DNA of 56,308 nucleotides from the NCBI RefSeq assembly GCF_003014555.1, contig NZ_PYGE01000028.1, positions 1-56,308 of the forward strand. Reading direction: 5' to 3'. Within the stretch, counting starts at the first letter, position 1. The number at the start of each line of letters is the position of its first letter. This document shows, in pieces, positions 1-56,308 of this stretch. The notes under the pieces are model-generated. The model made no database searches. It was not told the origin of the DNA and was given only the letters and a program-made list of their open reading frames with translations. The position numbers and the translations under genes are program-made. This stretch comes from Haloactinopolyspora alba (GTDB lineage Bacteria > Actinomycetota > Actinomycetes > Jiangellales > Jiangellaceae).

Positions 1-95
1 CGCTGTCGATGACGACCCGCCACGGCTGGCGCTCAGGGTTCGACACGATCGACAGGTCCAACCTCGGGTCGTCGTTCCCCCGCACGGCGAGGTTC
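1..95. repeat. Terminal direct repeat (left copy)
   Basis: These 95 bases are identical to 56214-56308. The repeat lies inside a continuous coding frame (RibD-type reductase), which becomes intact only when the two ends are joined. This indicates a circular or circularly permuted molecule written with an overlap, most likely an assembly overlap rather than an att site. Confidence 0.95.
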
Positions 96-334
96 GGGTT
101 GTCCGTCTGCTGGGTTCCCGAACCGACGACCGTCGCGTGACACCCCGCTCGCAGCAGGTGGACCTCTGCGCGGCTCTCAGCGCTCGTGATCCACTGGCTG
201 GTGCCGTCCTCGGCGGCGATCCGCCCGTCGAGCGTGGCCGCGAACTTGTACACCACGAACGGGCGGCCGTGTTCCTGATTGACGGCCTCCCACTCGTCGC
301 GTCCCACCAGCTCGTCGACAGTCAGTGCACCCAC
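1..334 (-). CDS. RibD C-terminal-type reductase, N-terminal part (continues across the circle junction)
   Basis: This is the first part of a protein of about 245 residues that continues at 56213 and stops at 55810. It starts at GTG 334, with an AAAGGAG ribosome site just upstream, and overlaps the end of the XRE-TPR gene, so the two are translationally coupled. Early residues match the RibD reductase/dihydrofolate-reductase-like fold: FVVYKFAATLDGRIA, then SQWITS, then VVGSGTQQTDNPNL, which is the usual substrate-pocket and NADPH-pocket order. There is no deaminase domain. The family reduces pyrimidine intermediates of riboflavin synthesis with NADPH, but stand-alone actinobacterial copies often have unknown substrates. 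A metabolic or accessory role in the lysogen is inference. Confidence 0.85.
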   Translation of the reverse strand, partial: MGALTVDELVGRDEWEAVNQEHGRPFVVYKFAATLDGRIAAEDGTSQWITSAESRAEVHLLRAGCHATVVGSGTQQTDNPNLAVRGNDDPRLDLSIVSNPERQPWRVVIDS

Positions 335-1536
335 TCGGCCTCTCCTTTGGTCGCGACAGCTTCCAGAAACTCTTCCACGCCAGCAACCGGCCCCCACGTC
401 CTCATGTGGGCGGCGCTCTTGGCGAGCTCGCGCATGGTCCGCCGGGAGCGGGTGCCCAACGCGATGTCGAGGGCCGCGGTTCCGCTCTCGACCGCCGCGT
501 CGGGGACTCCCGCACGTGCCGCCGCCAGGGTGCGGCGGGCGAGGTGCAGACCTTTCTCGCGGTGAAAGTCCGGCGGCCAGTCCGCGAGGACCCGGTCATA
601 CTCTTCGAGGGCACGCAGATGATCCCCGAGAGTGCCCAACACCGCAGCCCGCTGCACTGTCACATACACGGGGGTGCAGTGGACCGACAACGAGTAGGGG
701 TCTCGCTCGTCGAGTTCTCTGCCGCTGAGGTCGTACGCAGCGTCGATGTTCGACAGCGCCGCACCCTCGTCCCCGTCCAGCGCGCAGGCGTGAGCTGCCT
801 GCTGATGCAGCGACGCCCGCACGAGGACGCTCTTGACCGACGTGTCGTACCGCATCGCGGAGTAGGCCAGCGTGCTCGCCTGGGCCCGGTCACCGACCAG
901 CTGAGCTTGCTGGCTCATACGCATGAGGACGTAACCGGTGACGTCGGCGCTGCCGCCGGAGTGCGCCCACTCGAGCGCGCGCCGCGACCACGCCTTGCCG
1001 TCCTCAACCTTCCCGAGGTCGTCGGCCAGCCAGCCGCAGAACTCGGCGTAGAGCGCACCGACCTCGAACAGGCGGCCGCGAGTCGCAGGGTCAGCTCGGG
1101 AAACGAGACGCGACAGGTTCGCGATCTGCTCGGCTGCCGAGTGCACGAGATTCCCTGGGCCGAGCAGGCTGTCCGCGGCGACGAGCGCTTCGCGCAGGTC
1201 TATGAACGTGTCGATGACGCGGGGGTCCACCGGACCCGTGGGCTGCTCTGCGATCTGCGAGAGCGTGCCCGTATGGGCGTGCGACTGGACGTCGGCATGG
1301 TCGTGCGCCGGCGCGTGTTGAGCACGGTCGACCCGGCCGAGTAGCCCTCGGAGTTCAGCCGGCGTGCGGTCGAGCAGCTCCGCCAGCTTCGGCCAGAGGT
1401 ACGGCTGCGGACGCGAGTGTCCAGACTCCCACCGTTGCACGGTGGTGCGCTCGACGTGCAACGCCTCGGCCAGGCCCTCCTGCGTGTAGCCGGCCATCCG
1501 TCGAGCGTCCGCCAGCTCGACCCGCCGTTCCGCCAT
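322..1536 (-). CDS. XRE-family regulator with TPR-like C-terminal region
   Basis: A 404-residue protein. Residues 6-60 form a helix-turn-helix (LADARRMAGYTQEGLAEALHVE followed by a recognition helix ending QRWESG). A His-rich linker follows near residues 70-90, and the remainder is helical and repeat-like, as in actinobacterial XRE-TPR regulators that sense a small ligand or peptide. It starts at ATG 1536. Its stop overlaps the GTG of the RibD-type reductase, so the two genes form a coupled pair; control of that enzyme or of prophage state is possible but not shown. It is read divergently from the small plus-strand genes at 1786-2036. Confidence 0.85.
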   Translation of the reverse strand: MAERRVELADARRMAGYTQEGLAEALHVERTTVQRWESGHSRPQPYLWPKLAELLDRTPAELRGLLGRVDRAQHAPAHDHADVQSHAHTGTLSQIAEQPTGPVDPRVIDTFIDLREALVAADSLLGPGNLVHSAAEQIANLSRLVSRADPATRGRLFEVGALYAEFCGWLADDLGKVEDGKAWSRRALEWAHSGGSADVTGYVLMRMSQQAQLVGDRAQASTLAYSAMRYDTSVKSVLVRASLHQQAAHACALDGDEGAALSNIDAAYDLSGRELDERDPYSLSVHCTPVYVTVQRAAVLGTLGDHLRALEEYDRVLADWPPDFHREKGLHLARRTLAAARAGVPDAAVESGTAALDIALGTRSRRTMRELAKSAAHMRTWGPVAGVEEFLEAVATKGEAEWVH

Positions 1537-1700
1537 GTCGTCAGTGTCCCATGCCTATCGCTCCTGGTCAGGTCGGCTAGTGCAGCTTCGTCGCAGCATA
1601 ACCGCCGCACGGATGCCGTGGTCGCGAGGCTCGCGACCGGGCTTCACTGAGCACCACGGTGCCGGCCCATCGCTCAGCGGCTTTGGGGCACGGCCCCGCT

Positions 1701-1749
1701 GGTGCCCTGCCGGATGCTCCGCCCCAACCGGAACCCCCGGCAGGGCACC
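1701..1749. repeat. 13-bp perfect inverted repeat with 23-nt loop
   Basis: Arms GGTGCCCTGCCGG (1701-1713) and its exact complement (1737-1749) flank a 23-nt loop. The element sits 36 bases before the start of the small zinc-ribbon gene, inside the 249-base divergent gap after the XRE-TPR start. It could be a leader hairpin, a protein site or part of a transfer or partition locus; the sequence does not decide. Confidence 0.6.
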
Positions 1750-1785
1750 GACCCCAAACCGTTCCCCGGCGGCGAAGGACACACG

Positions 1786-1911
1786 ATGAGCTGGATCGTG
1801 ACGACCCGGCCGCAGCACTGCGCGCACTGCGGCACGACCACCGTGCACAACGTGACGATTCACGACGACAGCCCGCGAGAGATCGTCTACTGCACCGAGT
1901 GCGGGCAATGA
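1786..1911 (+). CDS. Small zinc-ribbon protein
   Basis: 41 residues from ATG 1786 with weak upstream AAGGA. Two CXXC knuckles (CAHC near residue 10 and CTEC near the C-terminus) form a probable zinc ribbon. It is one of only a few plus-strand genes and its stop overlaps the next ATG (ATGA), giving a two-gene operon. Function unknown. Confidence 0.6.
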   Translation: MSWIVTTRPQHCAHCGTTTVHNVTIHDDSPREIVYCTECGQ

Positions 1912-2036
1912 CCGCGCACGCCGCAGCGATCAGCGCGAGCGACCTGACCACGGGCCTCCGTGTACTGGTGCCGATGGTGGCGCTCGCGCTGATCATGCTG
2001 TTCCTCGGCTGGTTCCGCAGCCGGGGTCAGGTCTGA
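1908..2036 (+). CDS. Small single-span membrane protein
   Basis: 42 residues, start overlapping the previous stop. A hydrophobic stretch (VLVPMVALALIMLFLGWF) makes one membrane span followed by a basic tail, so a C-in topology is likely. Its 3' end overlaps the 3' end of parB on the opposite strand by ten bases. Small membrane proteins of this kind are common in actinobacterial plasmid transfer regions, but no homology is claimed. Confidence 0.5.
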   Translation: MTAHAAAISASDLTTGLRVLVPMVALALIMLFLGWFRSRGQV

Positions 2037-3322
2037 GACTCGGCGAGGTCGACCTCGGCCTGGTCCATGCCGTCACGCTCCACCTGTGACGGCTCCCACC
2101 CGGCCGCCTTGAGCAGGTCCACGTACGCCGTCACCAGATCGTCCAGCCACACCCGGGGGCTATGCCACGCCGCGCCGAGGGCGAACTCTGCGCGGCGGCA
2201 CGCCAGCACGAGGGCCTGGCCCAGCGCGGCGGGCCCGGTGGCGTCGAGGTTCACGTCGACCTCGATGGTCCGGCCGTAGTAGACCGAGCTGGCGTTCATC
2301 GCCAGCAGCAACAGCCGCTCGTACCCCTTCGGCGGCTTCTTAGCCGCACCGATGCGGGCCACCACGTCCATCCGCACCTCGTGAGCAGCTTCGAGGGCTT
2401 CACGGTGTTTCAGTTTCGCCTCGTGCTCGGCCTGACGTTCGGCGCGCTCCTCCGGTGTCTCCAGGTGGCCCCAGCGGTGCCGCAGACCGTGCTCGGCGGG
2501 GTTGCGCACCCACGCCTCGAGGTGGCGGCCGCTCTTGTTCTGCACCCACACGACGTCCTCAATTGGCAGGCTGCGCGGGTCGGCGTCGTCGCCGTCCTCG
2601 GTGACGAGGCTGTAGGCCGACGTCATGGTGTCGTGGTCGATCGGGCCTTCATCGTCGTCGTCCTGGTCGGCCTCGTCGTGGATGGTCGCGCCGGCGGACT
2701 CGAGCTCGGCGCGCAGCTTGGCGACCTCTGCGGCGGCGTCGCGGCGGTTGCGGGCGTTCTTGAGGGTCCAGTCGAAGTTGAACCCGCCCGCGTCGCGGGC
2801 GAGCGTCTTGTACGTATCGGGGTCGTCGGCGAACTCCACCAGCGCGGCCGCCTGGTCGAGGGTCAGCTCACCCGCGTGCACACGGTCCTGCTCCGGCTCG
2901 GCCAGCTTCATCAGCGACCGCCGGGACGTGATGGTCTTGCGGTTGCGGCCGGTCAGCTTGGCCATCTCGGCGGTGTCGACGTCGTGCAAGGCGAGTTGCT
3001 CGTACGCCTCGCCCTCCTCGACGGCGGACAGGTTCTGCCGTTGCAGGTTCTCCACGAGCATGGCCCCGACGATCTCGGGTGTGGACTCGAGGTCGTCGCG
3101 GATGATCGCGGGCACCTCGGCCAGGCCCGCCTGGGTGGCGGCCGCGGCGCGTCGGTGGCCGGCGATGATGCGCCACCCGTCGAGCACCGGAGCGACGACG
3201 AGCGGTTCCAGCATGCCCTGGGACTTGATGCTGGCGGCCAGCTCGGTGAGGTCTCCGAGGTCGCGGCGGACGTTGCGCCCGTCGCCGATGAGCTTGTCGG
3301 TGGGGATGGTGTCGAACTGCAC
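2027..3322 (-). CDS. parB: ParB/Spo0J-family DNA-binding protein
   Basis: A 431-residue ParB-like protein. The N-terminal ParB/sulfiredoxin domain has LEPLVVAPV and the CTP-pocket motif GHRRAAAA. ENLQRQNLSAVEEGEAY and the HTH helix NRKTITSRR follow around residues 90-135. An acidic linker (EADQDDDDEG) precedes a long C-terminal region not seen in chromosomal ParB. The start is GTG 3322 with GGAGAGG upstream. No ParA ATPase is visible anywhere in the genome, so it may use a host ParA, act as a transcription or replication factor, or be an orphan. No parS-like site cluster could be identified by eye. Confidence 0.85.
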   Translation of the reverse strand: MQFDTIPTDKLIGDGRNVRRDLGDLTELAASIKSQGMLEPLVVAPVLDGWRIIAGHRRAAAATQAGLAEVPAIIRDDLESTPEIVGAMLVENLQRQNLSAVEEGEAYEQLALHDVDTAEMAKLTGRNRKTITSRRSLMKLAEPEQDRVHAGELTLDQAAALVEFADDPDTYKTLARDAGGFNFDWTLKNARNRRDAAAEVAKLRAELESAGATIHDEADQDDDDEGPIDHDTMTSAYSLVTEDGDDADPRSLPIEDVVWVQNKSGRHLEAWVRNPAEHGLRHRWGHLETPEERAERQAEHEAKLKHREALEAAHEVRMDVVARIGAAKKPPKGYERLLLLAMNASSVYYGRTIEVDVNLDATGPAALGQALVLACRRAEFALGAAWHSPRVWLDDLVTAYVDLLKAAGWEPSQVERDGMDQAEVDLAESQT

Positions 3323-3355
3323 GAGGGGTCCTCTCCGGTGAAGGGGTTGGAAGGA

Positions 3356-3395
3356 GGAGACGCCGAGACCCGGGGGGCTGGGTCTCGGCGTCTCC
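3356..3395. terminator. 16-bp stem terminator-like hairpin
   Basis: A perfect 16-bp inverted repeat (GGAGACGCCGAGACCC and complement) with an 8-base G-rich loop. It lies between the 78-residue gene and parB, so it would end or attenuate transcription from the 3.7 kb promoter before parB. Confidence 0.7.
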
Positions 3396-3414
3396 GGTCA
3401 TGTGCCCGCTGCGA

Positions 3415-3651
3415 TCAGCGGTGGTCGAGCTGGACGGTGACGATGAGGTTGCGGGCGCCGGGCAGGTGCAGGACGACGCCCGGGTCGTCGGTCATGTAGT
3501 CCGACTCGGGGAGCGGGGTCATCTCGTCGACGAGGTACCAGCCGTCCGTGTCGTCGATGCCGTCGACGGGCAGGTCCGTGCCGTTGAGAGCCTTGCCGAT
3601 GGCGTTGGCGAGGACCTGGGACGCCGGAAGGGTGGAGTGGTAGTTGGACAT
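3415..3651 (-). CDS. Hypothetical early protein, 78 aa
   Basis: An acidic 78-residue soluble protein, first gene after promoter cassette 1, start ATG 3651. Its C-terminal half (PGVVLHLPGARNLIVTVQLDHR) looks like beta strands. No known domain recognised. A strong hairpin separates it from parB. Confidence 0.6.
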   Translation of the reverse strand: MSNYHSTLPASQVLANAIGKALNGTDLPVDGIDDTDGWYLVDEMTPLPESDYMTDDPGVVLHLPGARNLIVTVQLDHR

Positions 3652-3681
3652 GGGTGGTGCCTCCCTGGGGAAGTGGTACGG

Positions 3682-3733
3682 GTTGTGCTGACAGGGAAAA
3701 CACTACCCGATCGTCTAGACGTATGTCTAGGCG
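3682..3733 (-). promoter_or_regulatory. Early promoter-operator-leader cassette 1
   Basis: Read on the minus strand: two 8-bp palindromes of the form GYCTAGRC (3713-3720, 3725-3732) exactly 12 bp apart, the -35-like TAGACA inside them, an 18-bp spacer, the -10-like TAGTGT, then the conserved leader TGTCAGCACAAC and a Shine-Dalgarno before the gene at 3651. Nine copies of this arrangement occur in the genome, all on the minus strand. The palindromes overlap the promoter, so the bound protein most likely represses. Confidence 0.8.
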
Positions 3734-3750
3734 TAGCCGGGTCAAATAGT

Positions 3751-3782
3751 GGGCGGAGTCTCCCCGGGAGGAGGCTCCGCCC
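3751..3782. terminator. Terminator-like hairpin after the annealing-protein gene
   Basis: GGGCGGAG and CTCCGCCC arms, with a further partial pairing of the CCCC/GGAGG interior. It lies just past the stop (3795) of the minus-strand gene upstream and before cassette 1. Confidence 0.6.
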
Positions 3783-3794
3783 TTCGGTTCAGTG

Positions 3795-4679
3795 TCAGGC
3801 GGGGTCGCGCTCCGGAGGAGCCTGCGACCGGTGCTCCGCTTCGGCGTCCTCGTACGTCGAGAGGTGCTGGCTGGCCTGACTGGTGAGGTAGTTCAAGTAC
3901 GGCTCGAGCCCGCCCACGTTGTCGCCCGCCCGAATGGTGATGGGGAGCAGACCCTCGTTGCGGGCGTCCTGGCGTATCTCGTCCAGGGCGGCCCGCGTGT
4001 TCGGGTCGGTCAGGTCGAGGGCTCCTGCGGTGTCCGCGAACGTCTGGGCACGCTCGAGCTTGGCCGCCTCCTCCTCGTCCCTGCGCTTCTGCTCCTCCGC
4101 CTCACGCTCGGCACGGCGGGCCTCACGTTCGGCCGCCTCGGCGTCCGCGTGCAGGTCGCCCTTGTGCCACAGGGCGAGTCCCACGCCGAACCTCATCGCC
4201 GCGTTGCGGAGCGCGTCACCGATGGTTTCCTTCACGGCGTTGTGTCCGGTCTTGCCCTGGGCGTCTCCGTACCCGAGGCGGGTAACGCCGGCGACAGTGA
4301 GGTGAATCCACATGCCGCCAGGCTCGTGGGGGAGCGCCGCGAGCAGGGTGGCGTCGGTGACCGGCTCCCACGTCCAGAAAGGATCGACCTCGAGTAGCCG
4401 CTCGGTGATGGCGGCGTGCCCGGCGTAGTCCAGGTGCGAGGCGGGGGCGTGGAACCCCTGGCACTCGGTGCAGCGGCGCTTCTCGCCCGACTTCTGGGCG
4501 TCGACCGGCTTCTTGCTGATGAGGTGCGCGGGCAGCTCCTCGCGCAGGGCGCGGAGGGCGCGAAGCCGGTCGGAGTCGAGTGCGGCCGTGCCCTCGTCGG
4601 CCAGGGCCGCACCGATCTCGGCCTTCATGGTGTCCGGATCGGCCTCAGTGGTCGCGTCCTGGGCGGTTTCGGCGCTCAT
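3795..4679 (-). CDS. Rad52/Erf-like single-strand annealing protein
   Basis: 294 residues, ATG 4679. The central stretch is diagnostic of phage annealing proteins of the Rad52/Erf group: DYAGHAAITERLLEVDPFWTW, then VTRLGYGDAQ, then NAVKETIGDALRNAAMRFGVGLALWHKGDL. A long charged coiled-coil (EREARRAEREAEEQKRRDEEE) and a helical tail follow. A CXXC pair (RRCTECQGF near residue 70) is an unusual insertion. It would anneal complementary single strands during phage recombination or end repair, working with the SSB at 39.0-39.5 kb. Assignment is by motif, not alignment. Confidence 0.75.
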   Translation of the reverse strand: MSAETAQDATTEADPDTMKAEIGAALADEGTAALDSDRLRALRALREELPAHLISKKPVDAQKSGEKRRCTECQGFHAPASHLDYAGHAAITERLLEVDPFWTWEPVTDATLLAALPHEPGGMWIHLTVAGVTRLGYGDAQGKTGHNAVKETIGDALRNAAMRFGVGLALWHKGDLHADAEAAEREARRAEREAEEQKRRDEEEAAKLERAQTFADTAGALDLTDPNTRAALDEIRQDARNEGLLPITIRAGDNVGGLEPYLNYLTSQASQHLSTYEDAEAEHRSQAPPERDPA

Positions 4680-4738
4680 GGTTTCGGGTGTCCTTCCGTA
4701 CGAGGCTGGGAGAGCCGGAAAGCGGGGGCGAGGGGTGG

Positions 4739-4963
4739 TCAGTCGTTGGCCTGGTCGCGCTGCGCCTTGGCCTTGGCCTCTTTCTCTGCCTTAGCCACGT
4801 AGCGCTCCAACGACTCGTTGATGACGTCGGCCAGGTACTCACCGCGCTCGTGCGCGTGAGCCTTCGCCTTGTCCCACAGCTCGTCGGTGACGCGGATTCC
4901 GCGGGTCCGGGCCGTCGGCCGGTTCGGTACGGGAGTGGGCATGGTCTGCCTCTTGGTCGCCAT
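4739..4963 (-). CDS. Small ribbon-helix-helix-type DNA-binding protein
   Basis: 74 residues from ATG 4963. After a basic N-terminus, RGIRVTDELWDKAKAHAHERGEYLADVINESLERYV has the strand-helix-helix pattern of Arc/CopG/MetJ-type repressors, then a Lys/Glu coiled tail. It sits directly behind cassette 2, so autoregulation is likely. RHH proteins commonly bind tandem short palindromes, which is exactly the geometry of the nine cassettes, making this the best local candidate for the cassette regulator (inference). Confidence 0.65.
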   Translation of the reverse strand: MATKRQTMPTPVPNRPTARTRGIRVTDELWDKAKAHAHERGEYLADVINESLERYVAKAEKEAKAKAQRDQAND

Positions 4964-4994
4964 AGGGTCGGGGTCCTTCCCGGTAGGTGGTGTG

Positions 4995-5046
4995 GTTGTG
5001 CTGACAGGGCACACACTACCCGAGTGTCTAGGCGAACGTCTAGACG
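4995..5046 (-). promoter_or_regulatory. Early promoter-operator-leader cassette 2
   Basis: Palindromes GTCTAGGC (5026-5033) and GTCTAGAC (5038-5045), 12 bp apart, followed on the minus strand by TAGTGT, the TGTCAGCACAAC leader and the RHH gene at 4963. Confidence 0.8.
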
Positions 5047-5063
5047 GCACGCGGACGAGGAAA

Positions 5064-5111
5064 ACCCCCGGGGGTCGAGTCCCCTCGCGAGAGGGTTCGA
5101 CCCCCGGGGGT
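5064..5111. terminator. Long perfect hairpin downstream of the resolvase gene
   Basis: Perfect 15-bp arms (5064-5078 and 5097-5111) with an inner CCCTC/GAGGG pairing in the 18-base loop. It lies between the resolvase stop (5163) and cassette 2, so terminator use is most likely; the length and symmetry would also suit a recombination or replication site. Confidence 0.6.
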
Positions 5112-5162
5112 CGGCAGGGGGAAGGGTGCACCGACGGGACGTCGGGCACGTTCGTGCGGCGG

Positions 5163-5777
5163 CTACTCAGCTGGCGTCAGAGCCCCCGGTGCGTCGACCT
5201 CGGGCAGGTCAAGCGACTCGAGGTGCCGATACAGGGTCGGCCGGGACACGCCCACCGCCTTGGCGACAGCGGTCATGCTCTTGCCCTCGGACAGGAGCCG
5301 CTGGGCGGCCAGCAGCTTGTCCTCGGTGATGACGCTGGGCCGCCCGCCGGTGCGGCCGCGCTCGCGGGCGGCGGCCAGGCCCTCGTGCGTGCCCTCCACG
5401 ATGAGCTCGCGGACGAACTCGGCCAGCGCGGCGAACACATGGAACGTGAGCCGACCGCTGGGGGTGGTGGTGTCGATGGACTCGTGCAAGCTCTTGAAGC
5501 CGACCTCGCGCTGGCGGAGGTCGTCGACTTGGAGGACAAGGTGTTTCAGCGACCGGGCCAGCCGGTCGAGACTGGGCACGACGAGCGTGTCGCCGGGCCG
5601 TAGGTAGTCGAGTGCCTTGTCCAGCTCCGGGCGTGACGCCAGCTTCCCGGAGGCCTTGTCGGTGAAGATGCGGGAGCAGCCGGCAGCCTCGAGGGCATCG
5701 GTCTGGCGGTCGAGGTTCTGGTCTCTGGTGGAGACGCGGGCATACCCGATCAGGTGCCCGGTGGGCGAGGGGTCCAT
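5163..5777 (-). CDS. Small serine recombinase (resolvase/invertase family)
   Basis: 204 residues from ATG 5777; an in-frame GTG at 5837 would add 20 residues, and neither start has a clear ribosome site. The N-terminal catalytic domain has IGYARVSTRDQNLDRQ with the nucleophilic serine, DKASGKLASRPELDKAL, and PSLDRLARSLKHL carrying the conserved arginines. The C-terminal HTH is TAVAKAVGVSRPTLYRHL. This is Tn3-resolvase/Hin size, too small for a phage integrase of the phiC31 type. In a circular replicon it would resolve multimers. DNA just upstream has short repeats that could be its res site. Confidence 0.9.
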   Translation of the reverse strand: MDPSPTGHLIGYARVSTRDQNLDRQTDALEAAGCSRIFTDKASGKLASRPELDKALDYLRPGDTLVVPSLDRLARSLKHLVLQVDDLRQREVGFKSLHESIDTTTPSGRLTFHVFAALAEFVRELIVEGTHEGLAAARERGRTGGRPSVITEDKLLAAQRLLSEGKSMTAVAKAVGVSRPTLYRHLESLDLPEVDAPGALTPAE

Positions 5778-5800
5778 GCCGGGGAATGTATCAAAAACGG

Positions 5801-5849
5801 TGTCAGAGCGGTTTTGAAACACTCCGGTTTTGGACACGAGTTATGGACA
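5801..5849. promoter_or_regulatory. Possible res-type binding region upstream of the resolvase
   Basis: Two direct copies of CGGTTTTG (5809-5816, 5825-5832) lie between TGTC (5801-5804) and GACA (5833-5836), with a second GGACA just beyond. Resolvase subsites are often bounded by TGTC/GACA. The area also overlaps the alternative start of the gene. Assignment is tentative. Confidence 0.3.
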
Positions 5850-5888
5850 CCATTCCGGGTGCCGTCAGCCCGTCCACGCCAGGTGTAA

Positions 5889-5906
5889 CGAAAACGATCG
5901 TTTTCG
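5889..5906. promoter_or_regulatory. 18-bp perfect palindrome
   Basis: CGAAAACGATCGTTTTCG is fully palindromic with no loop and unusually AT-rich for this genome. It lies between the gene at 5913 and the resolvase, inside partial GTAAC/GTTAC flanks. A protein-binding site or a terminator with AAAA/TTTT flanks are both possible. Confidence 0.5.
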
Positions 5907-5912
5907 GACGCG

Positions 5913-6482
5913 TTACCGGACTCTCTTGGGAACCGAGGTGACGATCTTTGCGCGGGGCAACGGCAACTTGGCGTCGACGAGCCACGGCTCCCACGGCTGG
6001 CCATCGCTGCTCACCGTCACCCGGAACGGAACGATCGCCTTCTCCCACACGCCTATGTGCACCGAGGTGAACGGCACTTGGTGTGGAACGCCGGGCTCAA
6101 GGTCCACGACCTCGTATGAGCGTTCACGTGGCTGCTCGTCACCGAAACCAGCCACCGGGTCACCGTCGATCAACTCCACCAAGACGGAGGGGACCGTGGT
6201 CCCGCTCAGGTTCTTGATCACCAGCTCCGCTGTGACGTGCTCGGTGATCCACTGATCGAACTGGACCTCCACCTCGGGACGACGCTCGTGGTGGTGACGG
6301 GCAGCCTCGATGGAGGCCATGCGCTCGGCAGCGTCTGCGGACCGTCCGGCCTCCTTCGCCGACTGCTCGGCCGCGGCCGCTGACTCCTTGGCCGCATTCC
6401 GCTGGTGGTGGGCGTACGCGACGGCGGCCACGGCAGCCAGTGCGGACACGACGGCAGCGCCGGCAACGATCCACTCGGTCAT
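5913..6482 (-). CDS. Membrane-anchored protein with coiled coil, 189 aa
   Basis: Residues 3-24 (WIVAGAAVVSALAAVAAVAYA) form one membrane span. A short Ala/Glu/Lys coiled coil to about residue 65 follows, then a beta-rich domain (VEVQFDQWITEHVTAELVIKN) resembling an Ig-like fold. ATG 6482. It is the last gene of the late minus-strand run, 25 bases after the holin-like gene, so a lysis or envelope role is suggested by position only. Family not recognised. Confidence 0.6.
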   Translation of the reverse strand: MTEWIVAGAAVVSALAAVAAVAYAHHQRNAAKESAAAAEQSAKEAGRSADAAERMASIEAARHHHERRPEVEVQFDQWITEHVTAELVIKNLSGTTVPSVLVELIDGDPVAGFGDEQPRERSYEVVDLEPGVPHQVPFTSVHIGVWEKAIVPFRVTVSSDGQPWEPWLVDAKLPLPRAKIVTSVPKRVR

Positions 6483-6507
6483 CGCGCCGACGCTACCGCC
6501 GCCCTGG

Positions 6508-6816
6508 TCAGGCCGCCAGGTCGTACCGGTCTCGCGACGTCGCCCGCTCGAGCTTCGGCGCGACCCCGCTGGGCTTCCAGACCAGCGCGTACGCCGACTG
6601 CGCCGCGCCGACCACGGCGAGCAGCACCGTGGCCACGTCGTCCCCGCCGGTAAACCCGCCCGTGAGCGCCAGCGCGACCACGCCGAGCACGACCGACGCC
6701 GCGATGGCGACGAGCTGCTTCACCGACTTCGACCACGACGGCCGGTTGATCAGCGAGATCACCAGCGGTGCCAGCGCGGACAGCACGCCGGCGAGGGTCA
6801 GAGTGGAACCGTCCAT
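6508..6816 (-). CDS. Holin-like membrane protein
   Basis: 102 residues with two to three hydrophobic segments (LAGVLSALAPLVISLI, LVAIAASVVLGVVALALTGG, VATVLLAVVGAAQSAYALVW) and a charged C-terminus. Size, topology and position directly after the endolysin and the coiled-coil membrane gene fit an actinophage holin that permeabilises the membrane to release or trigger the endolysin. Confidence 0.7.
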   Translation of the reverse strand: MDGSTLTLAGVLSALAPLVISLINRPSWSKSVKQLVAIAASVVLGVVALALTGGFTGGDDVATVLLAVVGAAQSAYALVWKPSGVAPKLERATSRDRYDLAA

Positions 6817-6821
6817 GATTG

Positions 6822-7190
6822 TTACTCCCTGGTTGGTGGGTGGATCTGGGTGATGCGCTGGTGAAGGTCCCTGTCGGCCTGCCGCAGCTCCGCGAACGCG
6901 TCAGCGTTCGTGCGCCGGTCGGTGCGCAGCTCCGACCGGAGGCCGCCGATGTCCTTGCCCATCTCCGTCTGCGCCTGCTCGATCCGGCCCAGCGTCGCGA
7001 CGGTGTCCTCGGCGTAGCCGTTGCCGGTTGGCTGGGCGTAGTCCCGCGCAGCCACGGCAGCCTTGGCCGCCGTGGCTGCGTCGTTGGCCACGCCGCGAGT
7101 GCGGTTGAGCGCAGCCACCAGCACGGAACTGGACGCGGTGATGAGGACGCCGACGAGACCGACCAGTGCGACGGCGACCTCCGTACTCAA
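6822..7190 (-). CDS. Lysis-cassette membrane/coiled-coil protein
   Basis: 122 residues starting at TTG 7190, overlapping the endolysin stop. An N-terminal membrane span (VAVALVGLVGVLITASSSVLVAAL) is followed by an extended helical region (LGRIEQAQTEMGKDIGGLRSEL). The layout resembles DUF2746-type proteins that neighbour actinophage endolysins and holins; a second holin or lysis regulator is plausible. Confidence 0.6.
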   Translation of the reverse strand: MSTEVAVALVGLVGVLITASSSVLVAALNRTRGVANDAATAAKAAVAARDYAQPTGNGYAEDTVATLGRIEQAQTEMGKDIGGLRSELRTDRRTNADAFAELRQADRDLHQRITQIHPPTRE

Positions 7191-8332
7191 CCGGTGACCC
7201 GGAAACCGCGCCTGTCGCCGAGCCGGCGCAGCGACTCCGCCCCGGGAACGCCGTCAGCGTCCGCGCCCCGGTACCCGCACTTGCGCTGCCACTTGCCGTA
7301 CGCCTTGACGGTCTTGGAACCGAAGTGGCCGACGCCGTCGCGGTACCGGCGCGACAGCAGCCCCTCGGCGACGAGCGCCCGCTCGATCACCTTGGTGCCG
7401 CTCGGGTAGGCGGCCTTGCTCGACAGCCGCGGCGGGTCCGTCCTGGCGGCCTTGCGCAGCTTGGACAGGTCCACCACCGGACCCTCGTCGGACGGGCCGG
7501 GGTCCCGGTCCGGCTTGGACGACGCGGGTTCCATGAGCCGCGCCCAGGTCTCCGGGCCGGGGTAGCCGTCCGCGCCCGAACCGGTCCAGCCCTGCGCCTG
7601 CTGGAAGTCCCGCACGTTTGCCCGGGTCCACTTCGTGTACGTCGGCCCGGGCTGGTACCCGTCGCCGTCGTGGTGCCGGTCGTATCCGTGAGCGACGAGC
7701 CGCTTGTCCAGCAGCTTGACCGCCGGGTGCGACTGGCCGATCTCGAATGCGCTCTCGCCGGGGAACCTCTTGCCGTCCCACTCCGGCCGCGGCGGGTTCG
7801 GAGCTCCGGACCCGTCACCGTCGATGGTGCCCGCCTCGATGTGGTCGATGACCTCGTCGCCGGGGCACGCGGTCTGCGCGCCGCGGACCTGCCGGTGCCC
7901 CACGACGCTCCTGGCCTTGGGGTAGCGCGGCAGGATGCGGTCGCGGTACAGGTCACCGAACGCGTCCAGCATCCGCTGGGTGGGCTGCTCGCCGTTGCCG
8001 AGGATGAACAGCACGCCCACGGTCCGCCGGTTCGCGCTGGGGTTCGCCGCGGACGCGCAGTGCGCGCCGACGTGCTCCAACCCGCGCAGCTCCCATACGC
8101 GCCCGGCACCGTCGACGGCGACCTGGTAGCCGATGTCGCGCCACCCGCGAGTGCGGACGTGGTATCGCCACCAGCTGCGTAACAGCCGCTTGATGCGCCA
8201 CTTCGACCGGCGCGTCAGCTTCCGGTTGTCGCCGGGGTGGTGGATAGCGACAGCGGTCACGTCGTCCGGGTCCATGTCCTCACCGGACTGGTCCTCGCTC
8301 GTCCAGTCGTCGCGGTCGTGGTAACTGGTCAT
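7187..8332 (-). CDS. Endolysin, N-acetylmuramoyl-L-alanine amidase
   Basis: 381 residues, ATG 8332. The N-terminal amidase_2/PGRP-type domain has AIHHPG (zinc His), WRDIGYQVAVDGAGRVWE, GAHC, and VGHRQVRGAQTACPG with the second zinc His and the zinc Cys. The C-terminal half has two peptidoglycan-binding-like repeats (HPAVKLLDKRLVAHGY to TWARLM, and TKVIERALVAEGLL to LRRLGD). It cleaves the amide between muramic acid and the stem peptide. No signal peptide is visible, so release depends on a holin. Confidence 0.9.
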   Translation of the reverse strand: MTSYHDRDDWTSEDQSGEDMDPDDVTAVAIHHPGDNRKLTRRSKWRIKRLLRSWWRYHVRTRGWRDIGYQVAVDGAGRVWELRGLEHVGAHCASAANPSANRRTVGVLFILGNGEQPTQRMLDAFGDLYRDRILPRYPKARSVVGHRQVRGAQTACPGDEVIDHIEAGTIDGDGSGAPNPPRPEWDGKRFPGESAFEIGQSHPAVKLLDKRLVAHGYDRHHDGDGYQPGPTYTKWTRANVRDFQQAQGWTGSGADGYPGPETWARLMEPASSKPDRDPGPSDEGPVVDLSKLRKAARTDPPRLSSKAAYPSGTKVIERALVAEGLLSRRYRDGVGHFGSKTVKAYGKWQRKCGYRGADADGVPGAESLRRLGDRRGFRVTG

Positions 8333-8362
8333 GCTTTGCTCCCGTGTGGTGGCAGGTCGAAA

Positions 8363-8389
8363 AGCCCCGGCCGTGATCCGGCCGGGGCT
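8363..8389. terminator. Terminator between tail and lysis genes
   Basis: Perfect 11-bp stem AGCCCCGGCCG with a 5-base loop, preceded by AAA on the plus strand so that the minus-strand transcript ends in a short U run. Confidence 0.75.
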
Positions 8390-8413
8390 GGGTAGGGGTT
8401 CGCCGTATTCGGG

Positions 8414-8914
8414 TCAGGCCGGCGGGGCCACGAGGTAGGACCCGCCGCAGAACAGCCGGTCGCCAGGCTCCGCAGCGAACGGCGCGACCTGGTTGATGCT
8501 GCCGCCGGCGTAGTAGAGGTTGGCCGCGGTCGGCGTCGACAGGCGGCACACGAACGGGGTCCGGTTGCTGGTGACGTCGTTGTCGTTCCACACGCCGGAG
8601 CCCACGACCATCCAGTTGTCACCGAACGCGGGCGCGGGCAGCGTCAGCTGGACCGTCCCGTCGACGCTGCTACTGCTGCCGAGCTCGAATGACACCGTCC
8701 AGGTGCACACACCGAGCGCAAGCCGGTACGCGGACACCACGTTGCCGTCCCCGACCGTGACGTTCGTCCACGACGGCTCCCAGGTCGTGACGAGACCGGC
8801 CGCGCCGGGGTCACCGATCGAGTCGGCCACCGTCTGCCACACGGCCTCCTGCGGCGTCCACGGCTCGGCCGAGTCCGGCACCAGGATGCCGGCCGCGTTC
8901 GGGCTGTAACCCAC
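8414..8914 (-). CDS. Minor tail protein, 166 aa
   Basis: Starts at GTG 8914, sharing a base with the stop of the preceding tail gene. The sequence is beta-rich with Trp/Ser/Thr segments (SAYRLALGVCTWTVSFELGSSSSVDGTV) and ends AAEPGDRLFCGGSYLVAPPA. Its place after the tail-hub gene and before lysis genes fits a receptor-binding or tip protein. No specific family recognised. Confidence 0.6.
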   Translation of the reverse strand: MGYSPNAAGILVPDSAEPWTPQEAVWQTVADSIGDPGAAGLVTTWEPSWTNVTVGDGNVVSAYRLALGVCTWTVSFELGSSSSVDGTVQLTLPAPAFGDNWMVVGSGVWNDNDVTSNRTPFVCRLSTPTAANLYYAGGSINQVAPFAAEPGDRLFCGGSYLVAPPA

Positions 8915-11127
8915 TAGAGCCTCCCCATCGGGTCGTTGGCCATGTCCGCGAACGTCCGGCCAGCCATCAGGTCGTTCATGTCCGCGAACGTCCGGCCGGT
9001 GTGCGCGGCGTTGACGTTGGCGAACGTCGGCGACAGCAGCCGCAGCGCCAGCCGCTGCGTGAGCCGGCTGCCGTCCCACGTGAGCCGCTGGTCCACGATC
9101 AGGGCGCGTGTGTTCACGCCGGTCACGTCCGGGTCGACGGCGTTCACGATGTCGCCGACCTCGAGCCTCGGGTCCGGCGCGGCCAGCTCCACCCACTCCA
9201 CGACCGGCTGCGCCAGCCCTGCCATCCTGGCCAGCGACCGGGCCCACTCGGTGGCACAGTGCTCGGTCTGCCGCCACGGCGTGGCCGGGATCGACAGCTC
9301 GCGTGTGCCCAGCGCCACCGACACGCCCGTGCCGACCGACACGGAGGCCTCATCCAGCCACCGCACCGCCTGGTACGCCCGGATGGTGGGGGAGGAGTAG
9401 TTGAAGAACACCACCGTGCCGACGAACGTGGCGTCAGGCGGGTCCCACCGCAGCTCCACCATGATCCGGCGCGGGGAGAGCTGCGCGACGTGAATCTCCA
9501 CCTGGTCGGACAGGTCCTGCCCGGTCGTGGTGCCTGACCAGTAACCGGAGGTGTCCGAACGCCAGGCGTAGACCGTGGACCCGACGAACTGCCACCCGCT
9601 GGTGACGAAATCGATGCCGGTGTCGATCCCGATGGCGGCGTCCACGGAGAGATCGCCGAACAGCCGCACGGTCTTGCCGCGTTCCAGAAGCACTTCGTCC
9701 TCTGGTTGCCACACGGTGTACGCGGGGCGGCTGTCGAGCTGAATCTCCACCGGCTGATACCCGACGCGCACCCCGGTGCGGATGAAGTCCGCCGACGTGC
9801 GCCACCGCAGCGCCGCGAGGTTGCGCACCGGCACCTCGGCGACGGTGGCGCTGCCGATCAGCGAGTCACGGTTGAGGAACAGCAGCCGCCCGTCCCCGGT
9901 GACGAGCAACGCGCCGCCCTCGGACGCGACGATCTCGTTCATGACGTCCCAGCGGGGCCGCTGGTCGATCCACGGCGACACGTCGATCTGCGCCAGGCTC
10001 TGGTCCGCGAGGAACGTCGGGGTGAACCCGGCCAGCGTCGGCGGTTCTGGCAGCGGCCCCTGGTCGGACCGGGCCAGGGTGACCCCAGCCCCGCGGCCCT
10101 GCATGCGCAGCGTGCGAATCTGGCGGTAGCCGTTATAGGTGGCGTCGTTGACCCGTGTCCCGTCAGGCAGGTACAGGTCGGCGTTCCCCTGCCGCAGCCG
10201 CACCGTCACCGGTCCCGGCTCGATGGCCCCCGAGTACGACGCCAGAGTCTCCGGCGCCCCGGACCACGGTTCAATCGTGACGAGGACCTGCGTCGGGTCC
10301 ACCTGGATCCTCAGCGACGGAGGGTTCAACGTGTTGGGCGGCCCGAGCGACGCCCTGATGTCCAGGCCGCCGTCGGCGGACGTCCACACCGTGAGCTGCG
10401 TGTCCCACGACGTCTGCTGGTACCGCGGGATCCGCGGCCGGAACGTCACCGAGAGGGGGGAGTCAGGCCAGACCCCCCATCCCCACGGTGCTGGCTCCCA
10501 CCCCGGCGCGGGTTCCCCCGCCGAGATGATCGACCCGTCCTCCGGCCACAGCGTGGACTGCATCGGCACGTACAGGACGGTCGAGTCCGCCGGCGCGGGC
10601 AGCGAGTGCAGACCCGCGCCCCGGGCCAGCAGGTCCAGCACCGCCAACGGTGTCAGCCCGACGTGCAGCTCACTGGCCGAGTCCGTCTCCGTGTAGTGGT
10701 TGACGCGCCCCATCGGCCACACCGACACGGGGTCACGCAGCCACGCGCCGAGCCCTTGCACCTCGGCGTCGATCGTGCGGGTGTTCGTCTCCCCGCCGGT
10801 GTCGGCGATCTGCCCCGTCATGACGTCGACGAGGGCGGACCCGTATCCCATCCGCACCGTGCACGACTTCCCGAACAGCTCCCGCGCCCACGAGTCCAGC
10901 CATGGCGTCGGGGCCCGCCTGGTGGCCGGTTCGCCGGCCACTACCGACACGGACGCCGACCCGACCGTGACGCCCGGAGCTGCCCGCATCTGCGGGGGCA
11001 GGTCAGTGGACAGTTGCGCCCGCACCCCCGCCATCTGGGCCTTGTGGGTCTCGCTGTCGATGACCACCTCGGCGTGCGGCCGAGTGACGGTCCGGTCGTC
11101 AGGCCACCCGGGCGGCGTCGGACGCAT
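8914..11127 (-). CDS. Large minor tail protein (tail tip/hub)
   Basis: 737 residues, ATG 11127. The position after the tape measure and distal-tail genes and the mix of beta domains fit the hub/base protein of actinophage siphovirus tails. The extreme C-terminus holds a short tandem repeat built on GRTFADM (two copies, encoded by two direct 20-bp repeats near 8941 and 8979), a pattern often seen at the end of actinophage tail proteins. Host-contact role is inferred. Confidence 0.75.
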   Translation of the reverse strand: MRPTPPGWPDDRTVTRPHAEVVIDSETHKAQMAGVRAQLSTDLPPQMRAAPGVTVGSASVSVVAGEPATRRAPTPWLDSWARELFGKSCTVRMGYGSALVDVMTGQIADTGGETNTRTIDAEVQGLGAWLRDPVSVWPMGRVNHYTETDSASELHVGLTPLAVLDLLARGAGLHSLPAPADSTVLYVPMQSTLWPEDGSIISAGEPAPGWEPAPWGWGVWPDSPLSVTFRPRIPRYQQTSWDTQLTVWTSADGGLDIRASLGPPNTLNPPSLRIQVDPTQVLVTIEPWSGAPETLASYSGAIEPGPVTVRLRQGNADLYLPDGTRVNDATYNGYRQIRTLRMQGRGAGVTLARSDQGPLPEPPTLAGFTPTFLADQSLAQIDVSPWIDQRPRWDVMNEIVASEGGALLVTGDGRLLFLNRDSLIGSATVAEVPVRNLAALRWRTSADFIRTGVRVGYQPVEIQLDSRPAYTVWQPEDEVLLERGKTVRLFGDLSVDAAIGIDTGIDFVTSGWQFVGSTVYAWRSDTSGYWSGTTTGQDLSDQVEIHVAQLSPRRIMVELRWDPPDATFVGTVVFFNYSSPTIRAYQAVRWLDEASVSVGTGVSVALGTRELSIPATPWRQTEHCATEWARSLARMAGLAQPVVEWVELAAPDPRLEVGDIVNAVDPDVTGVNTRALIVDQRLTWDGSRLTQRLALRLLSPTFANVNAAHTGRTFADMNDLMAGRTFADMANDPMGRL

Positions 11128-11130
11128 CTG

Positions 11131-11931
11131 TCAGCCCACCTCGATGATCGTGACGGAGTGGTCCCGCCGGGTGGCGAAACTCGTGGACCGGTACGCTTCC
11201 GCGACCCCGGACAGCACCACGCGGGGGATGCCCACACCGGGCTGCCACGGCACCGCCCCGCTCGTCTCGGTGAGCTGGGGTCGCGTCCACCGCGCCTCGT
11301 CGGTGCCGCTGGGCTGCAACGCGATCCGGGCCGCCAGGACGTCCACTGCGGGGGTCGTGACGGTCGCTGTGGCGCGTTGACCCGGCGGTGTCGGGGACGG
11401 CAGCAGGCTCATCGTTTCGATGACCGCGCCGGTCGTGTCGTAGGTGATGACCGCGGCGTCCTGGTCCACTGTGCCGACGTTCTCGATCGACGCCGCGTAG
11501 GTGCGCCCCGGCGCGACCGGCACCGTGGGGGAGTGCCCGCCGTTGCCGCTGGTCTGGATGACGCCCCGCTCCGGGACGCTCAGGCTGGACGCCGGGACGG
11601 GGTGCTTCGTCCACCCGCCGGTGCCCGGCTCGATACCGGGGGTCGCTGCCCCAGGGCCGAGCATGTTGAGCTGCGCCGCGATGGGCTCGTAGAAGTACAG
11701 CGCGTCGCCGTGCACGCCCTGCTCGAGCTCCACCAGCCACCGCAGCTCCTCCGCTGACGCCCACACCAGGTCCCACTGCCACGCCCGCCGGTCCGACGGC
11801 GGGAACTGCACGTACCGGGTGCCGTCCAGCGCCTTGACGCGGGCGGCCTGGGCGTCGTGGGTGACCTGGGCAGGCGCGACCGTGCACCGCACCTGCCGCA
11901 GGTCACCGAGCGGGCCGATCAGTACCGACAT
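11131..11931 (-). CDS. Distal tail/minor tail protein
   Basis: 266 residues. The N-terminal part (WQWDLVWASAEELRWLVELEQGVHGDALYFYEP) resembles the distal tail protein region that follows tape-measure genes in actinophages; the middle is a carbohydrate-binding-like beta domain (APGRTYAASIENVG). Start codon ATG shares a base with the tape-measure stop. Confidence 0.7.
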   Translation of the reverse strand: MSVLIGPLGDLRQVRCTVAPAQVTHDAQAARVKALDGTRYVQFPPSDRRAWQWDLVWASAEELRWLVELEQGVHGDALYFYEPIAAQLNMLGPGAATPGIEPGTGGWTKHPVPASSLSVPERGVIQTSGNGGHSPTVPVAPGRTYAASIENVGTVDQDAAVITYDTTGAVIETMSLLPSPTPPGQRATATVTTPAVDVLAARIALQPSGTDEARWTRPQLTETSGAVPWQPGVGIPRVVLSGVAEAYRSTSFATRRDHSVTIIEVG

Positions 11932-14900
11932 CAGCCCACCACCCCGAGTGATTCCTGCCTGCGTTTCCCGGCGTCGACGACCGTCGCGAGCACGACCTCC
12001 GAGCCGAGCTGGAGACGCAGCGTCGCGCCGTCCATGGACGGCATGAGAGACGCGAGCGCTGCCAGGTCGTCCCCGTGCAGGCGCGTCGTCCCGCCGCCTG
12101 CCATCGCGGCGCTGGCCCCGCTGTCCTGCTGGGCGAGGCCATACCCGAACCGGTCGGCCACCTCTCGGAGGATGTCCAGCGACCGGGCCCGCTTCGACGC
12201 CGCGAGCGGGATGTACGCCTCACCGTGCGTCTCCGGCTCGGCCCACAGGATGTTGCTGCCGCCGGCCGCGATCATCGGCTCCCGCATGAGCCCCGACGCG
12301 GCAGGCGTCACGACCCCGCCGTCAGCCTGGTTCAGGTACGGCACGCCCGGGTATCGGTGGCTCTCGATGAACAGGTCCACCGTGCGGTCACGAGCCAGGT
12401 ACGACAGGTCGTCCTCGGCCGCGGACGTGTACGCCAGCGCCGACAGCTCCGCGATCCAATTCCGGCCGTCGTAGTCACGCAGGCGCTCCTCCGCGTCGTC
12501 GGCGACACCCGAGGCCCGGTCGGTCGCCTTCAACGTGGTGACGACGTCGTCCGGGATGAGCCCGTACTGGTTCGCCAGACGCCGTGCGGCGCGCCTGGAC
12601 AGGCCAGCTTGCTCGGCCGTGCGGACGAACTCCGACCGCACCCGCTCCGACGCGGCCCGAGCAGCGTCCAGACCGCCCTTGGCGTCCTTCCCGTTCGCGA
12701 TGGCCAGGTCACGAGCCGCCTGCGCCTCGGCCGCCATCGACTCCCGGGCCGAGTTGACCGACTGGAACAGCCGCCACCCGGCGTCCGTGGTCGTGTCGAT
12801 CGCGCCGGTGTTGGTGAACAGCGCGCTCGTGTTCCCGCCAGCCTCCTCGGTCGCGGCCGCGAGGGCTTCCTGCACCCTCCGGATCGCTTCGTTGGCGCGC
12901 CCCTGCGCCTCCTCCAACGACAGCGACCCGCCGGCGAGGATCCGCAGAGCCTCGTCCAGCGCCCGCGCCTTCGTGTCGGCATCGGCGGTCTCGTCAGCCA
13001 GCACACCCATGGACTCGGCCAGCGGGTCCGGGTCGGTGTCCGACATCGCACCGTCCGCCTGCACCAGGGCCTCGGCCTCGCGGGCGAGCGCGGCCGCGGT
13101 CTCGTCGACGAACCCGGACAGGATCTCCTGCTCGGCCGACGTCCGCTGCGTGGCCTCCGCCATGTCCTTGTGGAAGCTGATGGACCCGAGGTTCTGCAGC
13201 CGCTCCCGCGCATCCGCGTCCCCGTGGATCGCAGCCGTCACGTCTTCCTCGGCCGCGCCCATCAGTTCCAGCCCGGCAGCGTGCTCACGCCACACCTCGT
13301 CGACCGCGGCTTCCCGCGACCGGTCCAGTGCCTCGTTGACCCGGGCGAGGGCGTCAGCGTTGCCGAGAGCGGCCTGCGTGACGTCCTCGTGCGCGATCCC
13401 CAGCTCGGTGGCCGCGTCCAGCACGCCTTCCTCGGCGGCCTGCTGCGCCACCAGCTCCTCCGTCTGGCGAGTGATCGCGCCCGTCCGCTCGTCGAGGGTG
13501 CCGCCGAGCGCGTCGGCCTGGGCCTCCTGCTCGGCCGCAGCCTGCTTGGCCTCCATGTGCCGCTGCGCCAGGAACCCCAGAGCGATCGACACGCCAGCGA
13601 TGGCCAGCCCCAGCGGGCCGCCCATGACGGTCAGCAGACCGCCTGCCGCGGCCCGCAGCCCCTGCCCAGCGCCACGCCCGATCGCGCCCGTCAGCGACGC
13701 GATACCGCCCGTGGCCGCGCCACGAGCAGCGTCCCCGAGGTACATGAACCGCAGCCGCGCCCCGTCCGCCGCGTCGCGGGCACCGTGCAGCGCGCCCGTC
13801 ACGCCCGTCCTCACGGTGTCACCGAGACCCGCCAGCTGCGGACGCAGCACCGTCAACCCGGCGAACGCCAGGACCGCCGTCTGCACCGGGCCGGGAAGCT
13901 CCGCGAACCAGCCCACCAGGTCGGCCACCAGCTCGACGGCCGGACCGATCTGCTGGCCGAGGAACAGCATCCCGCCGCCGGCGGTCATCAGCAGTTCACC
14001 GACCATCGTCAGGGTGCCCTCACCGTTGGTGAGGGAGTCCCACAGGACGCCCAGCTCCTCCCACAGGTGCGCGACGGCCTCACCGATGGGCTCGAGGTAT
14101 TCGTCCGCAGCGTCCCGGTGCTGGGACAGCCACCCGGAGACGGCCTCCCACGCCGGACCGAGCTGGTCCCGCGCCGCACCGGCCAGGTTGGTGATGACCG
14201 GCAGCGCCCGGGTCTCCAGGAACTCCACGACCTCGGTCTTGACGGTCCGCCCGAACGCCGTGATCTCCACGCGGGCCGTGTCGTTGAGGGTGTTCCCCAT
14301 GTCCGTGGCTGCGCCGGCCACGTCGGTCAGCCCGGACTTGGTGTCGACGAGGCTCCGGAGGAAGTCCGGGATGTCGTTGACGGCCAGGTCCTCGACAGGG
14401 GTGCCGAACAGGGCGATCGCGGCGTTGGCCCGCTCGCTGGGGGACTCGATGGACAGGAGCCCTCTGATGATCTTGTCGAACGCGCCCTGCGCCTGGTCGC
14501 CGCCGGCGAGGATGCGGTCGGCCATCTTCTCGGCGTTGAGGCCGATGAGGTCGTAGGCCTCCACGGACGCGGTGGACATGTCCGTGGCCCGGATCGTGAA
14601 CTCTTTGACCGCGTCACCGGTCTTGTCGATGCCGTACATGCCCTGCTGCGACGCCTGCGCGAGCAGCCCGAACGCCCGCGGGCCGGTGATGCCGACAGCG
14701 TCGAAGAACGGACCGTACTCGTCGATGGCGTCGAGCAGGTCGTCCTCGAGCCCGGGCATGGTCTTGGAGCTGGCGGCCGCGATGAGGTCGAACGCCTCGT
14801 CGAAGTCCTTCGCCATGCCGTTGCGGACGGCCTGCCCGGCGATCTGGGTGACGCGGGTGACGTCCGTACCGAGGATCTTGGACAGGTCCAGAGCCTTCTG

Positions 14901-15284
14901 CCCGGCCTTCGTCAGCTCCTCGTCGGTGACGTTCCCGAGACCACCCATCTGGGCCGTCACGGCCCGCAGCGCCTCGTTGACTTGCTCCATGCTGTCGCCG
15001 TAGGCGTCCGCGTACAGGTCACCGGCCACGTTGCCGATGCGGGCAGACTCCTCCTGCGTGAGGCGCAGCTGCGCGGACACGAGCGCGTTGGCGTCCTGAA
15101 GGTCCAGCGCGCCCAGCAGACCAGCGCCGAGAGCGCCACCGACCGCGACACCGACAGCGGTGGCCGCGGCCCCCAGCCGGCTACCGAAGGCGTCGAACTT
15201 GCCCTCGGCGCCGGCCATGCCCTGCTCGAAACCGGAGTCGTCCAGGTCGACGTAGCCGACCAGTTCGCCGATGTTGAGCGCCAC
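11931..15284 (-). CDS. Tape measure protein
   Basis: 1,117 residues starting at GTG 15284. N-terminal LVGYVDLDDSGFEQGM, long amphipathic helical regions, a central hydrophobic zone (GGLLTVMGGPLGLAIAGVSIALGFLA) and the typical C-terminal motif AEPETHGEAYIPL are all hallmarks of siphovirus tape measures. By the usual rule of about 0.15 nm per residue the tail would be roughly 160-170 nm. It follows the frameshifted chaperone pair, as expected. Confidence 0.95.
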   Translation of the reverse strand: MALNIGELVGYVDLDDSGFEQGMAGAEGKFDAFGSRLGAAATAVGVAVGGALGAGLLGALDLQDANALVSAQLRLTQEESARIGNVAGDLYADAYGDSMEQVNEALRAVTAQMGGLGNVTDEELTKAGQKALDLSKILGTDVTRVTQIAGQAVRNGMAKDFDEAFDLIAAASSKTMPGLEDDLLDAIDEYGPFFDAVGITGPRAFGLLAQASQQGMYGIDKTGDAVKEFTIRATDMSTASVEAYDLIGLNAEKMADRILAGGDQAQGAFDKIIRGLLSIESPSERANAAIALFGTPVEDLAVNDIPDFLRSLVDTKSGLTDVAGAATDMGNTLNDTARVEITAFGRTVKTEVVEFLETRALPVITNLAGAARDQLGPAWEAVSGWLSQHRDAADEYLEPIGEAVAHLWEELGVLWDSLTNGEGTLTMVGELLMTAGGGMLFLGQQIGPAVELVADLVGWFAELPGPVQTAVLAFAGLTVLRPQLAGLGDTVRTGVTGALHGARDAADGARLRFMYLGDAARGAATGGIASLTGAIGRGAGQGLRAAAGGLLTVMGGPLGLAIAGVSIALGFLAQRHMEAKQAAAEQEAQADALGGTLDERTGAITRQTEELVAQQAAEEGVLDAATELGIAHEDVTQAALGNADALARVNEALDRSREAAVDEVWREHAAGLELMGAAEEDVTAAIHGDADARERLQNLGSISFHKDMAEATQRTSAEQEILSGFVDETAAALAREAEALVQADGAMSDTDPDPLAESMGVLADETADADTKARALDEALRILAGGSLSLEEAQGRANEAIRRVQEALAAATEEAGGNTSALFTNTGAIDTTTDAGWRLFQSVNSARESMAAEAQAARDLAIANGKDAKGGLDAARAASERVRSEFVRTAEQAGLSRRAARRLANQYGLIPDDVVTTLKATDRASGVADDAEERLRDYDGRNWIAELSALAYTSAAEDDLSYLARDRTVDLFIESHRYPGVPYLNQADGGVVTPAASGLMREPMIAAGGSNILWAEPETHGEAYIPLAASKRARSLDILREVADRFGYGLAQQDSGASAAMAGGGTTRLHGDDLAALASLMPSMDGATLRLQLGSEVVLATVVDAGKRRQESLGVVG

Positions 15285-15287
15285 GAC

Positions 15288-15976
15288 TCACCTCCGGTGG
15301 GGCACGTGTTTCGGTGGGTTGAGAGCGCGAGACACCCGGGATTCCGGAGTGCCGAGCAGGGCGAGAATCCGGGAGCGCAGCCACCGCCACGTGCGCTGTT
15401 CCATGAGCGGCGAGTCGACGTCGATGCCGTACCGTTCGTGCAGGTCAGCCTCGACGAGCATCCAGTGCTCGAGGAGCCACCGCCACGACACGCCTGACGG
15501 TTTCCGCGTCAGCCGGTCGACTTCTTCTGGCGGGACTTCGTACCACTCCCAGAGGCCCGTTTCTTGGTCGTACTCGCCCCGCCCGTACTGCTCGATGTCG
15601 CCCGGGCGGTCGTCGCTTTTCCCGCCGGGCTGGTCCAGTAGTCCTGGGCGGCCTGGCGGCCGTGGACCACGTCGAACAGGGCGGTGATCGCGGCGTGACG
15701 GAGCACCGGCAGAGGCACCCCGTCCTCGACCATCTCTTCGTACGCGGGCCCGAGGGTGTCCTGGTAGAAACCGGCCTCCTCGTCGTCGCCGAGGAGCGCC
15801 TTGGCCTGGTCCTCGCGAGGTGTCGCGCCGGCGTGTACGGCCACCCCGAGCGACCAGTACGCCTGGATGCGCATGCCGGCCTTGGCCGGGGGAGCGGGCA
15901 CCCGGTATTTCTTGCCCCGGTACGGCAGCACCAGGTCCGGGGCAAGAAACTCCGAGACGTCGGGGAACTCGGTCAT
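15288..15976 (-). CDS. Tail assembly chaperone, -1 frameshift fusion (gpG-T type)
   Basis: The first frame begins at ATG 15976. At 15623-15617 the minus strand reads G GGA AAA, a classic slippery heptamer in the zero frame. A -1 slip continues as SDDRPGDIEQYGRGEYD through WRWLLEHWMLVEADLHERYG to the stop at 15288, giving about 229 residues. Placement between tail tube and tape measure is exactly that of lambda G/GT-type chaperones, which coat the tape measure during tail assembly. Confidence 0.88.
15509..15976 (-). CDS. Tail assembly chaperone, zero-frame product (gpG type)
   Basis: 155 residues if no frameshift occurs. The core (FLAPDLVLPYRGKKYRVPAPPAKAGMRIQ and FYQDTLGPAYEEMVEDGVPLPVLRHAAITALFDVV) is typical of actinophage tail chaperones. 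After the slip site the frame becomes a low-complexity Ser/Thr/Lys tail, as usual for the short form. Confidence 0.85.
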   Translation of the reverse strand: MTEFPDVSEFLAPDLVLPYRGKKYRVPAPPAKAGMRIQAYWSLGVAVHAGATPREDQAKALLGDDEEAGFYQDTLGPAYEEMVEDGVPLPVLRHAAITALFDVVHGRQAAQDYWTSPAGKATTARATSSSTGGASTTKKRASGSGTKSRQKKSTG

Positions 15977-16437
15977 CAGACGCCCGGGTGCGCGATCTCG
16001 GTGCGGGCACCCTGACCGAGCATGGTCACCTGGACGGTGTTGAGGGCCGTGGTGTCACCGCCGGCCGGAGCCCACTGGACCAGCGACTTCCCCTCGTACG
16101 CCTCGCCCTCGGCGGAGTACCGCTCGTAGAACCGGCAGTGCACCAGCTCCCGGTCGCGGGCAGCGAGCCGCAGATGCTCCTGCCCCGGGTCCGGCGCGAA
16201 CGTCGAGTCGACCTTCCGCTGGAGCGTGGCGATGTTCTGCCACTTCTTCAGGGTGATGGCGTCCGACCCCCACCCCTCGGAGTCGTAGTCCGAAGCGTCC
16301 TGCACGGTGTCATTGACGGCCGGCTGGAACGAGGACACGGCGCGGACCTGCACCCAAACCGGGGCGGCCTCGGTGCCGGTGTTGACGTCGAGCCGCCAGG
16401 TCGAGGCGACGGTGGGGTTCAGGGTTTCCTGGGACAT
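15976..16437 (-). CDS. Major tail (tube) protein
   Basis: 153 residues, stop sharing a base with the chaperone ATG. TWRLDVNTG, VWVQVRAVSSFQP, DSEGWGSDAITLKKWQNIATLQRK and the beta-rich ending fit actinophage tail tube proteins. It is placed directly before the chaperones, and polymerises around the tape measure. Confidence 0.85.
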   Translation of the reverse strand: MSQETLNPTVASTWRLDVNTGTEAAPVWVQVRAVSSFQPAVNDTVQDASDYDSEGWGSDAITLKKWQNIATLQRKVDSTFAPDPGQEHLRLAARDRELVHCRFYERYSAEGEAYEGKSLVQWAPAGGDTTALNTVQVTMLGQGARTEIAHPGV

Positions 16438-16473
16438 GACCAGTCCTCCAATGTGGCTGGGTTGGAGCTGCCC

Positions 16474-16914
16474 TCAGTCGAGGGCGTGAGCGGAGTGGTG
16501 CGCCGTGACGGCGTAGAAGTTGCTGCTGGTCTCCCAGCGGTGGGCGGTGTCCGAGCCCATCGAGGTGTGCGACTGCCGCCACACGGACGCCAGGAGCGCG
16601 TCACCCGCCCAGAGGTTCGCCGCGCCGTGCAGCACGGCGTACAGGTCGTCGGCGATGTCGTCGACGTCGTGGGGATCGTCCGGGACGCCTCGGCACCTGG
16701 CCTGGATGCCGAGGATCAGGTCGGACTGGCTTCCTTCGCCGGACACGACGTACGAGGTCAGCACCACCACCCGGTCCGGGCTGGGCGGCATGCGCTTATG
16801 CACGATCCCGGTCTCGGTCACCGTGTACGCCCCGTCAGGGCGGTACGTGAGCCCAATCCCGGCGCCGGCGAGATGCGTCGACAGGCCGATGTCGACGCTG
16901 CGGGTCCAGCTCAT
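16474..16914 (-). CDS. Tail terminator-like protein
   Basis: 146 residues from ATG 16914, overlapping the previous stop (ATGA). RSVDIGLSTHLAGAGIGLTYRPDG, VVLTSYVVSGEGSQSDLILGIQARCRG and DDLYAVLHG match the minor capsid/tail terminator family often next to the tail tube gene. It would cap the tail at the head-proximal end. Confidence 0.7.
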   Translation of the reverse strand: MSWTRSVDIGLSTHLAGAGIGLTYRPDGAYTVTETGIVHKRMPPSPDRVVVLTSYVVSGEGSQSDLILGIQARCRGVPDDPHDVDDIADDLYAVLHGAANLWAGDALLASVWRQSHTSMGSDTAHRWETSSNFYAVTAHHSAHALD

Positions 16915-17270
16915 GACAGGCCCTGCCGGATCTGCTGGGCGATGATGTCGCGCACCGTGCCCCGGTTGGTCGTCATGGGCCGCTCGAGGTACTTCGCGGA
17001 CCGCCCCTCGTCGTGGTGGAAGTCCATCCGCTCGTGCTGCACGACCGCGTAGGGCGTGTTGTACGAGACCGCGGCACGCCGCGACCCGGGGTCGACGGAC
17101 ACCGTGCCGGACCGTTCGAGGGTGCCTTCCTCGATCGGGACCTCTTTGCGGGACTCCGTGAGCACGTGCTCGCCCGCGAGCCTCAACCCACGGAGCTCGG
17201 CCGCCCGCATGCTCGCGGAGACGGCCCCGCCGTTCCACTTGACCCGTACACGCTGGGCCACGGTGGCCAC
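16911..17270 (-). CDS. Head-tail connector (HK97 gp10-like)
   Basis: 119 residues, GTG 17270. LAGEHVLTESRKEVPIEEGTLERSG and AAVSYNTPYAVVQHERMDFHH are characteristic of the gp10-like/minor capsid tail-completion family. Part of the tightly packed connector block. Confidence 0.75.
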   Translation of the reverse strand: MATVAQRVRVKWNGGAVSASMRAAELRGLRLAGEHVLTESRKEVPIEEGTLERSGTVSVDPGSRRAAVSYNTPYAVVQHERMDFHHDEGRSAKYLERPMTTNRGTVRDIIAQQIRQGLS

Positions 17271-17273
17271 CCC

Positions 17274-17612
17274 CTACTTGCATGCGATGACGACGTGATC
17301 CGGCAGGCCGAGCCCACCGGACGTGAGCGGGCTGGTGGAGATGACGAGGGTTGCCGCGACCGGCGTGTGGTCGGGCAGAGCGACCCGCGACCCGGGCGGG
17401 AACAGTCCGGCCCGCTCGACCGGGGCGTAGATCGTGGTGTCGGACACGACCTCCGCGCCGGTCCGATCGCGGACGAGCTGCCGCCGGTTCTCGACGTAGC
17501 ACGCCACGTCTGCCACCGGCGCGCCGTAGATCGGGCCGTATGCGCCCTCGCCCTCGTACGGCTCGACGGTGACCCGGTGGACCCAGAACTCGGCCAGCTC
17601 GGCGACGGTCAT
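17274..17612 (-). CDS. Head-tail adaptor protein
   Basis: 112 residues. WVHRVTVEPYEGEGAYGPIYG and VENRRQLVRDRTGAEVVSDTTIY resemble phage head-closure proteins of the SPP1 gp16/HK97 gp7-type stopper group. ATG 17612 shares a base with the upstream stop. Confidence 0.65.
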   Translation of the reverse strand: MTVAELAEFWVHRVTVEPYEGEGAYGPIYGAPVADVACYVENRRQLVRDRTGAEVVSDTTIYAPVERAGLFPPGSRVALPDHTPVAATLVISTSPLTSGGLGLPDHVVIACK

Positions 17613-17950
17613 CAGACCTGGAGGACCGCGACAGTCACAGTCGCATCGGGCGCGGGGGAGTAGTCGATGTGCGCGACGCCTCCCGGCTGCCGGTACACCG
17701 GCTGCCCGCCGAGGTTGATGTGCCAGGCCTCACCGGCAGGCACGTTGATGGTGCGCTCGGCGACGTCGAGCCCGTCGAACTTCGCCGGGGTCGGGATCGT
17801 CACCGTGACCGCGGCCGCGGACCCGTTGTCGACGAGCAGCACGTGCCCCGGCGACAGCGGCATCGAGTTGCCGTCCACGTTCGCCGGCTCGGCCGCGGGC
17901 GCGAGCCCTGCGCTGGTGACGCGCTGGGGCGTGATCGGGGTGCGGGCCAT
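17612..17950 (-). CDS. Virion beta-domain protein (decoration-like)
   Basis: 112 residues with a mostly beta profile (GHVLLVDNGSAAAVTVTIPTPAKFDG, RTINVPAGEAWHINLGG). Small structural genes of this type in connector blocks often encode head decoration or accessory virion proteins. Assignment by context. Confidence 0.5.
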   Translation of the reverse strand: MARTPITPQRVTSAGLAPAAEPANVDGNSMPLSPGHVLLVDNGSAAAVTVTIPTPAKFDGLDVAERTINVPAGEAWHINLGGQPVYRQPGGVAHIDYSPAPDATVTVAVLQV

Positions 17951-17951
17951 A

Positions 17952-18131
17952 TCAGCGGGCCTCCAACTTGGTCTTGAGCTGGTCGACGGTCATGGCCCAC
18001 GCCTCATACGAGGGCACGCCGCGGCGGATGGCCAGCGCCACGAGCTCGGGCCTGGTGTCCGGCAGCGCGGGCGCGGCCGGCTTCGCGGCGGCGGGTTTGG
18101 CCGCCGGTTTCTGGGCAGGCTTGGTCGCCAT
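17952..18131 (-). CDS. Small Ala/Lys/Pro-rich protein with C-terminal helical domain
   Basis: 59 residues, ATG 18131. Residues 1-25 are a low-complexity AKPA stretch; the rest (RPELVALAIRRGVPSYEAWAMTVDQLKTKL) looks like a small HeH/LEM- or SAP-type helical motif common in phage head-region proteins. The 178 bases before it hold no further gene I can support. Confidence 0.5.
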   Translation of the reverse strand: MATKPAQKPAAKPAAAKPAAPALPDTRPELVALAIRRGVPSYEAWAMTVDQLKTKLEAR

Positions 18132-18309
18132 GTCGTGTCTCCTCGACGCGGGGTAGGGATGTGGGCGGGACGCAGGTCGCGTCATGGCAGGGAGGAAAGG
18201 AACCGGCGTGAAACTCCCCGACGCGGCCTTCGCACGTCACCGTGGTGGTTCGTGCCTTTGCCGGCGCGCGTTGACGCCCCGCCCACAGGACTGTGGGGTG
18301 ACGCGTTCG

Positions 18310-18738
18310 TCACCAGTTGTGCAGCGGCTCGCCGTGGAGCACGCCCGCGGTGACCAGGACCGTGGCAGCGTCAGGGCACAGGGTGTCCAGCGCCCGCGCC
18401 CGAGCATCAGCGGCCGCGGCCCCGCCCGCGTAGGACAGGCTGGCCGACCCGATGCCCTTCGACGTCACCGCCGTCTGCTTGGCCCCGGCCGTCCCGCCTG
18501 TCGGGTCGATCCCGGCGGCCGCCCACGACGCCGCCTGGGCGCACGTGGCGTCGGTGAACGCCTGCCGCAGGCCGGTGTCCGACGGGTACCCGTCGGCGTC
18601 GGTGGCGTACACCGCGGTCCTGGTCTTGCGCCGCACCAGCAGCGACGCAGACCGCAGCAGCGCGGCGACGTTCGCCGGTACCGGGTCGATCCCCCACGGC
18701 GACGCTGTCAGGTCGGTTTCGGTGGCGTAGGTCAGCAC
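18310..18738 (-). CDS. Head-tail connector (gp6-like)
   Basis: 142 residues from GTG 18738. VAALLRSASLLVRRKTRTAVYATDADGYPSD and QAFTDATCAQAASWAAAGID fit the all-helical gp6/gp15 connector family that joins the portal ring. First of the connector genes. Confidence 0.7.
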   Translation of the reverse strand: MLTYATETDLTASPWGIDPVPANVAALLRSASLLVRRKTRTAVYATDADGYPSDTGLRQAFTDATCAQAASWAAAGIDPTGGTAGAKQTAVTSKGIGSASLSYAGGAAAADARARALDTLCPDAATVLVTAGVLHGEPLHNW

Positions 18739-18754
18739 GAGCCCTCCTCAGGGG

Positions 18755-19024
18755 TCAGATGACCTCGACGCCGAGGTCACGCACGAACGCGGCCAGGTCC
18801 TCCGGGGTGGGCGCGGTGACGCCATGCGTGGTGGCGAGCTCGTCGACCTCGGTGGTCGTGGCTGTCGGCCGGGACGCGCCAGCGACCGCGAGGGCCGCGT
18901 GGACCTGCGCGACGGCGGCCAGGTCGGCCGGAGCCCAGTAGGGATAGCCGGCGGCGTCACGTTCGGTCGCGTCCGCCTTGGCTAGCTCGGCGAGCGTCGC
19001 GGCCTCGGCGCGGTGGTCAACCAT
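18755..19024 (-). CDS. Hypothetical head-region protein, 89 aa
   Basis: 89 acidic residues, ATG 19024, with a C-terminal segment (TPEDLAAFVRDLGVEVI) typical of small phage head genes. No named family. It starts divergently from the lipoprotein gene, with 60 bases between them. Confidence 0.5.
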   Translation of the reverse strand: MVDHRAEAATLAELAKADATERDAAGYPYWAPADLAAVAQVHAALAVAGASRPTATTTEVDELATTHGVTAPTPEDLAAFVRDLGVEVI

Positions 19025-19084
19025 GAGATGCCTCCTGGTGCGCGGATAGCCACCCGTCAGGGGCGGGTGACACCATGGCGCGCT

Positions 19085-19453
19085 ATGCGCATCGTGAGGG
19101 GGGCGGCCGCTGCCGCCGTGGTGGTCCTGCTGGCCGGATGCTCGAGCGACGATGAGCCTGATGCCGAACAGTCACCGGATGAGACGCCGGCGGCTGCCGA
19201 GGAGACACCGGAACTGACGTTCGCGGACCGGGCGCGTGAGCTGCCGGGTGGGTCGCTGTCTGGCGACGACCAGGCCGTGGAGGACCTGGCTGGGCAGGTG
19301 TGCGACCGGTACGAGTCGCTGCCGCCGGAGCAGGCCGACACGATGATGCTCGGCCAGCTGACCGACCTGGGCGCGTTCGAGGACGAGCAGTCCGCCCGCG
19401 GCTTCGTGGAGCTGGCCATCGGGGAGTTCTGCCCCGACGTCGCAGCGTCATGA
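19085..19453 (+). CDS. Lipoprotein, plus-strand moron inside the structural operon
   Basis: 122 residues from ATG 19085. A basic start, hydrophobic core and lipobox (AAAAAVVVLLAGC) define a type II signal peptide with the lipidated Cys at residue 20. An acidic linker (DDEPDAEQSPDETPAAAEETPE) and a compact domain with two further Cys (QVCDRYESLPPEQ, FVELAIGEFCPDVAAS) follow, resembling the small DUF732-like actinobacterial secreted domain. It is transcribed against all surrounding virion genes and closed by a bidirectional terminator, so it is probably expressed in the lysogen and displayed on the cell surface. Superinfection exclusion is a reasonable hypothesis. Confidence 0.8.
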   Translation: MRIVRGAAAAAVVVLLAGCSSDDEPDAEQSPDETPAAAEETPELTFADRARELPGGSLSGDDQAVEDLAGQVCDRYESLPPEQADTMMLGQLTDLGAFEDEQSARGFVELAIGEFCPDVAAS

Positions 19454-19460
19454 CCCAGAC

Positions 19461-19495
19461 TGTGGCCGGTCACCCCCCGTCGGTGACCGGCCACA
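19461..19495. terminator. Bidirectional terminator between converging genes
   Basis: Perfect 14-bp stem (TGTGGCCGGTCACC) with a 7-base loop, placed between the plus-strand lipoprotein stop and the minus-strand stop at 19506. Confidence 0.75.
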
Positions 19496-19505
19496 GTGGC
19501 TCGGG

Positions 19506-19826
19506 TCAGCTCTGGGTGGAGTGCGGCCCGGTGACGATGCTGGACCGGTTCTTGCCCTCGGCCTCGGCCTCGAGCACCCGGGTCACCTCGTCGGGGTTCT
19601 CGGTGTTGGCCAGGTACTCGTTGACGTCGTCCACGTTGTGCTCGGCCGGGTCGAACAGCCCGTCCGGCTCGCCGGTCGTGGACTCGCTGTCCGGCTGGTC
19701 GGCCGCCCGCTCCTCGGGCTCCGGGTCGGCCTCGATGCGATCCCAGTTCGGCAGCCTGTCCAGCCGTGCGCTGGGCTTCTGGTACGACACCACGTCGTCG
19801 GTGTTGCGGTTCCGGTACGTGTACAT
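19506..19826 (-). CDS. Hypothetical acidic protein after the coat gene, 106 aa
   Basis: ATG 19826. Starts MYTYRNRNTDDVVSYQKP, then a highly acidic region (DPEPEERAADQPDSEST) and a helical ending. Position behind the coat gene suggests a virion accessory or head-maturation role, but no family is recognised. Confidence 0.55.
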   Translation of the reverse strand: MYTYRNRNTDDVVSYQKPSARLDRLPNWDRIEADPEPEERAADQPDSESTTGEPDGLFDPAEHNVDDVNEYLANTENPDEVTRVLEAEAEGKNRSSIVTGPHSTQS

Positions 19827-19864
19827 GGTTGCTCCGTGTTCTCGGGATGGGCACCCTGGACGAT

Positions 19865-19893
19865 GGGGCTCGCCCGGCGTGCGGGCGAGCCCC
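19865..19893. terminator. Terminator after the coat gene
   Basis: 11-bp perfect stem GGGGCTCGCCC with a 7-base loop just past the coat stop (19913). It would attenuate transcription between the abundant coat product and the connector genes. Confidence 0.7.
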
Positions 19894-19912
19894 ACCACTC
19901 ACCGGGGACGGG

Positions 19913-20830
19913 TCAGGTCTGGTCCGGGCCCTTGATGAGCACGGCGCGGGCGGAGTCGAGGGTCTTCACCCCGTACAGGCAGTCGACGGACACGATGTCG
20001 CTCTTGGTGTCCATGTCGTAGTCCATGATCACGCGCAGACCGAAGCCCTTGTACGAGGCGATGGCCGCGTTCTGCGCCCCGCGGGGCAGCGCCAGCGGCC
20101 GGGTCGCCAGCGCGACCGCGGTGCGGTGGAACCCGACACCCACCTCCGTGGTGGGCTCACCGATGGCCGGCGACGACGCGGGCGGCTCGATGTTCTGCGT
20201 CATGTACGGGTCGAAGCCGAACAGCCGGCGGCCAAGGTTGGCCTCCCGCAGACCCTCGGTGTCGCCGCGGGCGTCGGACCGGTTGAGCAGGTCGTCACCC
20301 ATCCACGACGCCGAGATGGTCGGCCCGACGATGGCGCGCCGCTCCGTCGTCGGCACGTTGTTCAGGTTGAGCACCCGGCCCGCGTCGATGGTGGTGCGGG
20401 GGTTGCTCCAGTCGTACAGGTTGTCCCCGGCCACCACGCCGACCTCGGCGGTGACGTCGTTGCGGAACGCCAGGATGTCCCGGTCGATCTTCTGGCTGAT
20501 GGCCTCCATCGCCGGGTCGAGCAGCTGCTCGCTGAAGTCCTCGATGTCCAGCGTCATCTGCTTGCTGGTGACCGAGAACGACACGTCGGCGAAGTGGTTG
20601 AGCACCACCGGGATGCCGTTCTCTGTGGCGTCCTGCACGTTGATGCTCGTGCCGTTGTACTCGTCGGCCGTGAAGACCGCCGGCTGGCGAATGGTGATGG
20701 TGTCACCGACCTTGGCCACGAACTCCTGCTCGTAGTCGCGGTGCACCAGCGGCGCCATGACGGTGGTCTCGTACAGGTTGGCCAGCGCCCTCGTGGCGAT
20801 GACCTGGGGGGTGAGGAACGAGTTGGGCAT
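19913..20830 (-). CDS. Major capsid protein (P22 coat-like)
   Basis: 305 residues, ATG 20830. MPNSFLTPQVIATRALANLYETTVMAPLVHRDYEQEFVAKVGDTITIRQP and the SFSVTSKQMTLDIEDFSEQ region match the P22 coat protein family, an HK97-fold coat used by many actinophages. It follows the scaffold gene with 11 bases between. (Motifs quoted in part: key segments are ATRALANLYE, GDTITIRQP and DIEDFSEQLLDPA.). Confidence 0.88.
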   Translation of the reverse strand: MPNSFLTPQVIATRALANLYETTVMAPLVHRDYEQEFVAKVGDTITIRQPAVFTADEYNGTSINVQDATENGIPVVLNHFADVSFSVTSKQMTLDIEDFSEQLLDPAMEAISQKIDRDILAFRNDVTAEVGVVAGDNLYDWSNPRTTIDAGRVLNLNNVPTTERRAIVGPTISASWMGDDLLNRSDARGDTEGLREANLGRRLFGFDPYMTQNIEPPASSPAIGEPTTEVGVGFHRTAVALATRPLALPRGAQNAAIASYKGFGLRVIMDYDMDTKSDIVSVDCLYGVKTLDSARAVLIKGPDQT

Positions 20831-20841
20831 GTGTGTTCACC

Positions 20842-21702
20842 TCAGGATGGGTCGTGGGAGAGCTTGCGCGCCTTCGACCGCGCCTTGCGCTGCTCCTCGA
20901 CGGACAGTTGGTTGGGCGGTGAGCTGTCGCCGGACCCGCCGGTGAAATCGCCACCTGTCTTGGCCGGGGGCTCCTGGCCCTGGACCTTGAACTTCGGCTC
21001 GTCCTCGACGGTCTTCTTGACGAGCTCACGGAGCTTGTCGTTGAAGTCCTCCGCGGACGGGTCGAGCTTTTCGAGCTTTTCCACGAACGACCGCGAGTCC
21101 GTCAGGGCCTCGGGGTCCGCGCTGTACTTGCCGGCCGCCTTGAACACGGCCAGTTCCACCAGCGCCGACCGGTGCGCTGACTTGGTGGAGTCCAGCTCCT
21201 CAGCCAGCTTCGCCGGGTCCGGCGGGGTGTCGTCTTCCTTCAGACCGAGCGCCTTCGCGATCCCGTCCAGGGCGTCGTTGTACTTCTTCTCGACCTGGGT
21301 CTTGCTGGTGCGGTGGTCGCCGGCTTCCTTGCGGGTGTCCCGGATGAGCTTCTGCGCCCACTCGGGTAGGTCTTCGACCTTGTCCGGCCCGCCGGACCCG
21401 CTGCCGTCGCCGGTGCCCTGGCCGCCGGTGTCACCACCGGTGCCGCCCTGGCCACCATCAGCTCCGCCGTCACCGCCTGTCCCGCCGGAGGCTCCGCTGT
21501 CGCCGCCCTGGCCGCCGTCCCCGGACCCGCCGGAGTCGCCACCAGAACCGGAGCCGGATCCTCCGCCGTCGTCGCCTCCGGAGCTACCTCCGGACCCGCC
21601 GCCATCCGGCCCATCGGTGTCGAAACCGATCACGGGGCCGGAGCCGAACAGGCGCAGGCCGAGAGCCCGGGTCATGCGGTTGAAGCTGGTGCTGTTTCCC
21701 AT
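20842..21702 (-). CDS. Scaffolding protein with long Gly/Ser/Asp linker
   Basis: 286 residues, ATG 21702. After a short N-terminal segment there is an extraordinary Gly/Ser/Asp-rich stretch of about 70 residues (about 33-105). The typical scaffold region follows: LPEWAQKLIRDTRKEAGDHR, a helical part with KALGLKEDD, and a basic C-terminus (EEQRKARSKARKLSHDPS) that would contact the coat. The low-complexity linker is much longer than usual and makes the DNA at about 21.4-21.6 kb repetitive. Confidence 0.8.
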   Translation of the reverse strand: MGNSTSFNRMTRALGLRLFGSGPVIGFDTDGPDGGGSGGSSGGDDGGGSGSGSGGDSGGSGDGGQGGDSGASGGTGGDGGADGGQGGTGGDTGGQGTGDGSGSGGPDKVEDLPEWAQKLIRDTRKEAGDHRTSKTQVEKKYNDALDGIAKALGLKEDDTPPDPAKLAEELDSTKSAHRSALVELAVFKAAGKYSADPEALTDSRSFVEKLEKLDPSAEDFNDKLRELVKKTVEDEPKFKVQGQEPPAKTGGDFTGGSGDSSPPNQLSVEEQRKARSKARKLSHDPS

Positions 21703-21796
21703 GTCGTTGCCCTCCTGGGGCGGTGAGTGCCCGCGCCAGGCGGGCCAGCTGACGGTGTGCCGATACGTGGGCGGGCCTGCCGCCCACGGAGAAAGA

Positions 21797-21830
21797 CCGA
21801 GCAGCCACCGGGGGGCTGGTGGCTGCTCGG
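21797..21830. terminator. Terminator between minor capsid and scaffold genes
   Basis: Perfect 13-bp stem CCGAGCAGCCACC with an 8-base loop, directly after the minor capsid stop (21847). Confidence 0.7.
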
Positions 21831-21846
21831 ACGTGTGTGTGCGCTC

Positions 21847-22938
21847 CTACCGGGCGCGGCCGATCTGCTCGCGGTGCCGCTGCCGTTTCAGCGCCTCGTG
21901 TGACGCGAGGTGGTCACGGAGCGCGCCCTGCCACTGGCGGACCTTCGCGCCCGCGCGTGCGCGCGCGTGCTCGGTGAGCGCGCCGGCCTCGCGGCGTTTC
22001 CACTCCCGGATGCGCCGCTCGATGGCGCGTTGCCGCTGCTGCTGCTCGTACCCGTCCGGCTCCGAGCTGCCCCGCGGCGTCGTCAGGCCCGGCATGTACG
22101 CGGACACCGAGTGGCGGCAGTTCGGGTGGAACAGCCCGGCGCGGCGCGCCTCGTCCAGCGAGCCGTCGACGTCGACGGTGACCGGCTCGCCCGTGGCCGG
22201 GTTGACCGCTGTCACCCGGCCAGCGCCGCCGGACGTGGACAGCACCTTCCCCTCGTACGGGCGGCACAGCGGGCACTCGCGTGGACTGTCCGACACGATC
22301 ACCAGGTCCAGCCCGGAACCTGTCAGGCGGTCCACGTGAGCGTCGACGGCCGCCCGCCCGGTCGCGGTGCGCACGGCCATCTCGACGTAGGAAGCGAGGT
22401 CCCACCCGCGTCCCGCCCGGTCCACGAACCCTGTGACGCCACGCGCCACGAGCTGGTCGATGGCCCGCTGAGCGGCCTCACGACGGGAATCCGCACCGAG
22501 GAGCACCCCGCCGGACGCGGCCGCGATGACGTCGCGGTACACGCCCAGCGCCCACGGCAGGAGCCGCGTATGCGCCTCCTGCACGCTCGTCACCGTCTCG
22601 GCCGCGAGCGCGGCCACGCCCGCCGAACCGGGCACCCTGCCCGCCGGGTCGCCGGCCGCGTCGCCGAGCTCGTCGACGGCCGCCCGGTCACCGATGTTGG
22701 CGGCCTGCTCGACCGCGGCCGCCACTGTCCGGGCGGACTCCTGCGCTAGCTGCTCGGCGACCTGCTCCACGTGGCGGCGCAGCTCCCGCACCGCGGCGAG
22801 CTGGTCACCGATCTCCTCGTCTCGGAGGTCACGCGCCACCAGCCGGGCGATGCGTTCGATGAGGACCCGCTCCGCGTCCAGGTACAGCGCGGCCGTAGCC
22901 CGAGCCAGGCCCGCGGCCTGGTCGGGGGACACGGCCAC
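21847..22938 (-). CDS. Minor capsid protein (MuF / min_cap2-like)
   Basis: 363 residues from GTG 22938. The C-terminal half carries the MuF-type signature DSPRECPLCRPYEGKVLS followed by AGLFHPNCRHSVSAYMPG. A helical N-terminal half and a basic tail complete the pattern. These proteins sit between portal and scaffold genes and are packaged or bound to the portal. Confidence 0.82.
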   Translation of the reverse strand: MAVSPDQAAGLARATAALYLDAERVLIERIARLVARDLRDEEIGDQLAAVRELRRHVEQVAEQLAQESARTVAAAVEQAANIGDRAAVDELGDAAGDPAGRVPGSAGVAALAAETVTSVQEAHTRLLPWALGVYRDVIAAASGGVLLGADSRREAAQRAIDQLVARGVTGFVDRAGRGWDLASYVEMAVRTATGRAAVDAHVDRLTGSGLDLVIVSDSPRECPLCRPYEGKVLSTSGGAGRVTAVNPATGEPVTVDVDGSLDEARRAGLFHPNCRHSVSAYMPGLTTPRGSSEPDGYEQQQRQRAIERRIREWKRREAGALTEHARARAGAKVRQWQGALRDHLASHEALKRQRHREQIGRAR

Positions 22939-22941
22939 GGC

Positions 22942-24486
22942 CTACTCCTCCTCGGTGGCGGCACCGCCGAGGGTGATCGGGTCGGGCACCGACCGGCCCG
23001 ACTCGGCTGCGATCTTCGCGGCCTCCGCATCGATCTGCGTGTCGTCCCAGTCCGGGTGGAGCATCGCCACGCGGGTCCTCGTCGACGCGGCCTCGGCAGC
23101 CGTGATGAGTTGGAGGGTCTTGGCCTGCACCTCGGGGTGGTCGGTGGTGCCGTCCGGCCACTCGATCTGCAACCCCTCCGGGGTGACGGCTCGGCGGAAT
23201 CGGGCCGCATCCAGCTGAAGGATGATGCTCCACAGTCGCCGGAGCTGCGGCCGCCAGTAGTTGACCTTCCGGCCGCGAGTCGTGAACGACTTGTTCTCCC
23301 GCGTCCGGACCTCCGTCGCGGTCATCGCGTTCGCGGTCTCGGTGCTGTCGCCGAACGTCTGCATCGAGTAGCCGGCCGACTGCACGATCTGCGAGGTGAG
23401 CGCGTCCACCGTGGACTGGTGCTCCTCCACCCTGATCTTGAATTGGTTGAGGGTGAGCCCGCCTTCCGAGGTGGGCGGCATGGCCAGGGCCTCGTACACC
23501 TCACGTTCGGCGTTGAACGCCGCGCCTTTGCCGGTGCCGAGGTCGTCGAGGTAGGCCTCCGGGACGATGATCCGCGCCTTCGCGAGGCGCAGGTCCCGCA
23601 TCCACGACGTCCACGTCTCGTCGAGGGCGTCCAGCATCGGTTCCAGGGTGGAGTAGTCCGACCTGCCCAGCGGCGAGCCGCGGAGGACCCTGTTCGGGCG
23701 CATGTTCGGCACGTACACCACCGACAGCCCGTCGACGTCGGTGGTGATGCCGCCCTGCTCGTCGACGAGGACCGCGAACGCCTCGGTGTCCGGGTGGTCC
23801 TCGAGCGGCACCATCGTGCCGAGCCGGTCGCTGGTGCCCTTGTACAGGCCGTGGTACACGCGGCCGCGCTCGTGGCGCTCGAGGTGCCGCCACACCTCGC
23901 TCGTCTTCTCGTCCTCCGCGACGACCCGCCAGAACGTGACCGCAGCGAGCCGGCCCCGGGTGAACTCCGGGACGGCCACGTCGGCCGGGATCACGTCGAC
24001 GAGCGGGTGGTCCGCGACCGTCTCGTCCACGGAGCCGCGCAGGTACACGCCGCCGTATGCGGCGCAGGTCTCGCCGGCTTCCAGCAGCAGCGGGTGCATG
24101 CCGATCAGCTCGTCCGCGAGCTCGAGCACGCGGGTCTGCGTCTCCTTGTCGTCCGTGTGGAACTGCGGCGGCTCGGAGAACAGCAGGTCCGCGGAGGTCT
24201 CGGCGATGTCCCCGGCGAGCGGCACGTGCAGTTTCGGGTTCCGCTGCTGCCCGGACGACAGCGGCGCGCCCCAGAACCAGCGGGCGACCTTCCCGACGAC
24301 GCCGCCGCGGTGCTGGCTGGGCCGGTCGAGCTGTTTCAGGTCCACACCGCCGGAGCTGTTGCCGCCGTACACCTCCGCGAGCTCATCCGGGTTGCCGGAG
24401 TACCAGGCTCCCCACTCGCGGAAGAGGCGCTGCTCGGGTTCGATGGCGCGGGGCGGCCACTGCTGGTCACCGATGGGCAGGGGCAT
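22942..24486 (-). CDS. Portal protein
   Basis: 514 residues from ATG 24486 with GGAGG ten bases upstream. WRHLERHERGRVYHGLYKG, DALDETWTSWMRDLRLAKARIIVPE and the long helix region with NAMTATEVRTRENKSFTTRGRK are typical of actinophage SPP1-type portals. It forms the dodecameric DNA channel and docks the terminase. Confidence 0.9.
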   Translation of the reverse strand: MPLPIGDQQWPPRAIEPEQRLFREWGAWYSGNPDELAEVYGGNSSGGVDLKQLDRPSQHRGGVVGKVARWFWGAPLSSGQQRNPKLHVPLAGDIAETSADLLFSEPPQFHTDDKETQTRVLELADELIGMHPLLLEAGETCAAYGGVYLRGSVDETVADHPLVDVIPADVAVPEFTRGRLAAVTFWRVVAEDEKTSEVWRHLERHERGRVYHGLYKGTSDRLGTMVPLEDHPDTEAFAVLVDEQGGITTDVDGLSVVYVPNMRPNRVLRGSPLGRSDYSTLEPMLDALDETWTSWMRDLRLAKARIIVPEAYLDDLGTGKGAAFNAEREVYEALAMPPTSEGGLTLNQFKIRVEEHQSTVDALTSQIVQSAGYSMQTFGDSTETANAMTATEVRTRENKSFTTRGRKVNYWRPQLRRLWSIILQLDAARFRRAVTPEGLQIEWPDGTTDHPEVQAKTLQLITAAEAASTRTRVAMLHPDWDDTQIDAEAAKIAAESGRSVPDPITLGGAATEEE

Positions 24487-24521
24487 CAGACCGTCGCCTC
24501 CGGGTGTCTGTGCTGGCGGGT

Positions 24522-24544
24522 AGGGGTGACAACCTGACGCCCCT
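24522..24544. repeat. 23-bp inverted-repeat element, copy A
   Basis: An imperfectly palindromic 23-mer beginning AGGGGTGAC and ending GACGCCCCT. Copy B, in the opposite orientation at 25087-25109, matches it at 21 of 23 positions. The pair brackets the two small genes 24554-25056. Confidence 0.6.
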
Positions 24545-24553
24545 GGGTAGCGG

Positions 24554-24811
24554 TCAGTCGCCGTCGCGGTCCCGGTCGGTGGGGTGCTCGATCGCCTCCG
24601 CGACACGGAGCATCCCGATGCGCTCGAACCAGGTCATGCCGTCCGACCACCAGGTGCTCAGCCGTGTCTGCCCGTCGACGTCGGTGACCTTCATGACGAC
24701 GACAGCGCCACCAACCAGGTCGTCCGCCGCGAGGGTGCAGCGCATGCCGAGGGCGTCGACCACGGGACCGAGCGGCTGGGTGCCGTCCTCGTCAGGGCCG
24801 GCGGTGGTCAC
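24554..24811 (-). CDS. Hypothetical protein, 85 aa
   Basis: GTG 24811 overlaps the previous stop (GTGA). LGMRCTLAADDLVGGAVVVMKVTDVDGQTRLSTWWSDGMTWFERIGML reads as a small beta domain. It is co-transcribed with the Acb2-like gene and lies with it between the two 23-bp inverted elements. Function unknown. Confidence 0.55.
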   Translation of the reverse strand: MTTAGPDEDGTQPLGPVVDALGMRCTLAADDLVGGAVVVMKVTDVDGQTRLSTWWSDGMTWFERIGMLRVAEAIEHPTDRDRDGD

Positions 24812-25056
24812 TGGCGGGACGCGACCACGGCTGCGCGGACGGCCCAGTCCTTGGCCTCGATCAGCTTGCCGAGGCTCGTGGTGACCTCCGGCCCGGTGAG
24901 GGCGACCAGGCGGTGCGCGAGGTCGTGGAACGGCTTCGAGACCTCGGCCAGGTGCGGCGGCAGGTGGCTGTAGTCGAAGTGGCGCAGCACGGCGGCCGTG
25001 GCGGGGTGCACGTCCGGGCCGTCGGTCCGGTTGTCGCTGGTGGTGTTGTCGTCCAT
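24808..25056 (-). CDS. Acb2/Tad1-hairpin-like small protein (anti-CBASS candidate)
   Basis: 82 residues, ATG 25056. The pattern HFDYSHLPPHLAEVSKPF, DLAHRLVALTGPE and LGKLIEAKDWAVRAAV corresponds, as I recall it, to the small helical phage proteins annotated with an Acb2/Tad1 hairpin domain. Characterised members bind cyclic oligonucleotide signals of CBASS or Thoeris defence and keep them from effectors. Location among late genes next to the portal is unusual for an early-acting sponge but common for this family in actinophages. Identification is from memory of the motif, not an alignment. Confidence 0.5.
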   Translation of the reverse strand: MDDNTTSDNRTDGPDVHPATAAVLRHFDYSHLPPHLAEVSKPFHDLAHRLVALTGPEVTTSLGKLIEAKDWAVRAAVVASRQ

Positions 25057-25086
25057 GGGGTCTCCTCGGTGGATGCGCTGGTGGGC

Positions 25087-25109
25087 AGGGGCGTCAAGCT
25101 GTCACCCCT
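25087..25109. repeat. 23-bp inverted-repeat element, copy B
   Basis: Inverted partner of the element at 24522-24544, differing at two positions. Lies between the Acb2-like gene start and the stop of the 69-residue gene. Confidence 0.6.
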
Positions 25110-25122
25110 GGCTGAGCTGGGG

Positions 25123-25332
25123 TTACTCGCCCTTACGGACGATGGAGTCGTGCCACCGGAACTCGGCGACGACCTTCCCGGCCCGGTAGAACCGGGTCAC
25201 GGAGGCCGTGCCGCCGCCGAAGTCGCCGTCGACGTCCTCGTTCTTCCACGAGTCGGCCAGCACCTCGTGCGAGGTGTCCCCGCCCGTGGTGACGACGTAG
25301 GTGGCCAGGTCACCGATCTCCTCGTACGGCAT
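25123..25332 (-). CDS. Hypothetical protein, 69 aa
   Basis: ATG 25332. A small beta-rich acidic protein (ATYVVTTGGDTSHEVLADSWKNED, SVTRFYRAGKVVAEFRWHDS). First gene after large terminase. No family recognised. Confidence 0.5.
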   Translation of the reverse strand: MPYEEIGDLATYVVTTGGDTSHEVLADSWKNEDVDGDFGGGTASVTRFYRAGKVVAEFRWHDSIVRKGE

Positions 25333-25353
25333 GGGTCTGCTCCGTTCCAGGTG

Positions 25354-26583
25354 TCAGGCGGCCATGCGGACGTGCCGCCGCCATAGATGCTCGGTGGATG
25401 CGATCGCGTACCGGCCACCGTCGAGCGAATGGTCGGCGGTCTTGATGGGCTTGTCCTCACCCCGCTCGGACGCCTTCGTGTCCCACGAGTAGCCGGGGGC
25501 CTCAGCGATCCAGCCGGCGCACCGGTCAGCGATCTTGAGGTTGTCCGTGGCGAGCAGGGACGCGACGGTGCGGATGCCGTGGCCGACATCGTTGGCCGCG
25601 GCCGCCACCCGGCGGAGACCGTCGTGGTAGAGCTGCGCCCGGAACGACGCGGCCGCCGGGTCGAGGAACACCCACTCGATGCGGGGCTCCTGCGCGTGCC
25701 CGGGCAGGTGCCGCGACTCCATCCAGTCCCGGAACTGCGCGGATTGCTGCGCGTCGGTCAGGGACTGTTGCACGAGGGCACGGTCGTAGCGCCACTCGTC
25801 GACGAGGTACAGCGAGTCGTCCCCGCCGAGCCCCAGGAGCAGCCCGGCGGACGTGGTGGACGTGCCGTGGTCCAGCCCGACACCGAACAGGCGACGCATG
25901 ACGGGCAGCTCGTCCCACCGGATGACGTGCCGGTCCGGCTCCCACATGTCGTACACCGCGCCCTCGGCCGACACCCACTCGCCGAGGATGAACCGCTTGT
26001 GCCACAGGCCCGTGTACTCGACCGCCTTGGCGTCGATGTACGCCTTGGATAGGCCCGGGTTGTCGGCCATGACGAAGTGCCACACCCGCCACCCGAGGGT
26101 GCTGGCGCGGTCCAGGAACTTCGTCTTCAGCCAGTGGTTCGGGCTGTCCGGGTTGGTCGTGCCGAACAGTTGCGCCCCGTCGACGGACAGCCGGCCGAGG
26201 AGCGTCACCCAGAACGACTCGGGCACGAGCGTGACCTCGTCGACGTACGCCCCGGCCAGCGTGATGCCGCGGATCTTCGGCTCGGCCTTCGCGTCGTTCG
26301 CGCCGAGCACGTGCACCAGGCGGCCCATCACCGTGGCGGTGGGCGCCCCCGGCTGCCAGGTGATGGCACGAGGGTCGATCTGCTCGATCACGTCGAGGAC
26401 GTTCCGCCCGATCGTGTCCCTCGTCTTGCCGATCATGGCGAGCGGCCCGGGCGGGGCAGCGTGCACGTACCGCAGCCACCGCAGGATCGACGCGATGGTC
26501 TTCCCGGACCGGATGGAACCGTGCCAGATGTTGACCGGTGCCGTCGCCTCACGGATGCTCGCCCGCTGTTTCGACGACAGCAC
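25354..26583 (-). CDS. Terminase large subunit
   Basis: 409 residues from GTG 26583 with AGGAGG five bases upstream. The ATPase domain has Walker A GSIRSGKT and Walker B AYVDEV; the coupling motif region GTTNPDSPNHWL and the nuclease domain with GLDHGTSTTSAG, VFLDPAAASF and DHSLDGGRYAI follow. It packages DNA through the portal. It begins nine bases after the folE stop, so the packaging motor and the DNA-modification enzymes are on one transcript. Confidence 0.93.
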   Translation of the reverse strand: MLSSKQRASIREATAPVNIWHGSIRSGKTIASILRWLRYVHAAPPGPLAMIGKTRDTIGRNVLDVIEQIDPRAITWQPGAPTATVMGRLVHVLGANDAKAEPKIRGITLAGAYVDEVTLVPESFWVTLLGRLSVDGAQLFGTTNPDSPNHWLKTKFLDRASTLGWRVWHFVMADNPGLSKAYIDAKAVEYTGLWHKRFILGEWVSAEGAVYDMWEPDRHVIRWDELPVMRRLFGVGLDHGTSTTSAGLLLGLGGDDSLYLVDEWRYDRALVQQSLTDAQQSAQFRDWMESRHLPGHAQEPRIEWVFLDPAAASFRAQLYHDGLRRVAAAANDVGHGIRTVASLLATDNLKIADRCAGWIAEAPGYSWDTKASERGEDKPIKTADHSLDGGRYAIASTEHLWRRHVRMAA

Positions 26584-26592
26584 GCGGGCCTC

Positions 26593-27168
26593 CTACCGGG
26601 TGAGGGCCATGAACTCGCTCCGCATCGCCGGGTCGGTGCGGAGCTGACCGGCGAGGTGGCTGGTCACCATCTCCGCGCCGGTGGCCCTGGCCCCGCGGTG
26701 GGTCATGCACGAATGCGCCGACCGGATGACGCAGCCGGCGGCCCTGGTGTCGAGGTGCCGGGTGAGCGCGTCGACGACCTGCTGGCCGAGGCGTTCCTGC
26801 ACCTGCGGGCGGGCCGCGTACTCCTGCACGACGCGGGACAGCTTGGACAGGCCCACGATCCGCGCCCCGGCGCTGGGGAGGTACCCGACGGTGGCTGTGC
26901 CGGTGAACGGGAGCAGGTGGTGCTCGCACACGGAGATGAACGGCACCGCGGTGACGACGATCAGGCCCGGGTCGTCGGACTCGGGCGGGAACGTGGTCTT
27001 GAGGTGCCGGTCCGGGTCGACGTGCTGCCCGGCGGTCATCTCGGTGAGCGCCTGCACGAGCCGGCGGGGCGTGTCTCGGCTGGCGTCGCTGTCGGGGTCG
27101 TACAGGCCGAGCTGGCCGAGCATGAGCGCCGCCGCGTCCACGGCCGGCGAGTTGGCGGTGGTGGTCAT
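26593..27168 (-). CDS. folE: GTP cyclohydrolase I
   Basis: 191 residues from ATG 27168, one base overlapping the queE stop. Signature residues: the zinc Cys/His in PFISVCEHHLLPF, VGLSKLSRVVQEYA, RPQVQERLGQQV and the second zinc Cys in RSAHSCMTHRG. It turns GTP into dihydroneopterin triphosphate, the first step of 7-deazaguanine synthesis, boosting flux beyond the host enzyme during infection. Confidence 0.95.
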   Translation of the reverse strand: MTTTANSPAVDAAALMLGQLGLYDPDSDASRDTPRRLVQALTEMTAGQHVDPDRHLKTTFPPESDDPGLIVVTAVPFISVCEHHLLPFTGTATVGYLPSAGARIVGLSKLSRVVQEYAARPQVQERLGQQVVDALTRHLDTRAAGCVIRSAHSCMTHRGARATGAEMVTSHLAGQLRTDPAMRSEFMALTR

Positions 27169-27902
27169 CAGCGGCTCCGCTCGTTCGGCCACAGCAGGGC
27201 GTGCAGGCGGGGCGTCAGGTTCCACCCCATCCGCAGCAGGTACGGGTCGGTCAGCAGGTCGCGGGCCGACGCGAGGAGCTGTCCGGGCTGGGTGCCTTCG
27301 GGCATGATCCACACGGCCCGGGCCGGGACGCTGTAGCGGCGCACGATGTCTCGTACGTCCTCGAGGTCGTCCCGGTCGGTGGCCACGAACTTGAACACGG
27401 CGCGGCCGTCCCGGGCGAGCGCGGCGAACTGCTTGAGCGCGCCGGGGCGGAGGGTGCGTTTCTCGTCCATGCCTGCGTGCGCGAGCTTCGGGGACACGTT
27501 GAACCGGACCCGCGGCCGCTGGGTCAGCTCGTCGGTGGGCGGGATGGTGCCGTTGGTCTCGACCTCGACGTCCTGGTCCAGCTCGTCCAGCCCGTCCAGC
27601 AGGGCCGCCATGCCGGGGCGGCGCTGGTGCATCAGCGGCTCGCCACCGGTCAGGACGGTGAGGCTGACGGGCTCGCCGGATGCGGCCACAACGTCGAGCA
27701 GGTCGCCGGCGGGCCGGTCGGTGATCTCTGCCTCGAGGTCGTGGCGGGTGGCGTCCCACGAGTACGGGGTGTCGCACCAGGAGCACGAGAGGTTGCAGTG
27801 GCCGAGGCGGATGAACGTCGCGGGGCGGCCGGTGGAGGGTCCTTCGCCTTGGATGGTGGGGCCGAAGACCTCCACGGTCGGCAACGTCGGTGTGTCGGTC
27901 AC
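27168..27902 (-). CDS. queE: 7-carboxy-7-deazaguanine synthase (radical SAM)
   Basis: 244 residues from GTG 27902, which overlaps the queD stop (GTGA). FGPTIQGEGPSTG, the radical-SAM cluster CNLSCSWCD (CX3CX2C), SWDATRHDLE, LTGGEPLMHQ and VEVETNGTIPP are diagnostic. The enzyme rearranges 6-carboxytetrahydropterin to 7-carboxy-7-deazaguanine (CDG). No queC for the next step is found in the genome. Confidence 0.95.
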   Translation of the reverse strand: MTDTPTLPTVEVFGPTIQGEGPSTGRPATFIRLGHCNLSCSWCDTPYSWDATRHDLEAEITDRPAGDLLDVVAASGEPVSLTVLTGGEPLMHQRRPGMAALLDGLDELDQDVEVETNGTIPPTDELTQRPRVRFNVSPKLAHAGMDEKRTLRPGALKQFAALARDGRAVFKFVATDRDDLEDVRDIVRRYSVPARAVWIMPEGTQPGQLLASARDLLTDPYLLRMGWNLTPRLHALLWPNERSR

Positions 27903-28345
27903 GCTGACCACCCGGCCTCGTTGACGTGGGTCTCCCGCACCCGAACGTGTGTGACGTCGGCGGAGGCGTCCAGGCTGTCCAGGATCAGCGTCGTGACCCG
28001 CGCCAGCAGCAGGGCGGCGCTCTCGACGGTCGGCCACGACAGGTCGCGGGTGTAGGCGTCCCAGCCGATGACGTACACCTTGGAGCCCATGTCGCGGAGC
28101 AGCGGCACCAGCGGGTCGTCGTGGCCGAGCATCGCGCCGTGGTCCAGGTGGGTGTCGATCCAGTCGCGCAGCTCGGCCTTGAGGCGGCCGAACTCCACGA
28201 CCGTTCCCACCTCGTCGATGGGGCCGGCGACTGTGATGTCGGCCCACCAGGAGTGGCCGTGGAGGTTCTGGCACTTCCCGGCCAGCGGCGGGAGGCGGTG
28301 CGCGGTCTCGAAGTTGTGCCGCACCGTCACCGTGTGGAGGGTCAC
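27899..28345 (-). CDS. queD: 6-carboxytetrahydropterin synthase
   Basis: 148 residues from GTG 28345 (GTGA overlap). FETAHRLPPLAGKCQNLHGHSW contains the catalytic Cys and the three zinc histidines; DTHLDHGAMLG and TVESAALLLA complete the PTPS-fold active site. Converts dihydroneopterin triphosphate to 6-carboxytetrahydropterin, the QueE substrate. Confidence 0.92.
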   Translation of the reverse strand: MTLHTVTVRHNFETAHRLPPLAGKCQNLHGHSWWADITVAGPIDEVGTVVEFGRLKAELRDWIDTHLDHGAMLGHDDPLVPLLRDMGSKVYVIGWDAYTRDLSWPTVESAALLLARVTTLILDSLDASADVTHVRVRETHVNEAGWSA

Positions 28346-28710
28346 TGGTCCTGGTCCTCTCCGGTCGTGATGGTGGCCCAGAACTCGCCGTCCTCGGACC
28401 AGCGCACCGTCGCGACGTTGACGATGGGGGCCAGCGCGACGGCGAGCTGGCGGGCGAGCGTTTCGCAGGACCTCGCCCCGTAGTCGACGAGGCCGGTGTC
28501 GGTGTCGTGGCCGAGGCGGCGCGCCTCGGTGTCGACGAGGTGGGCGAGGTCGTGGAACTCGACGTCGCGTTCGTCGTGTCCGACCCGGGCCTCCACGTCG
28601 ATGTGGAACAGGTGTCGGTGCGCGCACCGCAAGTACGACCGGTCGCCGTGCGCGTCGGGCCAGTTGTGCAGCCCGGGCACGGTGACGCGGGCTCCGATGG
28701 TCACGGCCAT
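28342..28710 (-). CDS. PTPS-fold paralogue of QueD
   Basis: 122 residues from ATG 28710. It keeps the PTPS-like outline (LHNWPDAHGDRSYLRCAHRHLFHIDVEA, VEFHDLAHLV, GARSCETLARQLA, SEDGEFWATI) but the histidine pattern is different: HRHLFHI replaces the QueD HGH signature, and the Cys sits in a different position. It therefore probably catalyses another step. Phages without queC need either to insert CDG directly or to decarboxylate it; a CDG decarboxylase (DpdL) has been proposed for some phages. Whether this is that enzyme cannot be told from the sequence. It overlaps dpdA and queD, so it belongs to the pathway. Confidence 0.7.
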   Translation of the reverse strand: MAVTIGARVTVPGLHNWPDAHGDRSYLRCAHRHLFHIDVEARVGHDERDVEFHDLAHLVDTEARRLGHDTDTGLVDYGARSCETLARQLAVALAPIVNVATVRWSEDGEFWATITTGEDQDQ

Positions 28711-29579
28711 GGGTGGGTGTCCTCCCGGGCGGCGTCGATGGTGTGCTGTACGGCCATGGCCGTGTTGCTGATGATCTGGACGCCGCGCTCGTACTCGTCC
28801 CGCGAGTACCACATGTCGGGTGGGAAGTCGGCGAAGTGGTCGAGCAGCGCCCACGAGTGCCACGACTTGAGCCACCGCAGCCCGGTCAGCCACGACGACG
28901 AGTCGCACGAGCCGCGGTACGGCATCGCGAGGGTGGTCGGGCTGGGTGAGACGCCGAGCAGGTGGGTCCAGAGGTACGGGTACGCCTTGGCGCGCTCGGC
29001 CATCGTCCAGACGAGGCGCATCCGTGTGGGTGCCGGTGCCTTGACGAGGTTCCCGAAGCACAGCCGGTCGTACTCGCCGGCGAGGGTGTCGTAGTAGTCC
29101 CAGCCGTCGAGCATCGGGTGGTACACGGGCATCGGCGTGATGCCGAGCTCGGTCTCGATGCGGGCGCGGGTGCGCGGCTTGTGCTCCACGCCGCCCTGGT
29201 CCAGCTCGATGACGCCCCACAGCCGGTCGGCGTACCGGTCGACGATCTGGGCGTAGCGGTCCCACAGGTCGTCGAACCCGTCGATCTCCTCCGGCGGCAT
29301 CGACAGGCCGTCGTCGTGGGACACCTCGTGGGCCCGGGCGTGCGACATGGCCAGGTTGAAGATGCCGGAGTCGAGCAGGACGGCGCGCTCGTCGCACAGC
29401 CGGTCGAGGATCGTGGCGTCCTTGTCGTTCTCGATCTCGTTGACGGCGACGAGGACGTGCGGCTGCTGGCTCTGCGCGATGTGGTCGATGTCGCCGGCGA
29501 GGAAGTACGTCCACGTCGCGTCGGGGTCGTACTTCCCGCCGCTGGTGGGCTTCACCCCGTCCGGTAGCTGCCGGGTCAT
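28701..29579 (-). CDS. dpdA: DpdA-like DNA deazaguanine transglycosylase
   Basis: 292 residues from ATG 29579, overlapping the ParB-domain gene stop (ATGA). TGT-barrel landmarks: LLDSGIFNLAMSHARAHE, WGVIELDQGG (probable catalytic Asp region), MPVYHPMLDGWDYYDTLAGEYDRLCFGNLVKAP, LWTHLLGVSP and the typical DpdA-like GSCDSSSWLTG. DpdA enzymes exchange guanine in phage DNA for a 7-deazaguanine base, blocking host restriction. The subfamily (DpdA1-4) needs alignment. Confidence 0.85.
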   Translation of the reverse strand: MTRQLPDGVKPTSGGKYDPDATWTYFLAGDIDHIAQSQQPHVLVAVNEIENDKDATILDRLCDERAVLLDSGIFNLAMSHARAHEVSHDDGLSMPPEEIDGFDDLWDRYAQIVDRYADRLWGVIELDQGGVEHKPRTRARIETELGITPMPVYHPMLDGWDYYDTLAGEYDRLCFGNLVKAPAPTRMRLVWTMAERAKAYPYLWTHLLGVSPSPTTLAMPYRGSCDSSSWLTGLRWLKSWHSWALLDHFADFPPDMWYSRDEYERGVQIISNTAMAVQHTIDAAREDTHPWP

Positions 29580-30373
29580 GCGGTGGCCCCGGCGTCGAGT
29601 TCCACGGTCTCGTCGGGGAACGCTGCCCGGTGCTTGTCGAGCAGGTGCCCGGCGAGGAACAGGTTCGGCTGCACGAGCAGGAACGGCGTCTCGCGGGCCT
29701 CGGTGGTGGTGGTCAGGTACGGCTCCGGGTACGGCGCGAACACGGTGCCGTCGGTGAGGCGGTCGGCCCACAGGTGGTGTTCGTCGCGGAGCCGGGCGAT
29801 GACGAGGGTGTGGCGGCCGACGCGCCACACCTGCCCGCGGTGGACCTCGGTGGCCGGGTCGTCGAATGTGACGTCCGCGAGGGCGAGGCGTTCCCCGGTG
29901 GACGGGGCACGGTCGTCGTCCTCGTCGTCGTCGAGGTTGAGCGGGTCCGCGTCCGCGTTGCGCATCAGCTCGGCGAGCGCGTCGTCGTCGTACCCCGTGC
30001 CGTCCAGGTCAGGCAGGTCCTCGGTGAGCAGCGCGAGCAGCGCCTCGCTGTCGTACGTGCCGAGGTCGGACGTCCGGTTGTCGGCCGCCACGATCCGGGC
30101 GGCCGACACGTCGTCCACGTCCACCGTGACGGCCTTCACCGTCGACCAGTCGAGCTGCTTGGCCGCGTCGAGGGTGTGGTTACCGGCCAGCACCTCGAGC
30201 GGCCGCCCGGTCTGGCGGCCCGTGTTCACGATGATGGGCCGGTACTGCCCGTTGGCTGCGAGGGACGCCGCGATCGCGTCGACGTCGCCGCGGCGGGGGT
30301 TGCGGTAGTACCGGGCCAGCTCGGTCACGTTGAAGTCGACGACGGCGAGGTCATGCTCCGGGGTCTGCGTCAC
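29576..30373 (-). CDS. ParB-domain protein of the DNA-modification block
   Basis: 265 residues from GTG 30373. The N-terminal half is a ParB/sulfiredoxin-type nucleotide-binding domain (VTELARYYRNPRRGDVDAIAASLAANGQYRPIIVN, VLAGNHTLDAAKQLDW, AARIVAADNRTSDLG). A very acidic patch (LDDDEDDDR) and a C-terminal domain with DVTFDDPATEVHRGQVW follow. ParB-domain proteins of this type often accompany phage DNA-modification genes; it may guide or regulate base exchange. It is distinct from the parB at 2.0-3.3 kb. Confidence 0.7.
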   Translation of the reverse strand: MTQTPEHDLAVVDFNVTELARYYRNPRRGDVDAIAASLAANGQYRPIIVNTGRQTGRPLEVLAGNHTLDAAKQLDWSTVKAVTVDVDDVSAARIVAADNRTSDLGTYDSEALLALLTEDLPDLDGTGYDDDALAELMRNADADPLNLDDDEDDDRAPSTGERLALADVTFDDPATEVHRGQVWRVGRHTLVIARLRDEHHLWADRLTDGTVFAPYPEPYLTTTTEARETPFLLVQPNLFLAGHLLDKHRAAFPDETVELDAGATA

Positions 30374-30752
30374 TGGTGGAATCTCCGATGAGCTGGTCGA
30401 GGAGCGTGGCCACGGCGTTCGTGGACGAGCTCGAGTCCGGGGTGTCCAGGCCGAGGTACTTGGCGCGGCGGTCCATGAGCTTGATGACGCGGTCGACCGC
30501 GCCCAGGTCGCCCCGGCGTGCCCGCGACCACAGGCCGAGGAGCATCGCGTCGAGCCGGTCGAGCTCCATGTCGCGGACCCGTTCGGCCGGTTCGCGGGTG
30601 ATCTCCGTCAGGGCGTCCGAGAGGTCCTGCGCGACCTGCTCGTGGCTGATGTTGAGCTGCTTCGCGATGGCCCGGTACGAGCCGCCGGCCTCGCGTAGGT
30701 CGAGCACCTGCGCCATGCGTTCGCGGCGGGCCTTCGTGATGCGTTTCGCCAT
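30351..30752 (-). CDS. Terminase small subunit
   Basis: 133 residues from ATG 30752. LDLREAGGSYRAIAKQLNISHEQVAQDLSDAL is the DNA-binding HTH of small terminases; the helical middle and flexible end (DTPDSSSSTNAVATLLDQL) fit the ring-forming part. It recognises pac or cos DNA and loads the large subunit, from which it is separated by the six-gene modification block. Confidence 0.78.
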   Translation of the reverse strand: MAKRITKARRERMAQVLDLREAGGSYRAIAKQLNISHEQVAQDLSDALTEITREPAERVRDMELDRLDAMLLGLWSRARRGDLGAVDRVIKLMDRRAKYLGLDTPDSSSSTNAVATLLDQLIGDSTSDADPGA

Positions 30753-30840
30753 GGGTGGTTTCCCTCGCCTCCGGTCCCGGTTGTCAAGGGCCCGGGGTGT
30801 CAAGGGGTCTCGGTGTTGACGTGGGTCAGTGCCCGGCGGG

Positions 30841-31104
30841 CTATGTGCGGACTCCGGGGCGTGCGTGTTCGGCGTAGCGCAGGGTCCGCTCGGTGGCGGT
30901 GTGGAGGTCCACGTTCGCGGGGTCGAGCGGGCGGATGTGGTGACCGTCCGGGGCGTCGTCGTCCGGGTCGTCGGGCCAGCCGTCGTCTCCGTCGTCGGGG
31001 TGGACGTCGAGGAGCGCGTAGACGAGCTCGGACATGTCGCGCTGCATGAGGTGCAGTAGCCAGACGATGACGGCGATGCCGAGGATCACGACGGTGAGCA
31101 GCAC
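30841..31104 (-). CDS. Small membrane-anchored acidic protein
   Basis: 87 residues from GTG 31104 with GGAGG upstream. Residues 1-20 (MLLTVVILGIAVIVWLLHLM) form one membrane span; the cytoplasmic part is acidic with HPDDGDDGWPDDPDDD. First gene of the terminase run. Function unknown. Confidence 0.6.
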   Translation of the reverse strand: MLLTVVILGIAVIVWLLHLMQRDMSELVYALLDVHPDDGDDGWPDDPDDDAPDGHHIRPLDPANVDLHTATERTLRYAEHARPGVRT

Positions 31105-31131
31105 GGTTCGTCCTCCGGGGCGGTGGGTGTG

Positions 31132-31173
31132 CCGGCCGTCCCGCCCAGGACCCCTCGAGGGCGGGACGGCCGG
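31132..31173. terminator. Terminator-like hairpin upstream of the late operon
   Basis: Perfect 15-bp stem CCGGCCGTCCCGCCC with a 12-base loop. Confidence 0.7.
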
Positions 31174-31210
31174 GGTCCTGGGGTGCCACGCAGTGGTGCG
31201 GGCATGAGAA

Positions 31211-31240
31211 AGCCCCCGAGCGGGTTGGCGCTCGGGGGCT
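31211..31240. terminator. Rho-independent-type terminator
   Basis: 12-bp stem AGCCCCCGAGCG, 6-base loop, AAA before the stem on the plus strand (U run for the minus-strand transcript). With the previous hairpin it separates early genes from the terminase-led late operon. Confidence 0.8.
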
Positions 31241-31309
31241 GTGTGGGCATAGATCGCCCGTCGGGAATGAACTGTTACATATGTTCGAGCCGTTGCGCGA
31301 ATGTGCTGG

Positions 31310-31726
31310 TCAGTGGGCGTGTCGTTCGACGGTGTGCACGTTTGTGGGCCTGGTCTCGATTGTGCCGGCGTCGGTGAAGATCGTCGTGTGTCCGGGCCGG
31401 TTCTGGGTGCTGGTGACAGTTCGGTTGCCGGTTCGGTGGTGGATGACGTCGCCTTCCTGGATGTCCTGGGCCGCCACGTCCAGCACTTCGACCACTCCGG
31501 CGCGCTCGGTGGTGAGTTCGAGAACGATCTGGTCGGCCTTGTGCCCGTGGACGCCGATCGTCTGGCTGTCGCCGATGTGGGCGGTCTCTACCTGCTCGCG
31601 CTCGTTGAACACGACGGTGAGGGTGCGGGGGCCTTTTCTGAACGTCATCGTGAGGCCGTCGGCGTCCTGGAGGCTGTGCCAGTCGTACGTGTTGGCGGTG
31701 GTGGTGATCCGTTCGCGTTCGGTCAT
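31310..31726 (-). CDS. Hypothetical beta-rich protein, 138 aa
   Basis: ATG 31726. RITTTANTYDWHSLQ, LTMTFRKGPRTLTVVFNERE and DVAAQDIQEGDVIHHRTGNRTVTSTQNR suggest two small beta domains, the second intein/Hint- or SH3-like in pattern. No family assigned. It has no cassette of its own and is separated from its neighbour by a strong hairpin. Confidence 0.55.
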   Translation of the reverse strand: MTERERITTTANTYDWHSLQDADGLTMTFRKGPRTLTVVFNEREQVETAHIGDSQTIGVHGHKADQIVLELTTERAGVVEVLDVAAQDIQEGDVIHHRTGNRTVTSTQNRPGHTTIFTDAGTIETRPTNVHTVERHAH

Positions 31727-31767
31727 CGTGGGTCTCCGTCTGCCGGGTTTGGTGTGCTGGTGATGAC

Positions 31768-31796
31768 TGTGGCCCGCACGGTGTGTGCGGGCCACA
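31768..31796. terminator. Terminator-like hairpin
   Basis: Perfect 12-bp stem TGTGGCCCGCAC with a 5-base loop, directly after the stop of the 56-residue gene. Confidence 0.75.
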
Positions 31797-31806
31797 GTGG
31801 GTTGGA

Positions 31807-31977
31807 TCAGAACGGGACCTTGCCGCCGAGCTCGCGGATGCGGTCGCGGAGGGCGACGGCCTTCGTGAGGCTGCCGGTGGCGTCGCGCCCGTCGGCGTGC
31901 TTCTCGAGGGCGATCCAGCGCTGGCGCTTGAACTCGCGGATCAGGTCGTCCAGCGTGAGGTCTTCGAGCTGGGGCAT
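31807..31977 (-). CDS. Small early protein, 56 aa
   Basis: ATG 31977 with CAGGAGGA upstream, single gene between cassette 3 and a terminator. Highly charged helical protein (LDDLIREFKRQRWIALEKHADG, AVALRDRIRELGGKVPF). The stand-alone regulated unit suggests a host-takeover or regulatory peptide. Confidence 0.6.
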   Translation of the reverse strand: MPQLEDLTLDDLIREFKRQRWIALEKHADGRDATGSLTKAVALRDRIRELGGKVPF

Positions 31978-31994
31978 GCTGTCCTCCTGGGGAA

Positions 31995-32045
31995 GTTGTG
32001 CTGACAGGGAAGACACTACATGCCGTCTAGACGTTTGTCTAGACG
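31995..32045 (-). promoter_or_regulatory. Early promoter-operator-leader cassette 3
   Basis: GTCTAGAC at 32025-32032 and 32037-32044, then TAGTGT (17-bp spacing) and the TGTCAGCACAAC leader. The operator lies inside the last codons of the upstream gene (residues RLDKRLD), so coding and regulatory sequence are shared. Confidence 0.8.
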
Positions 32046-32744
32046 TTGCTGGTTGTCTGGCCACGCTGTCGTCCAGGGTTCCGGCATGGTCACGATGGTC
32101 GCGGCCGCGAGCGCGGCGATGCTGGCTGTGAGGGTCCACGCGACGACGGTCTCCCACCTGCCGCCCGTGTTCAGGTAGGTGAGGCGGAACCGGCGACTGG
32201 TGAGCGGAGCGAGCAGCGGCACGCCTCCGTCTGTCACGAAGTCCCCCGCTAGGTGCGCGGCCCACCCGATGGCGACGGCGGCGGGTAGCCACGTCAGGTC
32301 GAGGTCGGTGGCCACGGCCGCGAACGCGAGACCGACGGACGCGGCGAGGTTGGCGGGCCAGAACCGTTCCCACCGGCCGGGGATGAGGTCTTCACAGGCG
32401 ACGAGGGCGAGTCCGACGAGCAGCGCCACGACGGCGACGGCGGCCCACCCGGCGTGGTTGACGGCCAGGTACGTCACCCCGCCGGCGGCCGCGGCCGCGA
32501 GGAGGGTGTGGGTGCCTTTGCGGTGCCCTCCGCACGCCCAGGCGGTGACCCGGCCGATGAGGCGGGTGATCGGTCCCCAGGTCTTGGCGGCTGTGCCGGA
32601 GTGGTGGTCGAGGTCGGGGAGCAGCGCTGCGCCGGCGGCCATGACCGTCCCGCCGGCGAGTTCGGCGGGACGGTCGGCGTGGACGACGGGCGCGAGCGCG
32701 AGCCATGCGGCCGCGCCGGTCAGGGCGTGGGTGTGGGCGAGCAC
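32016..32744 (-). CDS. YdjM-like membrane metal-dependent hydrolase (DUF457)
   Basis: 242 residues from GTG 32744. The metal-binding signature is present: HTHALTGAAAW near the start, LLPDLDHHSGTAAK, HRKGTHTLLAAAAAGG and AIGWAAHLAGDFVTDGGVPLLAP. Four to six hydrophobic segments make it an integral membrane protein. The family is related to membrane-bound hydrolases of unclear substrate. It follows traB closely, and its final codons double as operator DNA of cassette 3. Confidence 0.8.
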   Translation of the reverse strand: MLAHTHALTGAAAWLALAPVVHADRPAELAGGTVMAAGAALLPDLDHHSGTAAKTWGPITRLIGRVTAWACGGHRKGTHTLLAAAAAGGVTYLAVNHAGWAAVAVVALLVGLALVACEDLIPGRWERFWPANLAASVGLAFAAVATDLDLTWLPAAVAIGWAAHLAGDFVTDGGVPLLAPLTSRRFRLTYLNTGGRWETVVAWTLTASIAALAAATIVTMPEPWTTAWPDNQQRLDKRLDGM

Positions 32745-32748
32745 GCGG

Positions 32749-34758
32749 TCACCCGGCCTCGATGTCGGGCGCGAGGTCGAGGCGACGCCACCGCAGCGGG
32801 CGGCCCTCGATGCGCTCGAGGTAGCCGGCCGTGGTCCACGCCTTGAGCCGGTCCGCGAGGGGCTGGCGGGACGTGAACTCGATGGCGGGGTCGAGCTGGA
32901 GCTGTTCGATGGTGGCTCCGTCCGGGTGGCGGGTGAGGGCGTCCCACACGGTGACGTCCTGCTGGCGGATGGGGTGCCCGTCCGGGAAGCGGCGCTGCAT
33001 CCGCACGGGTTCGACGGTGGGGTGGTCGGTGTCGGGGACGGCGGCCAGGTCGGGCCGGTCGTCGTCGAGGGTGTCGTCCGGGTCGTATGAGGCGACGGTC
33101 TCGGACAGGGTGATGCCGGGCAGGTCCGGGGCGGGCACCTTCGCGGCCGTGTCGGTGAGGGTGGCCAGGTCGTCGTCGGGCACGAAGAAAGCACGCATCA
33201 ACCTCGGGCGGGCCGTGCCGGCGGCGAGGTAGCCGAGGCCGCGCCGCTCGGGGTCGATGGTGGCGGCGTTGACGCCCGCGCCGTCGCCGAGGGCCATGCG
33301 GGAGCCGTCGCCGTCGGACATCCGCATCGCGAGGCGGTAGGTGAACCCGGCGCGCATGTCTCCGGTGAGGAGGTTCGCGGACGGGCGCTGCGTGTCGGCG
33401 ACGACGATGACGCCTACGGACCGGCCGACCTGGAGGATGTCGAGCAGCGCGGTCATGAACTTCTGCCCGGTCTCGGCGGTGGTCTCGAGGGTGAACCGGG
33501 CGAGCTCGTCGATGACGAGGACGATGAGGCCGAGGTCGTCGCCGCGCTGGACGTTGCGGTGGCGGCGCTCGCGCAGGATGCGCTGCCGCCGCGCCATGGT
33601 GCGGCGGAGGTCGTCGAGCAGGGCGAGCGCTGCCTCGGGGTTGCTGTCGACGTAGGCGGTCATGCGGGGCCGCCACCCGGGCAGTTCGGTGATCTTCCCG
33701 TCGAGGCCCCACAGGGACACGCAGGGGTCGAGCGCGGCCGCGGCGGTGATCATGCTGAGCACGTTGGACTTGCCGGAGCCGGACTCGCCGGCGATGAGGA
33801 CGTGCCGCTCGATCAGGTTGAGCGGGGTGAGGTCGCCGGCCCGGTTGAGGCCGAGGGGCATGCCGTCGTACAGGTCGGTGCGGTTGCTGCCGAGCCAGGG
33901 CCACGGGGTGGGGTTGGCGAGCAGGTCCTTGGTGTGGACGAGCACGCGGACGCGGGATGCCTTGCGGGTGTCCTCCAGCACCTCGACGTCGTCGACGCCG
34001 ACGTCGAGCATGCCCGCCAGGTCCGGGCCCTTGGTGTCGGCCACGGTGCGGCCGTTCTTCCCGGGCGGCAGGATGAGCGTCTGCGCGTACCCGGACGCGA
34101 TGCGCTCGCGGGTGCCAGCCCAGGCGGCGCCCGCGAGACCGAGGGGCTTGAACGGGTCCTCGACGGCGGGCGCGGCGTCCGGGACGAGGTGGCCGGGCAG
34201 GTTCACCTCGACGTGGCGCGGGTCGCGCCGGGTGAGCAGCCACGGCCAGTACACGACCCCGACCGCGGTGGCGAGGACGAGCAGCACGAGATAGGCGGGC
34301 CAGGACGGGCCGGTGGCGGTGACCCATGCGGCCCAGGCGAGGAGTAGCGCCGCGCCGACGGCCGCGCCGAGGACCGCGCGGGAGCGTTCCCCACCGCGCT
34401 TCGCGGCGAGGTACGCGACGACGGCCGCGCCGGCGGCGGGCAGTCCGTAGACGCCGAGCGCCTGGGTCTGCGCGGCCGCGCCGGCCGCCATGTGGTGCAC
34501 GGCTGTCAGGCCGAGCAGGCCGTGCCCGGCGGTGTACGGGACCAGCTCGGCGCGGAATCGCCATGCGGCGCGCCCGGTGGCGCGGCTCGCGACGGCGGTT
34601 CCGTGCGCGGTGGCGCGCCCGGCGCGGACGGAACCTCGTCCGGTGGCGCGGGCGGCGCGCGCCGTCGTGGCGCGCGCCTTGGCGCGGCGCTGGTCGGGTG
34701 TGAACCGGGTGGGGTCGGAACGGTCGGGCGCGAGCTTGACGACCGTAGGCTGTGCCAC
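32749..34758 (-). CDS. TraB-like FtsK/SpoIIIE DNA translocase
   Basis: 669 residues from GTG 34758 with GGAGG upstream. The basic N-terminus is followed by membrane spans (LPAAGAAVVAYLAA, AVLGAAVGAALLLAWAAWV, YLVLLVLATAVGVVYWPWLL). The motor domain has Walker A IAGESGSGKSN, Walker B LIVLVIDELARF and GVIVVADTQRPSANLL. A C-terminal winged-helix-like part (DALTRHPDGATIEQLQLDP, LKAWTTAGYLERIEG) could read DNA motifs. In actinobacterial plasmids such proteins alone pump double-stranded DNA between mycelial cells. Presence beside an SpdB-like gene supports a transfer role; chromosome-type segregation is an alternative. Confidence 0.85.
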   Translation of the reverse strand: MAQPTVVKLAPDRSDPTRFTPDQRRAKARATTARAARATGRGSVRAGRATAHGTAVASRATGRAAWRFRAELVPYTAGHGLLGLTAVHHMAAGAAAQTQALGVYGLPAAGAAVVAYLAAKRGGERSRAVLGAAVGAALLLAWAAWVTATGPSWPAYLVLLVLATAVGVVYWPWLLTRRDPRHVEVNLPGHLVPDAAPAVEDPFKPLGLAGAAWAGTRERIASGYAQTLILPPGKNGRTVADTKGPDLAGMLDVGVDDVEVLEDTRKASRVRVLVHTKDLLANPTPWPWLGSNRTDLYDGMPLGLNRAGDLTPLNLIERHVLIAGESGSGKSNVLSMITAAAALDPCVSLWGLDGKITELPGWRPRMTAYVDSNPEAALALLDDLRRTMARRQRILRERRHRNVQRGDDLGLIVLVIDELARFTLETTAETGQKFMTALLDILQVGRSVGVIVVADTQRPSANLLTGDMRAGFTYRLAMRMSDGDGSRMALGDGAGVNAATIDPERRGLGYLAAGTARPRLMRAFFVPDDDLATLTDTAAKVPAPDLPGITLSETVASYDPDDTLDDDRPDLAAVPDTDHPTVEPVRMQRRFPDGHPIRQQDVTVWDALTRHPDGATIEQLQLDPAIEFTSRQPLADRLKAWTTAGYLERIEGRPLRWRRLDLAPDIEAG

Positions 34759-34792
34759 GGCAGACCTCCGGGGGTCTCGGAGTGTTCTGTCA

Positions 34793-34834
34793 GCCCGCGC
34801 CCCGGCGTGCCTCCAAGCGGACCGGGGCGCGGGC
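34793..34834. promoter_or_regulatory. Leader hairpin upstream of the translocase
   Basis: Perfect 13-bp arms GCCCGCGCCCCGG with a 16-base loop, 35 bases before the GTG start. It would fold in the mRNA leader and could attenuate expression. Confidence 0.5.
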
Positions 34835-34859
34835 ACCTTCACTAGGAACAGGGTAGATC

Positions 34860-34895
34860 GTAGACATGTAGATATCTACACATCTACATGTCTAC
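34860..34895. promoter_or_regulatory. Nested palindromic operator of the divergent transfer genes
   Basis: Perfect 14-bp inverted arms GTAGACATGTAGAT (34860-34873) and complement (34882-34895), plus a nested perfect palindrome TGTAGATATCTACA (34868-34881). It is AT-rich and sits between the minus-strand translocase and the plus-strand RHH gene. The RHH protein encoded next door is the natural candidate to bind here. Confidence 0.75.
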
Positions 34896-34930
34896 ACTGA
34901 TGCGACACGAACAATCGAGGAGGCCCGCCG

Positions 34931-35119
34931 ATGGGCGAAGGATCGGACCAGGGCGACGGACGTCCGGCCGAACCGCCGCGTCAGACGAGGGCGCTCAACA
35001 TCAACATCACGGCCGAGCTCCACAAGCGGGCCGGTCGCTACCGCGTCGACACGGGGGTCACGTTGACGGCGCAGGTCGAGGAAGCGCTCGCAGAATGGCT
35101 CACCCGGAAGGGGTACTGA
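34931..35119 (+). CDS. Ribbon-helix-helix regulator of the transfer module
   Basis: 62 residues, ATG 34931 with GGAGG upstream. LNINITAELHKRAGRYRVDTGVTLTAQVEEALAEWL is a clear strand-helix-helix pattern of CopG/ParG-type proteins. First gene of the plus-strand transfer operon, immediately after the palindromic operator, so probably an autorepressor of both divergent units. Confidence 0.75.
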   Translation: MGEGSDQGDGRPAEPPRQTRALNINITAELHKRAGRYRVDTGVTLTAQVEEALAEWLTRKGY

Positions 35120-35121
35120 CC

Positions 35122-36036
35122 GTGGCAGACGCGCAGGGCGCGACTATCCACCCCAGGTTTCTCAAGGCTGGCCCGTGGTCTCTGGCCGTCATCACGGCCG
35201 CACTGTTCGGGCTGTCGTTCGTCACCAGCTACCGGGCCTTGTACGAGTACGGGCTCGAACTCGGCTTCGACCAGTCGTTCGCGATCGCGTTCCCGCTCGT
35301 GCTGGACGCCGTGACCATCGTCCTCGCGGTGGCGCTGCTCCTCGAGCGGGCGCTCGGCCGGCGGGGCATCACCATCGGTGGTCGGCATCTGCCGCTGCCG
35401 TCGTGGCCGCTGCTCGCCCTGTGGGCGTACTTCGCCGGGTCGATCGCCGGGAACGTCGGCCACGCTCCGGAGCTGCTGGCCGCGCAGCTCGTCGCGGCGG
35501 TCCCGCCCGTCAGCTCGATGCTTACGTTCCACCTCCTCCTCCGGCTCCTGGACCGGGTGACCGCGCTGCGCGCCGTGGCCGAGTCGTACGAGGACCGACA
35601 GCTCGAGGCGCAGGAACGCGCGGCGCGGCGAGCGGCGCGACGCAGCGCGGTCAAGGCGACCCGGAAGCAACAGCAGCCGGCGCAGGAGGCGCAGCCCCAG
35701 ACCGCGCCGGCGGCCGCGGAAGGCGCGGAGCGCGTCGACGAGAGCGCGCCGAGTGTGCCCGCGCCGACCGTCGAGGAGGCCGCGCCGAGCGCGGCCGCGG
35801 AGGCCGATGGCGCGCTCCAACCGGACCGCGCCGAGGCTCCGGTGCGGCGCGGGAATCAGCGCGCCGAGGCGTGGGAGTGGTACCAGGCGCGGCGCGCCGA
35901 GAGCGGCGACAGGCCGAGCGCGCCGGAGCTGGCGCGGCACCTCGGATGCTCGGACGGGCAGGCGCGGAAGCTGCGCGCCTACTGCGACGACCGCTGGTCA
36001 GAGGAACGGCGCAGTAGTCTGCACGCCGTCCAGTGA
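35122..36036 (+). CDS. SpdB-like membrane protein (DUF2637) with C-terminal HTH
   Basis: 304 residues from GTG 35122, two bases after the RHH stop. Four membrane segments (WSLAVITAALFGLSFVTSY, FAIAFPLVLDAVTIVLAVALLLE, WPLLALWAYFAGSIAGNVGHAP, AAVPPVSSMLTFHLLLRLL) match the DUF2637/SpdB2 core. A long Ala/Glu/Pro linker and a C-terminal WEWYQARRAESGDRPSAPELARHLGCSDGQARKLR recognition domain follow. SpdB proteins assist intramycelial plasmid spread with TraB and can bind DNA. Confidence 0.85.
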   Translation: MADAQGATIHPRFLKAGPWSLAVITAALFGLSFVTSYRALYEYGLELGFDQSFAIAFPLVLDAVTIVLAVALLLERALGRRGITIGGRHLPLPSWPLLALWAYFAGSIAGNVGHAPELLAAQLVAAVPPVSSMLTFHLLLRLLDRVTALRAVAESYEDRQLEAQERAARRAARRSAVKATRKQQQPAQEAQPQTAPAAAEGAERVDESAPSVPAPTVEEAAPSAAAEADGALQPDRAEAPVRRGNQRAEAWEWYQARRAESGDRPSAPELARHLGCSDGQARKLRAYCDDRWSEERRSSLHAVQ

Positions 36037-36341
36037 CCGGCGCGCTGCGGGCGCGCCGGTCCGTCCGGCGCGGTTCGTCGAGGTGTCCGGTGGCGCGCTC
36101 GCCGGTGGAGTCGGGGCGCGCCGGACGGGCGCGCTCGGCGCGTCGCTGATGGACGAACTCGGCGCGGTGGTTCTCGGTTCGCGCCGCGCCTGACAGGTCC
36201 CCCGGAACGCAGAAAGGCCCCCGCGCCGTGTGTGGCGCGGGGGCCTTTCCGGCGTACCGAGGTCCGGGTATGCCCCCGGGGTCCTCGGCCCCCTTCCGAC
36301 CGCTCCGAAGCGGCCAGCGTCGGTCCCGAGTATAGGCGGGG
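36037..36341. other. 305-base gap with terminator, no supported gene
   Basis: Between converging spdB-like and antitoxin genes. It holds a strong terminator (36213-36248), further CCGAGG/CCTCGG partial pairing near 36257-36290, and repeated GGCGCGC-type words in the first 150 bases. No reading frame with a ribosome site is convincing. Confidence 0.6.
36213..36248. terminator. Bidirectional rho-independent-type terminator
   Basis: Perfect 15-bp stem AAAGGCCCCCGCGCC with a 6-base loop; A and T runs at both ends let it work for both converging operons. Confidence 0.85.
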
Positions 36342-36695
36342 TCAGCGGATGGTGACGGTGTGGCCGGGGAAGTCCGCCACCAGGCGGACGCGGCCGCCGA
36401 GGGCGTCGACGTAGCGGCTGATGGTGTCCACCTCGGTGTGGGCCAGGTCGGCGGACTCGAGGATGCTGATGCGCTTCTGGCTGACTCCCATCTCCTTGGC
36501 CAGCTCGGTCTGGGTGCGGCCCTGGGCCTTGCGGATCTCGGCCAGGTGGTAGGCGGCGACCTCGGCGTCAAGCTGTGCCCGGGCCTCGGCCAGGGCCTCC
36601 GGGCTGATGTCCCGCTTGGCCTCCTCCGGGTGGTACACGACCCACGGACGGCCATCGGCGGTCCGGGGTGTGGTGTCGGCGGCGTTGGTGGTCAT
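36342..36695 (-). CDS. Antitoxin, XRE/HigA-like
   Basis: 117 residues from ATG 36695, overlapping the toxin stop (ATGA). The C-terminal HTH is AEIRKAQGRTQTELAKEMGVSQKRISILE, followed by VDTISRYVDALGGRVRLVADF as in HigA-type antitoxins. It neutralises the co-encoded toxin and represses the operon. Toxin-first order is the usual HigBA arrangement. Confidence 0.82.
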   Translation of the reverse strand: MTTNAADTTPRTADGRPWVVYHPEEAKRDISPEALAEARAQLDAEVAAYHLAEIRKAQGRTQTELAKEMGVSQKRISILESADLAHTEVDTISRYVDALGGRVRLVADFPGHTVTIR

Positions 36696-37042
36696 CGTCC
36701 CTCCTCCTCCATCGCTTCCAGCCACTCGTCATAGCGAGTGTCCGCGACCTTGATGGCGGTCTTGTACCAGCGGTTCCACTCCCCTCGCTTGTCGCCGCCC
36801 ACCAGGAGGATGGCGCGTCGCTTGGGGTCGAACACGAACAGCACGCGGATGGTGCGTGCTCGAAGCTCTTTCATGTTGTGGTGGCGGCTGTTCTTGATCG
36901 TGTCGACGACCGGGCGGCCGAGGCCTGGACCGTCCTGGCCCAGGCGGTCCAGTGCGTCGGCCATGAGGGCGGCGTCGGCCTCGTCCAGACCTTTCCGCCA
37001 CTCGGCGACGTCGGGATGCTGGATGATCGTCCACACATCCAC
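36692..37042 (-). CDS. Toxin, HigB/RelE-superfamily (Gp49-like)
   Basis: 116 residues from GTG 37042, chosen because GGAGG lies eight bases upstream. WRKGLDEADAALMADALDRLGQDGPGLGRPVVDTIKNSRHHNMKELR, then RVLFVFDPKRRAILLVGGDKRG and WYKTAIKVADTRYDEWL, match the Gp49/HigB-like ribosome-dependent mRNA interferase family. As an addiction pair it would stabilise a plasmid prophage or act in defence. Confidence 0.82.
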   Translation of the reverse strand: MDVWTIIQHPDVAEWRKGLDEADAALMADALDRLGQDGPGLGRPVVDTIKNSRHHNMKELRARTIRVLFVFDPKRRAILLVGGDKRGEWNRWYKTAIKVADTRYDEWLEAMEEEGR

Positions 37043-37074
37043 AGGATATACCTCCGATGGTATTTCGCCCACTG

Positions 37075-37152
37075 TGTCACGTCACGCCACACGGCACACA
37101 ACAGCCGTCACCCCGCTGAGGACGGCCCTCGGCGGGGTGACGTGACGTGACA
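37075..37152. promoter_or_regulatory. Nested inverted repeats upstream of the toxin-antitoxin operon
   Basis: Outer perfect 12-bp arms TGTCACGTCACG (37075-37086) and complement (37141-37152) enclose inner arms GTCACCCCGC (37107-37116) and complement (37132-37141). The GTGAC word repeats in tandem. It may combine the terminator of the preceding operon with the TA operator. Confidence 0.55.
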
Positions 37153-37159
37153 TGGGCCT

Positions 37160-37294
37160 TCAGAGCTTCCGGAGGAAGCGGGCCAGGCCGCGGTGAGCGG
37201 CTCGACGGGTGCGGCGTTTGGCGTACGCGCTGGGGCCACGGGACGCAGCCTGTACGTCGCCCTTGACCCGTAGGGCTTTGAACAGCCATCGCAT
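37160..37294 (-). CDS. Small highly basic protein, 44 aa
   Basis: ATG 37294, three bases before the upstream stop. MRWLFKALRVKGDVQAASRG then AKRRTRRAAHRGLARFLRKL: about one third Arg/Lys, suggesting nucleic-acid or membrane binding. Last gene of the cassette 4 operon. Confidence 0.5.
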   Translation of the reverse strand: MRWLFKALRVKGDVQAASRGPSAYAKRRTRRAAHRGLARFLRKL

Positions 37295-37296
37295 GG

Positions 37297-37638
37297 TCAG
37301 GCATCCTCTCGCGTCGTGTCGAGGTGGGCCAGTGCGGCATCTGCCGCGACACGCACGGGGCAGGGCCAGGCGACCGGCTCCGGTGCATGGACACGCGTGC
37401 AGTCGTCCACTTCCTCGGCGTCGTAGCAACAGGGCCGAGACGGCCGGCTGCATGCCCGGCACCGACCGTCAGGCACCCAGTGGTTGGCGATCACCGTGCC
37501 CTCGTAGTTCTCGCGGACACGGAGCATGTTCCCCTCAGCGTGGGTGACGGCGAGCTCGCGGAGCTGGGCCACGGTCTCGGTCACGTCGGACCGGGGACGG
37601 GTTTCCGGGCCCCGGTCGCGGGTGCTGGCGGCGGTCAT
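37297..37638 (-). CDS. Cys-rich early protein, 113 aa
   Basis: ATG 37638. Helical N-terminal half (ETVAQLRELAVTHAEG), then CRACSRPSRPCCYDAEEVDDCTRVH, a probable zinc-binding cluster. Overlaps both neighbours by a few bases. One of many small CXXC proteins in the early region; function unknown. Confidence 0.55.
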   Translation of the reverse strand: MTAASTRDRGPETRPRSDVTETVAQLRELAVTHAEGNMLRVRENYEGTVIANHWVPDGRCRACSRPSRPCCYDAEEVDDCTRVHAPEPVAWPCPVRVAADAALAHLDTTREDA

Positions 37639-37931
37639 GGCGTGCTCTCGCCTGTCGGCTCGTCCATGGCCTCGTCGACGCGCTTCTTGATCAGGTTGAA
37701 GGTGTCGCGGCCGGGATGTTTCCCGGCGGTGACCACCTTGGTCGAGTGCACGGCGTCGAGCACCGCGTCGAGGGACCGCTCGACCTGGCGGCGGCGGTTC
37801 CGCTCGAGGTGGGCTCGACGCTCGGCCGCGGCCGCCAGGGCACGGGCCTCGGACACCTTGGCGCGGGCCACGGCGATCACGGCGGCGTCGGCGGACGGGG
37901 CGACGTGCGGGTCCTGGGTGCTGGTGGTCAT
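37635..37931 (-). CDS. Coiled-coil early protein, 98 aa
   Basis: ATG 37931 within the overlap ATGA. AKVSEARALAAAAERRAHLERNRRRQVERSLDAVLDAV is a strongly predicted coiled coil with a basic face. Function unknown. Confidence 0.5.
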   Translation of the reverse strand: MTTSTQDPHVAPSADAAVIAVARAKVSEARALAAAAERRAHLERNRRRQVERSLDAVLDAVHSTKVVTAGKHPGRDTFNLIKKRVDEAMDEPTGESTP

Positions 37932-38080
37932 GAGGTTGCCTCCTGGCAGACGTGCGACGCGGGGGCGTCGGCCGGTGTGGGCGGCTCGTCTGGCGGGTTG
38001 GATACGAACAGGGCGATGCCGAGGACGAGGCCGGCGAGGTGGTGGCGTTGGATGCGGCGGCGGAGTCGGGGACGCTTCAT
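37928..38080 (-). CDS. Small basic membrane protein, 50 aa
   Basis: ATG 38080 with GGGAGGA upstream; the stop overlaps the next ATG. The basic start MKRPRLRRRIQRHHL precedes a membrane span LAGLVLGIALFVSN and a short Pro-rich exterior. Typical of phage small inner-membrane proteins. Confidence 0.55.
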   Translation of the reverse strand: MKRPRLRRRIQRHHLAGLVLGIALFVSNPPDEPPTPADAPASHVCQEATS

Positions 38081-38158
38081 GGGGTCCTCCCTGGGTTGAG
38101 GCCGGCGAGGGTCGGGGTGGGGGGGGAAGCTGTCACCCGACCCCCGCCGGGGCCTGTG

Positions 38159-38494
38159 TCAGGCCGAGATGATCCGGGGACGGACGCGGTAGTGCTGGCT
38201 GCACCCGAAGGTGAGCTGGCGGCGGTGGTCGTGCGCCTCTTCGCGGGTGTCGAACGTGACGATCTCCTGCCACGCGGCACCACCGTGATCGCGGCCTTCC
38301 ACGACGTAGACCTTCTTGGCCGGGTGCGGGGAGCCGGGTTTGAGGTTGTCCAGGCGGGCGAGGAACAGCGGGGCGTTGCCGGGACCGCGGACGTAGGCGC
38401 GGTCGCCCTGGATGCTGTCGACGGTCCCCCACTGGCCGCTGGCCGTGTCGGTGACGACGGTGCCGCGGCCGGGGACGGGAGTGCTGTCGGTCAT
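38159..38494 (-). CDS. Early protein with SH3/KOW-like N-terminus, 111 aa
   Basis: First gene after cassette 4, ATG 38494. GRGTVVTDTASGQWGTVDSIQGDRAYVRG reads as a small SH3/KOW barrel, then KKVYVVEGRDHGG and WQEIVTFDTREEAHDHRRQL. Function unknown. Confidence 0.55.
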   Translation of the reverse strand: MTDSTPVPGRGTVVTDTASGQWGTVDSIQGDRAYVRGPGNAPLFLARLDNLKPGSPHPAKKVYVVEGRDHGGAAWQEIVTFDTREEAHDHRRQLTFGCSQHYRVRPRIISA

Positions 38495-38518
38495 GGTGTC
38501 CTCCTGGGAAGTGGTGCA

Positions 38519-38570
38519 GTTGTGCTGACAGGAGAAACACTACCCGACTGTCTAGACGTATGTCTAGACG
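38519..38570 (-). promoter_or_regulatory. Early promoter-operator-leader cassette 4
   Basis: GTCTAGAC at 38550-38557 and 38562-38569, TAGTGT, TGTCAGCACAAC leader and CCCAGGAGG before ATG 38494. Confidence 0.8.
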
Positions 38571-38616
38571 ATTGCGGAGATTCGTTCACACCGGGGTTCT
38601 TGGCTGACCCCGGGGG

Positions 38617-38674
38617 GCGGTGGCGGCGGGCTCCATGTCGCGCCGGTGGAGAGGCCGGCACCCGCCGCCACCGC
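38617..38674. terminator. Terminator-like hairpin after the secreted-protein gene
   Basis: Perfect 14-bp arms GCGGTGGCGGCGGG and complement around a 30-base loop that itself holds a GCCGG/CCGGC pairing. Ends the ssb operon before cassette 4. Confidence 0.65.
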
Positions 38675-38690
38675 GTCTATGGGCGGCCCG

Positions 38691-38936
38691 TCAGCTGGCG
38701 GTCGCGAACGTGACGGTCGCGGGCTGGGTCACCGGCTCGGACTCGTCCGGCTCCCACGTGCACTCGTAGCCGAAGTAGATCGGAGTGCCGTCAGGCAGCT
38801 CGCCGACGTACGCCGGACCGCAGACCCACTCCCCTCCCTCGTTGGCCTGGGCGGCGGGTGCGGCCGTGGCGGCCACGCCGAGGGCGAGTCCGATACCGGC
38901 GAGCGCGGTGGCGGTGCGGGTGATGATCTTGCGCAT
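38691..38936 (-). CDS. Small secreted protein, 81 aa
   Basis: ATG 38936 with AAGGAGG upstream. A clear Sec signal peptide: MRKIITRTATALAGIGLALGV, cleavage after APAAQA. The mature 50-residue part has two Cys (WVCGPAYVG, YECTWEP) probably disulphide-linked, and ends VTFATAS. It is translated downstream of ssb, odd company for a secreted product; envelope modification of the infected cell is possible. Confidence 0.7.
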   Translation of the reverse strand: MRKIITRTATALAGIGLALGVAATAAPAAQANEGGEWVCGPAYVGELPDGTPIYFGYECTWEPDESEPVTQPATVTFATAS

Positions 38937-39000
38937 AGTGGTTGCCCTCCTTGGGCGTCTACAGGCGGGCCGGGTGCCTGCCTGTGGTCTTGGGGTGGGG

Positions 39001-39513
39001 TCAGAACGGCGGTTCTTCGGGCGGGGTGCTGCCCGGGCCGGTCCCCCACGGGTCCGCGCCCTGCTGGCGCGGGGCGGGCTGGCTGCTCCACGGGTCCGCC
39101 GCCGGGGCCTGCTGCGCGCCTCCGCCGTACCCGCCGCTGCCGCCGTTGCGCTGCGTCTTGGCGACCTTCGCCGTGGCGTAGCGCAGGGCGGGGCCGATCT
39201 CGTCGAGCTCCATCTCGACGACGGTCCGCTTCTCCCCCTCGCGGGTCTCGAACGAACGCTGCCGCAGCCGGCCCTGGGCGATGACGCGCATGCCCTTGGA
39301 CAGGGACTCGGCGACGTTCTCGGCGACCTGCCGCCACACCGAGCAGCGCATGAACAGGGCGTCGCCGTCTTTCCACGTGTTGCTCTGCTTGTCGAAGGTG
39401 CGCGGTGTCGAGGCGATGGTGAAATTCGCGACGGCCGCGCCGCTGGGGGTGAACCGCAGCTCGGGGTCGTCGGTGAGGTTGCCGACGATGGTGAGGACGG
39501 TCTCGCCTGCCAT
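39001..39513 (-). CDS. ssb: Single-stranded DNA-binding protein
   Basis: 170 residues, ATG 39513. OB-fold motifs [60 protein letters not shown] and a Gly/Gln-rich tail ending PPEEPPF, the acidic tip used for protein contacts. Supports phage replication and recombination. Confidence 0.95.
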
Positions 39514-39514
39514 G

Positions 39515-39697
39515 TCAGGCCTCCGTTTCGGTGTCGTTGGCGTGAGCGTCCGCGGCTTCTTCGGCGGCCTCGAACGTGGTGTATCCGGCGCGTTCGTCCT
39601 CGCAGCCGGGTGTGAAGCACTGCCAGCCCCACGGGTTGCGGGGTTGGAGTTCGGCGTCGGCGAATACCTCGACGTCGTGTACGGGGACCCTGCGCAT
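39515..39697 (-). CDS. Small early protein, 60 aa
   Basis: ATG 39697 shares a base with the preceding stop; one base separates its stop from ssb. [28 protein letters not shown] and [12 protein letters not shown]: a mixed alpha/beta mini-domain with two Cys. Function unknown. Confidence 0.5.
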
Positions 39698-39936
39698 CAG
39701 AAGCACGCGTCGCAGGCGCAGTGGGGACGGATTGGCTTGCCGGGGCTGTTGCCGCCGCCGCAGCGGGGCGACGGCCAGTGCCGGGGTGCGAACCCTCCGG
39801 TCTGGCAGGTCGGGCACGCCTCGACGGCGGCGCGTGCGGCGGGGGTGGCTTCGAAGCTGGCGTAGGTGTAGCCGTCGGGCATCACCAGCTCGGCTGGTTC
39901 GGGTGCGGTCGTGGCGGAGGTGGCGGTGAGCTGCAT
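39697..39936 (-). CDS. Small zinc-finger early protein, 79 aa
   Basis: First gene after cassette 5, ATG 39936 with GGAAGGGCC upstream. CPTC then PRCGGG then HCACDACF form a probable zinc knuckle in the C-terminal half. Confidence 0.55.
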   Translation of the reverse strand: MQLTATSATTAPEPAELVMPDGYTYASFEATPAARAAVEACPTCQTGGFAPRHWPSPRCGGGNSPGKPIRPHCACDACF

Positions 39937-39997
39937 GGGAGGCCCTTCCCGGTGTTCAGGGGGTGGGGGGTCACATGCGACCCCCCGGGTGCGTGGT

Positions 39998-40060
39998 GTT
40001 GTGCTGACACAAGCGACACTACCCACTGCCTAGGCGTGTGTCTAGACGTACGCCTAGGCG
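39998..40060 (-). promoter_or_regulatory. Early promoter-operator-leader cassette 5 (three operator units)
   Basis: Three palindromes with exact 12-bp period: GCCTAGGC 40028-40035, GTCTAGAC 40040-40047, GCCTAGGC 40052-40059. The leader is a variant (TGTCAGCACAAC retained, neighbouring bases changed). Extra unit suggests stronger repression. Confidence 0.8.
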
Positions 40061-40068
40061 ATTCCAGC

Positions 40069-40257
40069 TCAGTTACCGCCTGGAGTGAGATCGAGCAGGT
40101 CTTCGAGCGCGTACAGTGCTCGCCGTTTCTCCCGGCCTCGCTCTTTCACGCCGTACCGGCGGACCCACTGCCGGACGGTGGCTGGCGCGACGCCGAAGTA
40201 GTGCGCGGCTGCGTAGGCGTCCACCAGCGTCAGATGTTGACCTTCGACGGTGGTCAC
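40069..40257 (-). CDS. MerR/excisionase-like HTH protein
   Basis: 62 residues from GTG 40257 (GTGA overlap). LVDAYAAAHYFGVAPATVRQWVRRYGV is a winged-helix HTH; YALEDLLDL is the usual wing/dimer ending. A small DNA-binding regulator or recombination directionality factor; no integrase partner is present. Confidence 0.7.
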   Translation of the reverse strand: MTTVEGQHLTLVDAYAAAHYFGVAPATVRQWVRRYGVKERGREKRRALYALEDLLDLTPGGN

Positions 40258-40670
40258 GGTGCCTCGATCGGGTCGTCGCGGGTGGGCCAGTTCTCCCAGC
40301 CGAGGGCCTGAGGGCCGAGTACCGCCTTAACGGTGTCCTCGTCGCGGGGCCGCCATATCTCGGCGCGGATGCCGGCGGCGCGGAATCCGGCCAGCCACTC
40401 GGCCTGGTCGTCGCTCACCTGACCGGTCTCGGTCTTGAGTTCGGCCACCATGAACAGGCCCCGGCGCGGGTGCAGCAGCGCGAGGTCGGGCCAGCCGGCC
40501 TTGACGTTCTGCACGTACCGGCGGCCGCTCGCCGCGGTGCGTGGGGTGTTGTCCGGGGCGTGGTAGCGCATCCACCCGTACGCCTGGGCGATGTTCTCCA
40601 CGAGGGTCTGCCACTGGCTTTCCCTGATGGTGCGGAGGCGCTTCTCGGTGGGTGTGAGGCGTCGGCTCAC
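40254..40670 (-). CDS. VRR-NUC domain nuclease
   Basis: 138 residues from GTG 40670. The PD-(D/E)XK-type VRR-NUC core is visible: ENIAQAYGWMRYHAP, VKAGWPDLALLHPRRGLFMVAELKTETGQVSDDQAEWLAGFRAAG, with catalytic D (WPDL), E and K (AELK). Phage stand-alone copies are thought to process branched or damaged DNA. Confidence 0.88.
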   Translation of the reverse strand: MSRRLTPTEKRLRTIRESQWQTLVENIAQAYGWMRYHAPDNTPRTAASGRRYVQNVKAGWPDLALLHPRRGLFMVAELKTETGQVSDDQAEWLAGFRAAGIRAEIWRPRDEDTVKAVLGPQALGWENWPTRDDPIEAP

Positions 40671-41257
40671 TCACGGGCTGGGGAAGGGTCGGCGGTGGTG
40701 TTCTGGTCAGTGTCGCGGCAGGCGCGGGACGCGCAAAGCCAACGGCCGGGGTTGCTGGGGTGGGGCACGACGGACCGGCGGCCGCACGAGGTGCAGCGGC
40801 CACGAGTCGGGCCGCTGCTCTCATCGCCCACGAGGCGGCTGCCGGTGCGGGTGAGCCGCCATACGGCCGCGGCGACCTCGGCCACGACGTCATCCGGGGC
40901 GTCGGGAAGGCGCTGGCGGATCACGTCGACCGCGTCGATCGCGCCTGCCGGCGGTTCCACTCCCCCGTCGCCGAGGGCGTCGCCGTGGCCGCCGGTGGAG
41001 CCCAGGACCTCGCCCACGAGGTCGGAGAGTTCGGACTCGGCCAGGGTGAGGTAGTCCAGCACGTCCAGGTTGATCGGTATGGGTGCGTGCACCTGGGTTG
41101 CTCGCCGGTCGGAACGCGGCCCGTACGACGTCGATCCGGCCTCGAGCATGCTCGGGGCCGAGAGGGTCCGGATGTGTTCGGCGGCCTCGGTGAGGGCCTG
41201 GTCGGCGGCGGCCAGTACGTCGCCGCGGTTGTGGACATGAGAGGAGGTCACGGGCAT
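40667..41257 (-). CDS. Early protein with zinc finger, 196 aa
   Basis: ATG 41257, first gene leftward from the divergent regulatory region. Helical N-terminal half, INLDVLDYLTLAESELSDLVGEVLG, VVAEVAAAVWRLTRTGSRLVGDE, then CTSCGRRSVV and LCASRACRDTDQ, a four-Cys zinc site. Resembles conserved actinophage proteins of unknown function. Confidence 0.6.
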   Translation of the reverse strand: MPVTSSHVHNRGDVLAAADQALTEAAEHIRTLSAPSMLEAGSTSYGPRSDRRATQVHAPIPINLDVLDYLTLAESELSDLVGEVLGSTGGHGDALGDGGVEPPAGAIDAVDVIRQRLPDAPDDVVAEVAAAVWRLTRTGSRLVGDESSGPTRGRCTSCGRRSVVPHPSNPGRWLCASRACRDTDQNTTADPSPARE

Positions 41258-41341
41258 CTGCGGGGGCTCCGGAGGGTCCTGGTGCGGCCGGGGAAGTTCG
41301 GCTAAACGCTACGTTGCAAGGATCTCCGATGTCCATCGTTG

Positions 41342-41369
41342 CTGGATGAAATTTCCAGGATCGCTGGAA
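41342..41369. promoter_or_regulatory. Candidate repressor operator in the divergent lysogeny/early region
   Basis: Overlapping dyads: CTGGA (from 41342) pairs with TCCAG (41354-41358), and TTCCAG (41353-41358) pairs with CTGGAA (41364-41369). They lie in the 187-base gap between the minus-strand early gene and the plus-strand XRE repressor. The motif differs from the GYCTAGRC operators, so two regulatory circuits exist. Confidence 0.5.
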
Positions 41370-41444
41370 GTGTGACCAGTCTGTTAGTAACGTCTCCTCC
41401 GCACGAAGCCAGCCCGCTTCGCACGATCAAAGGACCCCTGGAAA

Positions 41445-41831
41445 ATGCCCGACAACGCGTTGCACGCGCTGATACGGAAACGGCGGGAGGCGCTTGGCGT
41501 TGACGGCCGCCCGGTGCCGTACGAATGGGTGGCGAAACAGGCGGGCGTGCCGGTCTCGACTGTGCACGCCCTCGCCACGACCGAACTGAAGGCCCTGACC
41601 GAGGGCACCCGCTCGAGGCTGACCGCGATCGCGCGCGCTCTCGACGTCGACCCGGGTGAGCTCGAGGCTGCAGCCATCGAGTCCATGGGCTACCAGGTGC
41701 GTGCCACCTACACGGAACTGGACTCTGACCATGAGGTACTTATTGGTGCATACGACGAGCTGGACGACGACCAGCGGCGGCAAGTAGTGGAGTACGCCCG
41801 GTTTCTCAGGTCACAGCGACGATCCGGGTAA
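41445..41831 (+). CDS. XRE-type immunity repressor candidate
   Basis: 128 residues, ATG 41445. The HTH is VPYEWVAKQAGVPVSTVHALATTELKALTEGTRSRLTAIARALDVD; the C-terminal part (IGAYDELDDDQRRQVVEYARFL) is a short helical dimerisation region. Transcribed divergently from the early leftward genes, the classic place for a phage repressor. No peptidase domain, so induction would not be by RecA-type self-cleavage. Confidence 0.75.
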   Translation: MPDNALHALIRKRREALGVDGRPVPYEWVAKQAGVPVSTVHALATTELKALTEGTRSRLTAIARALDVDPGELEAAAIESMGYQVRATYTELDSDHEVLIGAYDELDDDQRRQVVEYARFLRSQRRSG

Positions 41832-41912
41832 TGGTTTTCCGGGGGGCGTCGTTATCGAGTCGAGCCGGGTGCACTCGCCTTTGTAAGGTGCGCCCTCGGG
41901 TTTGAGGGAACG

Positions 41913-43874
41913 GTGGTACGTCCCGTGGACGTAGAACGATATGAAGCGCTCGGCACGCTCGGTGTCGCCGTGGTGGTTGACCAGGCCGCTGGCGTGGTGA
42001 TGATCGACGCGGCGCTTTCACACGACGAGGCGGTCGACGCCATCCAGCATGTGATGCCGGATGTCCCGCCGGACGCGGTTGAGCACTGGGTGGAACGTCA
42101 GTTGCCGACCGCGGAACCGCTCGCGCAGTGGCTTCCGCTCGAGATGGGTGCGTCGCTGGGCGGCCCGTCGACGTCGGTCCCGCCGGTGCTCTCCACCAGG
42201 CTGAATCTGCCGTCGGCGTTCGTCTCCTCGCCGGCCCCTCCGCCTACCCCGGCACCGCCGGTCCCGCCGGCGGTTCCCGCGAAGGCCCCCACTCCCCCGC
42301 CGAACCGGGCTGCGCGGCGAGCTCGCAGCCGACGCCATGCGCGCCCGTCCCGGTCGCGGCGCTGGGTCGGCCGGGTCGCGACCGCCACCGGCGCGACGTC
42401 GATCGGTGCCGTTGCGGCCGCGGTGATCCTGGCGCCCACCGGGGCGGTCGCTGATGCGTGGGACGACCCGATCTTCTCGCGGGTTGCCACCGAGGCGGAG
42501 CTCGTGTGCACGCCGTTAGAGGGTGAGCCGCTGCGGGCGCAGTGCACCGATGCCCGCGGTCATGTGGCGGACGCAGAGGCGACGGTCGGGCCGGACTCGA
42601 TCACGTACGCGTTCTCGGGCGGCGTCGACCGGACCGTGCTCAAGGTCTTCTCCTCGGCGAGGGCGATGCGTCGGTGGGCGGCCAGTCTCGTGGAGCCGGC
42701 GTCGTACCCGAATCTCGCGACCGGTGACCGGGTGGCGTTGTACGGGTCGGAGCCGGCGATGTTCGCGCCGGTCGAGGGAATGTTCAACGAGCAGATCACG
42801 GCCGAGAAGGTCGCGCCGGTCGTGCTGCGCACCTCGTACGCGATGGGTATGCTGCCGGACTCGCTGGCCCTGGCGGCGAAAGAGGCCGACCCGTCGCTGG
42901 ACATCGGCGGCAGCGTCAAGCCGGCGCCGGAGGTTCAGGCGCACGCTGCCACGGTGCTGGCTGGGTCGGAGGAGCTGGGGTCCAGCGACCCGGGCCTGCC
43001 TGACGAGGTGTCCGTTCCGGTTCCGGAGGATCCGCGGACCCCGCCGGCCACCCCGGAGGTATCCACTGACCCCCCGGTGGCTGCTCCGCCGGCCGTTCCG
43101 GACACGGAGGGCAGCCCGGACCAGGACGAGTCGGTGTCCGACACGGAGGACGGCGAGGGTTCCGCGGGTGAGGCCGAGACCGACGAGCCGGTGGAGTACG
43201 TGCTCACCGACCCGATCGTTCCGTCGTTGCCCACGGTGCCGACGGACCCGCCGCCGCCACCTCCTCCGCCGCCGGAAGAGGACCAGCCGGTGTCTGAACC
43301 TCCTCCGGAGGACCCGCCCGTGGACGAGGAGCCTCCTCCGGAGGAGGACCCGGAGACCGAGCCAGACGCGCCCGACGAGGGGGCTCCGGATGCGGAGACG
43401 CCAGAGGAGGACGCGCCGTCGGACGATGACCCGCCGAAGGACGACGGTGAGGGCGAGGACACTGGTCAGAAGCCGCCGGACGACGAGCTGCCGCCCGAGG
43501 AAGACCCGGGCGAGGAAGACCCGGGCGAGGACGAGCACCCTGGCAAGCCGGACCCGGACACGGAGCCGCCGGTCGACGATGACGACGAGGAGGAGGAGCA
43601 GCCGGACCGCCCTGACCCTGACGGGGAGGAGCCCGGCGAGGAGGAGTCCGGCGATCCGGACACCACTCCCCCGCCGTTCGACGAGGACGAGCATCCCGGC
43701 CAGGGCGACCCGGACACTCCGCCGCCCCACGAGGACGGTCTGCTGGACGACGAGCACCCCGGCCAGGGGAAGCCGGACGATCCTCCGCGGCCGCCCGACA
43801 CACCGGGCACGACGGGGACGCCGCTGTACGACTCGGTGGCCAACGTGATGGAGCCCCTTCTCGACGTGGCGTGA
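41913..43874 (+). CDS. Membrane-anchored protein with long Pro/acidic-rich exterior
   Basis: 653 residues from GTG 41913 (GTG 41925 also possible). Order: a cytoplasmic helical domain of about 75 residues (VDAIQHVMPDVPPDAVEHWV), Pro-rich linker, basic patch (RRARSRRHARPSRSRRWVGR), one membrane span (GATSIGAVAAAVILAPTGAVA near 155-175). A folded exterior domain of about 150 residues with two Cys follows, then roughly 290 residues rich in Pro, Glu, Asp with recurrent EHPG(Q/K)-type units. Lying right behind the repressor it is probably a lysogen-expressed surface protein, extended like a stalk. A role in superinfection or transfer exclusion is hypothesis. Confidence 0.75.
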   Translation: MVRPVDVERYEALGTLGVAVVVDQAAGVVMIDAALSHDEAVDAIQHVMPDVPPDAVEHWVERQLPTAEPLAQWLPLEMGASLGGPSTSVPPVLSTRLNLPSAFVSSPAPPPTPAPPVPPAVPAKAPTPPPNRAARRARSRRHARPSRSRRWVGRVATATGATSIGAVAAAVILAPTGAVADAWDDPIFSRVATEAELVCTPLEGEPLRAQCTDARGHVADAEATVGPDSITYAFSGGVDRTVLKVFSSARAMRRWAASLVEPASYPNLATGDRVALYGSEPAMFAPVEGMFNEQITAEKVAPVVLRTSYAMGMLPDSLALAAKEADPSLDIGGSVKPAPEVQAHAATVLAGSEELGSSDPGLPDEVSVPVPEDPRTPPATPEVSTDPPVAAPPAVPDTEGSPDQDESVSDTEDGEGSAGEAETDEPVEYVLTDPIVPSLPTVPTDPPPPPPPPPEEDQPVSEPPPEDPPVDEEPPPEEDPETEPDAPDEGAPDAETPEEDAPSDDDPPKDDGEGEDTGQKPPDDELPPEEDPGEEDPGEDEHPGKPDPDTEPPVDDDDEEEEQPDRPDPDGEEPGEEESGDPDTTPPPFDEDEHPGQGDPDTPPPHEDGLLDDEHPGQGKPDDPPRPPDTPGTTGTPLYDSVANVMEPLLDVA

Positions 43875-43884
43875 GAAGGGGCTC
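43851..43884. terminator. Terminator overlapping the end of the surface-protein gene
   Basis: 12-bp perfect stem GAGCCCCTTCTC with a 10-base loop; it begins inside the final codons and ends before the converging gene at 43899. Confidence 0.7.
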
Positions 43885-43898
43885 CGACGAGGGCTGGG

Positions 43899-44207
43899 TC
43901 AGGCTGGAACGGCGCTGGCCTTTGTGACGGTGACGGCTGCGGTCGACGAGCTGATGACGTCGCTGATGACGTTCCACGCCTCGTCGGACAGCTCGCCGGT
44001 CTGGTGCGCGGCCATGAGCAGCCCGTACATCATGGCCATGGTGCGCAGGCTGGCGTCGGAGACGGGTTCGCTGGTCAGGTCCAGGTCGCGGGCGTCGAAG
44101 TAATCCCTCCACAACGCGGCCAGCTGGTCCACGCTCGCGAGCGTGGAGGGTGTGGCTCGCTCAACTGCGGCGTCGACCCGTGTCACGAACCGGTCGGGTG
44201 TGGCCAT
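43899..44207 (-). CDS. Hypothetical protein, 102 aa
   Basis: ATG 44207 with AGGAGGACC upstream. All-helical acidic protein (ATPSTLASVDQLAALWRDYFDARD, TMAMMYGLLMAAHQTGELSDEAWNVI). It converges on the surface-protein gene. Function unknown. Confidence 0.55.
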   Translation of the reverse strand: MATPDRFVTRVDAAVERATPSTLASVDQLAALWRDYFDARDLDLTSEPVSDASLRTMAMMYGLLMAAHQTGELSDEAWNVISDVISSSTAAVTVTKASAVPA

Positions 44208-44333
44208 GGGTGGGGTCCTCCTGAGGTCGCGGACCCGCGCCGTCACGCGGGGCCCAGCTACAGGGTAAGGCCCGATGTCCGTTTCGTGCGTCAGTTTCGC
44301 CTCGTGTGGCGTGATCATGCTCTCGGCATGTGA

Positions 44334-44364
44334 GCGGCCCCGCACCTCGAAGGTGCGGGGCCGC
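44334..44364. terminator. Strong hairpin with 3-base loop
   Basis: Perfect 14-bp arms GCGGCCCCGCACCT and complement with loop CGA. No U tract, but stability is very high. It stands before the orphan leader on the plus strand. Confidence 0.65.
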
Positions 44365-44390
44365 AGGCCTCCCAGCCTCGTGCAGAAGGG

Positions 44391-44426
44391 TGTCAGCACA
44401 ACTCCACTTACCAGGAGGAGGCCAAG
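44391..44426 (+). promoter_or_regulatory. Orphan plus-strand copy of the early leader, start codon lost
   Basis: TGTCAGCACAAC (44391-44402) and CAGGAGGAG (44412-44420) match the leader and ribosome site of the nine minus-strand cassettes, but the operator and TAGTGT are absent and the expected ATG position reads AAG (44424-44426). Looks like a recombined or decayed gene start. Confidence 0.6.
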
Positions 44427-44568
44427 TCTACCGTTCACGGGCGCCAATCACAGGCGTCCCATGCGTCACAGTCCTGTGGCGTGCCGGGAGACTCTGCGAG
44501 CCGGCGCCCACGAGGGCGCATAGGGTGTGCGTCGAGCGGTGCAGCTCTGTTCCGCTCGGACAGAAATG

Positions 44569-44618
44569 CGGGCCCTCGTACGCCAGCAAACTTGGCGGTG
44601 AGCAGCGTACGGGGCCCG
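44569..44618. repeat. Long bulged inverted repeat
   Basis: CGGGCCC-T-CGTACGC (44569-44583) pairs with GCGTACGGGGCCCG (44605-44618), leaving a one-base bulge and a 21-base loop. An RNA structure or protein site. Confidence 0.5.
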
Positions 44619-44687
44619 TCCCACACATCGAGCACCCGGAGGTGCGTAAGTGCGTTCGCAACACATGATGCATCCCTTGACCGTCAA

Positions 44688-44703
44688 TGTCCAAGGTTGG
44701 ACA
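44688..44703. promoter_or_regulatory. 16-bp dyad before a small membrane gene
   Basis: TGTCCAAGGTTGGACA has 7-bp perfect arms around GG and ends two bases before GTG 44706. Operator-like. Confidence 0.5.
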
Positions 44704-44705
44704 CC

Positions 44706-44888
44706 GTGAGCGGGCTCGGGACCGTCCTGGCAATGCGATGGCTCGGGTTCTTCGTCCTGGCAGTCGGGCTGCTGTTGGTCATGCTGATCGGTGCGGTCAT
44801 GCCGTCCCGTCAGGTGTACGTGCTCGAGCTGACACGGCTGGTCGTTCCGAGCGCCGATCCCCCGCGCCACAAGCGACGACGCGAGTAG
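44706..44888 (+). CDS. Small membrane protein, 60 aa
   Basis: GTG 44706 (ATG 44733 alternative; neither has a strong ribosome site). MRWLGFFVLAVGLLLVMLIGAVMP is one membrane span, followed by a basic tail (PPRHKRRRE). Plus-strand like the immunity genes. Confidence 0.45.
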   Translation: MSGLGTVLAMRWLGFFVLAVGLLLVMLIGAVMPSRQVYVLELTRLVVPSADPPRHKRRRE

Positions 44889-44897
44889 GGCTGGTCG

Positions 44898-45314
44898 TTA
44901 CCGGCGCAGCTCCCGCCGCTTGACGGCTTTCCGGCACGCGGCACAGTCCGGCGGTGCCGCGCCGGGTTGCAGCACGGATGCAGCTCGGCGCGGCTGGCCG
45001 TCGTCGCCACGAACGACCTGCACCGTCACGTGAGCACCGCACATCGGTGTTCCGACGCCGGCGACGACGTCACCAGCGGTGGCGTGCCGGTACGGCTGGC
45101 CGCTGGCGCTCGTCCGGTTTGGCTGGGTGGCCAGTGCGGGGCGGTCCAGCGGTTCGCTGTCGGCGCCGGCGTCGATGAGCAGGGCCAGGAGCTGGTCGGC
45201 GCGGACGTAGTGTTCGCCGGTCAGGTGGTCAGCCAGCACGGCGACGGATTGAGGGCCGGCGGTGATCGTGTGCTCGCAGAGCTCGACCGGGCAGGTGACG
45301 TCGTGGGTGGTCAT
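44898..45314 (-). CDS. Early zinc-finger protein, 138 aa
   Basis: ATG 45314 (ATGA overlap). CPVELCEHTITAG and VLADHLTGEHY form a C2H2-like N-terminal finger; PPDCAACRKAVKRREL near the end is a second Cys pair. Last gene of the long early operon driven from cassette 6. Confidence 0.55.
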   Translation of the reverse strand: MTTHDVTCPVELCEHTITAGPQSVAVLADHLTGEHYVRADQLLALLIDAGADSEPLDRPALATQPNRTSASGQPYRHATAGDVVAGVGTPMCGAHVTVQVVRGDDGQPRRAASVLQPGAAPPDCAACRKAVKRRELRR

Positions 45315-45895
45315 CGACCGGCCTCGTCGAGGGCGCCTTTGGCAATGTCGATGTATGCGCAGGCTCTCTCCCGCGCCTCGACCTGCTCGCGGGTGAGGTC
45401 GGCGGTCTCGCGCCAGTCCGAGCGCAGCACGTCCTGGGCTTCGCCGAGCAGACGGAACGATTCGCGGCGCATCTGCTCGAATGTGACTGGCTCGTTGGTT
45501 CCGGACGGGAACGGTTCTGGCCGGTCGAGCTCGGTCCGCGGTAGACCGGCGACGTGGACGAGAGCGGCGAGGATGTGGCGGGCGTTGTTGTGGTCGACGC
45601 CGGCCAGGACCTCGCCGAGGTTGACGGGGCGCGCCTCCGCGATCGACAGCGCCGCGGCAATGACGCGGCGCTCCCCACCGGACAGGATGCCGTCGTTATC
45701 GAGCCAATCGGCGGCCTCAGTCCAGTCGATCCACATCCGGGTGTGGTCCTGGTCGAACTCGTCGCCGGGGCGTGCCAGATGGGCGACCTTGCGGAGCATG
45801 CCGCTGTCCGTCAGGAGCTTCACGGCGGCCTCGTCGGGGAGGTATCCGTGTGCCCAGGTGGCGAGCGCGGCCGCGAGAGCGGTTGTGTCGGTCAC
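45311..45895 (-). CDS. Early protein, 194 aa
   Basis: GTG 45895 with AAGGA upstream. Helical soluble protein; YLPDEAAVKLLTDSGMLRKVAHL, RVIAAALSIAEARPVNLGEVLAGVDHNNARHILAALVHVAG. No family recognised. Confidence 0.55.
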   Translation of the reverse strand: MTDTTALAAALATWAHGYLPDEAAVKLLTDSGMLRKVAHLARPGDEFDQDHTRMWIDWTEAADWLDNDGILSGGERRVIAAALSIAEARPVNLGEVLAGVDHNNARHILAALVHVAGLPRTELDRPEPFPSGTNEPVTFEQMRRESFRLLGEAQDVLRSDWRETADLTREQVEARERACAYIDIAKGALDEAGR

Positions 45896-45926
45896 GGTGG
45901 GGTCCTTCCGTGGTGTGGTGGGCAGG

Positions 45927-46139
45927 CTACCGCCGACGTCGGACACGTCGGCGGGGCGGCTCGCAGCAGGGGTGCAGCGTCTCCCCCAGCTCCACGAGCA
46001 GCGGGTCCATGCGGGTGCCGCAGGCGTGGCAGGTGCGGTCGGAGCGCTCCGGGGGTAGCTCCTCCGGGTCTGGTGGGAGGAGGCCGGCGGCCGCCAGCGC
46101 CTCGGCGCGCTGGCGCGGTGTCTGCTGCTCGGCGGTCAC
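45927..46139 (-). CDS. Small CXXC early protein, 70 aa
   Basis: GTG 46139 (GTGA overlap). CHACGTRMDPLLVELGETLHPCCEPP is a probable four-Cys zinc site, with an Arg-rich end (RRRVRRRR) suited to nucleic-acid binding. Confidence 0.55.
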   Translation of the reverse strand: MTAEQQTPRQRAEALAAAGLLPPDPEELPPERSDRTCHACGTRMDPLLVELGETLHPCCEPPRRRVRRRR

Positions 46140-46324
46140 GCTGGCCTCCTGTGGTCCTCGTGGCTGTCCAGCGCCTCGTCGAGTTCGCGCCGGCGGCGGG
46201 CTGTGGTGATCTCGCTGTCGTCGACGTGTGGTGGCTGGGCGGGCTCGCCGCGGGCGACGCGCTCGGGCCGGGTGGGTGCGTACCTCTCGCACAGGAGTGC
46301 TTCGAGGAGCTCGGCGCGGGTCAT
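46136..46324 (-). CDS. Small early protein, 62 aa
   Basis: ATG 46324. MTRAELLEALLCERYAPTRPERV then a charged tail. Translationally coupled to its downstream neighbour. Function unknown. Confidence 0.45.
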   Translation of the reverse strand: MTRAELLEALLCERYAPTRPERVARGEPAQPPHVDDSEITTARRRRELDEALDSHEDHRRPA

Positions 46325-46360
46325 GCGGAGTCACCTCCTCCCCCGGAGCCTCCGGGCTTG

Positions 46361-46756
46361 CTACGCCTGAGATTCCTCGCGCTGCTTGACCATGACGACG
46401 GCTCCGGCGACCGCGCCGGCGTTGACGACGAGCTCGTACAGGTAGCGGTGCGCGTGAGCGGCGACCACGAGCGCGTCGACCGTGGCGTCGTCCTCGTTGG
46501 CAGTGGCGGCGATGATGCGGCGTGCGCAGGTCACGGGCGGGTGCCGGTCCTTGGGCAGGCCGAGGTACGGGTCCCAGATGTCTCGCCCCATGCCCGTCAG
46601 GATCGACGCGGCGAAGCGGGCTGCGAACCGAATGGCCTGCTCGGCTCCGTTGGTGCCGTGCTCGAGGAGGAGCCTCCGCCCTGAGACCCGCATCGTGGGG
46701 ACGTCGCTCCTGGTGACGGCGGTGATGATGTTGCTCATGTGCGCCTGGGCGTTCAC
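46361..46756 (-). CDS. Early protein, 131 aa
   Basis: GTG 46756 chosen for GGAGG seven bases upstream. Helical; AIRFAARFAASILTGMGRDIWDPYLGL, CARRIIAATANEDDATVDALVVAAHAHRYLYELVVNAGAVAG. No family recognised. Confidence 0.5.
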   Translation of the reverse strand: MNAQAHMSNIITAVTRSDVPTMRVSGRRLLLEHGTNGAEQAIRFAARFAASILTGMGRDIWDPYLGLPKDRHPPVTCARRIIAATANEDDATVDALVVAAHAHRYLYELVVNAGAVAGAVVMVKQREESQA

Positions 46757-46860
46757 GGGTGGGCCTCCTGCCGGTACTTGCCTCGTGTGGGGCGGTCGAT
46801 GAATGTGGCCAGGGCGACGCCGGCGACGATGACGGCGCAGGCCACGGCCAGGGCGGTCAT
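46753..46860 (-). CDS. Small membrane protein, 35 aa
   Basis: ATG 46860 in an ATGA overlap; its stop overlaps the next GTG. MTALAVACAVIVAGVALATFI is a single membrane span. Confidence 0.45.
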   Translation of the reverse strand: MTALAVACAVIVAGVALATFIDRPTRGKYRQEAHP

Positions 46861-47168
46861 TTGGGGACCTGCGCGACGAGGGCGGCCGCGGCGCGGAGCT
46901 GCCGGGCGGCGTCCAGGACCGCGGCCCGCACGTCCTCCCCCACCGTCGTGTCGGCGAACTCGACGTCGAACAGGTGCGGGCCGGTCAGCTCGTCGACGGC
47001 GCGGTTGGCGCACGTGAGCTGGTTCAGCGCCAGCTCGAGCGATCCGGCCAGGTCTTCGCGATGGCGGTCGATCGTGGCGTATCGGTCCATGTCGTCGCCG
47101 GTGGCCGCCAGCTCGTCGCGTATCGCGTCCTGGACGCGGCCGGTGTAGATGCTGTTGTTGTCGGTCAT
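46857..47168 (-). CDS. Early helical protein, 103 aa
   Basis: ATG 47168. YATIDRHREDLAGSLELALNQLTCANRAVDEL and DVRAAVLDAARQLRAAAAL are coiled-coil-like helices. Function unknown. Confidence 0.5.
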   Translation of the reverse strand: MTDNNSIYTGRVQDAIRDELAATGDDMDRYATIDRHREDLAGSLELALNQLTCANRAVDELTGPHLFDVEFADTTVGEDVRAAVLDAARQLRAAAALVAQVPK

Positions 47169-47440
47169 GGCTGCTCCTGGGTGGCGTAGCGGCGGATGAG
47201 GTCGGCGGCGGTCTGCTCGGCGCGTCGGAACGTGTTGAAGTCGCGGGTCCGGTTCCGGAACGCGGCGGTGAGCGGGGCCCGCTCGTGGCGGGGTACGCGG
47301 AGCCAGCAGGCGCGGCAGCCGACGTGGCCGGGGCTGACGGTGGTTCCGCACTCCCCCGGGCACGGGTGCCAGCCGTCGACGAGCAGGGCGGCTCCGATGG
47401 CGGCGCGGACGGGCGGGGGCAGTTGGGCGAGGCGGGTCAT
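47165..47440 (-). CDS. CXXC early protein, 91 aa
   Basis: ATG 47440. HPCPGECGTTVSPGHVGCRACWLRVPR is a zinc ribbon-like knuckle followed by a basic helix. Found in similar form in other actinophages; likely nucleic-acid binding. Confidence 0.55.
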   Translation of the reverse strand: MTRLAQLPPPVRAAIGAALLVDGWHPCPGECGTTVSPGHVGCRACWLRVPRHERAPLTAAFRNRTRDFNTFRRAEQTAADLIRRYATQEQP

Positions 47441-47481
47441 GGTTGCTCCTCGTGGTGGGAGGAGGTCGGAGGGAATGCGCG

Positions 47482-47552
47482 CCGGAGGGCTCCGGGTGGC
47501 GTGTCCGTCCCCGAGCTTGCGAGGGGTGGAGACGACTCTCGGAGCCCTCCGG
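47482..47552. terminator. Hairpin between early genes
   Basis: 13-bp perfect arms CCGGAGGGCTCCG and complement, with a CCCC/GGGG pairing inside the 45-base loop. Occupies the 142-base gap after the cassette 6 gene and may attenuate read-through. Confidence 0.5.
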
Positions 47553-47582
47553 GGTGGATTCCCGGAGGCCTCCGGGCGGGTG

Positions 47583-48176
47583 TCAGAGGTCGGCGTACCG
47601 GGCGCAGGTGCGGCGGCAGCGCTGGCCGGCGAGGGCGCCGCAGTCCAGGCAGCCGATGCGGTCGTCCGAGTCGTTCAGGCGTTCCTGCTCGGAGCGGCAG
47701 TCGGCCGTGCAGGGCTCGCCCGACTTGGCTCCGCAGATGGCGCACGGGGTGTTCCACGGCGCGAGCAGGTCCTCGACTCCGGCCAGCAGGGCGCGTTCGG
47801 CGAGGAGGATGCTCCGGAGGTTCGCCTGTCCCCCGGCCCGCGGGAGCTGGCCGAGACCGTGGGCCACGAGGTCGAGGGCTTCGTTGGACTGCCAGTTGGC
47901 GTCGACGAGGTTGGGCCGGTAGAAGTCGCCGGGGCGCTTCACGGCGGCGCCGGCGGAGGCGGCCGCGGTGGCGGCCAGCTGGTCCGCGTCAGTCTCGTAC
48001 TGGATGTACTCGGTGAGCGCGGCGCGGAAGATGTCCTCGTCGTACAGGACCGTGCCGTCGTCGCTGATGCAGTCGAACGAGTCGAACTGTGCGACGTCGA
48101 CCGCTTCACTGGTGTCGGGGTCGATGCCCTGTTCACGGGCGATGTCGGCGGTCTGGGCGCGGGTGATGTGTCCCAT
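47583..48176 (-). CDS. Early protein with two zinc knuckles, 197 aa
   Basis: First gene after cassette 6, ATG 48176. Acidic N-terminal half (DPDTSEAVDVAQFDSFDCISDD), then CAICGAKSGEPCTADC and GCLDCGALAGQRCRRTCARY, two treble-clef-like Cys clusters. Function unknown. Confidence 0.6.
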   Translation of the reverse strand: MGHITRAQTADIAREQGIDPDTSEAVDVAQFDSFDCISDDGTVLYDEDIFRAALTEYIQYETDADQLAATAAASAGAAVKRPGDFYRPNLVDANWQSNEALDLVAHGLGQLPRAGGQANLRSILLAERALLAGVEDLLAPWNTPCAICGAKSGEPCTADCRSEQERLNDSDDRIGCLDCGALAGQRCRRTCARYADL

Positions 48177-48206
48177 GGCTGGGGTCCCTCCTGGGGAAGT
48201 CGTGCA

Positions 48207-48258
48207 GTTGTGCTGACAGGAGAAACACTACCCGAACGCCTAGACATATGTCTAGACG
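48207..48258 (-). promoter_or_regulatory. Early promoter-operator-leader cassette 6
   Basis: GCCTAGAC 48238-48245 and GTCTAGAC 48250-48257, TAGTGT, TGTCAGCACAAC leader. Drives the ten-gene early operon down to 44898. Confidence 0.8.
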
Positions 48259-48274
48259 TCACTGGGTGTTAAAA

Positions 48275-48301
48275 AGCCCGTCCCCGTCGTGGGGTCGGGC
48301 T
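48275..48301 (-). terminator. Rho-independent terminator of the replication operon
   Basis: AGCCCG-CCCC stem with one T-T mismatch and a 5-base loop; on the minus strand it is followed by TTTTT, the clearest U tract in the window. Confidence 0.85.
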
Positions 48302-48315
48302 GGTGGGGCTGTCGC

Positions 48316-48480
48316 CTACTCGTGTGGGGCGTCGGGGCAGGCCTGGCAGATGATCCGTCCGTCAGGGGCGGTCCAGGCCAGCAGCCACACGTCGTCGTCG
48401 AGCTCGGGGTGCGCGGTCACGATGTGGTCGATGACGACCATGCGGCCGGGGTACACGCTCCGGAGAATCGCGGTGGCCAC
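48316..48480 (-). CDS. Small CXXC protein, 54 aa
   Basis: GTG 48480 suits the GGGAGGAG site (ATG 48486 is too close). LRSVYPGRMVVIDHIVTAHPELDDDVWLLAWTAPDG, then CQACPDAPHE. Last gene of the replication operon. Function unknown. Confidence 0.5.
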   Translation of the reverse strand: MATAILRSVYPGRMVVIDHIVTAHPELDDDVWLLAWTAPDGRIICQACPDAPHE

Positions 48481-48531
48481 TCCCATACTCCTCCCGCTCG
48501 GGAGCCTCGGAGGAGGCTCCTCCGGAGGAGG

Positions 48532-49194
48532 TTACTCCGCTCTCCCCCGGTTGCGTCCGAACAGGCCACGGCGTGGCGCGGGCTCCTCCCGGGCGGCCTC
48601 CGCCTCGGCCCGCAGCCGCTCCACCTCGGCCTCGCGCTCGGCGCGTGCCCGTTCCAGCTCCGCCTGGTGCTCCTGCTGCTGCTCGGCCAGCCGGCGGTCG
48701 GCCTCCGCCTTGGCCTCCGCGGCGGTTGCCTCGGCCCGCTGCGCACGGTCACGCTCGAACGCCAGTTGCTCCTGGTACAGGCTCTCGACCTTGTCGGACG
48801 CGGCGGTGTGCGCCTCGATCGCCCGCGGCAGGATCTCGTTCACGACGGCCCGGACGATGCCCTCCACGTCCGGGTGCCCGTCAGCTGACGCGCCGGAGTT
48901 CGAGGGCTGCGCTCCTCCCCCGGTGTCCCGCCGGCGGAGCTGGTCACGGAGCCGGTGCACTGACTCCTGGCTGAGCCGGTACGGGTCTGTCGACACCGCG
49001 TTCAGCTTGCCGCTGCGTACCCACTGCCGCACCTGAGACGGGTCGCGGCCGAGCAGCTTCGCGGCCTGCCCCGTGCTGTAGGTGTCGGAATCGCTGACCG
49101 GCGGGGCGGAGGCGATGGCCTCCTCCTCCCCCGGTGTCACATCGGTCTCCTCCGGGTCCATACCTCCGGAGTCTGCTCCTCCTCCGGCGCTCAT
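48532..49194 (-). CDS. HTH/coiled-coil protein beside the initiator (partition candidate)
   Basis: 220 residues, ATG 49194 overlapping the initiator stop. A disordered acidic N-terminus, a MerR-like HTH (YSTGQAAKLLGRDPSQVRQWVRSGKL, then RLSQESVHRLRDQL), a linker helix, then about 80 residues of continuous coiled coil (QEQLAFERDRAQRAEATAAEAKAEADRRL onwards) and a basic tip (RRGLFGRNRGRAE). HTH plus coiled coil next to rep recalls single-protein plasmid partition factors such as pSK1 Par. Copy-control or membrane tethering are alternatives. Confidence 0.65.
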   Translation of the reverse strand: MSAGGGADSGGMDPEETDVTPGEEEAIASAPPVSDSDTYSTGQAAKLLGRDPSQVRQWVRSGKLNAVSTDPYRLSQESVHRLRDQLRRRDTGGGAQPSNSGASADGHPDVEGIVRAVVNEILPRAIEAHTAASDKVESLYQEQLAFERDRAQRAEATAAEAKAEADRRLAEQQQEHQAELERARAEREAEVERLRAEAEAAREEPAPRRGLFGRNRGRAE

Positions 49195-50294
49195 GCCCGT
49201 TCCGCTCGCAAATCGACGTATGGGCGTGTCGGCCGAGCCTCATCGGCTCGTGCATCAGCTCGGCATCCGCCGCAGTTGTCGGCGGGGTGCCCGGGGTGAG
49301 TTGGGCACGCCTCGGATTTTCTCGTCGCCGTCGGCGTCGGAGTCGAGTCCGGCTGGGGCGCGCCGTAGGTGCGCCTTGAAATCGACCACTGAGCAGCGGG
49401 AGCCGCCTGAGCAGGGCCGGGGACCCGCGTGACTCGGGCGACGTACCGGTCGATCCACGGCACACCTTCCGAGCCGGCGGCACGAGCCGCAGCGGTGATG
49501 ACCTCGACGGCGAGGCCCTGGTCCAGGAGCTCGAGCGCGGTCCGGGTGGCCTTCGCGCACATCGGCGCGGTAGCGGGGGTTGTGTGCGCGGCTGCGTATG
49601 CGTCCGTCCAGGCCTCGGCCACTCGGGCGGCCGGCGTAGCCGTGCCGCCGTCCGCAGGCGTCGTCGTCGAATCGGCCCCGCGCGTAGAGGGGGAGGGGGG
49701 AGTTGTCTTCTTTGGGGGTCGCCCGTGACCCCCCTGGGGGTCGGGTACGGGCTGGGGGTCAGCATTTACCCCCGGGTCGTGTGTAACCCCCGGGTCAGCA
49801 TTTACCCGGGGGGTCTGCTCGCCCGAAGCGGCCTCCTCCTGCGTCTCCTCCTGCGGAGCCTCCTCGGAGAACAGCGGGGGAGTGGCGCTCCGGGAGGCGC
49901 GGGGAGTCTTCTCCGGGTACGGCACAACCGGCGCGACGTCGCTGGACCACTCGAGCACGTAGTCGTTGGTCTCCTGCCCGCCGTCCTGCGCGAACCGCTC
50001 CACGATGGTCAGCAGCCCGGACTCGCGGAGCTGCCGCATGGTGGTCTTCGCCTTCTCCCGCGACCACCCGAGGTCGTTGCCGACCGTGGCCATGGACGGC
50101 CGCCCGTGGTTCTCGTTCTGCGTGCGTCGCCACAGGTAGGCGTACAGCCGCACGGCTGCGTCGGACAGACCCGACTCGATCACGCCCGCTGGCACCATCC
50201 CGAACGGGCCGAGCGCGGTGCGGATCCGCCCGCCATTCGGCGTGTCGTCGTCTGGGGTGTTGCTTTGTCCAGACGTACTTGTACCCTGGCTCAT
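49191..50294 (-). CDS. Replication initiator with internal iterons (lambda-O-like architecture)
   Basis: 367 residues from ATG 50294 with AAGGAG seven bases upstream. Residues about 30-120 are a winged-helix domain (LSDAAVRLYAYLWRRTQNENHGRPSMATVGNDLGWSREKAKTTMRQLRESGLL), the helix_turn_helix_36 type found in phage initiators. A low-complexity middle (about 130-240) is encoded by the iteron DNA. The C-terminal helical domain (VAEAWTDAYAAAH, ALELLDQGLAVEVITAAARA) and a Cys-rich tail (CPTHPGHPADNCGGC) follow. It would bind the iterons and recruit host helicase. The genome encodes no polymerase or helicase. Confidence 0.7.
   Translation of the reverse strand: MSQGTSTSGQSNTPDDDTPNGGRIRTALGPFGMVPAGVIESGLSDAAVRLYAYLWRRTQNENHGRPSMATVGNDLGWSREKAKTTMRQLRESGLLTIVERFAQDGGQETNDYVLEWSSDVAPVVPYPEKTPRASRSATPPLFSEEAPQEETQEEAASGEQTPRVNADPGVTHDPGVNADPQPVPDPQGGHGRPPKKTTPPSPSTRGADSTTTPADGGTATPAARVAEAWTDAYAAAHTTPATAPMCAKATRTALELLDQGLAVEVITAAARAAGSEGVPWIDRYVARVTRVPGPAQAAPAAQWSISRRTYGAPQPDSTPTPTATRKSEACPTHPGHPADNCGGCRADARADEARPTRPYVDLRAERA
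49716..49807. repeat. Iteron array inside the initiator gene (candidate origin)
   Basis: Units of the form GGGTC-N6-(A/T/G)ACCC: 49756-49771, 49774-49789 and 49792-49807 are exactly 18 bp apart; a further good unit lies at 49716-49731 and a degenerate one begins at 49738. Each unit is itself an imperfect palindrome. In the gene direction they are followed by a local A-rich stretch near 49695-49712. The codons give a repeat of V-N/T-A/H-D-P. Confidence 0.65.
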
Positions 50295-50508
50295 ACGGCG
50301 ACTCCTTCCAGTCGCTCTGGGCCGGGTGTAGCGCGACAGCCACGAAGCGCTCCCCGGCCCGGCCCATGTCTGGGGCCGGATATTTGGGAAGTCCCGGCAG
50401 GCATCGAGGCCCAATTCGACACCACCGGGACGGTGTTACTGGCGATCAAACTAGCGGCATCGTCACAGCAGACGGTGGAGGACGACGACGACGAGGGCTG
50501 GCGTGTCG
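50295..50508. other. Leader region of the initiator operon, no gene
   Basis: 214 bases before the initiator start. Minus strand shows a TTGATC-like -35 near 50450 and AT-rich patches (AAATATCC near 50380), so a dedicated promoter is plausible. No GYCTAGRC operator is present, unlike most early genes. Confidence 0.4.
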
Positions 50509-50844
50509 TCATTTGGGCCGCCTGCGGGCTCTGTCCAGCGGCACAACATTCGGCGGCAGCGACTCCGGGGGAGGGGTGCGGCCCGGGGCCTTCGGGCACG
50601 TCACCACGTGCGGCATCATCAGCTTCTCGAACCCGTCCGGGACCGGACGGTCCGTGCTGAGCTGGCGAGCGCGCAGCGTCCCGGTGCCGTCGCGCACAAC
50701 GGCCTGGTTGCCCTGATCGTCCAGGGCCGGGTCCAGCATCCGCCGGCTACCCTGCTCGGTGAACGCCCACAGGATGGGCCGGCCGCACGACTGGCAAGGT
50801 CGCACGTACCGGTCCCACCCCGCGGGCAGCTGGCTCGTGGTCAC
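50509..50844 (-). CDS. Zinc-finger protein, 111 aa
   Basis: GTG 50844 (GTGA overlap). WDRYVRPCQSCGRPILWAFTEQG and HVVTCPKAPG supply a probable zinc site. Coupled to the 241-residue gene. Function unknown. Confidence 0.55.
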   Translation of the reverse strand: MTTSQLPAGWDRYVRPCQSCGRPILWAFTEQGSRRMLDPALDDQGNQAVVRDGTGTLRARQLSTDRPVPDGFEKLMMPHVVTCPKAPGRTPPPESLPPNVVPLDRARRRPK

Positions 50845-51566
50845 CGACGTCGACCCGCCTTGAACGTCTGGCGCTTGACTTCGAAGTCGCCCGTCTCGCG
50901 CTTGTGCGTGCCCATCGCGTTCTCCACGTCCGTGGCGAGGGCGTCCTCGGCGCGCTGCATCAGCGTCGCCGAGAGCTTCTGGGCGTCCGTAATGCGCCAC
51001 GCGACCTTGCCGTACCGCTCGACCTCGACGAACCCGGCGGCCGCGCCGTCCGCGTAGGCGTCCCGGACTGCCTGCTGCACGTCGCCGTCGGCACCCTGGA
51101 GGATCCCGTCGACGTCGACGTCGCGGGCCAGCAGGACCGACACGACGCGGGACAGCTCCGGCACCTTGGCCCACGTCTCGGACTTGACCTTCGGCCCGAC
51201 GACGATCTCGGTCTCGCCGTCCGGCACGGCGAGGTTCGATCCGCCGGTGGACATGGCCTCGTCGGCGATGAACTCCTCGGCGCTCTTGGCCGCGGCCGTG
51301 AACTCGGCGGCGATGCGGCGCAGCACGTCCGCACCGTGGGCCAGGTCGCGCACCAGGCCGGCGACCTCACCGACGGTGTACACGGCCGTCTCAGGGTTGT
51401 CGCGGAGCGCCTGCCGCTGGCTGCGGACAGTCTGGACGTGCTCACCGATGGCATTCGTGAGCACGTCCCCGAGGCCCTTCGTCGCGGCGTCGAGCTCGTC
51501 GATGTTCAGACCCTCGTCGAGGACGTTCAGCGGCGCGGGCAGGGGAGTGGTGGTGTTCTCGGACAT
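50841..51566 (-). CDS. Early protein, 241 aa
   Basis: ATG 51566 with AAGGACC upstream. Helical N-terminal half (VLTNAIGEHVQTVRSQRQALRD, LRRIAAEFTAAAKSAEEFI), then a beta/alpha middle (EIVVGPKVKSETWAKVPELSRVVSVLLARD) and VEVERYGKVAWRITDAQKL. Found next to initiator genes; no family recognised. Confidence 0.55.
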   Translation of the reverse strand: MSENTTTPLPAPLNVLDEGLNIDELDAATKGLGDVLTNAIGEHVQTVRSQRQALRDNPETAVYTVGEVAGLVRDLAHGADVLRRIAAEFTAAAKSAEEFIADEAMSTGGSNLAVPDGETEIVVGPKVKSETWAKVPELSRVVSVLLARDVDVDGILQGADGDVQQAVRDAYADGAAAGFVEVERYGKVAWRITDAQKLSATLMQRAEDALATDVENAMGTHKRETGDFEVKRQTFKAGRRR

Positions 51567-51610
51567 GGCTGGGGGTCCTTCCGTTGCGCGAGGTGGGAGA
51601 TGTGAAAGGC

Positions 51611-51636
51611 CGGGGCACCCGGTGTCGGGCGCCCCG
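51611..51636. terminator. Terminator-like hairpin
   Basis: CGGGGC-CCCG stem with one mismatch and a 4-base loop, directly after the stop at 51643. Confidence 0.55.
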
Positions 51637-51642
51637 ACGGGG

Positions 51643-51906
51643 TCAGCGCTGGTGGTAATGCGGCGGGAGCACCGTGAACAGGGGCTCGGCCCCGTCGGCG
51701 GCGTCCGAGGGCCTGTTGAGGCCCATCGCGCTGGACGTCAGCAGGCAGGCCACGCCGACATAGCCGTCCGGGCCGAACCACTTGGACGGCCACACCGTCT
51801 GCGGTAGCTGCGACTTGGCGGCTGAGCGCTGGATCCCGGCCAGCATGGCGTCGGTGATGTCCTCGAGCCGGACGGGCTTGCGGGTGCGCCGCCAGTTGCG
51901 GGCCAT
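51643..51906 (-). CDS. Early protein, 87 aa
   Basis: Single gene between cassette 7 and a hairpin, ATG 51906 with CAGGAGGA upstream. Basic N-terminus (MARNWRRTRKPVRLEDITDAMLAGIQRSAAK) and a Trp/Gly-rich middle (WPSKWFGPDGYVGVACL). Function unknown. Confidence 0.55.
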   Translation of the reverse strand: MARNWRRTRKPVRLEDITDAMLAGIQRSAAKSQLPQTVWPSKWFGPDGYVGVACLLTSSAMGLNRPSDAADGAEPLFTVLPPHYHQR

Positions 51907-51930
51907 GGTGTCCTCCTGGGAAGTGGAGCG

Positions 51931-51982
51931 GTTGTGCTGACAGGAGAAACACTACAGCCACGCCTAGACATGTGTCTAGACG
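51931..51982 (-). promoter_or_regulatory. Early promoter-operator-leader cassette 7
   Basis: GCCTAGAC 51962-51969 and GTCTAGAC 51974-51981, TAGTGT and TGTCAGCACAAC leader. Confidence 0.8.
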
Positions 51983-52019
51983 TGGCTGTGAGTTGACCGA
52001 GGTCAGTGCCCTCGCGGCG

Positions 52020-52769
52020 TCACGCCGACAGCTCCAACACCTCGGTCTTGGTGGGCCGCTTGAAGAACCCGAACCCGGCCTCGCCGGCCTTCGGCTCGAG
52101 CGTGGCGGTGAACCGCACCCGCGCGCCCTTGAGGTAGTCGCTCACGGCCTGGCCCGGGATGTCCATGGCGTCGTCGACGAGCTGGCGGGGCGCGGTGCCC
52201 CACACCTTGTACCCGTCGGCCTGCACGAGGACCTTCCACGTCGACTGGCCGTACGGGTGAGGACTGTCCCGCAGCGACGCGCTGACGATGACGCCCTCGA
52301 CGGTGTGGCGACCCGCCGGGACCTCGATCTTCGGGGCGGCGTCCTCGGTGGCGAACCGCTCTGCCGCCCGGAGAACTGCGGCCTCCTGCTTCTCGGTGAG
52401 CTCGCCGCACTCGTCGAGGCGGGCACCCATGTCCATGATGAACTCGCTGCGCATCCGGTACGTCTTGATCGCGGCGGCCGCGTCCGGGTGGGCCTCTTCC
52501 CACTCGGCGCGACGGTCCGGCATGGCCAGCGCTTCGGCGCGGCGCTTCGCCTGGCGGCGGGCCTTCGCCCGGGCCGACGACACCAGGAACGAGTACGTGC
52601 CGGTGCCGCCGCAGTCGAAGCAGTACGGGTTGCCGATGGCGTCGAAAATGCGGGTGAACCCCTTGTACATGCCGTCGCCGCACCCGCACGCGAGCGTGAT
52701 GCGCTCGCTGCCTTTCCGGCCGGGGTAGGGGTCGACGTACAGCTCTGCGGCGGTGGGGGTGGTGGCCAT
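52020..52769 (-). CDS. Zinc-ribbon/OB-like early protein, 249 aa
   Basis: ATG 52769 after cassette 8. An N-terminal four-Cys zinc ribbon (ITLACGCGDGMYKGFTRIFDAIGNPYCFDCGGTG), a basic helix (ARAKARRQAKRRAEAL), then a beta-barrel-like part (HTVEGVIVSASLRDSPHPYGQSTWKVLVQADGYKVWGTAP, KGARVRFTATLEPKAGEAGFGFFKRPTK). Resembles actinobacterial mobile-element proteins of unknown role; nucleic-acid binding is likely. Confidence 0.6.
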   Translation of the reverse strand: MATTPTAAELYVDPYPGRKGSERITLACGCGDGMYKGFTRIFDAIGNPYCFDCGGTGTYSFLVSSARAKARRQAKRRAEALAMPDRRAEWEEAHPDAAAAIKTYRMRSEFIMDMGARLDECGELTEKQEAAVLRAAERFATEDAAPKIEVPAGRHTVEGVIVSASLRDSPHPYGQSTWKVLVQADGYKVWGTAPRQLVDDAMDIPGQAVSDYLKGARVRFTATLEPKAGEAGFGFFKRPTKTEVLELSA

Positions 52770-52796
52770 GGGGTTCCTCCTGGGGAAGTGTTACGA

Positions 52797-52848
52797 GCTG
52801 TGCTGACAGGAGAAACACTACGCCACCGTCTAGACGTTTGTCTAGACG
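52797..52848 (-). promoter_or_regulatory. Early promoter-operator-leader cassette 8
   Basis: GTCTAGAC 52828-52835 and 52840-52847, TAGTGT, leader variant TGTCAGCACAGC. Confidence 0.8.
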
Positions 52849-52867
52849 GTGGCGCGGTTGATTGAGG

Positions 52868-53059
52868 TCAGCGGCTCGACGACCAGCCCGGGATGTCGCT
52901 CGACACGTCCACGGTCCAGACGTCCGGCTCGACGTCGCCCAGGTCGGCATGGTGCAGGTGGTCCGCGAGCGCGTCCGCAACGGCCTCCTCGCTGGCCTGG
53001 AACCGGTTGGCGAACTCCACGTCCGGGATGGCCATAGTCACGGTGATGCGTGTCGTCAT
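52868..53059 (-). CDS. Small early protein, 63 aa
   Basis: ATG 53059 shares a base with the upstream stop. ITVTMAIPDVEFANRFQASEEAVADALADHLHHA and a short beta end: a compact alpha/beta protein. Function unknown. Confidence 0.5.
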   Translation of the reverse strand: MTTRITVTMAIPDVEFANRFQASEEAVADALADHLHHADLGDVEPDVWTVDVSSDIPGWSSSR

Positions 53060-54057
53060 CAGTTCTGCTCCTCGGCGTCGTCGGGCGTGGCCGTCTCGAC
53101 GCCGTCACGGCGGCGGCCCCGAACCTCGTCGTATGGCACGGTGTCCGTCCAGCTGCGGCCCGCGTCCGCCCCGAGGTCCATGAGCGGCGGCACGGTGACC
53201 GTCTTGCGGTTCACCCGGCGCACCGGGTACCAGCGGCCACCGATGCGCGCCTCGTCGCCGACCCGGAAGTCCGCCGGCCCCCACAGGCGTCCCCGTGCGG
53301 TCTCGGCCGCGGCGAGCGCGTCTCGGTTCCACGCGATCTGCTCGTCCAGGTCGGCCGCCTCGGTCTGGAGGATGACGAGGCGGTCGCCGGTGGCCGGCTC
53401 GGACCAGGGTCCGTCGGTGCCGTCGATGCGGCGCGTCACGCGGCGGCGGTCGGCCTCGAGCCGCTTGAGGCGTCGAGCGATCACGCCGGGGGACTCGTTC
53501 CGGGCTGCCGTCGTGCGGGCCGTGGCGGCGCCCTGACGGGCTGTGGTGGCCTCGCTGTCGAGCTGCGCGGCGCGCTGCATCTTCCGGTGCTCGCGGTCCA
53601 GGAAGTTCCGCTGGGCGCGCATCTTGGTGGGGGAGCCGACGAGCGGCTGCCCGAGGGGCCAGCCGTCGAGGGCGGCGCGGGCGCTGGCGTCGGTGGTCTC
53701 GGCTTCGGCCGCTCGGCGGTCGGCGCGGGCGTCGAGTCGTTCGGCCCTCGCCTCGGCGCGGGCGGTCCGCTCGGCCTCGATCTCGGCCGACGTGCGGGTC
53801 CGCTCACGGGATTCCTCGACGCGGATGGTGCGGCTGAGCTTGTCGAGCGCGTCGACGAGCTGGCGCACGCGGAGCGTCCTGGTGTTGAACGTCCAGGGGC
53901 GGGGCAGGTGCCACGCGTCGAGGCTGCGGGACCAGCGGAACCCGGTGGCCTTCAACGCCTGCCGCAGCTCGGTGTCGTCGCGGTCGGTGTCGTGGACGAG
54001 GGTGCCGTCGCCGGTGTGCTCGATCCACGGGGTGCTCGTCGTGGTGGTGTCGCTCAT
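53059..54057 (-). CDS. DUF3560-type protein
   Basis: 332 residues, ATG 54057 after cassette 9. The N-terminus (GTLVHDTDRDDTELRQALKATGFRWSRSLDAWHLPRPW) is followed by a long Arg/Ala/Glu coiled coil and the family-typical RAALDGWPLGQPLVG and MRAQRNFLDREHRKMQ; the end is a beta domain (FRVGDEARIGGRWYPVRRVNRKTVTVPP). The family is widespread on actinobacterial plasmids and phages, function unknown. Confidence 0.75.
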   Translation of the reverse strand: MSDTTTTSTPWIEHTGDGTLVHDTDRDDTELRQALKATGFRWSRSLDAWHLPRPWTFNTRTLRVRQLVDALDKLSRTIRVEESRERTRTSAEIEAERTARAEARAERLDARADRRAAEAETTDASARAALDGWPLGQPLVGSPTKMRAQRNFLDREHRKMQRAAQLDSEATTARQGAATARTTAARNESPGVIARRLKRLEADRRRVTRRIDGTDGPWSEPATGDRLVILQTEAADLDEQIAWNRDALAAAETARGRLWGPADFRVGDEARIGGRWYPVRRVNRKTVTVPPLMDLGADAGRSWTDTVPYDEVRGRRRDGVETATPDDAEEQN

Positions 54058-54086
54058 GGGGTGGGGCCTCCTGGGAAGCGGTACGA

Positions 54087-54150
54087 GCTGTGCTGACAGG
54101 AGAAACACTACCCTAACGCCTAGACATGTGTCTAGACGAATGTCTTGGCG
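54087..54150 (-). promoter_or_regulatory. Early promoter-operator-leader cassette 9 (three operator units)
   Basis: GCCTAGAC 54118-54125, GTCTAGAC 54130-54137 and a degenerate GTCTTGGC 54142-54149, all 12 bp apart. It lies in the divergent gap with the plus-strand DUF932 gene, so the extra unit may also affect that promoter. Confidence 0.8.
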
Positions 54151-54229
54151 TTTGGGCTTGTCATGTGTCGGCGGGCATGGCTAACGTTGTTCCTGTAAGG
54201 CAAACAATGTTTCGAGCAGGGAGCACCCC

Positions 54230-55228
54230 ATGGCACACGAACTGGACATCAACAACGGCGTCGCCAGCTTCGCCAGCGCCCGCCAGCACGCCTGGCACCG
54301 CCTCGGCACCGTCCTCGAGGACGTCTTCACCGCGGAGGAGGCCATGAAGCACGCCAACCTCGGCGGCTGGAACGTCCGCAAGACGCCCCTCACCACCACC
54401 GTCCTCGGCGACGAGGGCGTGAGCACCATCGAGATTCCGGACCGCTACGCCACCGTCCGCACCAACCCGGTCACCGGCCAGCCCGACTACCTCGGCGGCG
54501 TCGTCGCGGACGGATACCAGATCATCCAGAACGAGGAGCACGCCGAGCTGCTCAACGCCCTCGTCGACGAGGGTGGCGCGCACTTCGAGACCGCCGGAGC
54601 GCTGCGCGGCGGGCGTCAGGTGTTCCTCTCGATGAAGCTCCCGCAGGGCATCACCGTGGGCGGCGTCGACGACATCGAGACCTACATCGTGGCCCTCAAC
54701 TCCCACGACGGCCGGCAGGCCTTCCGCCTCCTCGTCACCCCGGTCCGTGTCGTCTGCGCCAACACCCAGGCCGCCGCGCTCAGCGACGCGAAGGCGACGT
54801 ACACCGTCCGCCACACCGCCAACGCCCAGAAGGCCATCCTGGAAGCCCGCGAGGCGCTGGGCGTCGCGTTCGACTACATGGACGACTTCGCTACCGAGGC
54901 CGAGCGGATGATCAACACCTCGATGGCCGAGGGCGAGTTCGTCGAGTTCACCGAGAAGGTGTTCGGCAAGGTCACCGACGACACCGGCAAGCGGGCAGCG
55001 AGGACCGCCACCCAGCGCAACGCCGAGCTGCTGCGGCTGTTCAACGACGCCGACACCAACGCGAAGATCCGGGGCACCCGATGGGGCGCCTACCAGGCCG
55101 TGACCGAGTACATCGACCACCTCGCGCCCGTCAAGGGCAAGGGCGACGCGGCCGACATTCGCGCCATGCGGACCGCGACCGGCGACACCGCCCGCCAGGC
55201 GAAGGAATTCGCGTTCGCCGCACTGTGA
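54230..55228 (+). CDS. DUF932 phage/plasmid-like protein
   Basis: 332 residues, ATG 54230 with a GGGAG site. ASARQHAWHRLGTVLEDVFTAEEAMKHANLGGWNVRKTPL, YATVRTNPVTGQPDYLGGVVADGYQIIQNEEHAELLNAL, VVCANTQAAALSDAK and the long C-terminal helix region match DUF932 (TIGR03299 type). Function is unknown though it recurs on plasmids and phages, often near replication or anti-restriction genes. Confidence 0.88.
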   Translation: MAHELDINNGVASFASARQHAWHRLGTVLEDVFTAEEAMKHANLGGWNVRKTPLTTTVLGDEGVSTIEIPDRYATVRTNPVTGQPDYLGGVVADGYQIIQNEEHAELLNALVDEGGAHFETAGALRGGRQVFLSMKLPQGITVGGVDDIETYIVALNSHDGRQAFRLLVTPVRVVCANTQAAALSDAKATYTVRHTANAQKAILEAREALGVAFDYMDDFATEAERMINTSMAEGEFVEFTEKVFGKVTDDTGKRAARTATQRNAELLRLFNDADTNAKIRGTRWGAYQAVTEYIDHLAPVKGKGDAADIRAMRTATGDTARQAKEFAFAAL

Positions 55229-55305
55229 GCACGGGGGAGCGGGGCGAGGCCAGCCGGTCTCGCCCCGCCGCCCGTTCCGCGGCCCGAACCCGACAGGACG
55301 ACACC

Positions 55306-55602
55306 ATGCACCGATACGTTGTTGCCGTGAGTCAAACAGAGTTCCTGGACCTCGCGGCCGTCGCCGAGCTCGCCGACATCGGCGTGGACTCCGCCCGCAC
55401 GTACCACACCCGCGCGGCCGCGAACCGGCGCGCAGGCACACCGAAACCGGGCGACCTGCCCCCGCCCGACCTCGTCATCGCGAACCGGCCAGCGTGGAAG
55501 CCAGCCACCATCGAACAGTGGCTGACGACCCGCCCCGGCCGAGGAACCGGCGGCGGCCGACCACCCGGCAGCGGGCACAGCAATCCGAACGGTCCGGCCT
55601 GA
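55306..55602 (+). CDS. Small HTH/excisionase-like protein
   Basis: 98 residues from ATG 55306 with AGGA upstream (GTG 55327 possible). FLDLAAVAELADIGVDSARTYHTRAAANRR is an HTH; PPPDLVIANRPAWKPATIEQWLTTRPGRG is the typical wing and tail of actinobacterial AlpA/excisionase-like proteins. Follows DUF932 in the same direction. Confidence 0.65.
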   Translation: MHRYVVAVSQTEFLDLAAVAELADIGVDSARTYHTRAAANRRAGTPKPGDLPPPDLVIANRPAWKPATIEQWLTTRPGRGTGGGRPPGSGHSNPNGPA

Positions 55603-55703
55603 CGGGGCCGTGGCTTTTGTCCGCCCCCTGCCGTACCGTGAGCGGCGGTCGGCCGTGGTGTGGTTCCCCTCCGGAAGCCTGTTCGTCGGTCCCGCCCTGC
55701 ACT

Positions 55704-55723
55704 ACCCCCGCGTCAACGGGGGT
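55704..55723 (+). terminator. Terminator of the DUF932 operon
   Basis: ACCCCCG and CGGGGGT arms with a 6-base loop followed by TT. The surrounding 207-base gap to the RibD stop holds no supported gene. Confidence 0.6.
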
Positions 55724-55809
55724 TTGACTACCGAGACAGGTTGGGCGAGCACCCACCCGCGAGCCCAGCGCCACGGCCGACCGTCAGCAGCAGGACCCGG
55801 GTCCCGGGT

Positions 55810-56308
55810 CTATCGCACCGGCCGCGCCACCAGGCGAACGTCCGGGCCGCTACGGGACACATCGACCAGCTCAAGCCGCAGGATCTCGGACATGCTGTGG
55901 ATGCCCGCACCATCCAGGCCACTCTTGCCCGACCCGAGCAGCGCCGGAGCCACGTAGTTCACTACCCGGTCCACCAACCCTTGCGCGATGAAGCTGCCGG
56001 CGAGCGTCGGCCCACCCTCGAGGAAGATGGCCTTGATGTCACGTGCGTAGAGCCCTTGCAGCGCGGCGTCGAGGTCGAGACCGCGGTCGGCGCGCTTGAC
56101 CCGCAGCACATCGACGACGCCTTCCAGGTGCGATGCGTCGGAGTCATCGGCCACCACGATCAGGGTCGGCGCGGCGTCGTTGCAGACGTTCGCGTCGGCG
56201 GGCGTGGCCGCGTCGCTGTCGATGACGACCCGCCACGGCTGGCGCTCAGGGTTCGACACGATCGACAGGTCCAACCTCGGGTCGTCGTTCCCCCGCACGG
56301 CGAGGTTC
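55810..56308 (-). CDS. RibD C-terminal-type reductase, C-terminal part
   Basis: Continuation of the protein that starts at 334, stop at 55810. RGNDDPRLDLSIVSNPERQPWRVVIDSD, the NADPH-site region KAIFLEGGPTLAGSFIAQGLVDRVVNYVAPALLGSGKSGLDG and SEILRLELVDVSRSGPDVRLVARP complete the fold, including the signature GGPTL. The whole protein is about 245 residues, the usual size of stand-alone reductases. Confidence 0.88.
   Translation of the reverse strand, partial: NLAVRGNDDPRLDLSIVSNPERQPWRVVIDSDAATPADANVCNDAAPTLIVVADDSDASHLEGVVDVLRVKRADRGLDLDAALQGLYARDIKAIFLEGGPTLAGSFIAQGLVDRVVNYVAPALLGSGKSGLDGAGIHSMSEILRLELVDVSRSGPDVRLVARPVR
56214..56308. repeat. Terminal direct repeat (right copy)
   Basis: Identical to bases 1-95; see left copy. 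Removing it gives the 56,213-bp circle. Confidence 0.95.

Follow-up and report, generated by a model that had tools for sequence, protein, structure and literature searches.

The window, that is, the whole stretch of 56,308 nucleotides that was analysed, carries a 95-bp exact repeat common to both contig ends and therefore represents a complete circle, a phage genome of 56.2 kb. Eight genes form a packed row on its minus strand, in the order HTH protein, ParB-like protein, DpdA-like protein, the small PTPS-fold protein S122, QueD, QueE, FolE, and terminase large subunit. The HTH gene (30351..30752; phrog_645, E 8e-26, with HTH_7 above the Pfam cut-off) stands first, a position that suggests a TerS-like protein, and overlaps the ParB gene by 23 nt; phrog_645 itself carries the PHROGs annotation 'Rnase E'. 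From ParB through FolE, neighboring genes overlap by 1-10 nt each, in agreement with the sequence-only reading, which had described folE, queE, queD, a DpdA-like gene, a ParB-domain gene, and a second PTPS-fold gene as tightly overlapped (26593-30373). A gap of 9 nt separates FolE from the terminase gene directly downstream (25354..26583; phrog_2, E 3.9e-41), whose product is 53% identical to the terminase of Streptomyces phage Ididsumtinwong.

FolE (GTP cyclohydrolase I, 26593..27168; PF01227, E 1.2e-53), QueD (CPH4 synthase, 27899..28345; PF01242, E 2.3e-22), and the radical SAM enzyme QueE (CDG synthase, 27168..27902; phrog_2076, E 6.6e-58) would together produce 7-carboxy-7-deazaguanine (CDG). 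All three are encoded on the minus strand and the key residues of the latter two are retained: QueE has its CxxxCxxC motif at residues 36-43, and H16, C25, H29, H31, D68, H69, E108, and E138 of QueD are invariant in 22/22 rows. The ParB, DpdA, S122, QueD, QueE, and FolE genes all lie within one locus in 26 other viral records, so the grouping exceeds chance.

DpdA proteins are divided into subfamilies 1-4. The DpdA-like protein of the window (28701..29579, minus strand), a DNA guanine transglycosylase by assignment, matches only two PHROGs, phrog_887 (E 4.8e-15) and phrog_7068 (E 0.001), and tblastn at E 1e-5 finds no match to it in 50,697 phage records. Its predicted model (pLDDT 89.6) has the TGT fold, with TGTs in all 50 rows shown by VIA (Z 16.4, rmsd 4.5, 256 aligned); Foldseek alone gives a weak result (best E 1.3e-3, with other barrels among the rows). 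A profile search with the DpdA alignment against solved structures returned no match, so PHROGs and structure comparison together are the basis for assigning the protein to the TGTs. D127 and D226 are present in 38/38 rows, and D70 in 37/38, the remaining row being gapped there, as it is for the DSG motif at positions 70-72 (37/38). By motif, we take these Asp residues to be the named catalytic residues of TGT. The preceding ParB-like protein (29576..30373, minus strand; phrog_723, E 1e-52) has a conserved C-terminal tail. At E up to 1, Pfam lists one family for it, ParB_N, which scores 23.2 bits against a cut-off of 26.3. The ParB-like gene lies upstream of dpdA in 33/35 loci (the remaining two are truncated at that point) and is coupled to dpdA in the manner of DpdB, the ParB-like partner of DpdA, which is characterized by ATPase activity and a DndB-type domain.

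No full-length QueC domain is found in the phage circle or in the host assembly. The search with PF06508 covered all 5.5 Mb of that assembly and would also have registered Gat-QueC. Its single match, on contig C5, scores 24.3 bits against a 22-bit cut-off and spans 57/210 positions of the domain; the protein itself belongs to the asparagine synthases (PF00733, E 9.5e-18). A six-frame scan of the circle reveals one SGGxDS string, at ~19.3 kb, in a frame without a PF06508 match. The absence of QueC noted from the letters therefore holds, and neither search yields a candidate for a queC hidden elsewhere in the circle or the assembly. TGT and QueF are likewise not found in the host assembly, which makes tRNA queuosine an unlikely purpose for the operon; as was first supposed, it looks like a DNA-modification operon.

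S122 (28342..28710, minus strand) matches phrog_17812 (E 2.6e-18), which PHROGs labels 'unknown function', and no Pfam model scores above its cut-off; the fold is assigned from a predicted model (pLDDT 93.9). The top match of this model is E. coli QueD (4ntm_B; Z 13.9, rmsd 2.1, 110 aligned), Foldseek gives a best E of 1.1e-6, and hhalign pairs S122 with QueD at a probability of 96.9, all pointing to a PTPS T-fold. S122 shares with the QueD/6-pyruvoyl tetrahydropterin synthase family the T-fold, the His triad, and glutamates. Thirteen positions are fixed in 113/113 distinct rows (H15, L27, H31, R32, H33, F35, R48, E51, S81, C82, E83, E106, and D107), the rows of Bakedbeans and MA9V-3 being C-terminal parts of longer frames. 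Among these positions are H15, H31, and H33, which appear to form a triad of the QueD zinc-binding type; the residues are mapped by motif, because hhalign sets the HRH of S122 two columns off the HGH of QueD. With C82 and the E106/D107 pair, the fixed set looks like an active site. S122 differs from the QueD family in what it lacks. There is no conserved Cys at positions 26-33, where L27 is fixed, to match the catalytic Cys of QueD, and residues 53-80 include no invariant or near-invariant residue that could correspond to the Asp-His pair. For these reasons S122 is not classed as a QueD, and a separate, intact QueD adjoins it.

The distribution of S122 is complementary to that of QueC. Among 35 IMG/VR records with this type of DpdA, the window's included, S122 is present in 31 and QueC in three, and none has both (Fisher p 6e-4, without kinship correction); QueC thus occurs in three of the four records that lack S122. 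A set of 17 QueE phages, chosen by hand among 40 rows taken at even spacing from 352, yields 14 with QueC, two with S122, one with neither, and none with both (Fisher p 0.02). In seven phages chosen for S122, QueC is above the cut-off in none; a sub-threshold PF06508 match in phage X1 is an NAD synthase. Outside the DpdA set there are 89 S122 loci, of which 49 records were searched (the 40 longest of 80, plus nine others), and full-length QueC is found in 0/49. Partial PF06508 matches occur in three of these; the two longest are NAD synthases and the third spans 36 positions. With all sets pooled, full-length QueC is found in 0/89 S122 records vs 17/19 records without S122, though many viral records are fragments, which makes the absences soft. 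QueE accompanies S122 in 8/9 named phages, and FolE, QueD, or QueE matches appear in 59/89 S122 loci outside the DpdA set, many of them short and all obtained with window-derived profiles.

The two genes also exchange position. In 3/3 QueC loci the QueC match begins 3-9 nt past the last sense codon of dpdA, and S122 lies no more than 60 nt behind dpdA in 27/31; S122 occupies the queC slot, directly behind dpdA. In the DpdA tree (38 rows kept; window copies excluded, as were L094-L097 and L100-L102, loci that are distant or duplicates; bootstrap still short of full settling), QueC falls on three separate branches, and the starred branches force three changes. The QueC label is unclustered on this tree, although with three such rows shuffles could show nothing else. 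A simple screen of S122 against QueC phages identifies no DpdA column that clearly separates them and one variable position, for three QueC rows only. Taken with the three changes on the tree, this suggests that one DpdA type serves both. The closest DpdA to that of the window (L103, 59%) comes from a 46.6-kb record in which S122, QueC, and QueE were not found, nor FolE and QueD at its locus, a point against the proposal that follows.

We propose that S122 acts on CDG where QueC otherwise would, and that it most likely decarboxylates CDG to 7-deazaguanine (DG). DpdA, aided by the ParB-like protein, would then exchange guanine for DG in DNA, so that the final base would be dDG rather than preQ0. 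Such a route would branch off before preQ0, and dDG could protect the DNA from enzymes that read guanine N7. An operon that inserts 7-deazaguanine in this way, with S122 as a CDG decarboxylase replacing QueC, is in our judgment the probable one. The sequence-only reading had the pathway stop at CDG unless another enzyme acted. It was right about QueC and overlooked S122, which is very probably that enzyme, given its place in the queC slot, the lack of any full-length QueC beside it in the records examined, and the three tree changes. Its further prediction of dCDG or dDG rather than preQ0 survives in part: preQ0-type DNA appears unlikely, and judging from the genes the choice shifts towards dDG.

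S122 might instead pass CDG on to DpdA, as a carrier or a dead QueD paralogue, with the carboxylated base inserted as such. We consider this unlikely, even though the last assigned enzyme yields CDG, which, as the substrate of QueC, was raised by Hutinet 2019 for the queC-less phage Bipper (PMC6884629). The missing catalytic Cys and Asp-His of QueD would suit an inert S122, but the 13 fixed positions and their active-site-like character would not, and a neutral base would be easier than an anionic one to reconcile with the presence of the same DpdA type in QueC phages.

Since exclusion of QueC does not fix the reaction, S122 could also make another, hitherto undescribed 7-substituted base from CDG in a metal-dependent manner, or act on a base already in DNA. 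Faecalibacterium phage Roos is in keeping with this. Next to a Vut_1 uptake transporter, its complete record shows S122 together with a DpdA-like gene; QueE was not found there, so the base or its precursor would need a source outside the phage, a point that also counts against our proposal. The DpdA-like gene is suggested by our own reading, without a Pfam match. We nonetheless regard this explanation as quite unlikely, because decarboxylation needs no second substrate and family scans of S122 (~120 aa) find no separate domain for binding a nucleotide, SAM, or an amide donor.

It is very improbable that preQ0 is made through QueC activity from the host or from a diverged enzyme. DpdA-only phages may depend on host preQ0 or on uptake (PMC6884629), but no genuine QueC, and neither TGT nor QueF, turned up in the host assembly, and the presence of S122 in the queC slot would go unexplained. 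That the operon is inactive, or the DNA unmodified under lysogeny, is scarcely credible: the element was sequenced within a host genome assembly and the operon is known here from its genes, but the reading frames are intact and the key residues kept.

The insertion of dDG through S122 can be set against systems already described. Mycobacteriophages Rosebush and Saguaro and E. coli phage CAjan likewise combine DpdA with FolE, QueD, and QueE; they carry QueC, whereas here QueC is absent and S122 stands in its place. Rosebush and CAjan DNA contains dPreQ0 (PMC6884629, Table 2). The Saguaro order, ParB-DpdA-QueC-QueD-QueE-FolE near the terminase, is the same as that of the window with QueC in the slot of S122. 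The Bipper type (Cracklewink) lacks QueC, as here, and has ParB, DpdA, a small gene, QueD, QueE, FolE, and terminase. For that small gene, gene 4, hhalign detects no kinship to S122 (probability 0.3, from a single sequence), and S122 was not found in the record.

Both dDG and dCDG were reportedly found in phages by Cui et al. 2023, who are said to have predicted a CDG decarboxylase, DpdL. With these bases known and such an enzyme already predicted for phages, the present operon is a variant of a known theme. DpdL, of the dDG phages, resembles S122 in its predicted step and kind of operon, a likeness by description only. S122 occurs in QueC-less DpdA phages that would make CDG, as is reported for DpdL; Roos, without QueE, is the exception. 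Literature searches on DpdL, and on decarboxylase with deazaguanine, gave no description of DpdL among the matches listed. The 2023 study is cited in PMC12783734, PMC13329287, and PMC11515303.

The proposal offers a testable function for the widespread family phrog_17812 and would account for the use of the deazaguanine pathway by QueC-less phages. If it is true, the pathway switch consists of one gene slot, two enzymes, and two DNA bases; it would help to explain restriction evasion by phages and might provide an enzymatic route to dDG-containing DNA. A broader claim seems to us evenly poised between right and wrong: that S122 is a small QueD-like decarboxylase working without an organic cofactor, that it has swapped with QueC several times, and that a dPreQ0/dDG switch operates through a single slot on a DpdA branch beyond tblastn reach of the phage records. 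A comparable chemistry has been proposed in Streptomyces, where the tubercidin pathway described in PMC6112128 (TubA-C and TubF) follows the FolE/QueD/QueE route to CDG, and the carboxylate would then be lost. The CDG-branch decarboxylase described there, TubF, is a 422-aa protein of the UbiD family proposed to act after ribosylation, which speaks against the decarboxylation suggested for S122; S122, in contrast, is a small T-fold protein.

The operon lies on the minus strand in the order HTH protein, ParB-like, DpdA-like, S122, QueD, QueE, FolE and terminase large subunit, with neighbors overlapping by 1-23 nt as far as FolE and a 9-nt gap preceding the terminase gene. Twenty-six other viral records carry all six genes, ParB-like through FolE, in one locus, and 6 more carry five of them, two of these being QueC records. 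QueE of the window keeps the CxxxCxxC motif, and the His triad, Cys and Asp-His of QueD are kept in 22 of 22 rows. The DpdA-like protein has no match in a Pfam search and matches phrog_887 with an E-value of 4.8e-15. The nearest structures to its model (pLDDT 89.6; Z 16.4, rmsd 4.5, 256 aligned) are tRNA-guanine transglycosylases, which account for all 50 matches listed; Foldseek of this model is weak by itself, with a best E-value of 1.3e-3 and other barrels among the rows. Asp127 and Asp226 are present in all 38 rows of the DpdA alignment and Asp70 in 37, the remaining row having a gap there.

The sequence-only reading described a 7-deazaguanine DNA-modification operon lacking queC, and that observation is borne out. 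The QueC family PF06508 yields one match in the entire host assembly, which is formally above the cut-off, but spans 57 positions of an asparagine synthase and is ruled out as QueC. Searches of the assembly for TGT and QueF gave no matches; as far as these searches go, the phage pathway therefore does not serve tRNA queuosine. The earlier interpretation is supported in part and can be sharpened: S122 appears to stand in for QueC, and the operon most likely gives dDG.

S122 (28342-28710, minus strand), a small PTPS-fold protein of 122 residues encoded between DpdA and QueD, is modeled with a pLDDT of 93.9, and its nearest structure is Escherichia coli QueD (Z 13.9, rmsd 2.1, 110 aligned; Foldseek E 1.1e-6), with a profile-profile probability of 96.9 against QueD. 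Residues His15, Leu27, His31, Arg32, His33, Phe35, Arg48, Glu51, Ser81, Cys82, Glu83, Glu106 and Asp107 are invariant in all 113 distinct S122 rows. No conserved counterpart of the QueD Cys and Asp-His was found in the S122 alignments, and hhalign places the His triad two columns off the QueD register. All 41 aligned members match phrog_17812 ("unknown function"), and only five match the QueD family PF01242 at E 0.1 or better.

Relatives of S122 were found by tblastn in 27 records, including Cellulophaga phiST, Acidovorax ACP17, Vibrio Bakedbeans, Rhizobium RHph_I1_18, Xanthomonas X1, Chryseobacterium MA9V-3 and Faecalibacterium Roos. All seven relatives examined have a folE, queD, queE or dpdA-like gene within 8 kb (the dpdA-like gene of Roos is our own reading), and none of their records contains QueC above the cut-off; a weaker partial PF06508 match in X1 is an NAD synthase. 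The 35 records with a window-type DpdA, the window included, comprise 31 with S122, three with QueC, none with both, and one, L103, with neither (Fisher's exact p = 6e-4, uncorrected for kinship and with some near-duplicate rows). Seventeen QueE phages hand-picked from an even spread include 14 with QueC, two with S122 (Paride and Phosso), none with both and one with neither (Cracklewink; p = 0.02). Partial PF06508 matches of 36-68 positions occur in three of 49 further S122 records; one is above the cut-off only together with its neighbors in frame, and both of the longer matches proved to be NAD synthases. With all sets pooled, many of the viral records being fragments, full-length QueC is found in 0 of 89 S122 records and QueC in 17 of 19 records without S122.

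The two genes also share a position. The QueC match begins 3-9 nt past the last sense codon of dpdA in all three QueC records, and S122 lies within 60 nt behind dpdA in 27 of 31 records, being more distant in four. Saguaro has the matching gene order, with QueC. The QueC rows fall on three branches of the DpdA tree, whose well-supported branches force three changes, though the bootstrap is not fully settled. A simple screen of DpdA columns, with only three QueC rows, found none that clearly separates the S122 and QueC types, which points to a single DpdA type that takes either product.

FolE, QueD and QueE produce CDG by an established pathway, as described in PMC11888242. In the phage, these three enzymes would supply CDG, which S122 would take in place of QueC and decarboxylate to 7-deazaguanine, and DpdA would then insert this base as dDG. 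For a T-fold protein this small, with a probable metal site and lacking a second substrate, decarboxylation would be the simplest reaction. Cui et al. (2023) reportedly detected both dDG and dCDG in phages, and predicted DpdL as a decarboxylase of CDG. Several points count against the proposal, among them the shifted His-triad register and the fragmentary state of many viral records. The tubercidin decarboxylase TubF, as described, belongs to a different family from S122. L103, whose DpdA is the closest to that of the window (59%; L103:7201-8900, with ParB), shows no S122, QueC or QueE in its record and neither FolE nor QueD in its locus. Finally, QueE was not found in the Roos record, where S122 is surrounded by ParB-like and DpdA-like genes (our naming) and followed by a Vut_1 uptake transporter (L008:7267-9863). 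As Hutinet et al. report (2019, PMC6884629), dPreQ0 was measured in Rosebush and CAjan, CAjan modification requires DpdA, and Bipper lacks QueC, with CDG possibly its base.

Cracklewink, of the Bipper type, has neither QueC nor S122, and its slot holds an unassigned gene of 141 residues (L136:2047-2472), whose kinship with S122 is unsupported. The same operon occurs on the chromosome of Streptomyces sp. CB01881 (L153:4248-9110), where S122, QueD, QueE and FolE accompany two DpdA genes in tandem. In Bakedbeans (L007:7173-8324) and MA9V-3 (L009:7446-8327), the annotated protein is longer: S122 makes up its C-terminal part, and the N-terminal part is different. At L110:1695-1946, S122 is matched as two adjoining pieces, possibly through sequencing error or gene decay.

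The ParB-like protein (29576-30373) may help DpdA find DNA. In bacterial Dpd systems, DpdA is described as being helped by DpdB, a ParB-like ATPase that is perhaps dispensable in some (PMC12839542), and a ParB-type gene of mycobacteriophage CRB2 is suggested to be a DpdB homologue (PMC6392294); by analogy, the window gene may do the same. Its conserved C-terminal tail contains GDVWxLGxHxLV, then PYPxP, then VQPxxYxAGxxLD, and by eye resembles a truncated fusion of ParB and methyltransferase that lacks catalytic motifs; phrog_498 ("DNA methyltransferase") aligns to residues 8-192.

The window, contig C28 of the 5.5-Mb assembly, has 95 identical bases common to both ends and is thus a complete circle; the identical contig is present in IMG/VR as a virus. 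Outside the operon 20 frames were scanned. Portal, head, major capsid, tape measure, endolysin and terminase genes identify a tailed phage, and a second ParB-type gene (2027-3322), an FtsK/SpoIIIE-like gene (32749-34842) and a replication initiator (49191-50414) point to a possible phage-plasmid life style. Megablast of 24.9 kb of the window gave one plasmid match of 47 bases and phage matches covering at most 4%. The terminase shares 53% identity with its counterpart in Streptomyces phage Ididsumtinwong.
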